NCBI RefSeq assembly: GCF_022370635.2 | Contig: NZ_CP092362.2 | Coordinates: 1,736,001 to 1,800,000 of the forward strand | From: Mycolicibacterium crocinum | Lineage (GTDB): Bacteria > Actinomycetota > Actinomycetes > Mycobacteriales > Mycobacteriaceae | Length of the DNA stretch: 64,000 nucleotides | Direction: 5' to 3' | In this document: one piece after another, positions 1-64,000 of the stretch | Numbering within the stretch: position 1 is the first letter of the stretch | How the letters are laid out: each line of letters begins with the position of its first letter | Notes under the pieces: generated by a model | What the model saw: only the letters and a program-made list of their open reading frames with translations | Told to the model about the DNA's origin: nothing | Database searches by the model: none | Program-made: the position numbers and the translations under genes

Positions 1-366
1 GACGACCCGATGTGGGACGGCGTCGGCACGGTACTGATCGGCCTGCTGCTCGGTGTCATCGCGGTGATCCTGATGGTCGAGATGCACAGCCTGCTGATCG
101 GCGAAGGCGCCACCCCGGACGAATGCCGGGCAATCCAGGCGGCGTTGGAGCAGACCGCCCACGTGGACCGCGTGATTCACCTGCGCACGCAGTACCTGGG
201 TCCCGAGGAGATGCTGGTCGGCGCCAAGATTGCGCTGGCTCCGGACACCGACCTGGCCACGGTGGCCGCCACCATCGACGCCGCCGAGGCGGCGGTGCGT
301 GCGAAGGTGCCTGCGGCCGCGGTCATCTACCTAGAACCGGATCTGGACCGGGCACTGGCGCGCTAG
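1..366 (+). CDS. Cation diffusion facilitator (CDF) transporter, C-terminal fragment
   Basis: The frame is open from the left edge, so this is only the C-terminal end of a protein that begins outside the window. It starts in a hydrophobic helix of about 20 residues that would be the last membrane span. A soluble tail of about 85 residues follows, rich in alternating beta and alpha segments, as in the cytoplasmic dimerisation domain of CDF (cation efflux) proteins that export Zn, Co or Fe with proton antiport. The metal-binding residues of the membrane part are not in view. Its end overlaps the convergent FAD enzyme by 44 bases. The family call rests on this tail alone. Confidence 0.65.
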   Translation, partial: DDPMWDGVGTVLIGLLLGVIAVILMVEMHSLLIGEGATPDECRAIQAALEQTAHVDRVIHLRTQYLGPEEMLVGAKIALAPDTDLATVAATIDAAEAAVRAKVPAAAVIYLEPDLDRALAR

Positions 367-1714
367 CTCGTTTCTGCGCCCACCACAACGACATGTTGTG
401 TCGGATCGCGCGGCCCACGATCGAGGCGGGCGGAACCATGTACAAGCTGTCCAGCAGGCTGAACCGGCGCAAGAACCATTCCGCCAGGACACGGTCGTTC
501 TCGGCGGCGCCGAGGAACTGGTCGAACAGGGCGCCGACCGGTCGATACCACCAGGGCGCCGGACCCTCGGTGCCGTGCAGGGTCAGGTCGCCGATCGCGT
601 TCATCGTCCAGACCGGATACGTGGATTTCGCTGTGGCGCGGGCCAAGTCGTAGGCCAGATGGCGGGTGCCTGCGGCGAGCAGTCGCCGCAGATGTCCGGC
701 TTGCAGCGCGGTCATCGTCATGCCCTGGCCGTAGGTCGGGTTGAAGCTCGCGACGGCGTCGCCGATCGGCACGATCCCGCCGGGGAAGCGCTGCAGCTTG
801 TCGTACCGGCGCCATCTGCTGACCGGGTAGCGGTGAAAAGCGATGTCGCCCACCGGCTCTCCCTGGCGGATCGCGGCTGCCAGTGGTTCGGGCAGTACCG
901 CATCGGCGACCTCGTAGATCTCCTCGAGGGTCTGCGGCGGCGCGACGTGGTTGACGGTGAACGTGGTCAGGCCCCAGGTGCCGTCCTCGTAGAACAGCAT
1001 GCCGAGCCCGGCTTGCTGGGTCCGCGATGCCCCGGCCACCACGACCTTCTCCGCGATCAGGCCATCGGGAATGCGCAATTGTTGTGTGGAATAGCCGATT
1101 CCGACATCGACGGTCTGTTCGTGGGGCCGGGCGAACCCCCACTCGTCAAGCCATGCGGGTAGCCGGGTGCCGCGGCCCGAGGCGTCCACGACGAGGTCGG
1201 CGGGTACGAACTCGTTCGTGCCGGGCGCGGACAGCACCACGCCGGTGACGGTCTGGTGTTCGCCGTCGAAGCGCGGGGCGTTGACATCGCGTTGCAGGAT
1301 CTCGACGCCTGCGAGCGCCGCGGTGCGACGGCGGATTTGCCATTCGAGTTGCTTACGGCTGGGCACATAGGCAGTGAACTCGCGGTCCAGGGTGTGCCCG
1401 GTACCCAGCACGTGGCCGGCGGCGCCGAAGTGGATGCAGTCCGGCCGGTTCTCCAGCTTCGCGACCCCGGCGGCGACCATGTCGTCGAGAAGGCCGGGAT
1501 ACAGCGTCTCGAACTCGTGGGCGCCCCGCGCCATCAGGATGTGCACGTGGCGGTCCTGCGGCACCGCGCCACGGTGGGCCGGTTCGGCGGGCAGGGTGTC
1601 TCGTTCGTAGACGGTCACCCGGTCGTAGTGGTCGGAGAGGACGCGGGCAGCGCAGAGTCCTGCGATGCTGGCCCCGATGACGATGGCATGGTGATGCTTC
1701 GGGGGTTGGCCCAC
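323..1714 (-). CDS. FAD-dependent monooxygenase-like oxidoreductase
   Basis: This 463-residue flavoprotein opens with a Rossmann dinucleotide-binding motif near residues 11-20 (VIGASIAGL) and an acidic residue ending the second strand (YERD). Near residue 320 it has the second FAD motif (GDAVASFNPTYGQGM), typical of group A flavoprotein monooxygenases and geranylgeranyl-reductase-like enzymes. The substrate cannot be read from the sequence. It matches in position the Rv3254 protein of M. tuberculosis, which lies beside the permease and alkB genes. The start is GTG at 1714. The gene is divergent from the amino-acid permease, leaving a promoter gap of about 50 bases. The catalytic role is inferred from the fold only. 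Confidence 0.8.
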   Translation of the reverse strand: MGQPPKHHHAIVIGASIAGLCAARVLSDHYDRVTVYERDTLPAEPAHRGAVPQDRHVHILMARGAHEFETLYPGLLDDMVAAGVAKLENRPDCIHFGAAGHVLGTGHTLDREFTAYVPSRKQLEWQIRRRTAALAGVEILQRDVNAPRFDGEHQTVTGVVLSAPGTNEFVPADLVVDASGRGTRLPAWLDEWGFARPHEQTVDVGIGYSTQQLRIPDGLIAEKVVVAGASRTQQAGLGMLFYEDGTWGLTTFTVNHVAPPQTLEEIYEVADAVLPEPLAAAIRQGEPVGDIAFHRYPVSRWRRYDKLQRFPGGIVPIGDAVASFNPTYGQGMTMTALQAGHLRRLLAAGTRHLAYDLARATAKSTYPVWTMNAIGDLTLHGTEGPAPWWYRPVGALFDQFLGAAENDRVLAEWFLRRFSLLDSLYMVPPASIVGRAIRHNMSLWWAQKRASAPVPGPDPVLGR

Positions 1715-1766
1715 GACCTCTTACTTACCCGCTCAAACAGCGTCTAACCGGGGTACAAGAGGATTT

Positions 1767-3254
1767 ATGCAAATGACCTCGAAGTGGCGGACCAAGTCGG
1801 TGGAGCAGTCCATCCTCGACACCGACGAGCCGGGGACCCGGCTCCGCAAAAACCTCACGTGGTGGGACCTCACGGTCTTCGGCGTCTCCGTCGTCGTCGG
1901 CGCGGGCATCTTCACCGTCACCGCGTCCACATTCGGCAACATCACCGGCCCCGCCATCTCGGTGTCATTCGTCATCGCCGCCGTGACCTGCGGTTTGGCG
2001 GCGCTGTGCTACGCCGAGTTCGCGTCGATGCTCCCCGTCGCCGGCAGCGCGTACACCTTCTCCTACGCGACGTTCGGGGAGTTCGTCGCGTGGATCATCG
2101 GCTGGGATCTGATCCTGGAATTCGCGGTCGGCGCCGCCGTGGTGGCCAAGGGGTGGTCGAGTTACCTGGGGACCGTCTTCGGTTTCTCCGGTGGGGTCGC
2201 GGAGATCGGTCCGTTGAACTTCGACTGGGGTGCGCTGATCATCGTCGCGATCGTCACCACCCTGCTGGCGCTGGGTACCAAACTGTCGGCGAACGTGTCC
2301 GCGGTGATCACGGCCATCAAGGTCGCCGTCGTCGCCTTCGTGGTCATCGTCGGGGCCTTTTACATCAAGGCGGCCAACTTCTCCCCGTTCGTGCCGGCAT
2401 CGGAAACCGGCAAGGGGGCATCGGGAACCGGCGTCAACCAGTCCGTCTTCTCCTTGTTGACCGGCGCCGAAAGCAGTCATTACGGCTGGTACGGCGTGCT
2501 CGCCGGTGCCTCGATCGTGTTCTTCGCGTTCATCGGGTTCGACGTGGTCGCCACGACGGCCGAGGAAACCAAGAATCCACAACGCGACGTCGCCCGAGGG
2601 ATCCTCGCGTCCCTGGCCATCGTCACCGTGCTCTACGTGTCGGTGTCAATCGTGCTGTCGGGCATGGTCCGCTTCAGCGACCTGCGTGACAAGGCCGAGG
2701 ATGGCCACGCCAACCTCGCGACCGCGTTCTCGCTCAACGGGGTGGACTGGGCGGCCAAGGTGATTTCGATCGGGGCGCTGGCCGGTTTGACCACTGTGGT
2801 CATGGTGCTGATTCTCGGGTTGTCGCGCGTGCTGTTCGCGATGGCCCGCGACGGACTGCTGCCGCGCCAGCTGGCCAAGACCGGTAATCGCGGCACGCCG
2901 GTGCGGATCACCGTGCTGGTCGGCGTGCTGACCGCGGTGGCCGCCACCGTCTTCCCGATCGACAAGCTCGAAGAGATGGTCAACGTGGGGACGCTGTTCG
3001 CGTTCATCTTGGTCTCCGCCGGTGTGATCATCTTGCGGCGCACCCGCCCCGACCTGGAGCGCGGATTCCGGGCGCCGCTGGTACCCGTGCTGCCCATCCT
3101 CGCCATCGCCGCCTGCGGCTGGCTGATGCTCAACCTGACCGGCCTGACCTGGATCCGGTTCGCGGTGTGGATGGTCATCGGCGTCGGGTTCTACCTGCTC
3201 TACGGACGATCCCATTCGGTGTTGGCCCGGCGGGAGGCCGCCACCGTCAGCTGA
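1767..3254 (+). CDS. APC-superfamily amino acid permease
   Basis: This is a 495-residue membrane protein with about 12-14 hydrophobic spans. After an amphipathic N-terminus it has the substrate-binding unwound helix of APC transporters (GVSVVVGAGIF, about residues 37-47), followed by the conserved FAFIGFD segment (around residues 253-259) that lines the transport path. It most resembles cationic amino-acid transporters (CAT-like), as annotated for Rv3253c at the same place. It probably imports amino acids by proton symport. ATG 1767 follows AGAGGA by 5 bases; a second ATG lies two codons on. The gene is followed 87 bases later by alkB with its own operator, so they are probably separate units. 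Confidence 0.87.
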   Translation: MQMTSKWRTKSVEQSILDTDEPGTRLRKNLTWWDLTVFGVSVVVGAGIFTVTASTFGNITGPAISVSFVIAAVTCGLAALCYAEFASMLPVAGSAYTFSYATFGEFVAWIIGWDLILEFAVGAAVVAKGWSSYLGTVFGFSGGVAEIGPLNFDWGALIIVAIVTTLLALGTKLSANVSAVITAIKVAVVAFVVIVGAFYIKAANFSPFVPASETGKGASGTGVNQSVFSLLTGAESSHYGWYGVLAGASIVFFAFIGFDVVATTAEETKNPQRDVARGILASLAIVTVLYVSVSIVLSGMVRFSDLRDKAEDGHANLATAFSLNGVDWAAKVISIGALAGLTTVVMVLILGLSRVLFAMARDGLLPRQLAKTGNRGTPVRITVLVGVLTAVAATVFPIDKLEEMVNVGTLFAFILVSAGVIILRRTRPDLERGFRAPLVPVLPILAIAACGWLMLNLTGLTWIRFAVWMVIGVGFYLLYGRSHSVLARREAATVS

Positions 3255-3271
3255 TTTACAAATCAGTATCG

Positions 3272-3292
3272 TTTGTCTAGACACCCGACAAA
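3272..3292. promoter_or_regulatory. Probable TetR operator upstream of alkB
   Basis: An inverted repeat TTTGTC-N9-GACAAA lies about 50 bases before the alkB start. A TATAGT hexamer at 3301-3306 could be the -10 element. The operon ends with a TetR repressor gene, so feedback control of the alkane operon through this site is the simplest reading. In mycobacteria the Rv3249c-type TetR (AlkX) is known to control this operon. The exact footprint is an inference. Confidence 0.5.
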
Positions 3293-3341
3293 TCTGCCTC
3301 TATAGTCAAGTCAATCGAACCTGACTTAGGAGGTAACTGTC

Positions 3342-4577
3342 GTGACGTCTCAGTTGGACAACGCCGTCCCTGCGCCGGCTGCGCAGTGGCGGGACAAGAA
3401 GCGCTATCTGTGGCTGATGGGCCTGATCGCGCCGACCGCACTCTTTGTGGTGCTGCCGGTGATTTGGGGTCTCAACCAGCTCGGCTGGACCGCGGCCTCG
3501 CAGGTGTTCTTCTGGGTCGGCCCGATCCTGATCTACGTGCTCCTGCCGGCGCTGGATCTGAAGTTCGGCCGGGACGGGCAGAACCCGCCGGAAGAGCTGA
3601 TGGAGTACCTGGAGAACGACAAGTACTACCGGTACTGCACGTATGCGTTCATCCCGTTCCAGTTCATCAGCCTGATTTTCGGCGCGTACATGTTCACCGC
3701 GTCGGACGTGAGCTGGCTGGGCTATGACGGTTCGCTGGGCTGGTTCGCCAAGATCGGCCTGGCGCTGTCGGTGGGCGTGCTCGGCGGAACCGGCATCAAC
3801 ACCGCGCACGAACTCGGGCACAAGAAGGATTCGCTGGAGCGCTGGCTGTCGAAAATCACACTGGCCCAGACCTGCTACGGCCACTTCTACATCGAGCACA
3901 ATCGTGGTCACCACGTCCGCGTCGCCACCCCCGAAGATCCGGCGTCGGCGCGCTTCGGTGAAACCTTCTGGGAGTTCCTGCCGCGCAGCGTGTTTGGCAG
4001 TGCCCGTTCGGCGCTCAAGCTTGAAGCAGCGCGCATTCGCCGGCTCGGCCGCAGCCCGTGGGATCCGCGCACGTGGCCCGGCAACGACGTGCTCAATGCC
4101 TGGGCGATGTCGGTGGTGTTGTTCGGCACGATCATTGCGCTGTTCGGCCCGGCGGTGATTCCGTTCCTGATCATCCAGGCGGTGTTCGGGTTCTCGATGC
4201 TGGAAGCGGTGAACTACCTCGAGCACTACGGGCTGCTGCGCCAGAAGAACGAGAACGGCCGCTACGAGCGGTGCGCCCCGAAGCACAGCTGGAACTCCGA
4301 TCACCTGGTGACCAACCTGTTCCTGTACCACCTGCAGCGGCACAGCGATCACCACGCCAACCCGACCCGGCGCTATCAGACGCTGCGCAGTATGTCCGAG
4401 GCACCCGAATTACCCAGCGGCTACGCCACTTTGATCGGCGTTACGTACTTCCCGTGGGTGTGGCGCCGGATGATGGATCACCGCGTACTCGAGCACTACA
4501 ACGGTGACATCACGAAGGTGAACATCGATCCGCGCCGGCGGGAGAAGATCCTGGCCCGTTACGCGGTGCCCGCATGA
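3342..4577 (+). CDS. alkB: Alkane 1-monooxygenase AlkB
   Basis: This is the integral-membrane non-haem di-iron hydroxylase that oxidises the terminal methyl of medium to long n-alkanes to 1-alkanols, using electrons from rubredoxin. All histidine boxes are present: HELGH (about 156-160), EHNRGHH (about 185-191), the NYLEHYGL signature and LQRHSDHH (about 331-338). Several hydrophobic spans precede each box. GTG 3342 is chosen because a strong AGGAGGT lies 7-13 bases upstream. The stop overlaps the rubA start as ATGA, so the two are translationally coupled. At 411 residues it has normal family length. It matches Rv3252c. Confidence 0.96.
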
Positions 4578-4747
4578 GCGCCTACCAGTGCCCAATCTGC
4601 GACTACGTGTACGACGAGGCGAAAGGTGCTGCGCGGGAGGGTTTCCCGCCCGGCACCGCCTGGGCCGACGTGCCCGACGACTGGACCTGCCCCGACTGCG
4701 GGGTTCGAGAAAAAATCGACTTCGAAGAGATGGGAGCAATGAAGTGA
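4574..4747 (+). CDS. rubA: Rubredoxin, AlkB electron donor (AlkG1-like)
   Basis: This 57-residue one-iron electron carrier has two CxxC knuckles, CPIC near residues 6-9 and CPDC near residues 39-42, that bind a single Fe. The second knuckle reads [12 protein letters not shown], where electron-donating rubredoxins usually have CPDCG followed by a charged tail. It carries electrons from a reductase to AlkB. The ATG overlaps the alkB stop by 4 bases, and its own TGA overlaps the next GTG (GTGA), so alkB, rubA and rubB are read as one coupled unit. It corresponds to Rv3251c. Confidence 0.93.
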
Positions 4748-4929
4748 GTAGTGACTACAAGCTGTTCATCTGCGTGCAATGCGGATTCGAGTACGACGAG
4801 GCCAAGGGCTGGCCGGAAGACGGCATCGCGCCGGGCACCCGCTGGGACGACATCCCCGACGACTGGAGCTGCCCGGACTGCGGCGCGGCCAAGTCGGACT
4901 TCGAGATGGTGGAAGTGGCGAGACCGTGA
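4744..4929 (+). CDS. rubB: Rubredoxin, second copy (AlkG2-like)
   Basis: This is a 61-residue rubredoxin with CVQC near residues 10-13 and CPDC near residues 43-46, the conserved aromatic [10 protein letters not shown] stretch between them, and an acidic tail. Tandem rubredoxin genes behind alkB are typical of actinobacteria. One copy (AlkG2 type) normally supports hydroxylation and the other (AlkG1 type) often cannot replace it; which copy is which cannot be settled by eye. GTG 4744 overlaps the previous stop, and its stop overlaps the TetR start (GTGA), continuing the coupled operon. Confidence 0.93.
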
Positions 4930-5558
4930 CGATTAGTCTCGCGCATGTGAAGAGTCCTCGGGTGCCCTATCCCGAGGCCTCTCGTGCGCTGCTGCGGGAC
5001 TCGGTGCTCGACGCGATGCGCGAAGAACTGCTGACCAAGGACTGGTCGGCGATCACGCTGTCCGACGTCGCACGCACCGCCGGGGTCAGCCGGCAGACCA
5101 TCTACAACGAGTTCGGCTCCCGGCAGGGATTGGCACAGGGTTACGCGCTGCGGCTGGCCGACCGCCTGGTCGATGCCATCGGCGCTGCGATCAGCTCCAA
5201 CGTCGGTGACGTCCTGGCCGCGTTCACCGAAGGCTTCCGGGTGTTCTTCACCGAGTCGGCCGCCGACCCGCTGGTCATCTCGCTCCTGACCGGCGTCGCC
5301 AAGCCCGACTTGCTGCAGATGATCACCACCGACAGCGCGCCGATCATCACCCGCGCATCGGCCAAGCTCACCGAGGCCTTCATGAACAGCTGGGTCAGCG
5401 CGAGCGAGGAGGACTCCGGGGTGCTGGCCCGCGCGATCGTCCGGCTGGCGATGAGTTACGTTTCGATGCCGCCCGAAGCCGACCACGATGTGGCCTTAGA
5501 CCTGGCCCGATTGATGACGCCGTTCGCCGAACGCTACGGTGTAGTCGATATTCCTTAG
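4926..5558 (+). CDS. alkX: TetR-family repressor of the alkane operon (AlkX-like)
   Basis: This is a 210-residue regulator. An N-terminal three-helix DNA-binding domain covers about residues 22-68, with the helix-turn-helix around [21 protein letters not shown] helical ligand-binding domain follows. Position and size match Rv3249c and the rhodococcal AlkU/AlkX proteins, which repress alkB until fatty-acid or alkane-derived ligands accumulate. It is the last gene of the operon, starting with GTG inside the rubB stop codon. The likely operator is the inverted repeat at 3272-3292. The gene symbol is by analogy. Confidence 0.85.
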
Positions 5559-5667
5559 CTGTCAGAGCGCGCCACGCGCGCCTGTCCCGCGAGCCCGCAG
5601 GCTGAGGGTGTCGCCAGCGCGCGTGTCGCGCGCTCATCGGCAAATGACGAACGAAAAGGGGCTCTAC

Positions 5668-7128
<1,461 letters not shown>

Positions 7129-7144
7129 CGGTTAGGCTCCCGGC

Positions 7145-7774
7145 GTGCTCATCGTCATCGAGGGACTCGACGGGGCCGGCAAGCGGACGCTGACTGCCGG
7201 ACTTCAGCGCGCCTTGGAGGCCGACCGCAAGTCGGTCACAACGTTGGCGTTTCCGCGGTACGGGCAGTCGATCCATGCCGACCTCGCCAGCGAGGCGCTG
7301 CACGGTCAGCACGGCGACCTGGCTGATTCGGTCTACGCGATGGCGACGCTATTTGCGCTCGACCGGGCCGGGGCGATCGGCCAGATCGCTGCGCTCAGCC
7401 GCGAGCACGACGTCGTGATCCTGGATCGCTACGTCGCGTCGAACGCCGCCTACAGCGCCGCCCGCCTGCATCAGGACGCCACGGGTGAGGTGGTGGCGTG
7501 GGTGGGTGAACTCGAGTACGGCCGGTTCGGCCTGCCCAAACCGGATCGGCAGATCCTGCTCGACGCCTCGGTCGAGCTGGCAGCCGAACGGGCCAAGCAG
7601 CGGGCCCAGCAGGAGGCCGATCGGGCCCGCGACGCCTACGAGCGCGACGACGGACTGCAGCGTCGAACCGGCGCGGTGTATGCCGAACTGGGTGCCGCTA
7701 ACTGGGGCGGACCATGGTCGATCGTCGCCCCGGACGTCGATCCGGCGGCGTTGGCGGCCTCGTTACCGCATTAG
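7145..7774 (+). CDS. tmk: Thymidylate kinase
   Basis: This 209-residue P-loop kinase converts dTMP to dTDP in the dTTP pathway. The Walker A motif is at residues 7-14 (GLDGAGKR), the DR(Y) motif at about residues 94-96 (LDRYVASNAAYSAAR), and a LID region is rich in Arg and Gln. The P-loop has Arg after Lys (GKRT), as in mycobacterial Tmk, rather than the usual Ser/Thr. It starts with GTG 16 bases after ahcY and is probably co-transcribed. It matches Rv3247c. Confidence 0.93.
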   Translation: MLIVIEGLDGAGKRTLTAGLQRALEADRKSVTTLAFPRYGQSIHADLASEALHGQHGDLADSVYAMATLFALDRAGAIGQIAALSREHDVVILDRYVASNAAYSAARLHQDATGEVVAWVGELEYGRFGLPKPDRQILLDASVELAAERAKQRAQQEADRARDAYERDDGLQRRTGAVYAELGAANWGGPWSIVAPDVDPAALAASLPH

Positions 7775-7846
7775 GGGACCCCACGCAGCGGAAATGTCGC
7801 AACTCGCCCGTGTGGTAGCCGGGGTTTGTCCTAATTCGGTGACACC

Positions 7847-8533
7847 ATGGACAACATGAGGCAAAGGATTCTCGTAGTCGACGACGACCCATCGCTGGCC
7901 GAGATGCTCACCATCGTTTTGCGTGGCGAGGGTTTCGACACCGCGGTCATCGGCGACGGCTCGCAGGCGCTGACGGCTGTGCGTGAGCTCCGCCCCGATC
8001 TGGTGTTGTTGGACCTCATGCTTCCCGGCATGAACGGCATCGATGTGTGCCGGGTGCTGCGGGCAGACTCCGGCGTGCCGATCGTCATGCTCACCGCCAA
8101 GACCGACACGGTCGACGTGGTGCTGGGCCTGGAGTCGGGCGCCGATGACTACGTGATGAAACCGTTCAAACCCAAGGAGTTGGTGGCGCGCGTCCGCGCC
8201 CGGTTGCGGCGCAACGAGGACGAGCCGGCCGAGATGCTGTCGATCGCCGACATCGACATCGACGTGCCCGCTCACAAGGTCACCCGGGAAGGCGAGCAGA
8301 TTTCGCTGACACCGCTGGAGTTCGACCTCTTGGTGGCGCTGGCACGCAAACCGCGCCAGGTGTTTACTCGAGATGTGCTGCTCGAACAGGTGTGGGGATA
8401 TCGCCACCCCGCGGACACCCGTTTGGTGAACGTGCATGTCCAGCGGTTGCGGGCCAAGGTCGAGAAGGACCCGGAGAACCCGCAAGTGGTGCTGACCGTT
8501 CGAGGAGTGGGTTACAAGGCCGGACCGCCGTGA
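7847..8533 (+). CDS. mtrA: MtrA response regulator (OmpR family)
   Basis: This is an essential mycobacterial response regulator that controls cell division, peptidoglycan hydrolase genes and dnaA-linked functions. The receiver domain (residues 7-120) has the acidic triad VDDD, phospho-acceptor Asp56 in LLDLMLPG, and Lys105 in MKPFKP. The C-terminal winged helix (about 135-228) holds the recognition helix near [15 protein letters not shown]. Its 228 residues begin [14 protein letters not shown], virtually the M. tuberculosis sequence. It lies 25 bases before mtrB in the mtrA-mtrB-lpqB operon. Confidence 0.98.
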
Positions 8534-8558
8534 CGCGCGCGGAGGAGCGCCGCAGGTG

Positions 8559-10226
8559 ATGTTCGGCTCGAGGCGGCGCATCCGCGGTCCGTGGGGACGA
8601 TCGGGTCCCCTGGTTCGGGGTACGAGTGCGCTGAGTCGAGCACTGGGGTTGATCTGGCGCCGCTCGCTGCAATTGCGGGTAGTCGTGCTGACCTTGGGTC
8701 TGTCGGCGGCCGTCATCTTGGTGCTCGGTTTCGTGCTCACCAGCCAGATCACCAACCGGGTGCTCGACGTCAAAGTGCATGCGGCCACCGAGGAATTGGA
8801 CCGCGCGCGCAACACGGTGAGCGGAACGGTCAGCGGTGAAGAGGCCCGCTCACTGGACTCCAGCCTCCAGCTGGCCCGCAATACGTTGATCTCCAAGACC
8901 GGTCAGTCGTCGGGGGCCGCGCTGGCCGGCACCTTCGACGCAGTGCTAATGGTCCCCGGTGACGGCCCGCGTGCGGCCACCGCCGCCGGCCCGGTCGATC
9001 AGATCCCGAAGTCGTTGCGCGACTTCGTCAAAGCCGGCCAGGTCAGTTACCAGTACTCGACGGTGCGCACGGAATCGTTCTCCGGCCCTGCGCTGCTGAT
9101 CGGCACCCCGGTGCCCGCGCGGGTGCCGAATCTCGAGCTGTACCTGATCTTCCCGCTCAACAGCGAGGAGAACACGATCACGCTGGTGCGCGGCACGATG
9201 GCCACCGGTGGCCTTGTCCTGCTGGTGCTACTGGCCGGGATCGCGCTGCTCGTGTCGCGGCAGGTGGTGCTGCCGGTGCGTTCGGCGTCGCGGATCGCCG
9301 AACGCTTCGCCGAAGGCCATCTGTCCGAGCGGATGCCGGTGCGCGGCGAGGATGACATGGCGCGATTGGCGGTGTCGTTCAACGACATGGCCGAAAGCCT
9401 GCAGCGCCAGATCACCAACCTCGAGGAGTTCGGCAACCTGCAGCGCCGGTTCACCTCCGACGTCAGCCACGAATTGCGCACACCGCTGACCACGGTGCGC
9501 ATGGCAGCCGATCTGATTCACGACCATTCCGAGGAACTCGACCCGGCGCTGCGCCGGTCCACCGAGCTGATGGTCAGCGAACTGGACCGGTTCGAGACGC
9601 TGCTGAACGACCTGCTGGAGATCTCGCGTCACGACGCCGGTGTCGCCGAACTGTCGGTCGAGGCAGTCGATTTGCGCTCCACGGTCAACAGCGCGCTGGG
9701 CAATGTCGGCCACCTGGCCGACGAAGCCGGCATCGAGTTGATGGTGAATCTGCCCGACCACGAGGTGATCGCCGAGGTCGACGCGCGCCGGGTCGAGCGC
9801 ATCCTGCGCAACCTGATCGCCAACGCCATCGACCACGCCGAGCACAAGCCGGTCCGAATCCGGATGGCCGCCGACGAGGACACCGTCGCGGTCACGGTGC
9901 GCGACTACGGTGTGGGATTGCGGCCCGGCGAGGAAAAGCTGGTGTTCAGCCGGTTTTGGCGCTCGGACCCGTCGCGGGTGCGGCGCTCGGGCGGAACCGG
10001 TTTGGGGCTGGCGATCAGTATCGAGGACGCACGGCTGCACCAGGGCCGGCTGGAGGCGTGGGGCGAACCCGGCAAGGGCGCGTGTTTCCGGTTGACGTTG
10101 CCGCTGGTGCGCGGACACAAGGTCACCACGAGCCCGCTACCGCTGAAACCCGTTGCCGCCGAACGTGACAGCCGCAAGGACTCGCGCCAGGTTCGGCAGC
10201 GGGAGCCGGCGGGGGAGAGCGTGTGA
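8559..10226 (+). CDS. mtrB: MtrB sensor histidine kinase
   Basis: This 555-residue membrane kinase phosphorylates MtrA. Two membrane spans (about residues 40-62 and 208-232) enclose an extracytoplasmic sensor. A HAMP domain follows ([17 protein letters not shown]), then HisKA with the phosphorylated His304 ([10 protein letters not shown]), then an ATPase domain with N box ([10 protein letters not shown]), DYGVGL and [10 protein letters not shown] basic, proline-rich tail ends the protein. ATG 8559 is preferred to GTG 8556 because homologues start M(I/F)FGSRRR. The stop overlaps the lpqB GTG by 4 bases, so the two are translationally coupled. Confidence 0.97.
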
Positions 10227-11989
10227 GACGCCGGCTACTGGCCCTGCTGCTGGCCGGGTTGGTCGCCGTGACGACGGGTGGATGTGCCGGTGTGCCGAAT
10301 TCCTCCGCGCCGCAGGCGATCGGGACCGTCGAACGTCCCCAGCCCAAGAGCCTGCCCAAGCCCACGCCCGGTATGGACCCCGATCAGCTGTTGCGCGAAT
10401 TCCTCAAGGCCACCGCCGATCCGGCGAATCGGCATCTCGCGGCCCGGCAATTCCTCACCGCCGCGGCGTCCAGTGGGTGGGACGACCAGGGCAGTGCGCT
10501 GCTGATCGACAATGTCGTGTTCGTCGAAACCCGCACGCCTGATCGGGTTTCGGTCACGATGAAGGCCGACATGCTCGGTTCACTGTCCGACGTGGGCGTG
10601 TTCGAAACTGCCGCAGGCCAGCTGCCAGATCCCGGACCGCTCGAGTTGGTGCAGACCCCCGATGGCTGGCGGATCGACAAGCTGCCCAACGGTGTGTTTT
10701 TGGATTGGCAACAATTCCAGGCGACCTACAAGCGCAATACGCTGTACTTCGTCGACCCGACCGGCAAGACCGTCGTTCCCGATCCGCGCTATGTCGCGGT
10801 GTCCGACGCCGACCAGCTGGCCACCGAGTTGCTCAACAAACTGATCGCCGGGCCCCGTCCGGAGATGGCGCGCTCGGTGCGCAACCTGTTGGGTCCGGTG
10901 AAGATGATGGGCCCGGTGACCCGAGCCGACGGCGGCAAGACGGGTATCGGTCGCGGCTACGGCGGGGCGAAGGTCGACCTGGAGAATTTGACCACCACCG
11001 ATCCGCATAGCCGGCAACTGCTTGCCGCGCAGATCATTTGGACGCTCGCGCGGGCCGACATCAAGGGCCCGTATGTGATCAATGCCGACGGCGCGGCCCT
11101 CGATGACCGGTTCGCCGACGGTTGGGACACCACCGATGTGGCGGCCACTGATCCGGGTGCGGTCGACGGCGCCGCGGCGGGTGTGCACGCCTTGATCCGC
11201 GGATCGATGGTGTCGCTGGACGGTCAGCGGGCCACGCCGGTGCCCGGCTCGTTCGGTCAGATGAACGATCAGGTGTCGGCGGCGCTATCGCGGACCGGAC
11301 AGGCCATCGCATCGGTCACGGTGCAGCGGCCCGGCGCACCCGACATGGTGTCCTCGGTGTGGATCGGCCCGAACGGGGGAGTGGCGGCGAAAGCGACCGA
11401 TGCGCGGTCGTTGACCCGACCGTCGTGGGCGTTGGACGACGCGGTGTGGGTGGTGGTCGACGGCAACAGCGTCGTACGGGTGATCCAGGAGCAGGCCTCG
11501 GGACAGCCCGCCCGCATTCCGGTCGACTCGGCGGCGGTGGTATCCCAATTTCCCGGTGCCATAACCGAATTGCAGCTTTCTCGGGATGGCACCAGGGCGG
11601 CCATGGTGGTCAACGGCCAGGTGATTCTGGCGAATGTGGAGCAGACCCCCGCGGGGGAGTTCGCGCTGACCTATCCGCGCCGGCTCGGGTTCGGACTCGG
11701 CTCGTCGGTGGTGTCGCTCTCATGGCGCACCGGCGACGACATCGTCGTCACCCGAACCGATGCCGCACATCCGGTGTCGTACGTGAATATCGACGGGGTC
11801 AACTCCGACGGGCCGAGCGGCAACATCGTGATGCCGGTGACGGCGGTCGCGGCAAACCCGGCGGCGGTCTATGTGTCCGACAGCCGCGGAGTGCTGCAAC
11901 TGTCGGGCAACAGTGCCGAGAACAGTCAATCCTGGTCGGATGTACGGCCTTTCCTGACGCCCGGCGCCGTGCCGGTGCTTCCCGGCTGA
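10223..11989 (+). CDS. lpqB: LpqB lipoprotein of the MtrAB system
   Basis: This is a 588-residue cell-surface lipoprotein. A signal peptide ends in a lipobox with the lipidated Cys21 (TTGGC). A GerMN domain follows at roughly residues 170-290, then a C-terminal beta-propeller-like LpqB domain. LpqB binds the extracellular part of MtrB and modulates MtrA phosphorylation, antibiotic resistance and septation. GTG 10223 overlaps the mtrB stop. It is the last conserved gene before the accessory island. Confidence 0.96.
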
Positions 11990-12000
11990 GAGGAGACCTG

Positions 12001-12531
12001 GTGTCTGGACCCGTGTTGCCCGGTGTGATCCGTCAAATCGGCTACATCGTGCAGGATTTCGACAAGGCGCTAGACGAGTTTCTCGCGCTGGGTGTCGGTC
12101 CGTTCTACGTGCTGCGCGGGATCGAGCAGACCGGGATCTACCGCGGCCAGGACTGCACGGTGAAGCTGACACTGGGGTTGGCCAACAGCGGCGATATGCA
12201 GATCGAGATCATCCACCAGGACAACGATGCGCCGTCGATCTACTCGGAGTTCACCTCGGCGGGCGGAGATGGTTTTCACCAGTGGGCCTACTGGGCCGAG
12301 GACTACGACGCCGCCTTGGCCGCCGGCCAGGCCGCGGGGTGGCCGGTGGTGTGGTCGGGTGGTGATGCGAGCACAGCCCGCTACGCCTACTTCGAACCGC
12401 CGTCGGGCACGGCCGCGACGATCATCGAGCTGATGGAGCTCACCTCGGCGACGATCGGGATGGGTGAACTGGTGCGGTCGGCCTCGGTCGACTGGGACGG
12501 CAGCGACCCGATCCGGACACTGTTCGGGTAG
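12001..12531 (+). CDS. VOC-superfamily (glyoxalase/bleomycin-resistance fold) protein
   Basis: This 176-residue protein starts at GTG 12001, behind GAGAGGAGA and 11 bases after lpqB. It has two paired beta-alpha-beta-beta-beta modules of the vicinal-oxygen-chelate fold: an N-terminal IRQIGYIVQDFDKALDEF half and a second half with HQWAYWAEDYDAAL. The candidate metal residues His (HQWAYW) and Glu (IIELMEL) are present, as in methylmalonyl-CoA epimerase-like and Glyoxalase_4 proteins. No substrate can be assigned. The short gap to lpqB suggests read-through from the mtr operon. M. tuberculosis does not seem to have this gene here. Confidence 0.75.
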   Translation: MSGPVLPGVIRQIGYIVQDFDKALDEFLALGVGPFYVLRGIEQTGIYRGQDCTVKLTLGLANSGDMQIEIIHQDNDAPSIYSEFTSAGGDGFHQWAYWAEDYDAALAAGQAAGWPVVWSGGDASTARYAYFEPPSGTAATIIELMELTSATIGMGELVRSASVDWDGSDPIRTLFG

Positions 12532-12612
12532 CGGCGGCTGCGTGTTTCCGGGCTTGACCCGCTGCTCAGAGGTGAATTGTGGAGGCGGTGTCAAGCCAGT
12601 AGCGATTGCTCT

Positions 12613-13198
12613 GTGAGTGGAGAGTTTCGGACCGATCCGGCCGTGCTGTCCGCCACGTGTCAGTCGCTGTCCGGAGCTGCTCAGCACTTGCTCGAACGAC
12701 TGAAGTCTCTGGATGGAAACGTCACCTCGATGGTGGCGAACTGGCAGGGCACTTCCGGCGGGTCATACGGGGACGCCTGGAAGATGTGGCACACCGGCGC
12801 CGACGAGGTGGAGAAGGCCCTGGCGATCATGGCCGACTTGCTCGGACAGGCGGGCAAGACGTTCGCGTCCCAAGAGCAAGCCAATGCCGCGGAGGTGGAC
12901 ATGAGTTGGACCGCGCGGGATCAAACGGCGGTGCCTTCCTGGCAGACAGCGGCGCACCGCTTGGCACCCGCGGCATGCCGCCGGGTATCGCCGATGACTA
13001 TCACCGGTTCGTGGGCACCGGCCAGCCGATCCCGGCCGGCCTGCCCTGGGAGGTTCGCTTCGGACCGTTGAAGGAGGCGTTCGGCCAGCCGGGGGAGCCA
13101 ATCAGTGGGTCGTAATCGACAAGTTGACTGGCGAGCCGGTACCTGTGCGGGATCTGATTGACCAAGGTCTCTTGGTTGAGAGAAAGGGATTTAGCTGA
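12613..13198 (+). pseudogene. Decayed WXG100-TNT toxin (NAD glycohydrolase type)
   Basis: The first frame, from GTG 12613, gives a WXG100/ESX-type helical hairpin of about 96 residues with the WQG turn near residue 41. At about 12903 the frame changes and the sequence reads LDRAGSNGGAFLADSGAP, then PPG, DYHRF and AFGQPG, the order seen in the TNT toxin domain (PF14021, CpnT family). At the G-run near 13092-13096 the frame is lost again. Adding one G would continue it as QPGGANQW to a stop at 13196-13198. So a long linker between the WXG and TNT parts appears deleted and the toxin is broken by at least one frameshift. The last stop overlaps the next ATG (TGATG), the usual coupling of toxin and immunity genes. 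No active full-length toxin can be made. Confidence 0.65.
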
Positions 13199-13761
13199 TG
13201 ATTGCCAACCTTCGGCCAGGTGAGCCGGAAGTCTCGGAGTTCCTGCGAGAGTATGAGAAATGGCGGCAGATCTATAGTTTTGCGGGCAAGCCACCCAGGA
13301 ACGAGCCAGTTTGGGAAGCGGAACGACTACACCTGCGCGAGGGGTACCCCTACCCAGATTGGCGCGGATACATCCTGGACTCGTCGGAAGGTTTGTTCAG
13401 GGTCTTCTCGGTGACAACGGAACGGCGAAACGATCCGTTGGAGTCACTCGTGGCCAGCTTCTCCAACGTTGACGATGCTGGGAAGTACATCATCTGGAAA
13501 GTCGGTAGCTACCTGCGAATCGATCTTGGCTTGCCTTCTCTGACGCAACGGTGGGCCAGCGAAGGCTTGGATCATCGTGTCGAGGTCGAACGATTGGCTG
13601 AGTACGAGTCGAAGTTTGAGCTAAAAGACGACCCCGCCCGTTATTTCGTCATTCGATTGGGCGGTGTCCAACCGGAGAACCGACTCTTGCCGTTGACGTA
13701 CGAAGAACTGGACGGGTGCCTACTGGATGGAATGCCGAATTCGGTGCTCTCCCAGCTGTAG
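13198..13761 (+). CDS. Putative immunity protein for the TNT-type toxin
   Basis: This 187-residue soluble protein has no signal or membrane segment. It is rich in acidic and aromatic residues (WRQIYSFAGK, YPDWRGYILDS, LTYEELDG), as immunity proteins often are. It is assigned by context: its ATG overlaps the remnant toxin stop (TGATG), the arrangement seen for ESX-secreted polymorphic toxins and their antidotes in mycobacteria. The codon usage is less GC-rich than in the core genes, which suggests transfer. I do not recognise a named immunity family with certainty. It is intact although the toxin is broken, so it may still protect against toxin from kin cells. Confidence 0.6.
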   Translation: MIANLRPGEPEVSEFLREYEKWRQIYSFAGKPPRNEPVWEAERLHLREGYPYPDWRGYILDSSEGLFRVFSVTTERRNDPLESLVASFSNVDDAGKYIIWKVGSYLRIDLGLPSLTQRWASEGLDHRVEVERLAEYESKFELKDDPARYFVIRLGGVQPENRLLPLTYEELDGCLLDGMPNSVLSQL

Positions 13762-13859
13762 GCCTTCGTGTTGGCAAAGTGGAAGACATGTTATGAGATG
13801 GCCCCGCGTAAAGATCTGGTGCGTAAACCCTTGCAAATTTCGACTTAAGTGCCGATGCG

Positions 13860-13921
13860 GCGTTACGGGCGATCGGGCTGCCCGGCTCCAGGCGGAAGAC
13901 ACTCACCTCAATGAGGCTTGA
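13860..13921 (+). pseudogene. Possible C-terminal remnant of another toxin
   Basis: One frame reads VTGDRAARLQAEDTHLNEA and ends at a TGA (13919-13921) that overlaps the ATG of the following immunity-type gene. Upstream of 13860 the frame turns into Cys/Trp-rich nonsense, so only the last 20 or so residues look like coding sequence. A toxin tail running into its immunity gene would look like this. The stretch is too short for a firm call. Confidence 0.2.
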
Positions 13922-14450
13922 GATCGGTTTGACTGCCGCATTTGAACGCTGGGCGCACCGAGCCGGTTTCCAGATTACGGAGGCGTCCTCGACGGACGGG
14001 CGAGCGATCGTGTGGGACGGCGGTGGAGAGATTCGCTACTTCCTCGGTGTTGATGCAGACGGCTGGATCGTCGCAACGTGCTCAGAACGTATGGGAAGAG
14101 AGCAGTTTGAGCTCGCCTCCACCCTGCCCTCGTTGATTGAGCGCAAGTTCATAGCGGATTTCGCCCGACCAATCAGACCCCTCAGCGGACTACCAGCTCT
14201 TGCGCACCCTCGCACTGCCGAGGATGTGGCGGCCGGCTACTCGATCGGCAGGCAACATTTTTGGGGCAAAGACCGGTGCACCCTCGTTGACCCTGAGGGT
14301 CGAGTGGTGGCTGTTGTGGGCGGCGGTGAGTTGGTCGACACGATGAAAGTTGTTTACCTGTCAGTGCTTGCCTCGAACACGGTGGAAGCGATCGAACAGT
14401 CGTTCTTGGACCCGGAGGGCAAGCCAGTGTTCTCTATTCGGGATGACTAG
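13911..14450 (+). CDS. Immunity-type protein, possibly Imm61-like (orphan)
   Basis: This 179-residue protein has the pattern F-ERWAHRAGF, then a short hairpin and VWDGGGEIRYFL near residues 33-44. It resembles my memory of the Imm61 and related immunity families that accompany mycobacterial TNT/ESX toxins. The C-terminal half (QHFWGKDRCTLVDPEGRVVAVVGG) is strongly beta. It has no signal peptide. It lies 149 bases after the first immunity gene without an intact toxin partner, as in an orphan immunity array. The ATG is set by the first in-frame start, behind AGGCGGAAGA. Family assignment is tentative. Confidence 0.5.
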   Translation: MRLEIGLTAAFERWAHRAGFQITEASSTDGRAIVWDGGGEIRYFLGVDADGWIVATCSERMGREQFELASTLPSLIERKFIADFARPIRPLSGLPALAHPRTAEDVAAGYSIGRQHFWGKDRCTLVDPEGRVVAVVGGGELVDTMKVVYLSVLASNTVEAIEQSFLDPEGKPVFSIRDD

Positions 14451-14465
14451 AGTGGAGAAACGTTA

Positions 14466-14735
14466 GTGGGCAACAGATTCGAAGACACCTACTTCTCCCG
14501 GGAGAACCGCTTTTCCCTAGGTTTCGATCGCGAGGCAGGCGATCACTATGCCTCCTTCCCGGTGACTATCGGAGTCATCGACTACGAGGAGTACTACCGA
14601 CTGACACCCGCTCAGTACGAACAGTTCATGACCGACCAGGACGCCGCACTCGTATTCATCGAGTCGTGCCGGCGACGCGAGCGTGACGAGTTGCTCATTC
14701 AGAAGCCGGGTTGGAACCGTGGCAGCGCGATATAA
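14466..14735 (+). CDS. Small acidic protein of unknown function in the immunity cluster
   Basis: This is an 89-residue soluble protein starting at GTG 14466, with GGAGAAA upstream (14455-14461) and 15 bases after the previous stop, so it is probably co-transcribed. It is rich in Glu, Asp and Tyr (VIDYEEYYRLTPAQYEQF), with a basic C-terminal third. I do not recognise the family. Small proteins of this type occur as third genes in toxin-immunity cassettes. Codon use is less GC-biased than in the flanking core genes. Confidence 0.5.
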   Translation: MGNRFEDTYFSRENRFSLGFDREAGDHYASFPVTIGVIDYEEYYRLTPAQYEQFMTDQDAALVFIESCRRRERDELLIQKPGWNRGSAI

Positions 14736-14742
14736 CAACTGA

Positions 14743-15018
14743 ACAGGCTCACCTCAGCACCGCGATCTGCGCTACCTCAAGAACTACCCAGGCCGAAACA
14801 TCGAGCAGTTCAACGAAGTCTCGGCGACCGAGTCGAGGAACCGAGAGCGCCTCCGCGAAATCCTCACTGAGACAATAAAGATCGACCTCGATTGGGCAGA
14901 ACTCACGCTGAGCGACGGTGGCAACGCGGTAAAGGCCATCACGGCTGGGCGCCATCCTGATCTCTCGCAGGAAGCCCTCTCCGCGCTCGGCAACTACTAC
15001 ACCTATCTGGTCCGATAG
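14743..15018 (+). pseudogene. Headless coding remnant, unknown family
   Basis: One frame is open for 91 codons with a natural composition: HRDLRYLKNYPGR, then LTETIKIDLDWAEL, then LSQEALSALGNYYTYLVR and a stop. It contains no ATG, GTG or TTG, and a TGA at 14740-14742 closes it upstream. It therefore looks like the C-terminal part of a helical protein that has lost its start. It may once have been fused to, or followed, the small gene just upstream, which is in another frame. No product is expected. Confidence 0.4.
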
Positions 15019-15052
15019 TCGGCCCAGCAATACCAAACCTAATTCTCAGGCG

Positions 15053-15060
15053 GCGCCTTC
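15053..15060. repeat. Left 8-bp target duplication of IS256 copy A
   Basis: GCGCCTTC occurs immediately left of the element and again at 17999-18006 immediately right of it. IS256-family elements duplicate 8-9 bases on insertion. Together the two copies fix the boundaries and show that the element came into the HNH gene as a unit. Confidence 0.85.
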
Positions 15061-15129
15061 GGGACTGTGGATCTAACGGTGTTTCCGGCACTGACACGCT
15101 GAGTGATGCTCGGCGAGAAAGGTGCCGTG

Positions 15130-15942
15130 ATGACGACACTGGACGATGTGGCGAAGAAGAAGGCGGCTGAGCAGTCCGAAGGCCAGAAGGCTGCGGTCGA
15201 ACTGGTCCGATTGGCCCAGGAGCAGGGCTTGTCGCTGACCGGGCCCGACGGGCTGCTCAAGCAGTTGACCAAGACGGTCCTCGAGACCGCGCTCAATGAG
15301 GAGATGACCGAGCACCTCGGCTATGAGAAACACGACCCGCCCGAGACGGGGTCGGGCAACATCCGCAACGGCACCCGCACCAAGACGGTGCTGACCGACA
15401 CCACCGGCCCGGTCGAACTTGACGTGCCGCGCGATCGGGCATCGACCTTCGAGCCTCAGATCGTCAAGAAACGCCAACGTCGCCTGAACGGCGTGGACGA
15501 GGTCGTGCTGTCGCTGTACGCGAAGGGCTTGACCACCGGTGAGATCTCGGCGCACTTCGCCGAGATCTACGGGGCGTCGGTATCCAAAGAGACGATCAGC
15601 CGCATCACCGACAAGGTGCTTGAGGAGATGAACGACTGGTCGGTGCGACCGCTGGATGAAACCTACGCCGCGATCTTCATCGACGCGATCGTGGTCAAGG
15701 TCCGCGACGGCCAAGTCGCCAACCGGCCGTTCTACGCTGCCATCGGGGTCACCCTGGCCGGGGAACGCGACATCCTCGGCTTGTGGGCCGGCACCGGCGG
15801 GGAGGGCGCCAAGTTCTGGATGAGCGTGCTCACCGACCTACGCAACCGCGGCATCAAGGACACCTTCTTCGTCGTCTGCGACGGGCTCAAGGGACTGCCC
15901 GAGGTGGTGGGCAATGTGTGGCCGCAGGCGATCGTGCAGACG
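15130..15942 (+). pseudogene. IS256-family transposase A, N-terminal piece
   Basis: These 271 codons from ATG 15130 carry the N-terminal helical DNA-binding region and the first parts of the DDE domain: IFIDAIVVKVRDG holds the first catalytic Asp and VVCDGLKGLPE the second. The frame stops matching the family exactly where IS110 begins, after VQT. Read-through into IS110 adds about 70 unrelated residues and ends at 16158. Joined to 17494-17961 it gives a complete 426-residue transposase. The catalytic Glu is in the other piece, so this product would be inactive. Confidence 0.9.
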
Positions 15943-15943
15943 T

Positions 15944-16186
15944 CATCTATTAACAATGGGTGGGCCGGGATGGTCTCGGCGTTCACCTGCACCACCACGG
16001 GCAGGACCTGTGCAAACGCGTCACCTTCGAGGTCCACATGCAGACCTGTCCGCCCGTGGTGGCTGCGGGGCTTGGACCGGCCAGCGAGAGCAGCACCACC
16101 GGTAACAGCGGCGAGTGCCGAGATGAGGTTCCGGGCACGCCCCGTCATTGCAGCGTGAACCTTCGGATCGAAGGGATCTGACTGCA
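15944..16186 (+). ncRNA. Candidate bridge (seek) RNA of IS110 copy 1
   Basis: This non-coding left end precedes the transposase. It folds around an 11-bp perfect stem, CCACCACGGGC (15992-16002) with GCCCGTGGTGG (16052-16062), extended past a bulged A by GGAC/GTCC. A small ACCT-TCG-AGGT hairpin (16023-16033) tips the stem, leaving an internal loop. TGCAGACCTGT (16039-16049) equals the target strand of copy 2 across the CT core. Downstream, ACAGCGGCGAGT (16105-16116) nearly equals the right end of the element (ACAGCGGGAGT), and AGATGAG (16121-16127) is the complement of core plus left end (CTCATCT). These fit target and donor guides as known for IS621. RNA ends and loop assignment are unproven. 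Confidence 0.6.
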
Positions 16187-17407
16187 ATGAATCAGGATAG
16201 TCCGGACGGTGCAAGTCGTTTCTGGTGCGGCATCGATTGGGGCGGATGCTCCCATCACCTCTGCGTCCTCGACGACAACGGCCACCAGCTCCTCAGCCGA
16301 AAGATCGCGCACACCGTCGACGGTTTGATGGCCCTGGTCGAGGTGATCGCCTCGTTGGCCGGCTCGGTGCGCATCGCCATCGAACGTGCTGAGGGCTTGC
16401 TCGTCGAGCATCTGCAACAGCACTGTGGCGCCGAAATCTATTGCGTTTCACCGAAGATCTCGGCGCGTGCACGTGAACGGTATCGGATGGCGGCAGCCAA
16501 GTCCGACGAGTTCGATGCCTACGTTTTGGCCGACACATTGCGTCATCAGTACGCTCAGTGGCGGCCCTTAGCTGTTGCGTCACCGGCACTGGCCGAGCTC
16601 ATCGCGGTCAGCCGGGATCGTCAGCGCATCCTGGACATGCAAGTGGATACCGAGAATCGGCTGCGGTCGATCCTGGAGGCCTACCACCCCGCACCTTTGC
16701 ACCTGTTCTCCTCATTGGACCGTGACATCACCCTGGCGTTCATCCGGACCTTTCCCACTCCCGCGCAGGCGAGCAGGATCACGACTAGACGAATGGGTGG
16801 ATTCACCGGCCGACACGGCTACAGTGGCCGACAGAAACCCGAGACCCTCATCGCCCGGATGCAGCCTCATCTGTTGTCGGCCAGCGAAGGCACCGTCGCC
16901 GGTAAAGCTTTGGCGGCCAAAGCCTTTACAGAACAGCTCGCGCTACTCAACACTCATCTTCGAGCTCACGACAAGCGGCTGGGCGAGCTGCTCGACATGC
17001 ACCCGGACACCCCGATCTTCACCAGTTTCCCCGGTATCGGACCCGTCACCGCCGGCGTCTTGATCTCCGAAATGGGTGAACAGCGCAGCCGTTTCCCATC
17101 GGCGCCGTCGTTATTGGCCGAGACCGGCTTGGCTCCGGTCACCAAGGCCTCCGGGCGCACCCGTCAGGTGAGGTTCCGCTACGCCGCCAACCGGCGAATG
17201 CGCCACGCCATCGACTGGTGGATGTTCGTCGCCGTTCGTGAAGACCCTTGGTCGGCCGACATCTACGAACACGCCCGCGCCGCCGGCCAACCACACCATC
17301 GTGCTCTGCGTGGCCTGGGTGCGCGCTGGTGCCGCATTCTGTGGCGCTGCTGGCACGATCACGCCCTCTACGACCCGGTCATCCACCGCCGCGCCACCGC
17401 GGCGTAG
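16187..17407 (+). CDS. IS110-family DEDD/serine transposase (recombinase), copy 1
   Basis: This 406-residue RNA-guided recombinase has an N-terminal RuvC-like domain with the DEDD residues: IDWGG, then IERAEG, then KSDEFDAYVLAD. A linker coiled region follows, then the C-terminal Transposase_20 domain (FPGIGPVTAGVLISEMG), which in this family holds the nucleophilic serine near SAPSLLAETGLAP. ATG 16187 is chosen over TTG 16148 because AAGGGA lies 11 bases before it. All motifs are intact, so the element may be active. The protein should act with the RNA encoded just upstream to join donor and target DNA at a two-base core. Confidence 0.93.
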   Translation: MNQDSPDGASRFWCGIDWGGCSHHLCVLDDNGHQLLSRKIAHTVDGLMALVEVIASLAGSVRIAIERAEGLLVEHLQQHCGAEIYCVSPKISARARERYRMAAAKSDEFDAYVLADTLRHQYAQWRPLAVASPALAELIAVSRDRQRILDMQVDTENRLRSILEAYHPAPLHLFSSLDRDITLAFIRTFPTPAQASRITTRRMGGFTGRHGYSGRQKPETLIARMQPHLLSASEGTVAGKALAAKAFTEQLALLNTHLRAHDKRLGELLDMHPDTPIFTSFPGIGPVTAGVLISEMGEQRSRFPSAPSLLAETGLAPVTKASGRTRQVRFRYAANRRMRHAIDWWMFVAVREDPWSADIYEHARAAGQPHHRALRGLGARWCRILWRCWHDHALYDPVIHRRATAA

Positions 17408-17493
17408 TCCGCCGATCCCATCACCGCGCTGAGCAAACCGAGTCAGTCGCGGCGACCGAACACGTCCGCGATGAAAGGTTGACAGCGGGAGTC

Positions 17494-17961
17494 TGCATCA
17501 TTCATCTGCTGCGCAACACTTTTCGGCTCACGTCCCGCAAGTACTGGGACGAGATCAAGCGCGACGTCAAGCCGATCTACACTGCGGTCAACGCGACCGC
17601 GGCTCGGGCGGCGTTCGACGAGCTGGCCGAGAAATGGGGGCAGCGCTACCCGGCAGTGATCCGGCTCTGGGACAACGCCTGGGCGGAGTTCATTCCGTTC
17701 CTGGACTACGACGTGGAGATCCGGCGAGTGATCTGCTCGACGAACGCGATCGAGTCGCTCAACGCCCGCTACCGCCGCGCGATCAAGGCCCGCGGACACT
17801 TCCCCTCCGAGCAGGCGGCGCTCAAGTGCCTGTATCTGGTGACCCGATCACTGGACCCGACCGGTGTCGGCAGGGCACGATGGACGATGCGGTGGAAACC
17901 TGCCCTCAATGCGTTCGCGATCACCTTCGCCGACCGATTCCCGGCAGCCGAAACCTACTGA
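17494..17961 (+). pseudogene. IS256-family transposase A, C-terminal piece
   Basis: These 156 codons resume exactly in frame with the N-terminal piece, at the Cys of the conserved VQTCIIHL motif. The piece carries HLLRNTFR and the ICSTNAIESLNARYRR signature, with the catalytic Glu in NAIESLN. It has no start codon of its own and is not expected to be translated. The stop is followed by the right inverted repeat. Confidence 0.9.
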
Positions 17962-17998
17962 TGAAAAACGCCGGAAACACCGTTAGCGAGATAGACCC

Positions 17999-18006
17999 GC
18001 GCCTTC
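17999..18006. repeat. Right 8-bp target duplication of IS256 copy A
   Basis: GCGCCTTC matches 15053-15060. It lies directly after the right inverted repeat, which ends in CCC, and inside the codons for the PFEPKA segment of the HNH protein. Confidence 0.85.
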
Positions 18007-19118
18007 GGCTCAAACGGTTGATACCACTTCCATTGGGCGCGTTCGCCGATGGGGCCGCGGCAGGGTGGGACGTTTGGTGGTGGATGGTTGGGTGGGCGGG
18101 CAAGTGACCTGGACGTGAGGGGGTCGCCGTCGCTGTCGACGACGGTCAGCTGGTGCGCGGGTCCGCTGATGGTGATGTCGCCGCGGTGGTGTGCGCGGTG
18201 GTGGTAGGGGCATAGCAGGACGAGGTTGTGGAGTTCGGTGGGGCCGCCGTTTTCCCAGTGCTGGATGTGGTGGGCGTGTAGTCCTCGGGTGGCGCCGCAG
18301 CCGGGGACTGCGCAGGTGGTGTCGCGGTGTTCGAGGGCGCGGCGGAGTCGCCGGTTGATGGTGCGGGTGGTGCGGCCGGCGCCGAGGGGTTGGCCGTCGC
18401 GTTCGAACCACACTTCGCAGGTGGTGTCGCAGGTGAGGTAGTGGCGGTCGGCCTGGGTGAGGAGGGGTCCCAAATGGAGTTCGCCGATGCGCTTGTCGAC
18501 GTCGAGGTGCACGACGACGGTGGTGCGTTGGCCGTGGGGGCGGCGGGCGACGTCGGTGTCCCAGCCGGCCTCGATGAGGCTCATGAACGCATCGGTGGTG
18601 TTGGGCAGGGGTGGTGCGTTGTCGGGGGAGTCGGTGTCGTGGTCGCGTTTCCAGTCGGCGATCAGCGCATCGTGATGGGATTGCAGGGCGGCGTCGACGG
18701 TGGCTGCTTCGACGTTGGGCACGGTGATATTCCAAGTGGTGGACTCGTCGCCGACGGTCTTGCGGATGCAGCGTGGTGGGTCGGGTTGGGGGCCGGGTTT
18801 GGGGGGTCGGGGTTGGAGTTTGATGGCTTTGCGTAGTTGGCTGACGGTGGCGACGGAAGCCAGTTGTGCGTAGTGCTCGTCGGATCCGTCGGCGGCGCGT
18901 TCGGCGATGACGCCGACTTGATCGACGGAGAGCTGGCCCTCGCGCAAGGCCGCCACGCAGCGCGGGAACTCGGGGAGTCGGTGTGCGACTGCGGAAATGG
19001 TGTTGGCGTTGGCCGTCGAGGTGCCCAGTTTCCAGGCCACCACCGCGGCGACGGAGCGTGCCCCGGTCATGCCAGACAGGTTGCCGTGGTCCAGTTCGGC
19101 GACCAGTTCCACGATGCG

Positions 19119-19126
19119 CCCGTCGA
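19119..19126. repeat. Left 8-bp target duplication of IS256 copy B
   Basis: CCCGTCGA lies directly left of the second IS256 element and again at 22145-22152 directly right of it. It encodes part of the AIDG/LDG segment of the HNH protein, and removing one copy restores the frame. Confidence 0.85.
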
Positions 19127-19188
19127 GAGCGTGTCAGATGGTTTGTGTGAGGTAGTGGTGCTCCCGATTTGAAAGCCGAGACACACTG

Positions 19189-20022
19189 ATGACCGTGGTG
19201 GATAAGAAGCTTGAGCGTGAAGAACGTCGGCGTGAGCAGCGAGCGGGTGTAGAAGCCCTGGAGGCCTCGGGCGCTCTTGATGAGCTGTACGCGATGATCG
19301 ACGCTGGCGAGGTCACTCTCGAGGGTAAGGATGGATTGATCCAGCAGCTGATCAAGGCGGGCCTGGAACGGGGGTTGCAGGCCGAGCTCAGCGATCACCT
19401 CGGTTACGACAAGGGCGATCCCGAGGCTGCGTTGTTCCCGAACTCACGCAACGGCTCGTCGGCGAAGACGGTGGCCACCAGCGTCGGCGATGTCGAACTG
19501 GCGATCCCGCGTGATCGCGACGCCACGTTCACCCCCACGCTGGTGCCCAAGGGCTCGCGCCGAGTTGGGGGGCTCGACGACATGATCGTCTCGCTGTATG
19601 CCGGCGGGATGACGGTGCGCGATATCGAGCATCACCTCGCATCGACGATCGGGACCGAGATCAGTCGCGAGACGATCTCCAAGATCACCGACGAGGTCCT
19701 CGAGGAGGTGCTGGCCTGGCAGCGTCGCCCGCTCGAATCGTTCTACCCGGTGATCTATCTCGACGCGATCGTGGTCAAGGTCCGTGACGGTGCCCATGTG
19801 CGTAACAAGGCCGCCCACATCGCCGTTGGCGTCGATATGGAGGGCGTGAAACACGTTCTGGGGATCTGGATTCAGGCCACCGAGGGCGCGAAGTTCTGGG
19901 CCGGGGTGTGCGCCGAGTTGGCCAATCGTGGTGTCGCCGACGTCCTGATCGTGTGCTGCGACGGACTGACCGGATTCCCCGAGGCGATCGAGGCGACCTG
20001 GCCAGACTCGTTGGTGCAGACC
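19189..20022 (+). pseudogene. IS256-family transposase B, N-terminal piece
   Basis: These 278 codons from ATG 19189 have a charged N-terminus and the DDE core segments VIYLDAIVVKVRDG (first Asp) and IVCCDGLTGFPEA (second Asp). The family match ends after LVQT, at the IS110 junction. With 21574-22101 it makes a complete 453-residue transposase. It is only family-related to transposase A, yet it is cut at the same alignment position. Confidence 0.9.
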
Positions 20023-20023
20023 T

Positions 20024-20266
20024 CATCTATTAACAATGGGTGGGCCGGGATGGTCTCGGCGTTCACCTGCACCACCACGGGCAGGACCTGTGCAAACGCG
20101 TCACCTTCGAGGTCCACATGCAGACCTGTCCGCCCGTGGTGGCTGCGGGGCTTGGACCGGCCAGCGAGAGCAGCACCACCGGTAACAGCGGCGAGTGCCG
20201 AGATGAGGTTCCGGGCACGCCCCGTCATTGCAGCGTGAACCTTCGGATCGAAGGGATCTGACTGCA
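20024..20266 (+). ncRNA. Candidate bridge (seek) RNA of IS110 copy 2
   Basis: Identical to the candidate at 15944-16186. The target-like segment TGCAGACCTGT is at 20119-20129, the right-end-like segment at 20185-20196, and AGATGAG, complementary to the left end, at 20201-20207. The match to this copy's own insertion site is exact over 11 bases; for copy 1 it is 9 of 11, with one mismatch in the core. Confidence 0.6.
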
Positions 20267-21487
20267 ATGAATCAGGATAGTCCGGACGGTGCAAGTCGTT
20301 TCTGGTGCGGCATCGATTGGGGCGGATGCTCCCATCACCTCTGCGTCCTCGACGACAACGGCCACCAGCTCCTCAGCCGAAAGATCGCGCACACCGTCGA
20401 CGGTTTGATGGCCCTGGTCGAGGTGATCGCCTCGTTGGCCGGCTCGGTGCGCATCGCCATCGAACGTGCTGAGGGCTTGCTCGTCGAGCATCTGCAACAG
20501 CACTGTGGCGCCGAAATCTATTGCGTTTCACCGAAGATCTCGGCGCGTGCACGTGAACGGTATCGGATGGCGGCAGCCAAGTCCGACGAGTTCGATGCCT
20601 ACGTTTTGGCCGACACATTGCGTCATCAGTACGCTCAGTGGCGGCCCTTAGCTGTTGCGTCACCGGCACTGGCCGAGCTCATCGCGGTCAGCCGGGATCG
20701 TCAGCGCATCCTGGACATGCAAGTGGATACCGAGAATCGGCTGCGGTCGATCCTGGAGGCCTACCACCCCGCACCTTTGCACCTGTTCTCCTCATTGGAC
20801 CGTGACATCACCCTGGCGTTCATCCGGACCTTTCCCACTCCCGCGCAGGCGAGCAGGATCACGACTAGACGAATGGGTGGATTCACCGGCCGACACGGCT
20901 ACAGTGGCCGACAGAAACCCGAGACCCTCATCGCCCGGATGCAGCCTCATCTGTTGTCGGCCAGCGAAGGCACCGTCGCCGGTAAAGCTTTGGCGGCCAA
21001 AGCCTTTACAGAACAGCTCGCGCTACTCAACACTCATCTTCGAGCTCACGACAAGCGGCTGGGCGAGCTGCTCGACATGCACCCGGACACCCCGATCTTC
21101 ACCAGTTTCCCCGGTATCGGACCCGTCACCGCCGGCGTCTTGATCTCCGAAATGGGTGAACAGCGCAGCCGTTTCCCATCGGCGCCGTCGTTATTGGCCG
21201 AGACCGGCTTGGCTCCGGTCACCAAGGCCTCCGGGCGCACCCGTCAGGTGAGGTTCCGCTACGCCGCCAACCGGCGAATGCGCCACGCCATCGACTGGTG
21301 GATGTTCGTCGCCGTTCGTGAAGACCCTTGGTCGGCCGACATCTACGAACACGCCCGCGCCGCCGGCCAACCACACCATCGTGCTCTGCGTGGCCTGGGT
21401 GCGCGCTGGTGCCGCATTCTGTGGCGCTGCTGGCACGATCACGCCCTCTACGACCCGGTCATCCACCGCCGCGCCACCGCGGCGTAG
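20267..21487 (+). CDS. IS110-family DEDD/serine transposase (recombinase), copy 2
   Basis: This 406-residue protein is identical to copy 1, with the same ATG and AAGGGA ribosome site. The catalytic DEDD residues and the Transposase_20 domain are complete. Two identical intact copies mean that either could supply recombinase and guide RNA for further movement. Confidence 0.93.
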   Translation: MNQDSPDGASRFWCGIDWGGCSHHLCVLDDNGHQLLSRKIAHTVDGLMALVEVIASLAGSVRIAIERAEGLLVEHLQQHCGAEIYCVSPKISARARERYRMAAAKSDEFDAYVLADTLRHQYAQWRPLAVASPALAELIAVSRDRQRILDMQVDTENRLRSILEAYHPAPLHLFSSLDRDITLAFIRTFPTPAQASRITTRRMGGFTGRHGYSGRQKPETLIARMQPHLLSASEGTVAGKALAAKAFTEQLALLNTHLRAHDKRLGELLDMHPDTPIFTSFPGIGPVTAGVLISEMGEQRSRFPSAPSLLAETGLAPVTKASGRTRQVRFRYAANRRMRHAIDWWMFVAVREDPWSADIYEHARAAGQPHHRALRGLGARWCRILWRCWHDHALYDPVIHRRATAA

Positions 21488-21573
21488 TCCGCCGATCCCA
21501 TCACCGCGCTGAGCAAACCGAGTCAGTCGCGGCGACCGAACACGTCCGCGATGAAAGGTTGACAGCGGGAGTC

Positions 21574-22101
21574 TGTGTGGTGCACTTGATCCGCGCAGCG
21601 ATGCGTTTCGTGTCCTACACCCAGCGAAAGGCCGTCGCGGCCGCACTCAAAACGGTGTATCAGGCGCCCGACGCCGAGGCCGCTAGGGCGGCGTTGGACG
21701 CGTTCGCGGCCTCCGATCTCGGTCAAGCCAACCCGAACACGGTGCGGGTCTTCGAGGACGCGTGGGAGCGGTTCACTCCCTTCTTGGCGTTCCCGCCGAT
21801 GCTGCGCCGGGTCATCTACACCACCAACGCCATCGAGTCGCTGAACTACCAACTGCGCAAGATCATCAAAAACCGCGGCCACTTCCCCAACGACGCGGCG
21901 GTGGTCAAGCTGCTGTGGCTGGCGATCTGCAACATCGAAGACAAACGGGCCCGCGACCGCGCCAAGGAACGCGGGCGCGGGCTCGGCACGAAACGCACCG
22001 CCGAAGCCCGCCTCGTCGAGGGCCAGATCACCACTAACTGGAAACAAGCCCTCGCCCAACTCGCCCTGGCCTACCCCGAACGAATCAACCCCTACCTCTA
22101 A
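21574..22101 (+). pseudogene. IS256-family transposase B, C-terminal piece
   Basis: These 176 codons resume in frame at the Cys of VQTCVVHL and carry IYTTNAIESLNYQLRK with the catalytic Glu. The C-terminal tail is basic (DKRARDRAKERGRG), unlike transposase A. There is no start codon of its own. The stop at 22099-22101 is followed by the right inverted repeat ending at 22144. Confidence 0.9.
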
Positions 22102-22144
22102 CCCCAACGAGCACAATTACTTACACAAAAATCTTGACAAGCTC

Positions 22145-22152
22145 CCCGTCGA
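22145..22152. repeat. Right 8-bp target duplication of IS256 copy B
   Basis: CCCGTCGA matches 19119-19126 and lies directly after the right inverted repeat of element B. Confidence 0.85.
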
Positions 22153-22280
22153 TCGCGTTGCGCTGCCCGGCCAGCTCCGCCAACTCCTCGAACACCTCCT
22201 CGAGGCGCTCCTTCGGAGTGAGCACGGCGGTCGAGGACATGACTACATCATGGCAGCACCCACCGACAAAAAAGGAACGC

Positions 22281-23144
22281 CTAGAGGTGGCCCAGAACCC
22301 GCGCCGCGAACAGCGCCGGATGTTCGCGATGCATGAAGTGTCCGCCCGGGACTTCCTCAACGATGTACTCGCCCTTGAACATCCGCGCAGCGCGGCGGTA
22401 GTCCGACGGCTCGGCGACCGGGTCGTCAGTTCCGGCGATGACGACTGTCGGCACGGTGATCTTCTTCTTTAATGACGCCGACGGCAGCGGTGACAGTTTC
22501 CGGTAGTAGCCGAACGCGGCATCGAGGCTCCCCGGGCTTGAGAAGCACTCGCGCACCGCGTCGAATTCCGAGAAGTCAGGAGTCCACGTTGGCGACCATC
22601 GCCGATAGATGGCGGGTAACGCCTCGAAATTGTTGCGTGCGAACCGCTTCGCCGCCCCGGGCAGCTTGTACGCGGCGAAATGCCTGACACCCCAGACCTT
22701 CCGAAGTGAAGGCTTCAACGTCGCGGGATGTGGAATCGCCACAGTGATCAGCTTGGAAACCAAATCCGGCCTCAGCGCCGCCGCACCGTAGACCGCCGCG
22801 GCACCCCAGTCGTGACCGATGAGCACGGCCTCGGAAGCCCCCAACGCAGATATCAGCGCCAGCACGTCCCGCGCCAGCGTCTCCTGACCGGGATCTGCGG
22901 CAGGCACCGCAGTCGGGTGATAGCCCCGCATGAACGGGCTGACGGCCCGATAGCCGCGGGCAGCAATCAGCGGACGAAGGTGATCCCACGTGTGCGCGGT
23001 GTCCGGGAACCCGTGGAGCATCAGCACCAGAGGTCCTGCGCCCTCCTCGATGTAGGCGAACGTCAGTCCGTTCGCCTCGACGAATCCCCTCGTCTCAGCC
23101 ACTCCTGTGGACAGTACTCCCGCCACATCGCCGGAACCGGCCAC
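22281..23144 (-). CDS. Epoxide hydrolase-like alpha/beta hydrolase
   Basis: This is a protein of up to 287 residues with the alpha/beta-hydrolase core. The oxyanion motif HGFPDT lies near residue 44. The nucleophile elbow GHDWGAAA carries Asp, not Ser, which points to epoxide hydrolase or dehalogenase chemistry. The acid is in GTDDPVA and the catalytic His in GGHFMHREHP. The substrate is unknown. The longest start leaves only 8 bases to the divergent comF-like gene; downstream GTG codons (for example at VLSTGV or VAETRG) would leave more promoter room. Its end abuts the promoter of the broken HNH gene. Confidence 0.85.
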   Translation of the reverse strand: MAGSGDVAGVLSTGVAETRGFVEANGLTFAYIEEGAGPLVLMLHGFPDTAHTWDHLRPLIAARGYRAVSPFMRGYHPTAVPAADPGQETLARDVLALISALGASEAVLIGHDWGAAAVYGAAALRPDLVSKLITVAIPHPATLKPSLRKVWGVRHFAAYKLPGAAKRFARNNFEALPAIYRRWSPTWTPDFSEFDAVRECFSSPGSLDAAFGYYRKLSPLPSASLKKKITVPTVVIAGTDDPVAEPSDYRRAARMFKGEYIVEEVPGGHFMHREHPALFAARVLGHL

Positions 23145-23152
23145 ACTGAGCC

Positions 23153-23782
23153 ATGCTCGACCTCATCCTCCCGCTCGAATGCGGAGGGTGCGGTGCGCCG
23201 TCGACCACGTGGTGCGACGCCTGCGCCGCGTCGCTGAAGGTCCACACCGACGAACCGCACCTCGTCACCCCGCGCATCGACCCCGGCGTGCCCGTCTTCG
23301 CTCTCGGCCGCTACGCCGGCCCCCGCCGGCAGGCCATTGTCGCGCTCAAAGAGCACGGCCGTCGCGACCTCGTCGCCCCGCTGGCCCGCGCCCTGGCCCT
23401 AGGCATCCATCAACTCGAAACCTGGGGCATCCTCGACACCCCGTTCACCATCGTCCCGGCCCCCACCCGTGCCTCGGCTGCCCGCCGCCGCGGCGGCGAC
23501 CCCGTCACTCGCATCGCCATCCGGGCCACCCGGCAGCACCCGCAGACGAGAGTCACCCAGGCCCTGAAAACGCGAGCGATGGTCCGCGACTCCGTCGGCC
23601 TGACGATTGCCGACCGCGAGCGAAACCTTGCCGGCCGCATCAAGATCACCAAACAAGTCGAAGGTGACGTCCTGCTGGTGGACGACATCGTCACCACCGG
23701 CGCCACCGCCCGCGAGGCGGTGCGGACCTTCACCAAAACCGGTGTGAATGTAACGGCGGTGTTGACCCTCGCGCACGCCTGA
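23153..23782 (+). CDS. ComF/phosphoribosyltransferase-like protein
   Basis: This 209-residue protein has an N-terminal zinc-type cluster (CGGC and CDAC, residues 10-25) and a C-terminal phosphoribosyltransferase fold. The PRPP-binding motif is VLLVDDIVTTGAT. ComF proteins act in DNA uptake in competent bacteria; in mycobacteria the role is unknown, and the call is family-level (Rv3242c position). It is followed by the hpf gene in the conserved order. Confidence 0.88.
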   Translation: MLDLILPLECGGCGAPSTTWCDACAASLKVHTDEPHLVTPRIDPGVPVFALGRYAGPRRQAIVALKEHGRRDLVAPLARALALGIHQLETWGILDTPFTIVPAPTRASAARRRGGDPVTRIAIRATRQHPQTRVTQALKTRAMVRDSVGLTIADRERNLAGRIKITKQVEGDVLLVDDIVTTGATAREAVRTFTKTGVNVTAVLTLAHA

Positions 23783-24078
23783 CCAGGGGAGGACTTCAGT
23801 CCCTGTAACAGGGGTTGAAAGAACTGGAAACAGGTGCGCCAAAAAGGTGGCACACCGGTGTGAATAACGACTACCGTCGGGGCCAACACACCGTGAATAA
23901 ATCACGGGGGCGGTCTAGTCCACAGGCCCGCCGCTTCGCCGAGCAACGGTAGGAGGTGAGGTTTCTCGACCCCTGGCGCCGGCGGATGAATTTCGTGCCA
24001 ATCCTGTCGGCGCAGACTCCCAAGACAGGCCGGCACGCCAAGGTGCGTGCAACCCGTAACAGAAACGAGTTGTCAAGC

Positions 24079-24756
24079 ATGTCAATCGATTCCGTGAACA
24101 CCGGTCAATTGCTCGCCGACGATGACGACCTTGCCGAACCGGACGCCAATGCCGAAGTGCAGGTGTGCGGGCGCAACGTCGAAATCCCCGATCACTACCG
24201 CGTCTATGTCGCGCAGAAGCTCGCTCGCCTCGAACGGTTCGACCGCTCGATCTACCGCTTCGATGTCGAGCTCGAGCACGAACGCAACCGCCGCCAACGT
24301 AAGAACTGTCAGCACGTCGAGATCACCGCGCGCGGTCGCGGGCCGGTGGTCCGTGGGGAGGCCTGTGCCGACAGTTTCTACGGCGCCTTCGAGGCTGCCG
24401 TCCACAAACTCGAGAACCGGCTGCGGCGCACGAAGGATCGGCGCAAGGTTCACTACGGCGACAAGACACCGGTATCGCTTCACGAGGCCACCGCGGTGAC
24501 TCCGCTCATCGACGCGGCTGCGGCGTTCACGCCCGAGCAGCCCGCCGTCCAGGAGCCGGCGGTCGACGACCACGAACCGGGCCGCATCGTGCGTACCAAG
24601 GAGCACCCCGCCAAGCCGATGACCGTCGACGATGCGCTCTACGAAATGGAGCTCGTCGGCCACGACTTCTTCCTGTTCCATGACAAGGAGAGCGATCGGC
24701 CGTCGGTGGTCTACCGCCGCCACGCCTATGACTATGGGTTGATCCGGCTGGGCTGA
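24079..24756 (+). CDS. hpf: Ribosome hibernation promoting factor, long form
   Basis: This 225-residue protein has an N-terminal HPF/RaiA domain (about residues 25-125: VQVCGRNVEIPDHYRVYV through KLENRLRRTKDRR) that sits in the 30S mRNA channel. A linker follows, then a C-terminal dimerisation domain (about 165-225: VDDALYEMELVGHDFFLFHD and VVYRRHAYDYGLI). Long HPF stores ribosomes as 100S or hibernating 70S particles in stasis or hypoxia. ATG 24079 gives the usual mycobacterial length. The frame stays open back to GTG 23956, but the AGGAGGT at 23951 overlaps that codon and cannot serve it. The 296 bases from 23783 hold the presumed promoter; I see no clear motif in them. Confidence 0.88.
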   Translation: MSIDSVNTGQLLADDDDLAEPDANAEVQVCGRNVEIPDHYRVYVAQKLARLERFDRSIYRFDVELEHERNRRQRKNCQHVEITARGRGPVVRGEACADSFYGAFEAAVHKLENRLRRTKDRRKVHYGDKTPVSLHEATAVTPLIDAAAAFTPEQPAVQEPAVDDHEPGRIVRTKEHPAKPMTVDDALYEMELVGHDFFLFHDKESDRPSVVYRRHAYDYGLIRLG

Positions 24757-24856
24757 TCGCCGCTGCCCGGGCTCGACCAGCGCGTCACCTAGGATGGGGG
24801 GCGCTTAAGCCTCCAATCCACAGGGAGGCCCCTCCTACATATGTTCAGGGGAAAAC

Positions 24857-27634
<2,778 letters not shown>

Positions 27635-27653
27635 CCGCGGTTAATTCACGCGG

Positions 27654-28115
27654 CTAGCCGATGTGCAACGCCACCACCTGCCACCGCAGGCCGGTGGGCG
27701 TCATGACCTGTTCGACGCGACAGGCGATGGCGTGCATGCGCTCGTCTCGGGTGTAGGTCGCGGCCACTTCCGCGGCCGATCCGTCGCTGCTGACCGGTTG
27801 CACTCGTAGCCGACGCAGTCGTGCGGCGCCGTTGCCCTCGTGGCGGGCGACCGCAGGCAGCAGCGACTCCACCAGGCCGGGGGCGAGCAAGGGGCGTAGC
27901 TGCGCCAGCGAGCGCCGCCGGTCGATCACCTCGAGCACACGGCGCAGGGCCGCGTCGGCGAATCCGCCTGCGGCACGCATCGGCGCGGACGGGGCCGCGG
28001 GCGGTGCGGGGCGGGGCGCTGATCCGAGGGCGCGGGGACGCAGCTGGTGCGTCCGCTCGGGTGCGGTGTGCAGCACCGGCGGCTCGTAGTCGACGACGGG
28101 AACGACGCAGGACAT
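27654..28115 (-). CDS. Rv3235-like conserved mycobacterial protein
   Basis: This 153-residue protein starts MSCVVPVVDYEPP at ATG 28115, with GGAGAG 7 bases upstream. A longer frame to 28226 lacks homologue-like sequence. A low-complexity Ala/Pro/Arg region is followed by a conserved C-terminal domain (DAALRRVLEVIDRRRSLAQLRPLLAP, then ERMHAIACRVEQ, then WQVVALHIG), typical of the Rv3235 family near secA in actinobacteria. The function is unknown; the location beside secA is conserved. It converges with secA, with 19 bases between. Confidence 0.75.
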   Translation of the reverse strand: MSCVVPVVDYEPPVLHTAPERTHQLRPRALGSAPRPAPPAAPSAPMRAAGGFADAALRRVLEVIDRRRSLAQLRPLLAPGLVESLLPAVARHEGNGAARLRRLRVQPVSSDGSAAEVAATYTRDERMHAIACRVEQVMTPTGLRWQVVALHIG

Positions 28116-28289
28116 GGGCACTCTCCGGGATCGGTCAACGCAGGGACCGGCTGCCGGAGAGGGGCGAACCGATGGCGACATGATGGCACAGGTGCGGCGG
28201 CCGTGTGTGCACCCGCGATGCGGCACCCCCGGGTATGCGGTTACCGTGTCGGGACGGGCGGGGATGTCGATGAGGGGAATGTCGCAACG

Positions 28290-29699
28290 ATGGTGACTCG
28301 ACTGTCAGCATCGGACGCCTCGTTCTTCCACCTCGAAGACACCTCCACCCCGATGCACGTCGGCTCGCTGGCCATCCTGCGCAAGCCCCGCGCCGGCTTG
28401 AGCTACGAAACCCTGCTCGAAACCGTCGAACGCCGCCTGCCGCAGATTCCGCGCTATCGCCAGAAGATCCGGGAGGTCACCCTCGGTCTGGCGCGCCCGG
28501 TGTGGGTCGACGACCCCGACTTCGACATCACCTACCACGTGCGGCGCTCGGCGCTGCCGTCGCCGGGAAGCGATGCCCAACTCCACGAACTGATCGCCAG
28601 GCTGGGTTCCCGCCCGCTGGACCGGTCCCGCCCGCTGTGGGAGATGTACCTCATCGAGGGCCTGGCAAAGAACCGGCTCGCCATTTACACGAAGTCTCAT
28701 CAGGCGCTGGTGAACGGGATGACGGCGCTGGAGATTGGCCATGTGGTCGCCGACCGCAGCCAGAAGCCGCCGACGTTCGGCGAGGACATCTGGATCCCGA
28801 GCCGCGAACCCACCAACGGTCAACTGTTGCTCGGCGCGGTCGGGGAGTGGCTGGCCCGGCCCCGCATGCAGATGCAGGCGGTCAGCTCGGCCATCGGTGA
28901 GCTCGCCCGCAACAGCGGCGAAGTGGTCGACCTGGCACGGCGGCTGACCGACGTCGCCCGCACCGTGGCCCGCGGCACCGCACCGAGCAGCCCGTTGAAC
29001 ACCAAGGTCTCGCGCAACCGCCGATTCACCGTGGCTGTCGGTTCGCTGGCGGACTACCGGGCCGTGCGCTCACGCTACGACTGCGACGTCAACGACGTCG
29101 TGCTGGCCGTGATCGCCGGCGCCCTGCGCAACTGGCTGCTCTCCCGCGGCGAGCCAGTCACCACGAGCTCGACGGTGCGGGCCATGGCGCCGACGTCGGT
29201 GTACCCCGAGGCCGTTCTGGAATCGTCCGGTCCCGGACAGGCCATCAGCGAAGTGGCGCCCTTCCTCGTCGACCTGCCGGTGGGCGAGGGCAACGCGGTG
29301 GTCCGACTATCCCAGATCGCGCACACCACCGAATCCCACTCGGCGGCAGCCAGTCTGGTGGATGCCCGCACCATCGTCACGCTGTCGGGCTTCGCGCCGC
29401 CGACGCTGCATGCGATGGGCACCCGGGTCGCTACGCAGTTCTCGGCACGCCAGTTCAACCTGTTGAGCACCAACGTGCCGGGGCCGCAGTCGCAGATGTA
29501 CGTGGCCGGGGCCAAGCTGCTGGAGATCTTCGCCGTGCCCCCGCTGCTGCACAACCAGGTGCTGGCCATCGGCGTCACATCGTATTGCGGCATGCTGTAT
29601 TTCGGCATCAACGCCGACCGTGATGCGATGAGCGACGTCGACGTGTTGCCGACGTTGCTGGCCGAATCTCTTGAGGAACTGCTCGAAGCTGCTCAGTAG
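28290..29699 (+). CDS. tgs3: Wax ester synthase/diacylglycerol acyltransferase-like protein (Tgs3-like)
   Basis: This 469-residue WS/DGAT family protein starts MVTRLSASDASFFHLED. It keeps the PLWEMYLIEGL segment before the active site and the C-terminal VSNVPGP-type motif (LLSTNVPGPQSQMY). The acyltransferase motif HHxxxDG is altered: His137 is followed by Gln, and Asp is replaced by Asn (HQALVNG). Since the second His is normally the catalytic base, activity is doubtful. It matches the Rv3234c/Rv3233c pair of M. tuberculosis, here as a single intact gene. It lies 15 bases before ppk2. Confidence 0.87.
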   Translation: MVTRLSASDASFFHLEDTSTPMHVGSLAILRKPRAGLSYETLLETVERRLPQIPRYRQKIREVTLGLARPVWVDDPDFDITYHVRRSALPSPGSDAQLHELIARLGSRPLDRSRPLWEMYLIEGLAKNRLAIYTKSHQALVNGMTALEIGHVVADRSQKPPTFGEDIWIPSREPTNGQLLLGAVGEWLARPRMQMQAVSSAIGELARNSGEVVDLARRLTDVARTVARGTAPSSPLNTKVSRNRRFTVAVGSLADYRAVRSRYDCDVNDVVLAVIAGALRNWLLSRGEPVTTSSTVRAMAPTSVYPEAVLESSGPGQAISEVAPFLVDLPVGEGNAVVRLSQIAHTTESHSAAASLVDARTIVTLSGFAPPTLHAMGTRVATQFSARQFNLLSTNVPGPQSQMYVAGAKLLEIFAVPPLLHNQVLAIGVTSYCGMLYFGINADRDAMSDVDVLPTLLAESLEELLEAAQ

Positions 29700-29714
29700 A
29701 CGTAGGATTCGTCG

Positions 29715-30572
29715 ATGGGCAAGGCCAACTCCAACGGTGAAGCTTCCACCAAGAAGCGCAACCGCAAGATTCCCAAAGACATTTACGAAGCCGAATTGTT
29801 TCGGCTGCAAAGCGAATTGGTGAGCCTGCAGGAGTGGGTCAAAGCCACCGGCGAACGCGTCGTCGTCGTGTTCGAGGGCCGCGACGCCGCCGGTAAGGGC
29901 GGCACGATCAAGCGCATCACCGAATACCTCAGCCCCCGGGTTGCCCGCATCGCCGCGCTGCCCGCACCCACCGAACGCGAGCGCGGTCAGTGGTACTTCC
30001 AGCGCTACGTCGAGCACCTGCCGGCCCGCGGCGAAATCGTTCTGTTCGACCGGTCCTGGTACAACCGCGCCGGCGTCGAGCGGGTGATGGGGTTCTGCAC
30101 CCCGCAGGAACACACCCTGTTTCTGCGGCAGTGCCCGATCTTCGAGCAGATGCTCATCGACGACGGGATCATCCTGCGCAAGTACTGGTTCTCGGTCTCC
30201 GACGACGAACAGCTGCGCCGGTTCCGGAAGCGGCGCAGCGACCCGTTGCGGCGCTGGAAGCTCAGCCCGATGGACCTCGAGTCCGTTTATCGCTGGGAGG
30301 ACTACTCGCGCGCCAAGGACCAGATGATGGTGCACACCGACACCCCGAACAGTCCCTGGTACGTGGTCGAGTCCGACGACAAGAAACACGCGCGGCTCAA
30401 CATGATGGCTCACCTGCTGGCGAGCATCGATTATCAGCAGGTCGATCAGCCGAAGGTGGAATTGCCCGACCGCCCCGTGATCGGGAACTACCACCGCCCG
30501 GAGCGGGAGCTGTCGACCTATGTCGACGATCACGTCTCCACCCTGCTCGGGGACGACAAGAAGGACAGCTAA
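29715..30572 (+). CDS. ppk2: Polyphosphate kinase 2
   Basis: This 285-residue P-loop kinase transfers phosphate between polyphosphate and nucleoside diphosphates; the mycobacterial enzyme favours GTP formation. Walker A is at residues 53-63 (FEGRDAAGKGG). The Walker B/lid segment is LFDRSWYNRAGVERVMGF, followed by the RRFRKRRSDPLRRWKLSPMDL lid. It is a single-domain class I enzyme. It belongs to the tgs3-ppk2-Rv3231c run of same-strand genes. Confidence 0.95.
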   Translation: MGKANSNGEASTKKRNRKIPKDIYEAELFRLQSELVSLQEWVKATGERVVVVFEGRDAAGKGGTIKRITEYLSPRVARIAALPAPTERERGQWYFQRYVEHLPARGEIVLFDRSWYNRAGVERVMGFCTPQEHTLFLRQCPIFEQMLIDDGIILRKYWFSVSDDEQLRRFRKRRSDPLRRWKLSPMDLESVYRWEDYSRAKDQMMVHTDTPNSPWYVVESDDKKHARLNMMAHLLASIDYQQVDQPKVELPDRPVIGNYHRPERELSTYVDDHVSTLLGDDKKDS

Positions 30573-30581
30573 TCTGCCCAC

Positions 30582-31085
30582 ATGCGGGTCTACATCCCGG
30601 CCACTCTGGCCATGCTGCAACAGCTGGTCGCCTACGGCTCGCTCCAGCCGCTGAGCGGGACGGCGTTCGCCGTGACGCCGAGTTTGCGGGAGTCCTACGC
30701 CGAGGGCGACGACGAGGAGCTGGCCGAGGTCGCGATCGGTGAGGCGGCGCTGGCGTCGCTGCGGCTGCTGGCCGCCGAATCGGAGCGGACCGACGGGGAG
30801 TTGCCGCTGCGACGGGCCGTCCTGATCGCCGACGCGGATGCGACGCCGCGGCCCGACCTCGACGACGCGGTGGTGCGGATCAGCGGGCGGGTGAACCTGG
30901 ATCAGGTGCTTGCCGCGTACGTCGACAACCCGGACGCAGAGCCCGCGGTGAAGGCCGCGATCGCCGTCGTCGACGACGCCGATCTGGGCGATGAAGACGC
31001 CGAATTCATCGTCGGCGACGCTCAGGACCACGCGCTGGCCTGGTACGCCACCCAGGAACTGCCGTTCCTGCTGGATTTGCTCTGA
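30582..31085 (+). CDS. Conserved actinobacterial protein (Rv3231c-like, DUF6912)
   Basis: This is a 167-residue acidic protein starting MRVYIPATLAMLQQL, 9 bases after ppk2. Alternating helices and strands and a strongly acidic C-terminus (VVDDADLGDEDAEFIVGDAQDHALAWY) are visible. There is no signal or membrane segment. The function is unknown; it is conserved in position next to ppk2. It ends just before the tandem operator of the reductase gene. Confidence 0.75.
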   Translation: MRVYIPATLAMLQQLVAYGSLQPLSGTAFAVTPSLRESYAEGDDEELAEVAIGEAALASLRLLAAESERTDGELPLRRAVLIADADATPRPDLDDAVVRISGRVNLDQVLAAYVDNPDAEPAVKAAIAVVDDADLGDEDAEFIVGDAQDHALAWYATQELPFLLDLL

Positions 31086-31093
31086 CGCCTGGA

Positions 31094-31120
31094 TACGGGA
31101 CCGTAGGTTACGGTACCGTA
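31094..31120. promoter_or_regulatory. Tandem operator before the ferredoxin reductase gene
   Basis: Two 15-bp units lie head to tail: TACGGGACCGTA (31094-31105) and TACGGTACCGTA (31109-31120, a perfect palindrome), each followed by GGT. The same layout lies before desA3. A TetR-type dimer binding twice is the likely reader. The regulator gene is not identified here. Confidence 0.6.
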
Positions 31121-31145
31121 GGTTTGACGGCGAAGGAGGTGCGCA

Positions 31146-32294
31146 ATGGCGAAGAACCAGGTCAAGATCAGTGCGAACGTGGTCGACACCGTGCGACCGA
31201 AGGTGGCCGGAGAGGGTCGCAACCCCGCGATCGACGCGGTGCGGGCCCTGTTTGGGCGGATCACCACACCGCTGTTGCCGGACGACTACCTGCAGCTCGC
31301 GAACCCGTTGTGGTCGGCGCGCGAGCTGCGTGGGCGGGTGCTCGACGTCCGCCGGGAGACCGAGGACTCGGCGACGCTGGTGATCAAGCCCGGCTGGGGC
31401 TTCACGTTCGACTACCAGCCCGGCCAGTACATCGGTATCGGCCTGCTGGTCGACGGCCGGTGGCGGTGGCGGTCCTACTCGCTGACGTCGAGCCCGCATT
31501 CGGACGGAGCCGGGCGGTCGCGGACCATCACGATCACCGTCAAGGCCATGCCCGAGGGCTTTTTGTCCAGCCATCTGGTCGGCGGGGTCAAGCCCGGCAC
31601 GATCGTCCGGCTCGCGGCGCCGCAGGGCAACTTCGTTATGCCCGATCCCGCGCCCGCGTCGGTGTTGTTCCTGACCGGCGGGTCCGGCATCACTCCGGTG
31701 ATGTCGATGCTGCGGACCCTGGAGCGCCGCGACCAGATCGGTGACATCGTCCACATCCACTCGGCCCCAACGGAATCCGACGTGATGTTCGCCAGCGAGC
31801 TCGCGCAGCTGGCTCGCGAGCATGACAGCTACCGGCTGACCGTCCGCACCACCCGCTCGCAGGGGCGCCTCGATCTCGCGCAACTCGACACCGTGGTCCC
31901 GGACTGGCGTGAGCGCCAGACCTGGGCCTGCGGCCCGGAGGGAATGCTCTCCGAGGCCGAGAAGGTGTGGCAGGCCGCCGGCATCGGCGACCGGTTGCAC
32001 CTGGAGCGGTTCGCGGCATCTCGGGCGGCCGCGCACGGGCAGGGTGGCACGGTTACCTTCGAGCGCAGCGGGAAGACGGTGACAGTGGACGCCGCGACGT
32101 CGCTGATGGAGGCCGGTGAGCAGGCCGGATTGCGGATGCCCTTCGGTTGCCGGATGGGCATCTGTCAGTCCTGTGTGGTCGCCCTGGTCGACGGTCACGT
32201 TCGCGATCTGCGCACGGGTGCCGAACACGAGCCGGGCACCCGCATACAGACGTGCGTTTCGGCTGCTTCGGGCGACTGTGTGGTGGATGTCTAA
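31146..32294 (+). CDS. Ferredoxin reductase, electron donor to DesA3
   Basis: This 382-residue flavin oxidoreductase has three domains: an FAD-binding barrel ([10 protein letters not shown]), an NAD(P) domain ([13 protein letters not shown]) and a C-terminal plant-type 2Fe-2S domain ([12 protein letters not shown] with a further Cys in the last ten residues). Rv3230c, its counterpart, passes electrons from NADPH to the DesA3 acyl-CoA desaturase. An AAGGAGGTG ribosome site precedes the ATG. It is separated from desA3 by a second copy of the same operator. Confidence 0.93.
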
Positions 32295-32313
32295 GGTTTA
32301 CTGGCTAGTAACC

Positions 32314-32340
32314 TACGGGTACGTAGGTTACGGTAGCGTA
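32314..32340. promoter_or_regulatory. Tandem operator before desA3
   Basis: TACGGGTACGTA (32314-32325) and TACGGTAGCGTA (32329-32340) have the same 15-bp period as the sites at 31094-31120. The first lies in the larger palindrome CCTACG-GGTA-CGTAGG (32312-32327). Shared sites suggest that one regulator matches reductase and desaturase levels. Confidence 0.6.
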
Positions 32341-32364
32341 GGGACAAGAAGGGAGGCGTGACTA

Positions 32365-33627
32365 ATGGCTATTAGCGATGTGGATGCGTTTTCGCACCTG
32401 ACCGATGCAGACATCGAAAGCCTGGAGGTTGAGCTCGACGCCATCCGCCAGGACATCGAAGATTCCCTCGGCGCGCGGGATGCGCGCTATATCCGTCGCA
32501 CCATCGCCGCCCAGCGCGGTCTTGAGGTGGCCGGGCGGTTGATGCTGGCTGCCAGCTCCAAACGTTCGGCGTGGTGGGCGGGCACCGTGACCCTGGGCGT
32601 GGCCAAGATCATCGAGAACATGGAGATCGGCCACAACGTCATGCACGGCCAGTGGGATTGGATGAACGATCCCGAGATTCACTCCTCGTCGTGGGAGTGG
32701 GACATGAGCGGGGCGTCCAAGCACTGGCGGTTCACCCACAACTTCATGCATCACAAGTACACCAACATTCTCGGGATGGACGACGACGTCGGCTACGGCG
32801 TCATCCGGGTCACCCGTGACGCGAAGTGGAAGCCGTTCAACCTCTACGGCAACCTGCTCTTCAACACGTTGCTGGCGATCGGCTTCGAGTGGGGTGTGGG
32901 TCTGCAGCACCTGGAGCTCGGCAAGATCTTCAAGGGCCGCGATGACCGCAAGGCGACCCTGGTGCGCATGCGCGAGTTCGGCGCCAAGGCCGGACGGCAG
33001 CTGCTCAAGGACTACGTCGCCTACCCGGCGATCACGTCGCTGTCGCCCTACGCCACCTACCGGTCGACGGCCACCGCGAATGCGATCGCCAACGTGATCC
33101 GCAACGTGTGGGCCAACGCGGTGATCTTCTGCGGCCACTTCCCTGATGGCGCAGAGAAATTCACCAAGACCGACATGGTGGGCGAAAGCAAGGGCCAGTG
33201 GTACCTGCGCCAGATGCTGGGCAGTGCCAACATCGAGGGCAGCCGCGCCATGGACTTCATGACCGGCAACCTGTCGTATCAGATCGAGCACCACCTGTAC
33301 CCCGACCTGCCGAGCAACAGGCTGGCCGAAATCTCGGTGCGGGTGCGCCAGGTCTGCGACAAGTACGACCTGCCCTACACGACCGGGCCGTTCCTGGTGC
33401 AGTACGCCAAGACCTGGCGCACGATCGCCAAGCTGTCGCTGCCGGACAAGTACCTGCGCGACACCGTCGACGATGCACCGGAGACCCGCAGCGAGCGGAT
33501 GTTCGCCGAGCTCGAATCCGGTTATGCCGGAGTCGACCCGAAGACCGGCCGCAAGCGCGGACTCAAGACCGCGATCGCCACGGCTCGCCAGAAGCGACGG
33601 GTCAAGCGCGCGGCCAAAGCCGCCTAG
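32365..33627 (+). CDS. desA3: Acyl-CoA delta-9 desaturase DesA3
   Basis: This 420-residue membrane di-iron enzyme introduces the 9-10 double bond into stearoyl-CoA to make oleoyl-CoA. Its histidine boxes are HNVMH, HNFMHH and, near the C-terminus, IEHHLYP; a further GHF segment lies between them. The C-terminal tail is very basic (RQKRRVKRAAKAA), as in the mycobacterial protein, where the extreme C-terminus affects stability. ATG 32365 follows GGGAGG. It matches Rv3229c and works with the upstream reductase. Confidence 0.95.
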   Translation: MAISDVDAFSHLTDADIESLEVELDAIRQDIEDSLGARDARYIRRTIAAQRGLEVAGRLMLAASSKRSAWWAGTVTLGVAKIIENMEIGHNVMHGQWDWMNDPEIHSSSWEWDMSGASKHWRFTHNFMHHKYTNILGMDDDVGYGVIRVTRDAKWKPFNLYGNLLFNTLLAIGFEWGVGLQHLELGKIFKGRDDRKATLVRMREFGAKAGRQLLKDYVAYPAITSLSPYATYRSTATANAIANVIRNVWANAVIFCGHFPDGAEKFTKTDMVGESKGQWYLRQMLGSANIEGSRAMDFMTGNLSYQIEHHLYPDLPSNRLAEISVRVRQVCDKYDLPYTTGPFLVQYAKTWRTIAKLSLPDKYLRDTVDDAPETRSERMFAELESGYAGVDPKTGRKRGLKTAIATARQKRRVKRAAKAA

Positions 33628-33660
33628 CCAGTCGGCGCGCTCGCGGGGCATGATGAGCCC

Positions 33661-34173
33661 GTGAGCGCGCCGTGGCAGCTGCGGACCGGAAGTGCCGACG
33701 ACCTCGACATCCTCGAGCCGTTGTGGGCGGCCGTGCATCACCGGCATGCCGAGTCGATGCCGGAACTGCAGCCCTACGTCAGCGACGCTGAGTCGTGGCG
33801 GGTGCGCCGCGCCCTCTACGCGGATCTGTTCGCGAAACCCGACACCGTGCTGTTGGTCGCGAGCGTCGACGACCGTCCAATCGGCTACGGGCTGGCGCAT
33901 GTGCTCGAAACCGAGGCCACCTGGGTGGCCGACACCTGGGCCACCGGCCGGCGGGTCGGCGAGATCGAATCCCTTTCGGTGCTACCGGAATTCCGCGGAT
34001 CGGGCCTGGGCACCGAACTGCTGACAAAGCTCGAGGAGCACTTGCGCGCGTCCGGCGTCGACGATCTGGTTCTCGGTGTGCTGTCCGGCAACCGAGACGC
34101 CCTGCGTCTCTACGAGCGCCTCGGTTACCGGCCGACCTGGCTGTACCTGTCGAAGTTCACCGGCCGGGACTGA
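33661..34173 (+). CDS. GNAT-family N-acetyltransferase
   Basis: This 170-residue protein starts at GTG 33661. It has the GNAT acetyl-CoA motif A: IESLSVLPEFRGSGLGTELL, with the RGSGLG pyrophosphate loop near residue 112. Motif B is in NRDALRLYERLGYRPTW. The substrate is unknown. It lies 33 bases after desA3 and could be co-transcribed, but nothing ties it functionally to desaturation. Confidence 0.85.
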   Translation: MSAPWQLRTGSADDLDILEPLWAAVHHRHAESMPELQPYVSDAESWRVRRALYADLFAKPDTVLLVASVDDRPIGYGLAHVLETEATWVADTWATGRRVGEIESLSVLPEFRGSGLGTELLTKLEEHLRASGVDDLVLGVLSGNRDALRLYERLGYRPTWLYLSKFTGRD

Positions 34174-34177
34174 GCGT

Positions 34178-35026
34178 CTACTTCGGGATGTAGTCGAAGG
34201 TGTCCGGGTTCGGGCCGCGACGGCCTGCCTCACCCTTGTCGAGCGCGGTGATGGCATCGATGTCGTCGTCACTCAGCTCGAAGTCGAAGATCTCCAAGTT
34301 CTCCTTGATCCGTTCGGGGGTAACGGATTTCGGGAACACGATGTCGCCACGTTCGATGTGCCAGCGCAACACGACCTGAGCCGGGCTCTTGCCGAGGCGC
34401 TCGGCGACCTTGCCGATCACCGGGTCGTCGAGCACCGCGCCCTGGGCGATCGGCGACCACGCCTCGGTGAGGATGGTGTGGTCGGTGCCGTAGGTGCGCA
34501 GCTCGTCGTTGGCGAAGTACGGGTGCACCTCGATCTGGTTGACGGCGGGCACCGTCTCGCTGTCGCGGGCCAGTTGTTCGAGATGGTGGATCTGGAAGTT
34601 GGACACACCGATGCTGCGGGCGCGGCCATCGGTCTTGAACTCCTCCAACGTCTTCCACGTGGAGACGAAGTCGCCGTCGTACAGCGTCGGCAGCGGCCAG
34701 TGGATCAGGAACAGGTCGACGTAGTCAGAGCCGAGCGCCTCGATGGTCTTGTCGAAGGCGCGGCGAGCGTCGTCGGGTTTGTGAAAGCCGTTGTTGAGCT
34801 TGCTGGTGACGTATACCTCGCCACGGTCGATGCCGAAGTCTCGGATGCCTTGTCCGACGCCCTTTTCGTTTTGGTACATCTCAGCGGTGTCGATGTGGCG
34901 GTAGCCGATTTCCAGGGCGGTGCGCACCGCGGACGCGGTCTCGTCGGGCGCAATCTGGAAGACGCCGAACCCAAGCTGGGGGATCTTGGTGCCGTCGTTG
35001 AGTGTCAAACTGGGAACAGTGCTCAT
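34178..35026 (-). CDS. Aldo/keto reductase
   Basis: This 282-residue NADPH-dependent oxidoreductase of the AKR5-like group has the catalytic tetrad in the expected order: Asp and Tyr in HIDTAEMYQNE, Lys in VTSKL and His in LFLIHWPLP. NADPH-binding residues lie in the late FPKSVTPERIKENL segment. ATG 35026 (MSTVPSLTL) is preferred to the longer frame at 35059. Mycobacterial AKRs of this type reduce dicarbonyls such as methylglyoxal. It converges with the GNAT gene, with 4 bases between. Confidence 0.92.
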   Translation of the reverse strand: MSTVPSLTLNDGTKIPQLGFGVFQIAPDETASAVRTALEIGYRHIDTAEMYQNEKGVGQGIRDFGIDRGEVYVTSKLNNGFHKPDDARRAFDKTIEALGSDYVDLFLIHWPLPTLYDGDFVSTWKTLEEFKTDGRARSIGVSNFQIHHLEQLARDSETVPAVNQIEVHPYFANDELRTYGTDHTILTEAWSPIAQGAVLDDPVIGKVAERLGKSPAQVVLRWHIERGDIVFPKSVTPERIKENLEIFDFELSDDDIDAITALDKGEAGRRGPNPDTFDYIPK

Positions 35027-35066
35027 GTGTGCGGCGTGCCCTCTCGATAGGTGTTGCAAACAATTA

Positions 35067-36056
35067 TCAGTACGCCGCGCCCTCTGACAACGCGGAGAGC
35101 AGCCGCCGAGCCGCCGCGACGCGACGCGCGGGTGCTCCGGTCAGCGTGTCCAGCGCGCATTCCGGGTCGGCCGGCGGTCCCATGTGGCCGCATCCGCGCG
35201 GGCAGTCCTGAATGGCATCAGCCAGATCCGAAAACGCCTTCAGCACGTCATCGGGTTCGATATGCGCCAAGCCGAACGACCTGATGCCCGGAGTGTCGAC
35301 CACCCAGCCGCCGCCCGGTAGCGGCAACGCGACCGACTGCGTCGAGGTGTGCTTGCCCTTGCCTACCCCGGACACCTCGCCGGTGGCCCGGTCCGCCTGC
35401 GGCACAAGCCGATTCACCAACGTCGACTTGCCGACTCCTGAGTGGCCGAGCAACACGGTGACCTTCCCGGCCAGCAGGTCCTCGACCTCATCGATCGGAT
35501 CGCCACGCCCCGCGGTGAGCACCGTGAGGTCCAAATCGGTGAAGTGCCCGGCAAACTCCTCGGCAGGCACCAGATCGGTTTTGGTCAGGCACAGAATCGG
35601 TCGCAGCTCGCCGGCGTATGCCGCGATCAGCGCGCGGTCCACCAACCCCGTGCGCGGCGGGGGATCGGCCAGCGCCACCACCATCAGCAGCTGGTCGGCG
35701 TTGGCGACCACCACCCGCTCGGTCGGATCGGTGTCATCAGCGGTGCGGCGCAACACCGTTCGCCGTTCACCTCGGCGCACGATCCGCGCCAGCGTGTCGG
35801 GTCGCCCGGTCAGATCGCCGACGACGTCGACCTGGTCGCCGACGACGATGGGGGTGCGGCCGAGTTCACGGGCACGCATCGCGGTGACGTGCCGGTGCGG
35901 ATCGTCGTCGAGTACGCAGCCCCACCGGCCGCGGTCGACGGTGACAACCATCGCCGATGCCGCGTCCGCATGATCGGGACGAGTCTTGGTGCGCGGACGC
36001 GAGCCACGGCCCGACCGGATCTTGACGTCGGACTCGTCGTACTCGCGTGGGCTCAA
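35067..36056 (-). CDS. rsgA: Ribosome small-subunit GTPase RsgA
   Basis: This 329-residue circularly permuted GTPase matures the 30S subunit. The OB-fold N-terminus ([13 protein letters not shown]) is followed by the GTPase with G4 TKTDLV, then G1 [10 protein letters not shown]3 DTPG, and a C-terminal zinc motif (CPRGCGH with a later Cys). TTG 36056 overlaps the aroA stop (TTGA), which explains why a longer frame reaches into aroA. The aroA-rsgA pair is coupled and matches Rv3227-Rv3228. Confidence 0.92.
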
Positions 36057-37348
36057 CCGACCCCCACCATCTCGGTCCACAACGCAGCGAATTCCGGCAG
36101 CGTCTTGGCGGTGGTCCCGATGTCCTCGACGGCGACGCCGGGCACCCGCAGCCCGATGATGGCTCCGGCCATCGCCATTCGATGATCGGCATAGGAGTGC
36201 CAGGTGCCGGCATGCAACGGGGTCGCGGTGATCACCAAGCCGTCCTCGGTTTCGGTGCACTGGCCGCCGAGCCCGGAGATCTCGGCGCGCAGTGCTGCCA
36301 GCCGGTCGGTTTCGTGGCCGCGCAGGTGCGCGATCCCGGTCAGCCGGGACACCGAGCCCGGTGCGGCCAGCGCGGCCAGGGCAGCCACCGCCGGAGCCAG
36401 TTCGCCGACGTCGTGCAGGTCGATCTCGAAACCGTCATAGGACTGCGGTCCCCGCACCTCCAGGTGTGAATCACCTTGGTGCACAGCCGATCCCAGCAGT
36501 TTCAGGATGCCCAGGATTACATCGGCGGGCTGGACGCTGGCCGACGGCCAGCCGGTGATGCCCACCGTGCCGCCGGTCACCACCGCCGCGGCCAGGAACG
36601 GCACCGAGTTGGACAGGTCCGGCTCGACGTCCCAGTGCCGGGCGGCGATCGGCCCCGGCGCGACCCGCCACTGGTTGGCTGCAGTGTCGTCGACGTCGAC
36701 GCCGGCTTCGCGCAGCATCGACACGGTCATCGCGATGTGCGGTGCCGACGGCACCGACGTGCCGGTGTGCACGACGGTCAGCCCCTCGGTGAACGCGGCG
36801 CCGGACAGCAGCAGACCCGAGACGAACTGCGAGGAGCTCGACGCGTCGATGCGGACCGTGCCGCCCGCGACCGCGCCGCGGCCGTGGACGTGAAACGGCA
36901 GTCCCGTGCCGTCGATGTCGACACCGAGTCCGCGCATCGCGTCGAGGAGGGGAGCGATGGGCCGGGTGCGGGCCTGCTCATCGCCGTCGAATTCGACGAT
37001 CGCGGTGCTCAGCGCCGCCAGGGGAGGCACGAACCGCAACACCGTTCCGGCCAAGCCACAGTCGATGCGGGCCCGCGGGCCGGGATTCAACGCCCCGCTC
37101 ACCACCAGCTCGCAGCCGGTGCCGGCGACGTCGATGCCGAGCGCCTGAATGGCCCCGATCATCAGATCGGTGTCGCGGCTGCGCAGCGCTCCGCTGATTG
37201 TCGAGTCGCCCTGGCCTTGCGCTGCGGCCAACGCCGCGAGCACCAGCGTGCGATTGGTCTGCGATTTCGAGCCCGGCACTGTTACGCGCGCGTGCACCGG
37301 CCCAGAGGTCGACGGCGCGTTCCACAACTCGGTGCTCACGGCATACAT
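36053..37348 (-). CDS. aroA: 3-phosphoshikimate 1-carboxyvinyltransferase (EPSP synthase)
   Basis: This enzyme joins shikimate-3-phosphate and PEP in chorismate synthesis. Visible motifs are PGSKSQTNR (S3P/PEP lysine), GLAGTVLRF (the usual GNAGT is GLAGT here, as in mycobacteria), [12 protein letters not shown], and ADHRMAMA near the end. The start is either ATG 37348 or GTG 37339 (VSTELW); the second is closer to homologues. The length of about 430 is normal. It is divergent from the SRAP gene by 35 bases. Confidence 0.95.
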
Positions 37349-37383
37349 CCTGCCCTGTCGGGATCGTGCGCCACCATGGAGTC

Positions 37384-38148
37384 ATGTGCGGACGATTCGC
37401 GGTGACCACCGACCCGGCCCTGCTGGCCGAGAAGATCCACGCCATCGACGAAGCCACCGAGGCGGCCAAGGAGGCGCGGGGGCCCAATTACAACGTCGCC
37501 CCGACCGCCACCATCGCCACGGTGGTGAGTCGGCACAACGACCCGGACGACACCCCGACCCGGCGGGTCCGGTTGATGCGCTGGGGGTTGGTGCCGCCCT
37601 GGGTGAAGGCGACCTCCGACGGCACCCCGGAGAGCAAGGGTCCGCTGCTGATCAACGCGCGAGCGGAAAAGGTGACCAGCTCACCGGCCTTCCGCGCGTC
37701 GGCCAAGAGCAAGCGCTGCCTGGTCCCGATGGACGGCTACTACGAATGGAAGCCCAACCCGGACACCCCGGCGGGCAAGAAGGCCCGCAAGACGCCGTAC
37801 TTCATGCACCGCGCCGACGGTGAGCCGCTGTTCATGGCGGGACTCTGGTCGGTCTGGAGGGCGAACGACGAGGCGTCGCCGTTGTTGACCTGCACGATCA
37901 TCACCACCGATGCCGTCGGGGAGCTCGCCGAAATCCACGACCGGATGCCGCTGGTGGTCGACGAGGAGCACTGGGATCGGTGGCTCGATCCCGATCAGCC
38001 GGCCGACGCCGACCTGCTGGCCGCGCCGCCCGACATCGCCGGGATCGACCTTCGCGAGGTGTCCACGCTGGTCAACAGCGTGCGCAACAACGGTCCGGAG
38101 CTCATCGAGCCCGCCGATCCACACAACCAACCGGTTGGCCTGTTCTAG
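37384..38148 (+). CDS. SOS response-associated peptidase (SRAP/HMCES-like)
   Basis: This 254-residue protein starts MCGRF; after Met removal, Cys2 is the catalytic residue that forms a stable thiazolidine link with abasic sites in single-stranded DNA. Other active-site residues are in NVAPT (Asn), INARAEK, MDGYYEWK (Glu) and EIHDRMP (His). It shields abasic sites from cleavage at stalled forks. It matches Rv3226c in position and length. Confidence 0.94.
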   Translation: MCGRFAVTTDPALLAEKIHAIDEATEAAKEARGPNYNVAPTATIATVVSRHNDPDDTPTRRVRLMRWGLVPPWVKATSDGTPESKGPLLINARAEKVTSSPAFRASAKSKRCLVPMDGYYEWKPNPDTPAGKKARKTPYFMHRADGEPLFMAGLWSVWRANDEASPLLTCTIITTDAVGELAEIHDRMPLVVDEEHWDRWLDPDQPADADLLAAPPDIAGIDLREVSTLVNSVRNNGPELIEPADPHNQPVGLF

Positions 38149-38204
38149 CGACTCGGTGCCGGTTAGGCTCACAGCCAAGTTCCCGACCAGCGAGAGGAGC
38201 GGCC

Positions 38205-39743
38205 ATGACTGCGGTCGAGCCCAAGGCCGATCAGGCCACTATCACGGTGCACAACCCCGCCGACGGCCGCGTCGCCGGCACCGTGCCGGTCGACAGTGCA
38301 GAGGTCGTCGCCGCCAAGGCAAACGAGCTGCGGCTGTTCCAGACCGAGTGGGAGGAGATCGGCCCGCGCGGACGCAAGGTCTGGATGTACAAGTGGCAGG
38401 ACTGGATCCTCGACAACGCCGACCACCTCACCGAGGTGCTGATGTCGGAGACGGGAAAGTCGCACGGCGACGCCAAGCTCGAGCCGGTGGCCCTGGCGGA
38501 CTCGATCAAGTACTGGGCGGGCAACGCCGAGGAGTTCCTCGCCGACCGGCACCCCAAGGCGCACAACCTTCTGTTCAAGGTGAAGAAGCTGACGACGGTC
38601 TACCGGCCGTACCCGTTGGTGGGGATCATCGAACCGTGGAACTTCCCATTGGCGATGCTGGCCCTCGACGTGGTGCCCGCGTTGGCCTCCGGCGCCGCGG
38701 TGTTGCTGAAACCGTCTGAGGTGACGCCACTTTCGGCTGTCGAGTTCGCCCGCGGCTGGACCGAGGTCGGGGCTCCGCCGGTGCTGAAGTTGGCCACCGG
38801 ATACGGCGAGACCGGGGCAGCGGTGATCAACAACGCCGACTACGTCCACTTCACCGGATCGACGGCCACCGGCCGCAAGGTCGCGGTGGCCTGTGCCGAG
38901 CAACTCAAGCCGTTCAGTCTCGAACTCGGCGGCAAGGACCCGGCGATCGTGCTGGCCGACGCCGACATCGACCGGGCGGCCAACGGCATCGCCTGGGGTG
39001 GGATGTTCAACTCCGGCCAGGTGTGCATCTCGGTGGAGCGGGTCTACGTCGAGGCGCCGGTCTACGACGAATTCGTTTCCAAGCTGACGGCGAACGTCCG
39101 GAACATCAAGCAGGGGCAGGAAGAGTCGGGCTTCAAGTACGACACCGGGGCCATGGCCACGGCCGCGCAGCGCGACATCGTCGAACGCCACGTCAAGGAG
39201 GCCGTCGAGGCGGGCGCGCGGGTGCTGACCGGTGGCAAGCCGACCGGTGTTGGCACGTTCTTCGAGCCGACGGTGCTCGCCGATGTCACCCCGACGATGA
39301 CCTGCATCGCGGAGGAGACCTTCGGTCCGACGCTTCCGGTGGTGAAGGTGGCCGACGAGGAAGAAGCCATCCGGCTGGCCAACGATTCGCAGTACGGGCT
39401 GTCGGCGACGGTGTGGACCGGCGATGTCGAGCGGGGCGAGCAAGTGGCCCGACGGCTGGAATGCGGTGCGGTCAACGTCAACGATGCGCTGGCCAACGTG
39501 TTCTGCCCGTCGCTGCCGATGGGCGGCTGGAAGAACTCCGGTGTCGGTTATCGGTCCGGTGGTGCCAGCGGTTTGATCAAGTTTTGCCGCCAGCAGGCCA
39601 TCACCGCGCCGAAGGTACCGACCCAGAAATCCGAGTTGATGTGGTACTCGTCGTCGAAGCGACAGGGTCAGCTTGCGCTGGCGGCGATGCGGGCCATGGC
39701 CGGTAAGGGTATGCGCCGCTTCGGGATTCGCCCCAAGAAGTAG
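38205..39743 (+). CDS. Aldehyde dehydrogenase family protein
   Basis: This 512-residue NAD(P)-dependent dehydrogenase has the catalytic Glu in LELGGKDP and the catalytic Cys in FNSGQVCISVERV. The Asn of the oxyanion hole is in IIEPWNFPL, and the cofactor loop is FTGSTATGRKVA. The C-terminus is extended and basic (KGMRRFGIRPKK), unlike typical soluble ALDHs, and could bind membranes as in fatty-aldehyde dehydrogenases. The substrate is not known. ATG 38205 follows GAGAGGAG. Confidence 0.9.
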   Translation: MTAVEPKADQATITVHNPADGRVAGTVPVDSAEVVAAKANELRLFQTEWEEIGPRGRKVWMYKWQDWILDNADHLTEVLMSETGKSHGDAKLEPVALADSIKYWAGNAEEFLADRHPKAHNLLFKVKKLTTVYRPYPLVGIIEPWNFPLAMLALDVVPALASGAAVLLKPSEVTPLSAVEFARGWTEVGAPPVLKLATGYGETGAAVINNADYVHFTGSTATGRKVAVACAEQLKPFSLELGGKDPAIVLADADIDRAANGIAWGGMFNSGQVCISVERVYVEAPVYDEFVSKLTANVRNIKQGQEESGFKYDTGAMATAAQRDIVERHVKEAVEAGARVLTGGKPTGVGTFFEPTVLADVTPTMTCIAEETFGPTLPVVKVADEEEAIRLANDSQYGLSATVWTGDVERGEQVARRLECGAVNVNDALANVFCPSLPMGGWKNSGVGYRSGGASGLIKFCRQQAITAPKVPTQKSELMWYSSSKRQGQLALAAMRAMAGKGMRRFGIRPKK

Positions 39744-39746
39744 CCG

Positions 39747-40592
39747 CTACGCGCCGTACCCGGGCGGGTTGGGGGTGTCGACCCACAGGTCCACTCCCAA
39801 CTCGGACCCCGGCACGCAGTCGTAGACCGACAGGTCGCTGACGCCGGACTCCACCAGCACGTCCTCGCAGAGCAGAGTGTGGCCCGTGTACTCACGGGCC
39901 GGCTTGCTCAGCACCGCGTAGGCGGCGTCGGAGTAGACCTCCGGCTTGCGACTGCGGGCCATCGCCTCGTCGCCGCCCAGAAGATTCTGCACCGCCGCCG
40001 TGGCGACCATCGTGCGCGGCCACAGAGTGTTGGACGCGATCCCGGCCTCACGCATCTCCTCGGCAATGCCCAACGCGCACAACGTCATTCCGAACTTCGC
40101 CATCATGTACGGGGTGGGTTTGAGCCACTGCGATTCGAGCCGGATCGGCGGGGACAGCGTGAGGATGTGGGGGTTCTCCCGGCCCTTCATATGCGGAATG
40201 CAAGCCTGCGAGACGGCGTAGGTGCCGCGCACCTGGATACCGTTCATCAGGTCGAAGCGTTTGAGTGGCACCTCTTCGATCGAGCCGAGGTTGATGGCCG
40301 AGGCGTTGTTGACGCAGATGTCGATGCCGCCGAACTGTTCGACGGCCTTGGCGACGGCGGAGGCCACCGAGTCGCCGTCGCGGACGTCACCGACGATCGG
40401 CAGCGCCTGGCCGCCGACCTCCTCGATCTCCTTGGCGGCCGTGTAGATCGTGCCGGGCAGTTTGGGATGCGGCTCGGTGGTCTTGGCCACCAGCGCGATG
40501 TTGGCGCCGTCGGCCGCGACGCGCTTGGCGATGGCCAAGCCGATGCCGCGACTGGCCCCCGAGATGAACATGGTCTTGCCGGAGAAGGACAT
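39747..40592 (-). CDS. Short-chain dehydrogenase/reductase (HSDL2-like)
   Basis: This 281-residue SDR has the cofactor motif GASRGIG (residues 12-18), the NNAS motif (CVNNASAIN), and the catalytic Tyr-x3-Lys as YMMAK. The serine position two turns before it reads LTLSPP, as in the HSDL2-like group. It lies at the place of Rv3224 and converges with the ALDH gene with 3 bases between. The substrate is probably a lipid or sterol-like alcohol, which is inference only. Confidence 0.9.
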   Translation of the reverse strand: MSFSGKTMFISGASRGIGLAIAKRVAADGANIALVAKTTEPHPKLPGTIYTAAKEIEEVGGQALPIVGDVRDGDSVASAVAKAVEQFGGIDICVNNASAINLGSIEEVPLKRFDLMNGIQVRGTYAVSQACIPHMKGRENPHILTLSPPIRLESQWLKPTPYMMAKFGMTLCALGIAEEMREAGIASNTLWPRTMVATAAVQNLLGGDEAMARSRKPEVYSDAAYAVLSKPAREYTGHTLLCEDVLVESGVSDLSVYDCVPGSELGVDLWVDTPNPPGYGA

Positions 40593-40601
40593 TCCGTCAC
40601 C

Positions 40602-41090
40602 CTAGACCGCGCGAATGTCGGCGGTGACGGCGTCGGTCAACCGAACCAGATCATGCGGCGCCACCGCCACATCCCAGCCTCGCTTGCCGGCACTGCACAG
40701 CACCCGGTCATAACCCAGCGCCGAGGCGTCGACCACCGTCGGCAACCGCTTGCGCTGGCCCAGCGGCGAGATCCCACCCAGCACGTAACCGGTGGCGCGT
40801 TCGGCGGCCGCCCGATCGGCCATCGCCACCTTGGATAGTCCCAGCGCCGCCGCGGCGGCCTTCAGCGACAGCTTCCAGGGCACCGGCAAAACCGCCACCG
40901 CCAACACCGAACCCGACGCGATCACCAGCGTCTTGAAGATCTGCTCGGGCTTCAGGGAATCACCGGCCAGGGCCGCGACGGCCTCCTCGCCGTAGGACTC
41001 CGAACGGGGGTCGTGGTCGTATCGCAGCACCTCGTGGGGGGCTTTGGCGGCGATCAGCGCAGCGATCGCCGGGGTGGCGGCACGACTCAC
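40602..41090 (-). CDS. Cys-tRNA(Pro)/Cys-tRNA(Cys) deacylase, YbaK/EbsC family
   Basis: This 162-residue single-domain editing enzyme removes Cys from mischarged tRNA(Pro). The YbaK fold is shown by IFKTLVIASG (the KTL motif with the key Lys), VLPVPWKLSLKAAAAALG, and YVLGGISPLGQRKRLPTVVD (the GGISP loop). GTG 41090 (SRAATPAIA) is chosen to match family length. It lies 9 bases before the SDR gene on the same strand, so the two form a pair. Confidence 0.9.
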   Translation of the reverse strand: MSRAATPAIAALIAAKAPHEVLRYDHDPRSESYGEEAVAALAGDSLKPEQIFKTLVIASGSVLAVAVLPVPWKLSLKAAAAALGLSKVAMADRAAAERATGYVLGGISPLGQRKRLPTVVDASALGYDRVLCSAGKRGWDVAVAPHDLVRLTDAVTADIRAV

Positions 41091-41109
41091 GGGGCACAGC
41101 CTAACCACG

Positions 41110-41136
41110 GGAAATAGCGCGGTGAGAAATCCTGTT
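41110..41136 (+). promoter_or_regulatory. Possible SigH-type autoregulated promoter
   Basis: GGAAAT (41110-41115) and GTT (41134-41136) are 18 bases apart, close to the SigH pattern GGAAYA-N16-20-CGTT. The sites lie about 210 bases before the sigH ATG. SigH is known to transcribe its own gene under heat and oxidative stress. The -35 match is not perfect. Confidence 0.35.
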
Positions 41137-41347
41137 GTGGACAGTGGTCGCAGCAAGCGAGCCCGCGATCGACGGAGTCAACGAAAAAAAGTGTTGGTAA
41201 CAGCCTTAGGATTGGAAGGAGAGAAGTCCGGTGTCAGCCGCAGTCTGCATGATGGCCGATGAGCGGGCACCCGCATTTCTCATCCGTCCGATACCGCTGC
41301 CGGAGCTTCTCAGGGGCGCCGCGGCAGAAGGGACTGTGTCACCCACG

Positions 41348-41983
41348 ATGACCGACATCGACATCGAGGCTCCGCAGCGCGAAGAGTCCGATGCGGAGTT
41401 GACGGCACGCTTCGAGCGTGACGCGATTCCGCTGCTGGACCAGCTGTACGGCGGTGCGTTGCGCATGACGCGCAATCCCGCCGACGCTGAAGACCTGTTG
41501 CAGGAAACCATGGTCAAGGCCTACGCCGGCTTCCGGTCGTTCCGCGAGGGCACCAACCTCAAGGCCTGGCTGTACCGGATTCTGACCAACACCTACATCA
41601 ACAGTTACCGCAAGAAGCAGCGCCAGCCGGCGGAGTATCCGACCGAGGAGATCACCGACTGGCAGTTGGCGGCCAATGCTGAGCACACCTCCACGGGGCT
41701 GCGTTCGGCCGAGGTCGAGGCACTCGAACTGCTGCCCGACACCGAGATCAAGGAAGCTCTTCAGGCGTTGCCGGAGGAGTTTCGGATGGCGGTGTACTAC
41801 GCAGATGTCGAGGGCTTCCCGTACAAGGAGATCGCCGAGATCATGGATACCCCGATCGGGACGGTGATGTCCCGACTGCACCGAGGTAGGCGCCAGCTGC
41901 GCGGCCTGCTGGCCGACGTCGCCAAGGAGCGTGGTTTTGCCCGCGGCCAAGCCGAGGATGCGCCAGAGGAGGTGTCGTCATGA
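41348..41983 (+). CDS. sigH: ECF-like RNA polymerase sigma factor SigH
   Basis: This 211-residue sigma factor answers heat and thiol-oxidative stress (thioredoxins, dnaK/clpB, sigB, sigE). Region 2 includes the core-binding [20 protein letters not shown] and the -10 recognition helix near [16 protein letters not shown]. Region 4 has the helix-turn-helix [27 protein letters not shown] 41348 matches M. tuberculosis SigH; the frame is open to GTG 41231, which would add about 39 residues. The stop overlaps the rshA start (ATGA). Confidence 0.95.
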
Positions 41984-42294
41984 CCGACGATCAGGTATCC
42001 GGCGGCGAAGGGGAGTGGCGCCCGCCCATCGGTCCGGTCGATCCCGACCATCCCGAATGCGCTGCGGTGATCGCCGAGGTGTGGACGCTGCTCGACGGTG
42101 AATGCACCACCGAGACCCGCGACCGCCTGCGCCACCATCTCGAAGAGTGCCCGACGTGCCTGCAGTACTACGGGGTGGAAGAGCGGATCAAGAAGCTGGT
42201 CGCCTCGCGATGCAGCGGGGATAAGGCGCCCAAACACCTGCTGGAGAAGGTTCGGCTGCAGATCAGCCAGACCACGATCATCCGGCGCGGCTAG
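41980..42294 (+). CDS. rshA: RshA anti-sigma factor (redox-sensing)
   Basis: This 104-residue zinc-associated anti-sigma factor binds SigH under reducing conditions and lets go on disulfide stress. The ZAS motif is His53-x3-Cys57-x2-Cys60 (HHLEECPTC). Other Cys residues at 27 and 42 may take part. ATG 41980 overlaps the sigH stop, so regulator and sigma factor are made in step. It matches Rv3221A. Confidence 0.95.
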
Positions 42295-42305
42295 CGCCAC
42301 AAACA

Positions 42306-42334
42306 AAAGTGCCCGGCGGATCGCCGGGCACTTT
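42306..42334. terminator. Strong bidirectional hairpin terminator between rshA and bL37
   Basis: A perfect 13-bp stem, AAAGTGCCCGGCG with CGCCGGGCACTTT, has a 3-base loop (GAT). A-rich and T-rich flanks lie on both sides. It lies between the convergent rshA and bL37 genes and can serve both. Confidence 0.85.
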
Positions 42335-42339
42335 GTGTA

Positions 42340-42414
42340 TCAGCTGTTGGGCCGCTTGCCGTGGTTGGCTTTGCTGTGCTTGCGGTCACGCTTCTTACGA
42401 CCACGCTTGGCCAT
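42340..42414 (-). CDS. 50S ribosomal protein bL37
   Basis: This is a 24-codon gene on the minus strand, with GGAGG 8 bases before its ATG. The product is MAKRGRKKRDRKHSKANHGK plus RPNS, 12 of 24 residues Arg or Lys. It corresponds to bL37, the tiny actinobacterial protein found in mycobacterial 50S cryo-EM structures, near the 23S domain III. Its stop lies 6 bases from the shared terminator. It is easily missed by gene finders. Confidence 0.88.
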   Translation of the reverse strand: MAKRGRKKRDRKHSKANHGKRPNS

Positions 42415-42553
42415 GATGTACCTCCAATTATTTCGCGCTGCATGGTTGAGCCTGAATAAATTGTCTCACGGCCCGGTAGAACGTCTGACCACACGGGGTT
42501 GTGGTTCGATAGAGCCGCACTAAGAGACGAGCAGTACCAAGAGTGAGGTGAAG

Positions 42554-42769
42554 ATGGCCGAGGATGTGCGCGCCGAGATCGTGGCCAGTGTGCTCGAGGT
42601 AGTGGTCAGCAAGGGTGACCAGATCGGTGCGGGCGACACCCTGGTGCTTCTGGAGTCGATGAAGATGGAGATTCCGGTGCTGGCCGAAGTCGGCGGCACC
42701 GTCACCGAGGTCAGCGTCTCCGTGGGTGACGTCATCCAGGCGGGCGACCTCATTGCCGTGATCGACTAG
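42554..42769 (+). CDS. Biotinylated protein TB7.3 (biotinyl/lipoyl domain)
   Basis: This 71-residue single-domain biotin carrier protein folds as a flat beta barrel. The biotin attachment site is Lys37 in ESMKME, with conserved Gly residues at the hairpins (AEVGGTVTEV, VGDVIQAGDLI). It probably carries CO2 for an acyl-CoA or related carboxylase, but its partner is unknown. GAGGTGA precedes the ATG. It is followed 5 bases later by the sensor kinase gene; the same pairing occurs as Rv3221c-Rv3220c. Confidence 0.93.
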   Translation: MAEDVRAEIVASVLEVVVSKGDQIGAGDTLVLLESMKMEIPVLAEVGGTVTEVSVSVGDVIQAGDLIAVID

Positions 42770-42774
42770 CTCTC

Positions 42775-44271
42775 GTGTCCACCCTCGGTGACCTGCTCGC
42801 CGAGCACACGGTGCTGCCGGGCGGCGCCGTGGACCACCTGCACGCGGTGGTCGGCGAATGGCAGCTGCTGGCGGACCTTTCGTTCGCCGACTATCTGATG
42901 TGGGTGCGCCGCGATGACGGCGCGCTGGTCTGTGTGGCCCAATGCCGGCCCAACACCGCCCCGACAGTCCTGATCCGGGACGCCGTCGGCTCCGTCGTCG
43001 CCGACGGTGACCTGCCGCTGGTGACCTCGGCGTTCACCTCGGGTGCCATCGGGCGCGGCGGCAGCGACCTCAAACTGCGCGAACCCGGAATGAACGTCGA
43101 AGCGGTACCCGTCCGCTACAACAACCAGGTCGTGGCCGTACTCACCCATCAGACCGCGCTCGCCGAGCGGCGCACGTCGTCGCCCCTGGAACGCGCTTAC
43201 ACGGACTGTGCAGGCAATCTGCTGCACATGCTGTCCGAGGGCACCTTCCCCAACGTGGGCGACCTGGCGCTGTCCCGGTCGAGCCCACGCGTCGGTGACG
43301 GTTTCATCCGCCTCGACGTCGACGGCGTCGTCGCCTACGCCAGCCCCAACGCGCTGTCGGCCTACCACCGCATGGGGTTGGCCGCGGAGCTGGAAGGCCA
43401 TAACTTGGTGGCCATCACCCGGCCGCTGATCTCCGACCCGTTCGAGGCTCAGGAATTGGCCGAGCACGTGCGCGACTCGCTGGCCGGCGGGTCGAGCATG
43501 CGCCTCGAGGTCGACGCCGGCGGCGCGGCCGTGCTGTTGCGCACGCTGCCACTGGTGGTTCACGGCGCCGCTGCGGGCGCGGCCGTGCTCATCCGGGACG
43601 TCACCGAGGTGAAGCGCCGCGACCGCGCTCTGCTGTCCAAGGACGCCACGATCCGCGAGATCCACCACCGGGTGAAGAACAACCTGCAGACGGTCGCCGC
43701 GCTGCTGCGCCTTCAGTCCCGCCGGACCAGCAATGAGGAGGCCCGCGAGGCGCTGATGGAGTCAGTACGCCGGGTGGCCTCGATCGCCCAGGTGCACGAG
43801 GCGCTGTCGATGTCGGTGGACGAGGAGGTCAACCTCGACGAGGTGATCGACCGGATCCTGCCGATCATGAACGACGTCGCCCGGGTCGACTCGCCCATTC
43901 GGATCAACCGGGAGGGCGCTTTGGGGGTGCTCGACGCCGACCGGGCCACCGCCTTGGTGATGGTGGTGACCGAGCTGGTCCAGAACGCCATCGAGCACGC
44001 CTTCGAGTCGACGGCCAAAGGCGGCTGTGTGACCATCCGGGCCGAGCGCTCGGCGCGGTGGCTGGACGTCGTGGTGCACGACGACGGGCGCGGGCTGCCC
44101 GAAGGATTCTCGCTGGAGAAGTCGGACCGGCTGGGTCTTCAGATCGTGCGGACGTTGGTCACCGCGGAGCTCGACGGCTCACTGGGAATGCACGACGTTC
44201 CGGGCGGGGGGACCGATGTTGTGTTGCGGGTCCCACTCGGGCGGCGTTCAAGCGCCCGTCTTCCCCAATAG
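42775..44271 (+). CDS. pdtaS: PdtaS cytosolic sensor histidine kinase
   Basis: This is a 498-residue soluble kinase without membrane spans. The N-terminal GAF domain (about 1-150) and PAS domain (about 175-285) are followed by a HisKA_2 dimerisation domain with the phosphorylated His at 297-298 (IHHRVKNNLQT). The ATPase domain has N box ELVQNAIEHAF and DDGRGLPEGF. It signals to PdtaR, an ANTAR RNA-binding antiterminator (gene not in this window), linked to nutrient, copper and NO sensing. It starts at GTG 42775. Confidence 0.94.
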   Translation: MSTLGDLLAEHTVLPGGAVDHLHAVVGEWQLLADLSFADYLMWVRRDDGALVCVAQCRPNTAPTVLIRDAVGSVVADGDLPLVTSAFTSGAIGRGGSDLKLREPGMNVEAVPVRYNNQVVAVLTHQTALAERRTSSPLERAYTDCAGNLLHMLSEGTFPNVGDLALSRSSPRVGDGFIRLDVDGVVAYASPNALSAYHRMGLAAELEGHNLVAITRPLISDPFEAQELAEHVRDSLAGGSSMRLEVDAGGAAVLLRTLPLVVHGAAAGAAVLIRDVTEVKRRDRALLSKDATIREIHHRVKNNLQTVAALLRLQSRRTSNEEAREALMESVRRVASIAQVHEALSMSVDEEVNLDEVIDRILPIMNDVARVDSPIRINREGALGVLDADRATALVMVVTELVQNAIEHAFESTAKGGCVTIRAERSARWLDVVVHDDGRGLPEGFSLEKSDRLGLQIVRTLVTAELDGSLGMHDVPGGGTDVVLRVPLGRRSSARLPQ

Positions 44272-44304
44272 CAAATGTGACCGACACGACATTTGTAAAT
44301 GAAA

Positions 44305-44336
44305 ATCGCGGCCCTGGCATTTGCCGGGGCCGCGAT
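44305..44336. terminator. Bidirectional hairpin terminator between pdtaS and whiB1
   Basis: ATCGCGGCCC (44305-44314) pairs with GGGCCGCGAT (44327-44336), with GGC/GCC continuing inside past a T-G mismatch. A GAAA run lies on the left and TCTAAATTG on the right. It serves two convergent genes. Confidence 0.8.
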
Positions 44337-44359
44337 GTCTAAATTGTCGAAAGGGCGGG

Positions 44360-44614
44360 CTAGACGCTGCTGCGCGCGCGGGTGCGAGCGTTGCGGCGCT
44401 TGAGCGCACGCCGCTCGTCCTCGCTCATGCCACCCCAGACGCCGGCGTCCTGGCCGGAATCCAAAGCCCAGGTCAGACACTCAGTCGTCACCGGGCAGCG
44501 GTTACAGACGAGCTTCGCGTCAGCGATCTGGGCGAGCGCCGGGCCGCTGTTCCCCACGGGGAAGAACAGTTCCGGATCCTCGTCACGGCAGACCGCCTTG
44601 TGGCGCCAATCCAT
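44360..44614 (-). CDS. whiB1: WhiB1 iron-sulfur transcriptional regulator
   Basis: This is an 84-residue 4Fe-4S protein with cluster ligands Cys9, Cys37, Cys40 and Cys46. The turn motif GVWGG is near residues 58-62, and a basic C-terminal DNA-binding tail (RRALKRRNARTRARSS) follows. WhiB1 is essential in M. tuberculosis; it binds SigA and responds to NO through its cluster. The 246-base upstream region to 44860 is AT-richer and holds its promoter. It contains a TGTGA half-site (minus strand) but no full CRP site that I can read. Confidence 0.96.
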   Translation of the reverse strand: MDWRHKAVCRDEDPELFFPVGNSGPALAQIADAKLVCNRCPVTTECLTWALDSGQDAGVWGGMSEDERRALKRRNARTRARSSV

Positions 44615-44860
44615 TTGTCGCTACTCCTTACTATGTGCGCAGCGAAGCGCACTCGCTTTTACTTCGGCTGTTAATGCAGTGCACACAAATGTTTCTGTGT
44701 TGTTGCATCCGATCGTTTCACACGCTCGACGGATGTCAATAGAACTCAGTTAACAAGTGGGCAACCTCACTACAAGCTCTGGCTGGGGGTGGGTTACCGA
44801 TCCCTCTACCCGTTTGTACTACACTCAACCCATCTGCGCCCTGAATCGTTCGGCGCACCC

Positions 44861-45835
44861 TTATTTTTCCTGGTCAGAGCGCTGCTCTGCGGGCGGTGCG
44901 ACGACGCAGAGAGCCCCCGGAACCGCTCGGAACGTCATTTCCGCGCGTAGCCCCAGAAAATCTCCGTCGATCTGGCTGGCGACCGGTTCGTCCGCCGTGA
45001 CCCGCACCCAGGCCACGTCGTCGTCGCGGATCAGGTGCTTGGCCTTGATCACCGGTTTCTTGGACACCATCCGGCGCACCAGCATCAGGTTTTTCCAGAC
45101 GTTCATGCTGGTGATCGCGAAGACCCCGAGGCCGGTCTCGAACGTGGTGTCCGGGTTCGTCCACACCGGCCTGGCGTTGGCGTAGGTCCAGGGGCTGGAG
45201 TTGGAGATGAACGCGAAGTAGACCCCGGTTCGGGGCGGCTGGCCGGGCAGTTCGAGTGTCAGCAGCGGCTCGTTGCGCGCGCTGGCCAGCATCTCGCGCA
45301 CCGCAACCCGGATGTAGCGACCCGCGGTGACTTTCCGGCCCTTGGCCCGTTGCGCCTCGACGGCGGCCACCACGTCGCCGTCCACGCCCATCCCGGCGGT
45401 GAACACCGCCCAGCGTTCGCCGCAGTCCATCAGCGCGATCTTCCGCCACGGGGCGCCGTTGCGGCGCGCGCTGAGCAGGTCGACCAGTTGATTGGTGGCC
45501 ACGATCGGGTCCGGGCTGATGCCCAGCGCCCGGGCGAAGACGTTTGCCGAGCCGCCCGGCACCACCGCCACCGCAGGCAACGTCTCGGGCAATGGCCGGC
45601 CGGGCCGCCCCAGCAGGCCGTTGACCACCTCGTTCACGGTCCCGTCGCCGCCGTGGACGATGATCACGTCGGTGCCGTCGTGCTTGGCGGCTTCGGCGAT
45701 TTCGATGGCGTGGCCGCGGTGGTCGGTGTGAACGACGGACAGGTCCACGCGGCTCTCCAGCGCGTGAGCGAGCAGGTCGCGGCCGGCTGCGGTGGTGGAT
45801 GTGGCGTTCGGGTTGACGATCAGGACGGCACGCAC
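44861..45835 (-). CDS. Diacylglycerol/lipid kinase family protein
   Basis: This 324-residue protein has a DAGK catalytic domain: the N-terminal VNPNAT strand, the ATP-binding HGGDGTVNEVVNG (about residues 61-73), PGGSANVFAR, and a C-terminal beta-sandwich with QIDGDF. It phosphorylates a lipid, probably diacylglycerol or a related lipid. It matches Rv3218. It is divergent from the GtrA-like gene. Confidence 0.9.
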   Translation of the reverse strand: MRAVLIVNPNATSTTAAGRDLLAHALESRVDLSVVHTDHRGHAIEIAEAAKHDGTDVIIVHGGDGTVNEVVNGLLGRPGRPLPETLPAVAVVPGGSANVFARALGISPDPIVATNQLVDLLSARRNGAPWRKIALMDCGERWAVFTAGMGVDGDVVAAVEAQRAKGRKVTAGRYIRVAVREMLASARNEPLLTLELPGQPPRTGVYFAFISNSSPWTYANARPVWTNPDTTFETGLGVFAITSMNVWKNLMLVRRMVSKKPVIKAKHLIRDDDVAWVRVTADEPVASQIDGDFLGLRAEMTFRAVPGALCVVAPPAEQRSDQEK

Positions 45836-45926
45836 GAGCCATGAGCCTAGAGGAGTGCGGTGCGGCAGTTCGAAGTGTTTGCCTGCTCATCACGATCCGG
45901 ACAGCTGCCGGTGGCATGCTCGCGAC

Positions 45927-46400
45927 GTGGTCGTGGGGTCTGAGCCGGGTGCGGCCAGCGCCGTCAGTTGGTTCCATCGGGTGTGCGAGTCGGTGGTCGC
46001 GCGTTTGCCGTTGGGGCTGAATTCGCTTGTGCCACCTACGTTTCTGGGCTTCGTGGTGATCAACTCCGGCACCTTCGCGCTGGACTTGCTGGTGCTCACG
46101 TTGCTGCACGGCGTGCTTCGTGTGCCGTTCGGAGTCGCGGTGACGGCGGCCTATGTCTGCGCCTTCGCGGCCAGTTATGTGCTCAACCGGGTGGTGAACT
46201 TCCAGTCGCACGGCGCGGTAGGGCCGCAGGTGGCGGTCTACGTCGTCGTGGTGGTGATCAACTATCTGGCGTTCATCCTCGGCGTCTCCAGCGCGTTGCG
46301 CGCCTTCGGCGTCGAGTACCACCTGGCCCGAATCGCAGCGGGAGCCTGCGAGGGCATCTACATGTATTGCGCGATGCGCTGGGTGGTGTTCCGGCGCTGA
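45927..46400 (+). CDS. GtrA-family membrane protein
   Basis: This 157-residue protein has four hydrophobic helices (about residues 30-50, 58-80, 98-116 and 125-145) and the GtrA pattern FLGFVVINSGTFALDLLVL with NRVVNFQSHG at the second loop. GtrA proteins help flip polyprenyl-phosphate-linked sugars for wall or glycan synthesis. GTG 45927 is the likely start, since the longer frame reaches into the neighbouring promoter. Its target is unknown. Confidence 0.8.
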   Translation: MVVGSEPGAASAVSWFHRVCESVVARLPLGLNSLVPPTFLGFVVINSGTFALDLLVLTLLHGVLRVPFGVAVTAAYVCAFAASYVLNRVVNFQSHGAVGPQVAVYVVVVVINYLAFILGVSSALRAFGVEYHLARIAAGACEGIYMYCAMRWVVFRR

Positions 46401-46421
46401 ATCCCGCTGCGGGCCCGTGAT

Positions 46422-46994
46422 TTAACGCGTGGCGGGGGAGGCGACACGGGCGGCCGCCTCCACCGCGGCGGCCCGCCGGTGCGCCAGTACCGCCGAGGAG
46501 GTGGTGAGGGCGGCGGGGTCGGGCCAGTGCGCCCAGGCCAATGCGATCCCGAAGAGGAGCACGAGAAGATCGCGCGGATCCCAGGACGGGTCGACGTATC
46601 CCTTCTCCTGAGCCTCCACGATCCCGGCGACGGCCAATTCCGGCAGCGGCTGCCCATCGGCGGTGGGCTCCTCGAGCGTCAGCCCCTCGAGATGAGCCCA
46701 CGCCACCATCCGGTGGTGCTCGGGCCGGCGCACCTGGAGGTCGAACAGGCCGCCGACGAACTCGGGTACCGCATCGGGCCGCAGCTGGACCGCCTGGAAG
46801 AACTCGGCGACGTTGGCGGCGAGCACCTCGCGGAACAGCGCCTCCTTGTCGCCGAAGTGGGCGTACAGCCGTTCCTTGCTTGCGCTGGCTGCGGACGCGA
46901 TGCGGTCGATCCGGGCCCCCGCGAACCCGTACCGGGCGAACTCGGTGCGCGCGGCGGTCAGGATGTGGTCCCGCAGCTCTGAGGTGCTTCTCAT
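46422..46994 (-). CDS. TetR-family transcriptional regulator
   Basis: This 190-residue protein has an N-terminal helix-turn-helix domain (about residues 5-50, IDRIASAASASKERLYAHFGDKE) and a C-terminal TetR_C-type ligand pocket with several Trp residues. ATG 46994 lies 18 bases from a 16-bp perfect palindrome in the gap to the divergent acyltransferase gene. It therefore probably represses both itself and that gene. Confidence 0.87.
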   Translation of the reverse strand: MRSTSELRDHILTAARTEFARYGFAGARIDRIASAASASKERLYAHFGDKEALFREVLAANVAEFFQAVQLRPDAVPEFVGGLFDLQVRRPEHHRMVAWAHLEGLTLEEPTADGQPLPELAVAGIVEAQEKGYVDPSWDPRDLLVLLFGIALAWAHWPDPAALTTSSAVLAHRRAAAVEAAARVASPATR

Positions 46995-47011
46995 CAACAG
47001 GGAGTATAAAG

Positions 47012-47027
47012 AACGAACTAGTTCGTT
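47012..47027. promoter_or_regulatory. Palindromic TetR operator in the divergent promoter
   Basis: AACGAACTAGTTCGTT is a perfect 16-bp palindrome centred between the TetR start (46994) and the acyltransferase start (47044). Its position and symmetry are those of a TetR dimer site. Confidence 0.75.
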
Positions 47028-47043
47028 TGGTGAGGAGTCGGGC

Positions 47044-47901
47044 ATGAGTAGTCGAAAAGTCGCCCTGGTCGCCGTCATGGACCACCCGCCCCGGGTTCGG
47101 GCGCTGCAGCGCGTGCTCGGTGCCGTCGCCGACAACATCGATCCGGTGGTCGACCTGTGGCGGCCCTACCTCGACGGGCTGGACAACCTGCCGCCGGATG
47201 GCCGATTCCTGTTGGTGGGCAACCACACTCAGGGTGGCGCCGAAGCCCTGCTGATCCCATATGCCGTGCGTCGCGAGATCGGGGTCCGCGTGCGGCCACT
47301 GGCCGATCGTCAGTTCGGGCAGATGCGTGGCCTGCTCGGCGACCTGCTGGCGGCATTCGGCGGAGTGGTCGGGGCGCCGGAGACCGCGCGCGAGCTGATG
47401 CGCCATGACGAGACGGTCCTGGTGTTTCCCGGCGGTGGCCGCGAGATTCCGAAATTCAAGGGCGAGGAGTACACGCTGCGCTGGCAGGGCCGGTCCGGCT
47501 TCGCCCGGATCGCCGTGGAGACCGGCTATCCGATCGTCCCGGTCGGGCTGGTCGGCGGGGACGACGTTTACCGCAGCCTCACCCCGCGGGACAGCGCGTG
47601 GGGCCGGTTCAGCCAAGCCGTGAGCAGCCGGTTCGGCGGCCGCGACGACATGGCGATTCCGCTGATGCGGGGCATCGGGCCGACGCTGATCCCCAGGCCG
47701 GAACGGATGTATCTGCGGTTCGGCACTCCGATCGACACCTCGACACCGCTGGGCATTGACACGGCGGAGTGGGTCGAGGAGGTGAAGCGGCGCACGCAGA
47801 CCGCGCTCGAGCAGATCCTCGACGACCTGCTGAGTTTGCGGGAGACCGACCCCTACCGGGGGCTCAGTCCGCTGGCCTGGTCGCGAGCCGCGCGTCCCTG
47901 A
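47044..47901 (+). CDS. Lysophospholipid acyltransferase-like protein (PlsC family)
   Basis: This is a 285-residue protein with an acyltransferase fold. Motif I reads GNHTQGGAEALL, motif II is near GGVVGAPETARELM, and motif III is VFPGGGREIPKFKGEEYTLRW, followed by PIVPVGLVGG. The usual HX4D of PlsC is not exact, since Asp is missing at +5, as in some TMEM68/DGAT2-related branches. It probably acylates a glycerolipid or alcohol. It is controlled by the adjacent TetR through the shared palindrome. Confidence 0.83.
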   Translation: MSSRKVALVAVMDHPPRVRALQRVLGAVADNIDPVVDLWRPYLDGLDNLPPDGRFLLVGNHTQGGAEALLIPYAVRREIGVRVRPLADRQFGQMRGLLGDLLAAFGGVVGAPETARELMRHDETVLVFPGGGREIPKFKGEEYTLRWQGRSGFARIAVETGYPIVPVGLVGGDDVYRSLTPRDSAWGRFSQAVSSRFGGRDDMAIPLMRGIGPTLIPRPERMYLRFGTPIDTSTPLGIDTAEWVEEVKRRTQTALEQILDDLLSLRETDPYRGLSPLAWSRAARP

Positions 47902-47923
47902 CGCGACCGGCTACCTTACGGAG

Positions 47924-48313
47924 GTGACCGAAACCGTTCTCCCACCCGTGGTCCGCTACGCCGGTTTTGTCGCGGCCGCCGAAGGTGCAGTGGCGATCAT
48001 CGTGGCCGTGGTGCTGGTAGTGCGCGGACTGGCCGGGGCCGACCAGCACATCGTCAACGGGTACGGCACCGCGGGCTGGTTCGCCGTGATGGGCGCTGCG
48101 GTGCTGGCCGCCGGCTGGGCCCTGATCACCGGACGACGCTGGGGCCGGGGTATCGCGATCTTCGCCAACCTGCTGTTGCTGCCGGTGGCCTGGTACATCG
48201 TGGCCGCTCACCAACCGGTCTACGCGGTCGCGATGGGTGGGGTCGCGATCGCCGTGCTGGCGCTGCTGTTCAGCCCGCCGGCACTGCGGTGGGCGTCGCG
48301 GTCAGGCGACTAA
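47924..48313 (+). CDS. Small integral membrane protein (Rv3217c-like)
   Basis: This 129-residue protein has four hydrophobic helices (about residues 10-34, 48-66, 75-92 and 97-115) with short loops. The sequence offers no catalytic motif and the function is unknown. GTG 47924 (MTETVLPP) follows GGAG closely. It lies at the place of Rv3217c and its last bases overlap the convergent GNAT gene by 4. Confidence 0.75.
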   Translation: MTETVLPPVVRYAGFVAAAEGAVAIIVAVVLVVRGLAGADQHIVNGYGTAGWFAVMGAAVLAAGWALITGRRWGRGIAIFANLLLLPVAWYIVAAHQPVYAVAMGGVAIAVLALLFSPPALRWASRSGD

Positions 48314-48786
48314 GCCTCGGCCGCGAGCGCTTGGAGCTCCGGGCCGCTGACGCGGTAGTTGATCCACTCCGACATCTGCTTGCCGCCGACGGCGTCATAG
48401 AGCGCGATCGCATTGACGTTCCAGTCCAACACTTCCCACGCCAAGCGGGTGTAGCCGTTGTCGATGCACTCCTTGGCCAGTGTCGCCAGCAGTGTGCGGG
48501 CCAGGCCGCGCCGGCGGAACTTGTCGCGCACGAACAGGTCCTCGAGGTAGATACCGGCCACGCCGTCCCAGGTGGAGAAGGTGCGGAACCACAGCGCGAC
48601 CGCGGCGGCCTCGCCGTCGATCTCGACCAGATGGCAGGACCCGACCGGGTTGTCGCCGAAAAGAGCTGCGGTGATCTGACTTTCGGTCACCGTGCACTGA
48701 TCGGCGGCATGCTCGAATTCGGCGAGCTCGCGGATCATCGCGACGATCTCTGCCTCGTCGCCGGGACGGGCCAGCCGGATAATCAT
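48310..48786 (-). CDS. GNAT-family acetyltransferase (Rv3216-like)
   Basis: This 158-residue protein has the GNAT core: IYLEDLFVRDKFRRRGLARTLLATLA holds motif A with the RRRGLA loop, and WNVNAIALYDAVGGKQMSEW holds motif B. It most resembles the diamine/thialysine acetyltransferase branch (SAT-like), so a polyamine or amino-acid amine is a reasonable substrate. It overlaps the menF stop by 4 bases (ATGA), so the three genes gpm2-menF-GNAT are read as one coupled unit. Confidence 0.88.
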   Translation of the reverse strand: MIIRLARPGDEAEIVAMIRELAEFEHAADQCTVTESQITAALFGDNPVGSCHLVEIDGEAAAVALWFRTFSTWDGVAGIYLEDLFVRDKFRRRGLARTLLATLAKECIDNGYTRLAWEVLDWNVNAIALYDAVGGKQMSEWINYRVSGPELQALAAEA

Positions 48787-49880
48787 TGCGGTACCCCCAG
48801 GGCCGACAGAATGGTTCTGAATTTCGTTGTGGTCTCGGCGACTTCGTCATCGGGATCGGATTCGGCAACAATACCGCCACCGGCCTGAGCCAGCGCCGTA
48901 TGCCGGTCGGCGGACAGTTGCGCCCCGCGGATCGCCACCACCCAGCGGCCGTCGCCGCGGGCGTCGCACCAGCCCACCGCGCCGGCGTAGAAGCCGCGGT
49001 CGCCTTCCAGCTGTGCGATCAGATCGACCGCCGCCTGAGTCGGCACGCCGCCCACTGCCGGGGTGGGATGCAGTGACAGCGCCAAATCGATTGCGGTGGT
49101 TGAGATATCGCGCAGCCGACCGCGGATCGGCGTGGACAGATGCCAGAGTGCGGCGGTGCGGCTCAGCTGAGGTTGCGCCGCGACGTCGAGGTCGGCGCAC
49201 AGCGGTTCCAGTGCGGCGCGCATGGTGTCGACGACCAGCTGGTGTTCGTGCCGGTTCTTGCCCGACTCGGCCAGTGCGGCGCCGTTGGCGGCGTCGATCT
49301 GCGGATCGGGCGACCGCGGCGCGGAGCCGGCGAACGGCTGGCAGGTCACCACGTCACCGGCGCGGGCGACCAGCAGCTCGGGGCTGGCGCCCACCAGCGC
49401 ACAGCCGGTGTAGTCGCCGCCGGCGACCGAGAGGTCGGCCAGGTACGCGGTAGCTTCGGCATCGGCGGCGAGCAGCCGGTGCAGGATCGCTCGCTCGTCG
49501 AGCCGGCCGTCGGCCACCAGACGCAACGCGCGCGCCAAAACGACCTTCTGCAAAGCACTCTCGGGTGCGGTGAGGCGGTCCAGCGCGGTGCGGATGCGGG
49601 CGCGATGCTCATCCGGTGCCGGCAGCATCGCGTCGATCCGCACCGCGGGCAACGCCGTCGTCGACCACTGCGGGAGGGTCTCGCCGAACGTCACGGTCGT
49701 CGGCGTCAGCAGCGCCGCCCTACTGCGGATGTCGAACGGCAGCGCACCGACCACCACATCGGCCGAGCCGTTGGCCAACGCCGACGAGGCGGCCGCGACG
49801 TCGTCGTATCCGGCCCGGATCCCTTCGGCGACGACTGTCCCGGCGGGGCCGCTGAGCACAAAGGAGGGAACCGCGATCAC
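48783..49880 (-). CDS. menF: Isochorismate synthase
   Basis: This 365-residue chorismate-binding enzyme converts chorismate to isochorismate for menaquinone (and possibly mycobactin) synthesis. It has the family C-terminal domain: KVVLARAL, GASPELLVAR, the Glu-containing SGKNRHEHQLVVD, and the end GGIVAESDPDDE with the Mg-binding Glu. The N-terminal third is loosely conserved, as in MenF/EntC. GTG 49880 overlaps the gpm2 stop (GTGA). It corresponds to Rv3215, named entC in M. tuberculosis. Confidence 0.93.
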   Translation of the reverse strand: MIAVPSFVLSGPAGTVVAEGIRAGYDDVAAASSALANGSADVVVGALPFDIRSRAALLTPTTVTFGETLPQWSTTALPAVRIDAMLPAPDEHRARIRTALDRLTAPESALQKVVLARALRLVADGRLDERAILHRLLAADAEATAYLADLSVAGGDYTGCALVGASPELLVARAGDVVTCQPFAGSAPRSPDPQIDAANGAALAESGKNRHEHQLVVDTMRAALEPLCADLDVAAQPQLSRTAALWHLSTPIRGRLRDISTTAIDLALSLHPTPAVGGVPTQAAVDLIAQLEGDRGFYAGAVGWCDARGDGRWVVAIRGAQLSADRHTALAQAGGGIVAESDPDDEVAETTTKFRTILSALGVPQ

Positions 49881-50488
49881 GTCCCCGTGACCGGCTCGCG
49901 GTGGCTGGTCAAACCCAGCGCCGAGAGCTGCCGCAGCCCGTACTCGAAACCGCACACCGCGACCGCGGCCGCGGCGAAGCCGTACCGCGCGCCTTCCCGC
50001 AACGGCTGCTCCACCCAGCGGGTCACCACCGAGCGGGAGAAGTGCCCGTGGCCGACGAACACCACGTCGCGGTCGACCATGTGCTCCAGCGCGTACGACA
50101 CCGCCTGATCGGCGCGCATGCTCACCTGGTCGACGCTCTCGCCGCCCGGGCAGCCGTAGGTCCACAGCAGCCAGCCGGGGGTGTCGGTGCGGATCTGGTG
50201 GGTGGTCAGGCCCTCGTAGTCGCCGTAGTTCCACTCCGACAGCAGCGGGGACACCACGTCGACGGTCAAGCCGGCCAGCTCGGCGGTGACCAGGGCGCGC
50301 TTACGCGGGCTGCTGATCACCAGTGGGTTGTCCAGACCGAGGTGGTCGATGGTCTGGGCGGCCAGTTTCGCCTGCTCGCGACCGTGCTGAGTGAGTTCGA
50401 GGTCGGTGGTGCTGGTGTGCTGACCGCTCTTGGACCATTCGGTCTCGCCGTGCCGAAGCAGGACCAGCCGATGTGTACCGACGCTCAC
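49877..50488 (-). CDS. gpm2: Histidine phosphatase (Gpm2/Rv3214-like)
   Basis: This 203-residue protein has the phospho-His motif LLRHGETEWS near residues 9-18, then the conserved SSPRKRALVTAEL, EWNYGDYEG, and the second catalytic His in VFVGHGHF. Though named after phosphoglycerate mutase, the M. tuberculosis protein acts as an acid phosphatase. GTG 50488 matches homologue length; two more in-frame codons upstream are also possible. Its gap to the ParA-like gene is about 70 bases, divergent. Confidence 0.92.
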   Translation of the reverse strand: MSVGTHRLVLLRHGETEWSKSGQHTSTTDLELTQHGREQAKLAAQTIDHLGLDNPLVISSPRKRALVTAELAGLTVDVVSPLLSEWNYGDYEGLTTHQIRTDTPGWLLWTYGCPGGESVDQVSMRADQAVSYALEHMVDRDVVFVGHGHFSRSVVTRWVEQPLREGARYGFAAAAVAVCGFEYGLRQLSALGLTSHREPVTGT

Positions 50489-50558
50489 GCCCACTGATTC
50501 TGCCCGATGACCAGGCGCGCCGTGGCAGCCGGGACGGTTCGCGGCAGAACCTGCAAGG

Positions 50559-51359
50559 ATGGTCTGCGTGACCCGAGTATTGGCGGTGGCCAACCAAAAG
50601 GGTGGGGTGGCCAAGACAACCACGGTCGCGTCCTTGGGGGCGGCTTTCGCGGACGCGGGCAAGCGTGTGTTGCTGGTCGACCTGGACCCACAGGGCTGTC
50701 TGACGTTCTCGCTGGGCACCGACCCGGACAAGCTGCCGGTGTCGGTGCACGAGGTGCTGCTCGGCGACGTCGAACCGAACGCGGCGCTGGTCGACACGGC
50801 CGAGGGCATGACGCTGCTGCCGGCCAACATCGACCTGGCCGGCGCGGAAGCCATGCTGCTGATGCGGGCCGGTCGCGAGTACGCCCTCAAACGCGCGCTG
50901 GACAAGCTCGACCAGTTCGACGTGGTGATCATCGACTGTCCGCCGTCGTTGGGTGTGCTCACGCTCAACGGTCTGACCGCCGCCGACGAAGTGATCGTGC
51001 CGCTGCAGTGCGAGACGCTGGCGCACCGCGGGGTGGGGCAGTTCCTGCGCACGGTCGACGACGTGCAGCAGATCACCAACCCGAACCTGAAGCTGCTGGG
51101 CGCGCTGCCGACGCTGTACGACTCGCGCACCACGCACAGCCGCGACGTTCTGCTCGACGTCGCCGACCGCTACAACTTGCCGGTGCTGGCGCCGCCGATC
51201 CCGCGCACGGTGCGCTTCGCGGAGGCCAGCGCGTCCGGGTCGTCGGTGCTGGCGGGCCGAAAGAGCAAGGGCGGCATGGCTTATCGCGATCTGGCGGCCG
51301 CGCTGCTGAAGCATTGGAAGTCCGGCAAGGCGCTGCCGACCTTCACGCCGGAGATCTAA
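50559..51359 (+). CDS. ParA/Soj-family ATPase
   Basis: This is a protein of up to 266 residues with the deviant Walker A NQKGGVAKTTTVASL, Walker A' LLVDLDPQG and Walker B VVIIDCPPSLG. It is a chromosomal orphan: no parB-like gene lies next to it. It may position a cellular cargo such as another complex. GTG 50568 (three codons on) is an equal candidate start. It matches Rv3213c. Its end overlaps the convergent propeller gene by 4 bases. Confidence 0.92.
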   Translation: MVCVTRVLAVANQKGGVAKTTTVASLGAAFADAGKRVLLVDLDPQGCLTFSLGTDPDKLPVSVHEVLLGDVEPNAALVDTAEGMTLLPANIDLAGAEAMLLMRAGREYALKRALDKLDQFDVVIIDCPPSLGVLTLNGLTAADEVIVPLQCETLAHRGVGQFLRTVDDVQQITNPNLKLLGALPTLYDSRTTHSRDVLLDVADRYNLPVLAPPIPRTVRFAEASASGSSVLAGRKSKGGMAYRDLAAALLKHWKSGKALPTFTPEI

Positions 51360-52585
51360 GTCTTCGGGCCGAACGCGGCGACTGCGTCACCGTGCTGCTC
51401 GATCACCATCGAGCCGGTGACGGTCGGGACCACCGGACCGGATCCGGCGGGGTGCGTGACGGGAATGATGCGTTCGCTGGTGCCGTTGGTCGGCTCGTAG
51501 ACCCCGATGCCGGTGGTGAGCGGGATGAGCAGCCGGCCGGCCATCATCGCGCCGGGACCTAGCGGAGCCACCGCCGCGGACGCCTGGATCGTGTAGCGGT
51601 AGGACAGCCGGGCGTCGAAAACCTCCACGCTGTCGCCGGTCCACCAGGTGTAGAGATCGCCCGCGTGGGTGACGGCCTGAGCTGAATTGGCAAGCACCGG
51701 AGGCTTTTTCAGCAGCGTGCTGGCGATCTTGCTGCCGGTCTCGTCGTACACGGCGATCTGCGGTTGCGGCGACGGCAGGTACACCGCGGTGGTGGTGCCC
51801 TCCACCGCCAGCACGCGCGCCTCGGAATCGGCGGCGACACCCGGTAGCGGGACGTTTTTGGTGTCGGGTTCGTCTTCTTCCTTCGCCGGCTTGAGCAGCG
51901 TCAGGCGCAGGTCCTTCTGGTCGCGGCAGGCTTCCATCACCGACACCGCTTCGTCGCTGGCCGCCGCCGACATCAGCGTGCAACCGGCCCCGACACCCTG
52001 ATTGACCGGTTTGACCCGGGCGTCGATCTCGCCGTAGGACAGCATCCGCACCAGATCTGAGCGCCACAACTCCAACCGGGTCGGCCCGGCCGACAGCACG
52101 GCGCTGCCGTTGGAGCTGAGGACCACGTGCTTGTCGGCGTATGCGGTGCGGGTCGGGCCGCGCCGACCGGTGCCGCCGCTGATACTGCTGACCTGTCCGC
52201 AGCCGCGCGCGTCGGGGTACACCGCGACGGCGAGGTCGTAGACGTAGGACACCCCGCACAGATTGGTGTCGCGGGCATACGTCCACCGGATCTGGCCGGT
52301 CTGCGGATCATGGCCGTCGACGGTCCGCCCGTCGCCGGTCACCACGGTGCCGCCCACCACGATCGGGCTCAGCGTGCGCGGGCTCGTCGCGGTCCACAGC
52401 TGGTTCAGCGTGTCGGGAACCACCCGCGCCGGGACCGGATTGGGCGTCGGCGAGGTGGCGGGCCGGCTGATCGTGGCCCGCGCGGAGCTGTTCCACCAGA
52501 ACAGTGCGGCGATGACGGCCACAACAAGCGCGATCGTCGCCGCGGCGACGAGATCGCCTCTGGTGCGGCGCTCGGGTCTGACCAT
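51356..52585 (-). CDS. Membrane-anchored beta-propeller protein (Rv3212-like)
   Basis: This 409-residue protein has a short basic N-terminus, one membrane anchor (about residues 12-32), a Pro/Thr linker and a PQQ-like beta-propeller domain with repeated GGTVVTGDGRTVDGHDPQTGQIRW-type blades. Two Cys pairs may form disulfides outside the membrane. The function is unknown; it is conserved beside rhlE in mycobacteria. The start is at 52585, 20 bases after the rhlE stop on the same strand. Confidence 0.82.
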   Translation of the reverse strand: MVRPERRTRGDLVAAATIALVVAVIAALFWWNSSARATISRPATSPTPNPVPARVVPDTLNQLWTATSPRTLSPIVVGGTVVTGDGRTVDGHDPQTGQIRWTYARDTNLCGVSYVYDLAVAVYPDARGCGQVSSISGGTGRRGPTRTAYADKHVVLSSNGSAVLSAGPTRLELWRSDLVRMLSYGEIDARVKPVNQGVGAGCTLMSAAASDEAVSVMEACRDQKDLRLTLLKPAKEEDEPDTKNVPLPGVAADSEARVLAVEGTTTAVYLPSPQPQIAVYDETGSKIASTLLKKPPVLANSAQAVTHAGDLYTWWTGDSVEVFDARLSYRYTIQASAAVAPLGPGAMMAGRLLIPLTTGIGVYEPTNGTSERIIPVTHPAGSGPVVPTVTGSMVIEQHGDAVAAFGPKT

Positions 52586-52605
52586 CTAGGCGACGATAGC
52601 GGTCG

Positions 52606-54117
52606 TCAGCCTGCGGTTGCGGGGGCCTCGGCGGTGTTGCGCGGACGACGCCGGCGACGCCGCTTGCGGGCCGGGCTGTCGTCGCCGCCCTCGGCCTTGA
52701 CGGTGGCACCGTCGGCCGGGGCGTCCGTCGTCTCGACGTGCCCGGTGGCGCCCTGGCCGCCGCGGGTGCGACGACGCGACCGGTTGCGGCTGGGCCGCTC
52801 GCGGTTGGAGTCGGTGGAGCTGATCCGGGTGCCGTCCTGCGCCTTGCTGGGCGACTTGGCGCCCTGCGACTTGCGCGCGGCGCCGATCGAGCCGCCGGCC
52901 TCGGTCGGGATGTTCAGTTCGGTGTACAGGTGCGGGGAGCTGGAGTAGGTCTCCGCCGGGTCGGGGCACTCGAGCTTGAGGGCCTTGTCGATCATCGACC
53001 AGCGCTCCAGCTCGTCCCAGTCGACCAGGGTGATCGCGATACCGGTCTTGCCGGCGCGGCCGGTGCGCCCGATGCGGTGCACGTAGGCCTGCTCGTCCTC
53101 GGGAATCTGGTAGTTGATGACGTGCGTGATGTCGTCGATGTCGATGCCTCGGGCCGCCACGTCCGTAGCCACGAGCACATCGATATCGCCGTTGCGGAAC
53201 GCCTTGAGTGCTTTCTCGCGGGCGATCTGGCCGAGGTCACCGTGCACGGCGCCGACTTTGAAGCCGCGCTCGGCCAGCTCGTCGGACACCTTCTGCGCGG
53301 TCCGCTTGGTGCGGGTGAAGATCATCGTCGCGCCGCGGCCTTCGGCCTGCAGGATGCGGCTGACCATCTCGACCTTGTCGAGTGCGTGCGCGCGGTAGAC
53401 GAACTGCTCGGTGGTGTCGTGGGTGGCCGACCCCTGCACGCCTTCGGCCCGGATGTGGGTGGGCTGGTTCATGAAGGTGCGGGCCAGCGTGATGATCGGA
53501 TCCGGCATGGTCGCCGAGAACAGCATGGCCTGCCGCTCGCTCGGGATCTGCTTGAGGATCCGCTCGATATCGGGCAGGAAGCCCAGGTCAAGCATTTCGT
53601 CGGCCTCGTCGAGCACCAGCACCGACAGGCCGCCGAGCTGCAGGTGCCCCTGCTGGGCGAGGTCGAGGAGGCGGCCCGGGGTGCCGACGACCACGTCAAC
53701 ACCCTTCTGCAGCGCCTCGATCTGCGGCTCGTACGGGCGGCCGCCGTAGATGGCGGTGACGGTCAGCTTGCGGGACTCGTCGGCCTGCAGGTACTTCGAT
53801 GCGGCGACGAGGTCACCATGGACCTGCAGGCAGAGCTCGCGGGTCGGGACCACGACGAGCGCGCGCGGAGTACCGGTCAGCGGTCGCGTGGTGTCGGTGG
53901 TGATGCGGTGCAGCAGGGGCACACCGAACGCGAGGGTCTTGCCCATGCCGGTGCGGGCCTGGCCGATGAGGTCGTCGCCGGCCAGGGCCATCGGCAGGGT
54001 CTGTTCCTGGATGGCGAAGGCGTATTCCTTGCCTTCTTCGGCGAGGGCGCGGACGATCTCGTCACGCACTCCGAGCTGGGCGAATGAAAGCTGGGGGTGA
54101 GTTGTCAATGGTGTCAT
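52606..54117 (-). CDS. rhlE: DEAD-box RNA helicase RhlE
   Basis: This 503-residue helicase has all DEAD-box motifs in order: Q motif (FAIQEQTLP), I (ARTGMGKT), Ia (PTRELCLQV), II (VLDEADEML), III (FSATMP), IV (IFTRTKRT), V (DVAARGIDID) and VI (HRIGRTGRAGK). The C-terminal tail of about 110 residues is very basic and Ser/Arg-rich (RSRRRTRGGQG, KRRRRRRPRN), an RNA-binding extension. ATG 54117 is the usual start. The 251-base leader to 54368 suggests an autoregulated 5' UTR, as is common for these genes, but I see no defined element. Confidence 0.95.
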   Translation of the reverse strand: MTPLTTHPQLSFAQLGVRDEIVRALAEEGKEYAFAIQEQTLPMALAGDDLIGQARTGMGKTLAFGVPLLHRITTDTTRPLTGTPRALVVVPTRELCLQVHGDLVAASKYLQADESRKLTVTAIYGGRPYEPQIEALQKGVDVVVGTPGRLLDLAQQGHLQLGGLSVLVLDEADEMLDLGFLPDIERILKQIPSERQAMLFSATMPDPIITLARTFMNQPTHIRAEGVQGSATHDTTEQFVYRAHALDKVEMVSRILQAEGRGATMIFTRTKRTAQKVSDELAERGFKVGAVHGDLGQIAREKALKAFRNGDIDVLVATDVAARGIDIDDITHVINYQIPEDEQAYVHRIGRTGRAGKTGIAITLVDWDELERWSMIDKALKLECPDPAETYSSSPHLYTELNIPTEAGGSIGAARKSQGAKSPSKAQDGTRISSTDSNRERPSRNRSRRRTRGGQGATGHVETTDAPADGATVKAEGGDDSPARKRRRRRRPRNTAEAPATAG

Positions 54118-54368
54118 GTGGTGGCGTTGTGCCTTCCGTAGTCGGTCCTCGAATGCGTTGTCACGCGCGCACGAGTTCTGACTTCGGAATGGACTCGGGC
54201 TCAAATTATCGATGCCCCGAATCGCCGGGCCCTGCACTGAGGGAGGCGGGCCCACTGCGTGCACGCACATTTCCTTGACCACGCCTCACGGCGTTCGTCA
54301 GCCCCCATCATAGCTGGTCGCGCTCTCCGAGACGGATCGGCGCTCCAGCCGGGACTACAGTGACGGCC

Positions 54369-55052
54369 ATGACCGCCCCTCAGCCCGCCGCGGACTCACC
54401 GGCGCGGATCACCGCCGACCATCCCGGTGTCAATGAGTTGTTCGCGCTGTTGGCCTACGGCGAGGTGGCGGCCTTCTACCGGCTGACCGACGAGGCGCGG
54501 ATGGCTCCCGACCTGCGGGGCCGGATCAATATGGCCAGCATGGCCGCCGCCGAGATGGCGCATTATGAGCTGCTGCGCGAGGCGCTGGAGGCGCGCGGTG
54601 TCGACGTCGTCCCGGCGATGACGCGCTACGCCTCGGCGTTGGAGAATTACCACCGCCTGACGACGCCGAGCACCTGGCTGGAGGCGTTGGTCAAGACCTA
54701 TGTCGGCGATGCGCTGGCGGCCGATTTCTACCTGGAGATCGCCGACGTGCTGCCCGACGAGGTCGCCGGCGTGGTGCGCGGCGTGCTATCGGAGACCGGT
54801 CACTCGCAGTTTGTGGTCGCCGAAGTCCGCAAGGCCGTGACCAGCAGTGGACGGCAGCGCAGCCGATTGGCGCTGTGGTCGCGCCGGCTGCTCGGCGAGG
54901 CGATCACGCAGGCTCAGTACGTGCTCGCCGAGCGCGATGAACTGGTCGACCTGGTGCTGGCCGGTCCGGGTGGGCTCGGGCAGGTCGCCGACTTCTTCGA
55001 CCGCCTGCAGCGCACGCACGCCGAGCGGATGGGCGAGCTGGGGCTCGCTTAA
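54369..55052 (+). CDS. Ferritin-like (MiaE-2 type) fold protein
   Basis: This 227-residue all-helical protein has a ferritin-like core with acidic and His residues in pairs: GEVAAFYRLT, AAEMAHYELLREALE, and later LSETGHSQFVV. These resemble the di-iron ligands of tRNA-hydroxylase-like (PF13794) proteins. Whether metal is bound is unknown, as is the role. ATG 54369 is preferred to GTG 54360. It matches Rv3210c, convergent with the MmpS-like gene by a 4-base overlap. Confidence 0.85.
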   Translation: MTAPQPAADSPARITADHPGVNELFALLAYGEVAAFYRLTDEARMAPDLRGRINMASMAAAEMAHYELLREALEARGVDVVPAMTRYASALENYHRLTTPSTWLEALVKTYVGDALAADFYLEIADVLPDEVAGVVRGVLSETGHSQFVVAEVRKAVTSSGRQRSRLALWSRRLLGEAITQAQYVLAERDELVDLVLAGPGGLGQVADFFDRLQRTHAERMGELGLA

Positions 55053-55615
55053 CGGTTGCAGGTCGCCGAGATCGTGTTATCGGTCGAGGCGGCCACGGTC
55101 GCGCCGCGCGCATCGGTGATCCAGCAGTTCAGCTGACTTCCGTTGCTGCTGGCCGTCACGTAGTTCACCGGCACGGTCGGGACGACGGTCAATCGCCAGG
55201 GCAGTGAGACGTTCTCGACGGTGCGCAGGGCGCCGGCCTCGTCGGCGTAGGTGATCGTCACCGGATCGTCGGGGCGCTGGTTGCCCGCGACGGTGTAGAC
55301 GATCTCGGCGGAATCGACCTGCACCTGCGCCAAGGGTGCGGCGGCCGCGCCGGGCGGGGTGACCCGGACCGGCGTTTCCAGGGGCAGGCCCGGGACCGTG
55401 ACGGTGACCGGCGCCGGCGGTGGCGTCGACGTCCGGGGGCCGGGAATGGCCACGACCGTCCGGGTCGGGGTGGCGCCGGAGTCCGCGGTGATGCTCGCGG
55501 CGTCACCGGTGCGCACGACGAACGTCGTCGCCGCGGCGGCGAGCACGACACCGCCGGTGGTCAGCGCCACGCGAGGCCACTGGACCAGCCGCTGTCGGCG
55601 CTTCTTGTCGCTCAC
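55049..55615 (-). CDS. MmpS-like membrane protein (Rv3209-like)
   Basis: This 188-residue protein has one N-terminal membrane helix (about residues 17-35), a Pro/Thr-rich linker and an MmpS-type beta-sandwich domain at the C-terminus (VTITYADEAGALRTVENVSLPW, then NCWITDARGATV with two Cys likely bonded). MmpS proteins assist MmpL transporters of lipids, but no mmpL gene is adjacent. It matches Rv3209. Confidence 0.8.
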   Translation of the reverse strand: MSDKKRRQRLVQWPRVALTTGGVVLAAAATTFVVRTGDAASITADSGATPTRTVVAIPGPRTSTPPPAPVTVTVPGLPLETPVRVTPPGAAAAPLAQVQVDSAEIVYTVAGNQRPDDPVTITYADEAGALRTVENVSLPWRLTVVPTVPVNYVTASSNGSQLNCWITDARGATVAASTDNTISATCNR

Positions 55616-55791
55616 ACGGCAAGGTTATGGACGCTCGTGCGTCGGTGCGGCGCGCCGCGCCTGTCCGTTGCCATGCTGTTATCGCAGCTTGACGCCCTAT
55701 TCGCTAACCGCGAACGACTGGCCGCGACCGCGTGCACCGGCGTCCACTAGCCTTCTGGTGAGTAGTCGCAGACGAGAGAGAAGGGGCCAGC

Positions 55792-56043
55792 GTGGAGGTC
55801 AAGATCGGTGTCACGGACAGTCCGCGTGAGCTCGTGTTCAGCAGCTCCCAGACGCCCGCTGAGGTCGAAGAGCTGGTGACCTCGGCGTTCTCGGGCAACG
55901 GCCCGGATGTGCTGAGCCTGACCGACGACAAGGGACGCCGTTTTCTGGTCCAGACCAGCAAGATCACATACGTCGAGATCGGTGTCGCCGACGTGCGTCG
56001 GGTCGGGTTCGGGATCGCCGCCGGCGGACCTGCCGGCGCGTAG
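55792..56043 (+). CDS. Conserved small protein TB9.4 (DUF3107)
   Basis: This 83-residue protein starts at GTG 55792. It has a compact alpha-beta fold with the actinobacterial pattern VEVKIGVTDSPRELVFSS and RRFLVQTSKITYVEIG. It is a known T-cell antigen in M. tuberculosis (Rv3208A), with unknown function. It converges with fasR, with 3 bases between. Confidence 0.88.
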   Translation: MEVKIGVTDSPRELVFSSSQTPAEVEELVTSAFSGNGPDVLSLTDDKGRRFLVQTSKITYVEIGVADVRRVGFGIAAGGPAGA

Positions 56044-56046
56044 CCG

Positions 56047-56808
<762 letters not shown>

Positions 56809-56884
56809 TTACTCGCCCGTAGCAGCGTCCGGCGCACGGGCGCGCCGGAAGTGCGGCGTTCGGCTGTTGTGCCATCCTGGGGCG

Positions 56885-57922
56885 GTGACCTACGACCCGG
56901 GGCACCGCGGCGGCGGTCGTGTGCCGGTGCTGCGAGACGAGTGGCGGGAGCCGCTGCGCGCGCTGCGCGACCCGTTGGCGGAGGAGTCGGGCCGGGCCAG
57001 ATCCAACCGGGAGCAGCGTCGTCAATGGCGTAAACAGAGCTGGCTGGGCCGGTTCATCTCCACTTACGGCTGGCGCGCCTACGCGCTGCCGGTCCTGGTG
57101 GTCGTCACCGGAATCGTGCTGTACCAGACCATCACCGGAACCGCCGCCCCGGCTGTTGAACCCACCGCCCAGCACGCGGTGCAAGGGCCCCCGACGATCG
57201 GGTCGAGCGGCACAGCCATCATCGGCGCGCCGCCGCGCGGGCTCACCGAGTTCGACGCCAACCTGCCGACCGGGATCCTGCCCGAGGGCGGCGCGTTCAC
57301 CGAGGCGGGCGCCAAGACGTGGCACATCGTGCCGGGCACGACGCCAAAGGTCGGTGAGGGCACCGCGAAGACGTTCACCTACACCGTGGAGGTCGAGGAC
57401 GGCGTCGACACCGCGTCATTCGGCGGCGACGAGGGTTTCGCCCGGATGGTCACCGAGACGCTCGGCAACCCCAAGAGCTGGATTCACAATCCGCAGTTCG
57501 CCTTTCAGCGGGTCGATGCCGCCGACGTCAAGCCCGACTTCCGGGTGTCCCTGACATCGCCGATGACCGTGCGCGAGGGCTGCGGCTACGAGATCCCGCT
57601 CGAGTCGTCCTGCTACAACCCGGCCTATGGGCCCGACGCGCAACCGCGGGTCTTCATCAACGAGTCGCGCTGGGTGCGAGGCGCGGTGCCGTTCCAGGGC
57701 GACATCGGTTCGTATCGCCAGTACCTGGTCAACCACGAGGTGGGCCACGCGATCGGCTACCAGCACCACGAGCCGTGCGCCGACAGCGGCGGACTGGCGC
57801 CGATCATGATGCAGCAGACGTTCTCCACCGACGACAACGACGCGTCGCGCTTCGACCCCGAATACGTGAAGGCCGACGGGAAGACCTGCCGGTTCAACCC
57901 CTGGCCGTATCCGATCGCCTGA
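56885..57922 (+). CDS. DUF3152 zinc-protease-like secreted protein (Rv3207c-like)
   Basis: This is a 345-residue protein from GTG 56885: a basic cytoplasmic N-terminus, one membrane helix (about residues 60-80), a Pro/Thr linker and a C-terminal zincin-like domain with NHEVGHAIGYQHH (HExxH plus a third His) and several Cys residues. The motif suggests a metalloprotease. Activity is unknown in the family. It starts 160 bases after fasR, divergent, and is followed by moeZ. Confidence 0.85.
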   Translation: MTYDPGHRGGGRVPVLRDEWREPLRALRDPLAEESGRARSNREQRRQWRKQSWLGRFISTYGWRAYALPVLVVVTGIVLYQTITGTAAPAVEPTAQHAVQGPPTIGSSGTAIIGAPPRGLTEFDANLPTGILPEGGAFTEAGAKTWHIVPGTTPKVGEGTAKTFTYTVEVEDGVDTASFGGDEGFARMVTETLGNPKSWIHNPQFAFQRVDAADVKPDFRVSLTSPMTVREGCGYEIPLESSCYNPAYGPDAQPRVFINESRWVRGAVPFQGDIGSYRQYLVNHEVGHAIGYQHHEPCADSGGLAPIMMQQTFSTDDNDASRFDPEYVKADGKTCRFNPWPYPIA

Positions 57923-58026
57923 CGGTTCGGGAAGCACTCGCAGCTGTTTGCCGTTGCTCTGGCCAGCTGCTGAGATGGATGGTGAACGTTCATCGGGCTA
58001 GTGCCGAACCGATCCAAGGAGTGCCG

Positions 58027-59202
58027 GTGCCCTCGCTGCCGCCGCTGGTCGAGCCAGCTGCCGAACTCACCCGCGACGAGGTAGCGCGGTACAGCCGCCA
58101 CCTGATCATCCCGGACCTGGGTGTCGATGGGCAGAAACGTTTGAAGAACGCCCGAGTGCTGGTGATTGGGGCGGGTGGACTGGGCTCGCCCACCCTGCTG
58201 TATTTGGCGGCTGCCGGCGTCGGCACCATCGGGATCGTCGAATTCGATGTCGTCGACGAGTCCAACCTGCAGCGCCAGATCATCCACGGCCAGTCCGATA
58301 TCGGCCGCTCGAAGGCCGAAAGCGCCCGTGATTCCATCCTCGAGGTCAACCCGCTGGTGACGGTGCGCCTGCACGAGCAGCGGCTGGAACCGGACAACGC
58401 GGTGCAGCTGTTCGAGCAGTACGACCTGATCCTCGACGGCACCGACAACTTCGCCACCCGCTACCTGGTCAACGACGCCGCGGTGTTGGCGCACAAGCCC
58501 TACGTGTGGGGTTCGATCTACCGCTTCGAAGGCCAGGCCTCGGTGTTCTGGGAGGACGCGCCGAACGGTCTGGGCTTGAACTACCGCGACCTCTATCCCG
58601 AGCCGCCGCCTCCCGGCATGGTGCCGTCGTGCGCCGAGGGCGGTGTGCTGGGCATCCTGTGTGCGTCGATCGCCTCGATCATGGGCACCGAGGCCATCAA
58701 GCTGATCACCGGGATCGGTGAGACGCTCCTGGGTCGGCTGATGGTGTACGACGCGCTGGAGATGTCGTATCGCACGATCACGATCCGTAAGGATCCGCAG
58801 ACCCCGACGATCACCGAGCTCATCGACTACGAGTCGTTCTGCGGTGTGGTGTCCGACCTCGCCGCCGAAGCCGCGCAGGATTCCACGGTCACGCCGCGCG
58901 AACTGCGCGAGCTGCTCGACTCGGGCAGGAAGCTGGCGCTGATCGACGTCCGCGAGCCGGTCGAGTGGGAGATCAACCACATCACCGGCGCGGAGCTGAT
59001 CCCGAAGTCGGTGATCGAGTCCGGCGAGGGCTTGTCGAGGTTGCCCCAGGACCGCACACCGGTGCTGTACTGCAAGACCGGGGTGCGCTCCGCGGAGGCG
59101 TTGGCCGTGGTCAAGAACGCCGGTTTCACCGATGCGCTGCACCTGCAGGGCGGCATCGTGGCCTGGGCGAAGCAAATCGATCCCGACATGGTCGTCTACT
59201 GA
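58027..59202 (+). CDS. moeZ: MoeZ adenylyltransferase/sulfurtransferase
   Basis: This is a 391-residue fusion of an E1-like adenylation domain (GAGGLGSPTLLYLAAAGVG near residue 46; Arg and Asp residues for ATP-Mg in DGTDNFATR) and a C-terminal rhodanese domain (YCKTGVRSAE with the active Cys near residue 360). It activates and thiocarboxylates CysO for cysteine synthesis and MoaD for molybdopterin. GTG 58027, with AAGGAG 5 bases upstream, matches the M. tuberculosis start (SLPPLVEPA); the frame is open further upstream. Confidence 0.95.
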   Translation: MPSLPPLVEPAAELTRDEVARYSRHLIIPDLGVDGQKRLKNARVLVIGAGGLGSPTLLYLAAAGVGTIGIVEFDVVDESNLQRQIIHGQSDIGRSKAESARDSILEVNPLVTVRLHEQRLEPDNAVQLFEQYDLILDGTDNFATRYLVNDAAVLAHKPYVWGSIYRFEGQASVFWEDAPNGLGLNYRDLYPEPPPPGMVPSCAEGGVLGILCASIASIMGTEAIKLITGIGETLLGRLMVYDALEMSYRTITIRKDPQTPTITELIDYESFCGVVSDLAAEAAQDSTVTPRELRELLDSGRKLALIDVREPVEWEINHITGAELIPKSVIESGEGLSRLPQDRTPVLYCKTGVRSAEALAVVKNAGFTDALHLQGGIVAWAKQIDPDMVVY

Positions 59203-59238
59203 CGGCTACTTTGCGTCGCGACAATTTAGGCTGTCGGG

Positions 59239-60105
59239 GTGGCTGACGGGGTTAATGACGAGCGCCCGCCTGAGCATGTTCTGGCGGCGTTCGGTCTCAA
59301 GGGCCACGACCCTGAACCGCTCGGCGCGGGTTGGGAAGGCGGCTTCAAGTGCGGCGAGGTGGTGTTGTCGGTGATCGCCGACCACGCCAGGGCCGCTTGG
59401 TCGGCAAAGGCGCGCGAAACGTTGTTCGTCGACGGGGTGCGGCTGGCGCGGCCGGTCCGGTCCACCGACGGACGGTATGTGGTGTCGGGTTGGCGGGCAG
59501 ACACATTCGTCGCCGGTAGCCCCGAACCCCGCCACGACGAGGTCGTCTCGGCCGGGGTACGGCTACACGAGGCGACCGCCAAACTTGAGCGCCCGCGGTT
59601 CCTGACGCAGGCACCGGTCGCGCCGTGGAGCGACGTCGACGTGTTCATCGCCGCCGACCGCGCCGCGTGGGAGGAACGCCCGCTGCACTCGCTGCCGCCC
59701 GGCGCGCTGGTGGCGCCGGGTTCGGCCGACGGCGAGCGATCGGTGGAGCTGATCAACCAACTGGCCGGCCTGCGCAAGCCCACCAAGAGTCCGAACCAGC
59801 TGGTGCACGGCGACCTCTACGGCACGGTGTTGTTCGCCGGGGCGGCCGCGCCGGGCATCACCGACATCACGCCGTACTGGCGGCCTGCGTCGTGGGCGGC
59901 CGGGGTGGTCGTCGTCGACGCCCTGGCGTGGGGGGAGGCCGACGACGGTCTCATCGAGCGGTGGGATGCACTGCCGGAGTGGCCACAGATGTTGTTGCGC
60001 GCCTTGATCTTCCGGCTCGCCGTGCACGCGCTGCATCCGCGTTCGACGGCGGCCGCGTTCCCCGGGCTGGCACGTACCGCCGCGCTGATTCGGTTGGTGC
60101 TCTAG
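59239..60105 (+). CDS. TIGR02569-family protein (Rv3205c-like)
   Basis: This 288-residue actinobacterial protein has a kinase-like (aminoglycoside-phosphotransferase) touch: the motif NQLVHGDLYGTVLF near residues 189-202 carries HGD, but the later DFD/D motif is replaced by ITDITPYW. Activity is therefore doubtful. It starts at GTG 59239, 36 bases after moeZ, and is conserved in that order. The function is unknown. Confidence 0.8.
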   Translation: MADGVNDERPPEHVLAAFGLKGHDPEPLGAGWEGGFKCGEVVLSVIADHARAAWSAKARETLFVDGVRLARPVRSTDGRYVVSGWRADTFVAGSPEPRHDEVVSAGVRLHEATAKLERPRFLTQAPVAPWSDVDVFIAADRAAWEERPLHSLPPGALVAPGSADGERSVELINQLAGLRKPTKSPNQLVHGDLYGTVLFAGAAAPGITDITPYWRPASWAAGVVVVDALAWGEADDGLIERWDALPEWPQMLLRALIFRLAVHALHPRSTAAAFPGLARTAALIRLVL

Positions 60106-60398
60106 AACTCGTGGCGCGCGTGCGCCAGATCCACCCGGCCGTCGTCGGCCAGCACGCCCTCGGCACGCAGCAGCTCGAGCTGACGGGTGACCAGGTGGGC
60201 GGCCGGGCGACCCGACGCGGTGATCACCCGATGCCACGGCAGGTCCGAGGAGTCGGTGCGCATGATCCAGCCGACGATGCGGGGGCTGGAAAGCTCTGCC
60301 GCCGAGGCGATGTCACCGTAGGTGGCCACCCGGCCTGCCGGGATGGACGCCACCAATGCGCGCACCCGCTCGACCTGCTCGTCGGTGATCGGTGCCAT
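60102..60398 (-). CDS. Alkyltransferase-like (ATL) DNA repair protein
   Basis: This 98-residue protein is the DNA-binding domain of O6-alkylguanine transferase. The reactive Cys of PCHR is replaced by Trp (LPWHRVI). ATL proteins therefore do not remove alkyl groups but flip the damaged base and recruit nucleotide excision repair. Helix-turn-helix and Arg finger features (GRVATYGDIASAAELSSPR) are kept. It matches Rv3204 in place and overlaps the preceding convergent gene by 4 bases. Confidence 0.9.
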   Translation of the reverse strand: MAPITDEQVERVRALVASIPAGRVATYGDIASAAELSSPRIVGWIMRTDSSDLPWHRVITASGRPAAHLVTRQLELLRAEGVLADDGRVDLAHARHEF

Positions 60399-60400
60399 CG

Positions 60401-61195
60401 CTAGCGCTCCAGCAGATCCCGGACGACCTTCGCGGTCTCCGCAGGTTTGGCGTGCGGCACCATGTGCTGGCATTCGACGTCGACCAGGGTGAAGTCGTCG
60501 CCGAGCCGGCCGGACAGAGCGTCGATCAAGTCTGCGCTGACATACGGGGGGTCGGTCCACAGCGCGCGCACCAGCGTCGTCGGAGTTCCGTTGTGTGGCA
60601 GCACGATATCGCGGGCCAGTTCACTCCAATACGACATCATCGCCGGTACACAGATCCGCCAGCCGTAGCGGCCGTTGGGTAGTGCGATCAGATGTTCGTC
60701 GAGATCCTCATCGAGTTCGGCCGGGTCCACATCGGCCCACGAGCCGCCGAACTTTTCGGCGCGCGCCTCGTCGCGGTCGGGGTAGTCGGGGGAGGCCAGC
60801 ATCGAGTCGGCGATCTCGCGCATCCAGTGGCCGTCGAGGCCGATAGCGGGATCCAGCAATGCCACGCCCGACACCAGATCCGGGCACGTCGCCGCCAGAT
60901 GCAGTGCGATCGCGCCGCCGAACGAATGGCCGACCACCACCACCGGCCCGTCGGCGTCGTTCTCCACCAGGGTGGCCAGCGCGGCGACGTTGGCGTCCAT
61001 CGTCCACGGTGCCGACCACGACGATCTGCCGTGCCCGATCAGATCGGGTGCGGCCATGGCGAATTCGGGCAGATGCTGCTCGGAGAGTGCCCGCCAGCGA
61101 CGGCCGTGGCCGGTCAAGCCGTGGATGGCCAGCACCTGGATCGGCCCGGCGGGGCCGAAGCGGTGGATGTGAAGGTCGTGGGTCACGGGTCTCAT
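60401..61195 (-). CDS. lipV: LipV-like alpha/beta hydrolase
   Basis: This 264-residue esterase/lipase-like protein has the oxyanion segment HGLTGHGRRW, the nucleophile elbow GHSFGGAIAL with Ser near residue 97, and the catalytic His in ECQHMVPHAKP. ATG 61195 gives MRPVTHDLHIHRFG, the homologue start; longer frames have no support. It lies 2 bases before the ATL gene on the same strand, and matches Rv3203. Confidence 0.9.
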   Translation of the reverse strand: MRPVTHDLHIHRFGPAGPIQVLAIHGLTGHGRRWRALSEQHLPEFAMAAPDLIGHGRSSWSAPWTMDANVAALATLVENDADGPVVVVGHSFGGAIALHLAATCPDLVSGVALLDPAIGLDGHWMREIADSMLASPDYPDRDEARAEKFGGSWADVDPAELDEDLDEHLIALPNGRYGWRICVPAMMSYWSELARDIVLPHNGTPTTLVRALWTDPPYVSADLIDALSGRLGDDFTLVDVECQHMVPHAKPAETAKVVRDLLER

Positions 61196-61241
61196 GCTGC
61201 CAGTTCGCGTTTCTGTCGGTGGGGCGTGGTGACATACCGAC

Positions 61242-64000
61242 ATGACCACCGCACTGCTGGCCCCGGTGACCGAGCCTGCCGATGTGCTCCGCCCGGAGCT
61301 GCGCGGGACGGTGCGTATCGTCGGCGGCCCGGGCACCGGTAAGACCAGCCTGCTGGTCGCCGCGGCCGCGGCGCACATCACCGCAGGCACCGATCCGGAA
61401 TCGGTTCTGCTGCTGACGGGTTCGGGTCGGCTGGCCGCATCCACCCGCAGCAAGCTCACCGCCGAACTGCTGGCGGCGCGCTCGGCCGAACCGTGCCGTG
61501 CGGTGGTGCGCGAACCGCTGGTCCGCTCGCTGCACAGCTACGCGTTCGCGGTGCTGCGGCAGGCCGCCGCTCGCGCCGGTGACCCACCACCGCGCCTGGT
61601 CACCGGCGCCGAGCAGGACGGCATCATCCGCGAACTGCTTGCCGGTGACCTCGAGGACGGCGACGCGTCGTCGTCACGCTGGCCGCAGCTCCTTCGTCCG
61701 GCCCTGACCACCGGCGGGTTCGCCACCGAACTGCGGGACCTGCTGGCCCGCTGCGCCGAGCGCGGCGTGGACCCGCTGCAACTGCAGCGCATCGGCCGGC
61801 TGTCCGGGCGGCCCGAGTGGGCGGCCGCCGGCCGATTCGCTCAGCAGTACGAGCAGGTGATGCTGCTGCGCGCGGCCGTCGGCACAGCCGCACCGCAGGC
61901 CACCGCGCCGGCACTCGGCGCGGCCGAACTGGTCGGTGCCGCACTGGAGGCGCTGGCCTCCGACGCCGATCTGCTGGCGTCCGAGCGCTCCCGGATCCGG
62001 CTGCTGCTCGTCGACGATGCCCAGCATCTCGATCCGCAGGCCGCGCGGCTGGTTCGGGTGTTGGCCGCCGGCGCTGAGCTGGCCCTGCTGGCCGGCGATC
62101 CCAATCAGGCCGTGTTCGGTTTCCGCGGCGCCGATCCGGCCATCCTGACCGCCGCCGACTCCCCGGTGGTCGAATTGAGCCGCTCCTATCGCTGCGCGCC
62201 CGCGGTGGCGCACGCGATCAGCGGGATCGCCGCGGGTCTGCCGGGCAGCACCGCGTGGCGGGCCCTGGACGGCAACGACGGTGAGGACGGGTCGGTGACT
62301 GTGCGGGTGGCCGGTTCGGCGCACGCCGAGGCGGCGCTGATCGCAGACACGCTGCGCCGCGCGCACCTCGTCGATGGGGTGCCGTGGTCGCAGCTGGCCG
62401 TCGTCGTTCGGTCGCCGTCGGCGGCTGCCGCGCTGCCACGTGCGCTGTCCGGCGCCGGTGTCCCGGTCGACGCGGCTCACCTTGCCGGTCCCGTCGCCGA
62501 ACAGCCTGCAGCACAAGCCTTGTTGAGCGTGCTGGCCGCCACCGCCGACGGCCTCGACAGCGAGCAGGCGGTGTCGCTGCTGACCGGGCCGATCGGCCGG
62601 GTGGATCCGGTGACCCTGCGCCAGCTGCGCCGGGCATTGCGCCGCAGCGGTTCCGGCGCCTTCGGGGAACAGCTTGTCGCCGCACTCACCACCGGTCCGG
62701 TCGACCTGCCGGCGACGCTAGCACGCCCGGTGAACCGGGTGCGCGCGGTGCTGACCGCGGCGGCCCGCGGTCACTCTCGGAACCGCGACCCCCGCTACGC
62801 CCTGTGGCAGGCGTGGGAGCGTACCGGACTGCAGAAGCGGTGGCTGAACGCTGCCGAGCGCGGTGGAACCGAGGGTGCTCTGGCCGATCGTGACCTTCAA
62901 GCCGTCACCGCATTATTCGACATCGCCGACGACTACGTCACACGCACCACCGGTGCGTCGTTGCGTGGACTTCTGGATCATGTTGCGGGCCTGCAGCTTC
63001 CGCCGGTCAGCGCCGACGGCCCGGCTTCGGAGACCGTCGCCGTGTTGAGCCCGCACGCGGCACTGGACCGGGATTGGGATCTGGTGGTGATCGCCGGCGT
63101 GCAGGACGGCCTGTGGCCCAACACCACACCGCGCGGTGGGGTGCTGGGCACCCAACGGCTGCTCGACGTGCTCGACGGCCTGGGCGATGACGTCTCGGCG
63201 CGGGCTCCGCTGCTGGCCGAGGAACGCAGGCTGCTCATCGCGGCGATGGGTCGGGCCCGGCACAAGCTGTTGATCACCGCCGTCGACACCGACGCTGGCG
63301 ATGACGCCGCGTTGCCGTCGCCGTTCGTTGCCGATCTGGCGGAGTACGCCACCGTGAAGGTCGATCGGCCCGCCCAGCCGGCCGTCGCGCCGCCGGTGCT
63401 GGCGCCGGCGGCGGTCGTCGGCCGGTTGCGGGCCGTGGTGTGCGCCCCGCCGGGGTCGGTGACCGAGGGTGAACGTGCCACGGCTGCACAGCAATTGGCG
63501 CGATTGGCGGCTGATGGTGTCCCCGGCGCCGACCCCGCGCAGTGGTACGGCATGACGGCCGTGAGCTCACTGGAGCCGCTGTGGAGCGGTGAGCAGCACA
63601 CCGTCACGCTCAGCCCGTCGACCCTGCAGACGCTCGCCGACTGCCCGCTGCGCTGGCTGGTCGAACGGCACGGCGGCAGCGACCGTCGGGATCTGCGTTC
63701 CACGCTCGGGTCGGTGGTGCACGCGCTGATCGCCGATTCCGGGAGCGCCGATCAGTTGACCGCTGATCTGGAAAAGCTGTGGAGCACAATCCCGTTCGAT
63801 TCGCCGTGGTACAGCGACAACGAACTCGACCGGCATCGCGCCATGCTCGAGGCGTTCGTGGCGTGGCGTTCAGCGACCCGCCACGAGCTGACTGAGATGG
63901 GCACCGAAGTCGACATCGACGGGGTAATCGCCGAACCCGAGGACGGTCAGCCCGGGGTGCGGGTGCGCGGGCGGGTCGACCGGCTCGAGCGTGACGCGGA
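61242..64000 (+). CDS. adnA: AdnA helicase-nuclease subunit, N-terminal part (runs off the right edge)
   Basis: The frame from ATG 61242 is open to the end of the window (about 919 codons), so the gene is partial. Walker A is GGPGTGKTS (near residue 33), Walker B is LLLVDDAQHLD, and motif III/IV is GDPNQAVFGFRGAD, typical of UvrD-type motors. Later segments include VVIAGVQDGLWPN and LADCPLRWLVERHGG, the start of the RecB-like nuclease part. AdnAB is the mycobacterial end-resection machine. Its nuclease motif and partner adnB lie beyond the window. Confidence 0.94.
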   Translation, partial: MTTALLAPVTEPADVLRPELRGTVRIVGGPGTGKTSLLVAAAAAHITAGTDPESVLLLTGSGRLAASTRSKLTAELLAARSAEPCRAVVREPLVRSLHSYAFAVLRQAAARAGDPPPRLVTGAEQDGIIRELLAGDLEDGDASSSRWPQLLRPALTTGGFATELRDLLARCAERGVDPLQLQRIGRLSGRPEWAAAGRFAQQYEQVMLLRAAVGTAAPQATAPALGAAELVGAALEALASDADLLASERSRIRLLLVDDAQHLDPQAARLVRVLAAGAELALLAGDPNQAVFGFRGADPAILTAADSPVVELSRSYRCAPAVAHAISGIAAGLPGSTAWRALDGNDGEDGSVTVRVAGSAHAEAALIADTLRRAHLVDGVPWSQLAVVVRSPSAAAALPRALSGAGVPVDAAHLAGPVAEQPAAQALLSVLAATADGLDSEQAVSLLTGPIGRVDPVTLRQLRRALRRSGSGAFGEQLVAALTTGPVDLPATLARPVNRVRAVLTAAARGHSRNRDPRYALWQAWERTGLQKRWLNAAERGGTEGALADRDLQAVTALFDIADDYVTRTTGASLRGLLDHVAGLQLPPVSADGPASETVAVLSPHAALDRDWDLVVIAGVQDGLWPNTTPRGGVLGTQRLLDVLDGLGDDVSARAPLLAEERRLLIAAMGRARHKLLITAVDTDAGDDAALPSPFVADLAEYATVKVDRPAQPAVAPPVLAPAAVVGRLRAVVCAPPGSVTEGERATAAQQLARLAADGVPGADPAQWYGMTAVSSLEPLWSGEQHTVTLSPSTLQTLADCPLRWLVERHGGSDRRDLRSTLGSVVHALIADSGSADQLTADLEKLWSTIPFDSPWYSDNELDRHRAMLEAFVAWRSATRHELTEMGTEVDIDGVIAEPEDGQPGVRVRGRVDRLERDA

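What the first reader, a model, noticed from the sequence alone, without database searches (positions are those of the whole stretch)
15943..21573. Two different IS256 transposase genes are hit by the same IS110 at the same codon
The two IS256 elements have different ends, different target duplications and only family-level protein similarity. Yet each is interrupted by an identical 1,551-bp IS110 element precisely after the VQT codons and before the conserved Cys of VQTC(I/V)xHL. Removing the insert restores both reading frames exactly (426 and 453 aa). Random insertion would not hit the same alignment position twice. This points to a mobile element that preys on IS256 transposases by recognising their most conserved DNA stretch, between the second catalytic Asp and the catalytic Glu.
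Basis: partly seen in the sequence, partly recalled or inferred. Interest (0 to 1): 0.88.

Follow-up and report, generated by a model that had tools for sequence, protein, structure and literature searches.

The report
RNA-guided jumping gene hunting IS256 transposases
A small jumping gene of mycobacteria and other actinobacteria sits, in all 32 copies whose left edge could be read, at the same active-site codon of the enzyme gene of a rival jumping gene (IS256), and it is likely steered there by a guide RNA whose letters differ in step with the rival's codons.

Summary
The 1,551-bp IS110 element has 8 identical copies in this genome (genus Mycobacterium), all in IS256 transposase genes of four types, at the junction of V-Q-T and the Cys codon of the CxxH motif. 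Empty twins of both window hosts occur in the same genome and match the flanks letter for letter. With relatives (53-97% recombinase identity) from Mycobacterium, Streptomyces, Sinomonas, Microlunatus, Subtercola, Pseudonocardia, Tessaracoccus, Mycolicibacter and a Chloroflexota MAG, 32 of 32 readable left junctions lie at this codon, in 21 distinct IS256 genes; seven fragmentary hits are not counted. One clade sits in another IS256 subfamily at the homologous W-Q-R|C codons. The left end looks like an IS110 bridge RNA: its target guides fit VQTC codons in one class and WQRC codons in the other, and two donor guides changed together with the element's own end. 21 more distant IS110 loci are not at this site. 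Best explanation: bridge-RNA-guided insertion specialised on IS256 active-site codons. Guidance by RNA is known for IS110; this prey and the guide switch were not found in the papers searched. RNA and recombination are untested.

The parts
15944..17494 (+). IS110 element, copy 1 (1,551 bp with one copy of the core CT)
   Evidence: identical in 8 genome copies; boundaries set by comparison with intact host twins.
20024..21574 (+). IS110 element, copy 2
   Evidence: flanks equal intact twins L020-L024.
16187..17407 (+). IS110 recombinase gene, copy 1 (406 aa from ATG; TTG starts lie upstream)
   Evidence: PF01548 E 2.8e-31 and PF02371 E 6.7e-15; IS621 recombinase 8wt6 E 3.3e-06.
20267..21487 (+). 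IS110 recombinase gene, copy 2
   Evidence: Identical to copy 1.
15992..16062 (+). Predicted bridge-RNA target-binding loop (outer stem 15992-16002 with 16052-16062)
   Evidence: 11-nt perfect inverted repeat; stem kept by paired changes over 14 elements.
16010..16017 (+). Predicted left target guide GTGCAAAC
   Evidence: Pairs with the target half GTGCAGAC at 7 of 8 places.
16038..16043 (+). Predicted right target guide ATGCAG
   Evidence: Pairs with CT+GCAT at 6 of 6; with CT+GTGT of copy 2 by four standard and two G-U pairs.
16122..16127 (+). Predicted right donor guide GATGAG
   Evidence: Complement of core CT plus element start CATC; compensatory changes in L092 and L095.
15934..15943 (+). 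Left target half GTGCAGAC plus target core GT in host a (codons V-Q-T and first base of Cys)
   Evidence: empty twin reads GTGCAGACGTGCATC.
17495..17498 (+). Right target half GCAT in host a
17479..17484 (+). TTGACA near the right end, a predicted -35 box of a promoter that would form in the excised circle
   Evidence: Present in 19 of 21 elements; the -10-like letters across the junction are weak, at best 4 of 6.
15061..17998 (+). Interrupted IS256-type element, type a (8-bp duplications 15053-15060 and 17999-18006)
19127..22144 (+). Interrupted IS256-type element, type b (8-bp duplications 19119-19126 and 22145-22152)

Best explanation
This is an IS110-family element whose 32 of 32 copies with a readable left junction lie at one codon position, at the Cys codon of the CxxH motif, in IS256-family transposase genes, and it is predicted to be steered there by a bridge RNA encoded in its left end. 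Shown by sequence: the position, in 21 distinct host genes; intact empty twins; guides that fit the element's own target in two classes (VQTC and WQRC); donor guides that changed with the element's end in two relatives; a left-end RNA fold kept by paired changes. Inferred from the published IS621 mechanism: the RNA is made from a promoter formed in the excised circle, and the recombinase joins circle and target at the core dinucleotide. Inferred: each insertion disables one IS256 transposase gene. The niche would last because active-site codons change little, IS256 is multicopy and spreads by itself, and losing one copy should not harm the cell.
For: Position: 8 of 8 own copies in four host types, 32 of 32 in all, 21 host genes at 95%. 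In the 16 genomes searched for every copy 26 of 26 full or near-full clade copies are at the codon. Guides: 10-14 of 14 Watson-Crick pairs with the own target in 24 of 24 rows, and at most 3 of 3,990 position pairs in the same left end (itself included) do as well (at most 10 if G-U pairs count). Guide classes do not fit each other's targets: own means 11.8 and 13.2 of 14, crossed means 7.5 and 7.1. Fold: z -4.28; 18 of 35 consensus pairs with both-sides changes, 14 of 30 without the five element-end/donor-guide pairs. Donor guide compensation in L092 and L095. This genome's intact WQRC-type IS256 copies L016 and L017 are not hit. [quoted passage not shown]
Against: No RNA or recombination was measured. 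The left guide has A opposite the third base of CAG codons in 15 of 22 VQTC rows, a mismatch, and faces the third base of the Val codon without a pair in several rows. Two WQRC rows mismatch one right-guide base. The letters after the left guide do not pair with the core in the window element. The left donor guide could not be placed with certainty in the window element. The VQTC class is one side of only a weak branch (59/75), and the guide change is probably a single event. Copies within one host type may have moved with their IS256, so independent insertions are fewer than copies. One whole-genome site match outside IS256 exists and is empty, as are 9 in IS256.
Confidence: 0.92

Rival explanations
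1. One old insertion into an IS256 gene was carried along as IS256 copied itself and diverged, so the shared position is descent and not targeting.
For: Copies within host type a and within type b have near-identical flanks and different target duplications, so some may have moved together with the IS256.
Against: Within this genome the element is identical in four host types whose sequences next to the junction differ, and intact twins with no difference to the flanks exist for a and b. Two relative classes sit in different IS256 subfamilies. Guides fit the local codons.
Confidence: 0.03
2. The element follows a short sequence that happens to be common in IS256 genes; there is no specialisation on IS256 and copies elsewhere are simply unsampled.
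For: IS110 targets are short (11 bp in IS621; PMC11208160 passages), IS256 is multicopy here, and the sample is modest because the element is rare.
Against: The consensus site occurs 10 times empty in the genome, 9 in IS256 genes, so it is nearly private to IS256. The WQRC class, with other guides, is again in IS256 at the homologous codon. No counted copy lies elsewhere (32 of 32).
Confidence: 0.05
3. The recombinase protein alone recognises the IS256 site and the guide match is coincidence.
For: RNA guidance was not tested here.
Against: In 24 of 24 rows the guide places match the own target as well as or better than nearly all other places of the left end, and the guides differ between the classes as the targets do. 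RNA guidance is established for IS621, a relative by family (PMC11208160).
Confidence: 0.02

Closest known systems
IS621 and the IS110 bridge-RNA elements (PMC11208160, passages read; PMC11208158, listing and start of abstract only)
   Same: DEDD plus Transposase_20 recombinase, RNA region upstream of the gene, target and donor guides, short core, promoter-like letters across the circle junction.
   Different: IS621 aims at REP sequences with a CT core; this element sits in codons of another transposase and tolerates any of C, G or A as first core base on the target side.
IS4321/IS5075 in Tn21-family terminal repeats (known here from reference lists)
   Same: An element of the wider family aimed at another transposon.
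   Different: IS1111 type with subterminal inverted repeats and a target at transposon ends; here an IS110 type in active-site codons.
ISKpn4, ISPst6 and other IS1111-attC elements (PMC11187229, passages)
   Same: RNA-guided choice of a target that belongs to another mobile system.
   Different: RNA downstream of the gene, subterminal repeats, attC target.

Membership tests
IS110 family | DEDD_Tnp_IS110 (PF01548) followed by Transposase_20 (PF02371) | tested here: met
   E 2.8e-31 and 6.7e-15, both above the curated cut-off.
IS110 family | Conserved acidic residues of the DEDD domain and the Ser of the C-terminal domain | tested here: met
   D17, E66, D107, D110 and S322 are invariant over 5 and over 10 relatives; which of them are catalytic is recalled, not tested.
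IS110 group (not IS1111) | Non-coding RNA region upstream of the gene, no subterminal inverted repeats | tested here: met
   243 nt before the ATG at 16187; none of the 25 longest of 41 inverted pairs joins the two ends.
IS110 bridge-RNA system | Left-end RNA fold with a target loop whose guides fit the target | tested here: met
IS110 bridge-RNA system | Donor loop with both donor guides | tested here: inconclusive
   The right donor guide fits, with two compensatory cases; the left donor guide is clear in relatives (CAGYGGGAGT) but ambiguous in the window element.
IS110 bridge-RNA system | RNA bound by the recombinase; circle intermediate; guided recombination | not testable with these tools
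   Needs experiment.
IS256 family (the hosts) | Mutator-type transposase with CxxH motif, terminal inverted repeats, 8-bp duplication | tested here: met
   PF00872; intact twin matches 6xg8, Mutator family transposase, E 1.9e-95, with VQTCIIH on YQRCIVH; 8 of 8 own hosts with 8-bp duplications and imperfect terminal repeats. Elsewhere clear in 4 (L076, L077, L080, L089) and weaker in 1 (L090) of 20 hosts tested.

The most novel reading that the evidence does not exclude
An RNA-guided transposon lineage that lives as a predator of another transposon family: its bridge RNA has stayed on the CxxH active-site codons of IS256 transposases while the predator's own protein diverged by more than 45%, was rewritten when the prey subfamily changed (VQTC to WQRC), and carries G and U opposite degenerate codon positions so that one RNA covers synonymous escape variants; each hit silences an IS256 and could be undone by exact excision.
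Probability: 0.6. Interest if true: 0.87.

Novelty: new variant of a known kind. Interest (0 to 1): 0.78.

Why it matters
If right, it is a natural, replicated case of bridge-RNA guides following a protein-coding target: two guide classes, one homologous codon position, 21 host genes. It makes three questions testable: how guides are rewritten in nature, whether prey escapes by synonymous change, and whether one transposon keeps another in check. It also supplies two natural sets of guide, core and target for work on bridge recombinases, with a relaxed first core base.

Tried and rejected
Viral contigs: no relative. Surveys of 394 class and 401 family genomes found no member of the clade besides this genome; the other hits at E <= 1e-90 (4 genomes, 3) were more distant elements of 316-345 bits. 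Free matching on shuffled left ends had little power (in several elements up to most of 300 shuffles matched as well) and mis-set the guide places of the WQRC class and of L087 and L095; it was replaced by fixed places. A first tree with wrong outgroup frames and two decayed rows was replaced. The idea that the hosts of L081/L082 are whole-gene chimeras was dropped: over 600 nt the left half is 85% like type a and 68% like type c. The isolated target loop folds only weakly (z -1.97 in the window; about 0 in two relatives whose stretch was cut before the 3' arm, so uninformative). The M. hassiacum lead could not be followed: the repeat I used as a tag is in none of 396 genus genomes searched.

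Literature: searches found 0 papers; others (20 of 29 listed) listed none that, from title and start of abstract, describes an IS110 aimed at IS256 genes. Opened by passages only: PMC11208160, PMC11187229, PMC2516522, PMC10832570, PMC3942029, PMC7780238. The library lacks most subscription papers and all preprints, so absence here is weak.

Rows dropped before the 32-of-32 count: L085, L094, L096 (same record as L053), L097, L098 (same place as L134), L099, L100; the left end or most of the element is missing. Of these, L096 has IS256 halves on both sides and L097 one short IS256 match, while L085, L094, L099 and L100 gave no IS256 match and L134 none; the right junctions of L085 and L097 read CVVHL and CIIHL, that of L094 is not clearly IS256. 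The second Pseudonocardia plasmid (H3, H7) was not read. L049, L051, L052 and L055 are the same places as L080, L082, L081 and L078. L093 has no right end, so right-side counts are out of 28.
Full report
WHAT IS THERE. The window holds two identical IS110 elements of 1,551 bp (15944-17494 and 20024-21574). Each splits an IS256-type (PF00872) transposase gene. The genome is of the genus Mycobacterium in the GTDB sense, judged from named relatives. It holds 8 copies, identical over the whole element. All 8 lie at one place: the left flank reads V-Q-T, the right flank continues with Cys, and the core is the third base of the Thr codon plus the T of the Cys codon. The hosts are of four kinds: a (3 copies), b (3), c (1) and d (1). 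Each host copy has its own perfect 8-bp duplication, all eight different. Intact twins of a (L018, L019) and of b (L020-L024) are in the same genome and equal the flanks of the two window copies without a difference. Two other type-a copies share one private base, so type a was hit twice or one copy drifted before it moved.

IS IT MORE THAN CHANCE. The site GTNCARACNTGYRT occurs 10 times empty in the genome; 9 lie in IS256 matches and one (C1:4296872) does not. With the 8 occupied sites, 17 of 18 are in IS256 genes. Copies with a readable left junction: 8 here, 15 of the 22 loci, and 9 more (L047, four in G139, L050, L076, L077, L078). All 32 lie at the codon. The 29 copies fall into 21 host genes at 95% identity of the left half; the other three share the flank of L048. 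In 16 genomes all copies were sought: 26 of 26 full or near-full clade copies are at the codon; besides these, a truncated copy in G029 lies in an IS256 (L053/L096) and a short fragment in G095 (L134) has no IS256 nearby and cannot be judged.

TWO GUIDE CLASSES. Relatives at about 53-55% identity (Pseudonocardia, Mycolicibacter, Tessaracoccus, a Chloroflexota MAG, the M. chubuense plasmid) sit in another IS256 subfamily at the homologous codons W-Q-R|C. On the recombinase tree the WQRC rows (4) and the outgroup rows (7) are each one side of a well-supported branch; the VQTC rows (10) are one side of a weak one (59/75). Streptomyces, Sinomonas, Microlunatus and Subtercola share the VQTC class with Mycobacterium, while Mycolicibacter and M. 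chubuense, mycobacterial relatives, carry WQRC elements; this suggests transfer between hosts.

THE RNA. The left non-coding end (243 nt before the ATG) folds better than its shuffles (z -4.28, 0 of 200). Over 14 elements the consensus fold has 35 pairs, 18 with a both-sides change; five of the 35 pair the element start with the donor guide and are better read as guide-to-DNA pairing, leaving 14 of 30. The fold has a 5' hairpin, a stem with internal loop and apical hairpin, and a 3' part. The left target guide lies on the 5' side of the internal loop, 64-68 nt after the element start, the right guide on the 3' side. VQTC-class guides are (G/A/T)T(G/T)CA(A/G)AC and A(T/C)(G/A)CAG; WQRC-class guides are TGGCAGCG and CGGCAG. 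Guides and own target make 10-14 of 14 Watson-Crick pairs in 24 of 24 rows (four of the 8 own copies, one per host type, plus 20 others); at most 3 of 3,990 position pairs of the same left end, itself included, do as well, or at most 10 if G-U pairs count (the printed distance for L083 and L084 is wrong because the same letters occur twice, the score is not affected). Own means are 11.8 (18 VQTC rows) and 13.2 (6 WQRC rows) of 14; VQTC guides on WQRC targets reach 7.5 (at most 10), WQRC guides on VQTC targets 7.1 (at most 8). The right guide has G opposite the third base of the Cys codon in 27 of 28 rows and, in the VQTC class, U opposite the first base of the next codon in 21 of 22; 20 of these 21 form a standard or G-U pair.

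DONOR SIDE. Of 22 elements read, 20 start CATC, and their right donor guide is GATGAG (GACGAG in L088 and L050). L095 starts TATC and has GATAAG; L092 starts CACT and has AGTGAG. The right core is CT in 28 of 28 rows; the left core is CT, GT or AT (14, 13, 2) and so follows the host codon. TTGACA stands near the right end in 19 of 21 elements, as a -35 box of a circle promoter would; the -10-like letters are weak.

WHAT IT HITS. The Cys belongs to the C/D(2)H signature after the second catalytic Asp of Mutator-type transposases (PMC3942029, passages). In the ISCth4 transposase the CxxH motif stands at the active site, and the equivalent His of Hermes contacts the scissile phosphate (PMC7780238, passages; the alignment is to 6xg8, which I recall to be that protein). 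Over 13 VQTC hosts the guided 14 nt have a mean identity of 0.83 against 0.62 for all windows; 6 of 934 windows are as high.

CONTROLS. Of 21 loci of more distant IS110 elements (11, 10; several are copies of one element) none is at this site; one (L115) lies in an IS256 at another place and orientation while its near-identical sister L113 does not. These controls rest on five IS256 queries within 1.5-2 kb. The genome's intact WQRC-type IS256 copies L016 and L017 are not hit, as VQTC guides predict.

LIMITS. No RNA or recombination was measured. The left guide mismatches CAG codons in 15 of 22 VQTC rows, two WQRC rows mismatch one right-guide base, and the left donor guide is uncertain in the window element. 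Independent insertions cannot be counted exactly, the guide change is probably one event, and the element is rare.

VERDICT. The feature is real and not random. The best reading is an IS110 lineage specialised on IS256 active-site codons by its bridge RNA. The mechanism is known; the prey, the codon-following guides and the class switch were not found in the named searches.

Noticed in passing
L115 and L113 (G182): Another, more distant IS110 has one copy inside an IS256 at a different place and orientation and one copy outside IS256.
   Followed up: partly
   Followed up: no
L122 (G000 C1:4296872-4296885): The only whole-genome match to the target consensus outside IS256; it is empty and lies outside the larger ORFs that look like genes.
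   Followed up: partly
L076 2161-4467 (M. rufum plasmid): The IS256 left half reads through the IS110 left end into the recombinase as one open frame of 769 codons.
   Followed up: no
L078 (M. chubuense plasmid pMYCCH.01): Three-fold nesting: an IS256 holds the IS110, whose 3' part is split by a further insertion that looks like an IS3-type element (recalled from the protein letters, not tested); the IS110 right junction reappears downstream.
   Followed up: partly
L081 and L082, last stretch left of the junction: The host is type-a-like overall, but the last few dozen bases before the junction resemble type c, possibly a local conversion.
   Followed up: partly
window 17955-19112, minus strand: A DUF222/HNH protein gene lies between the two interrupted IS256 elements.
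   Followed up: no
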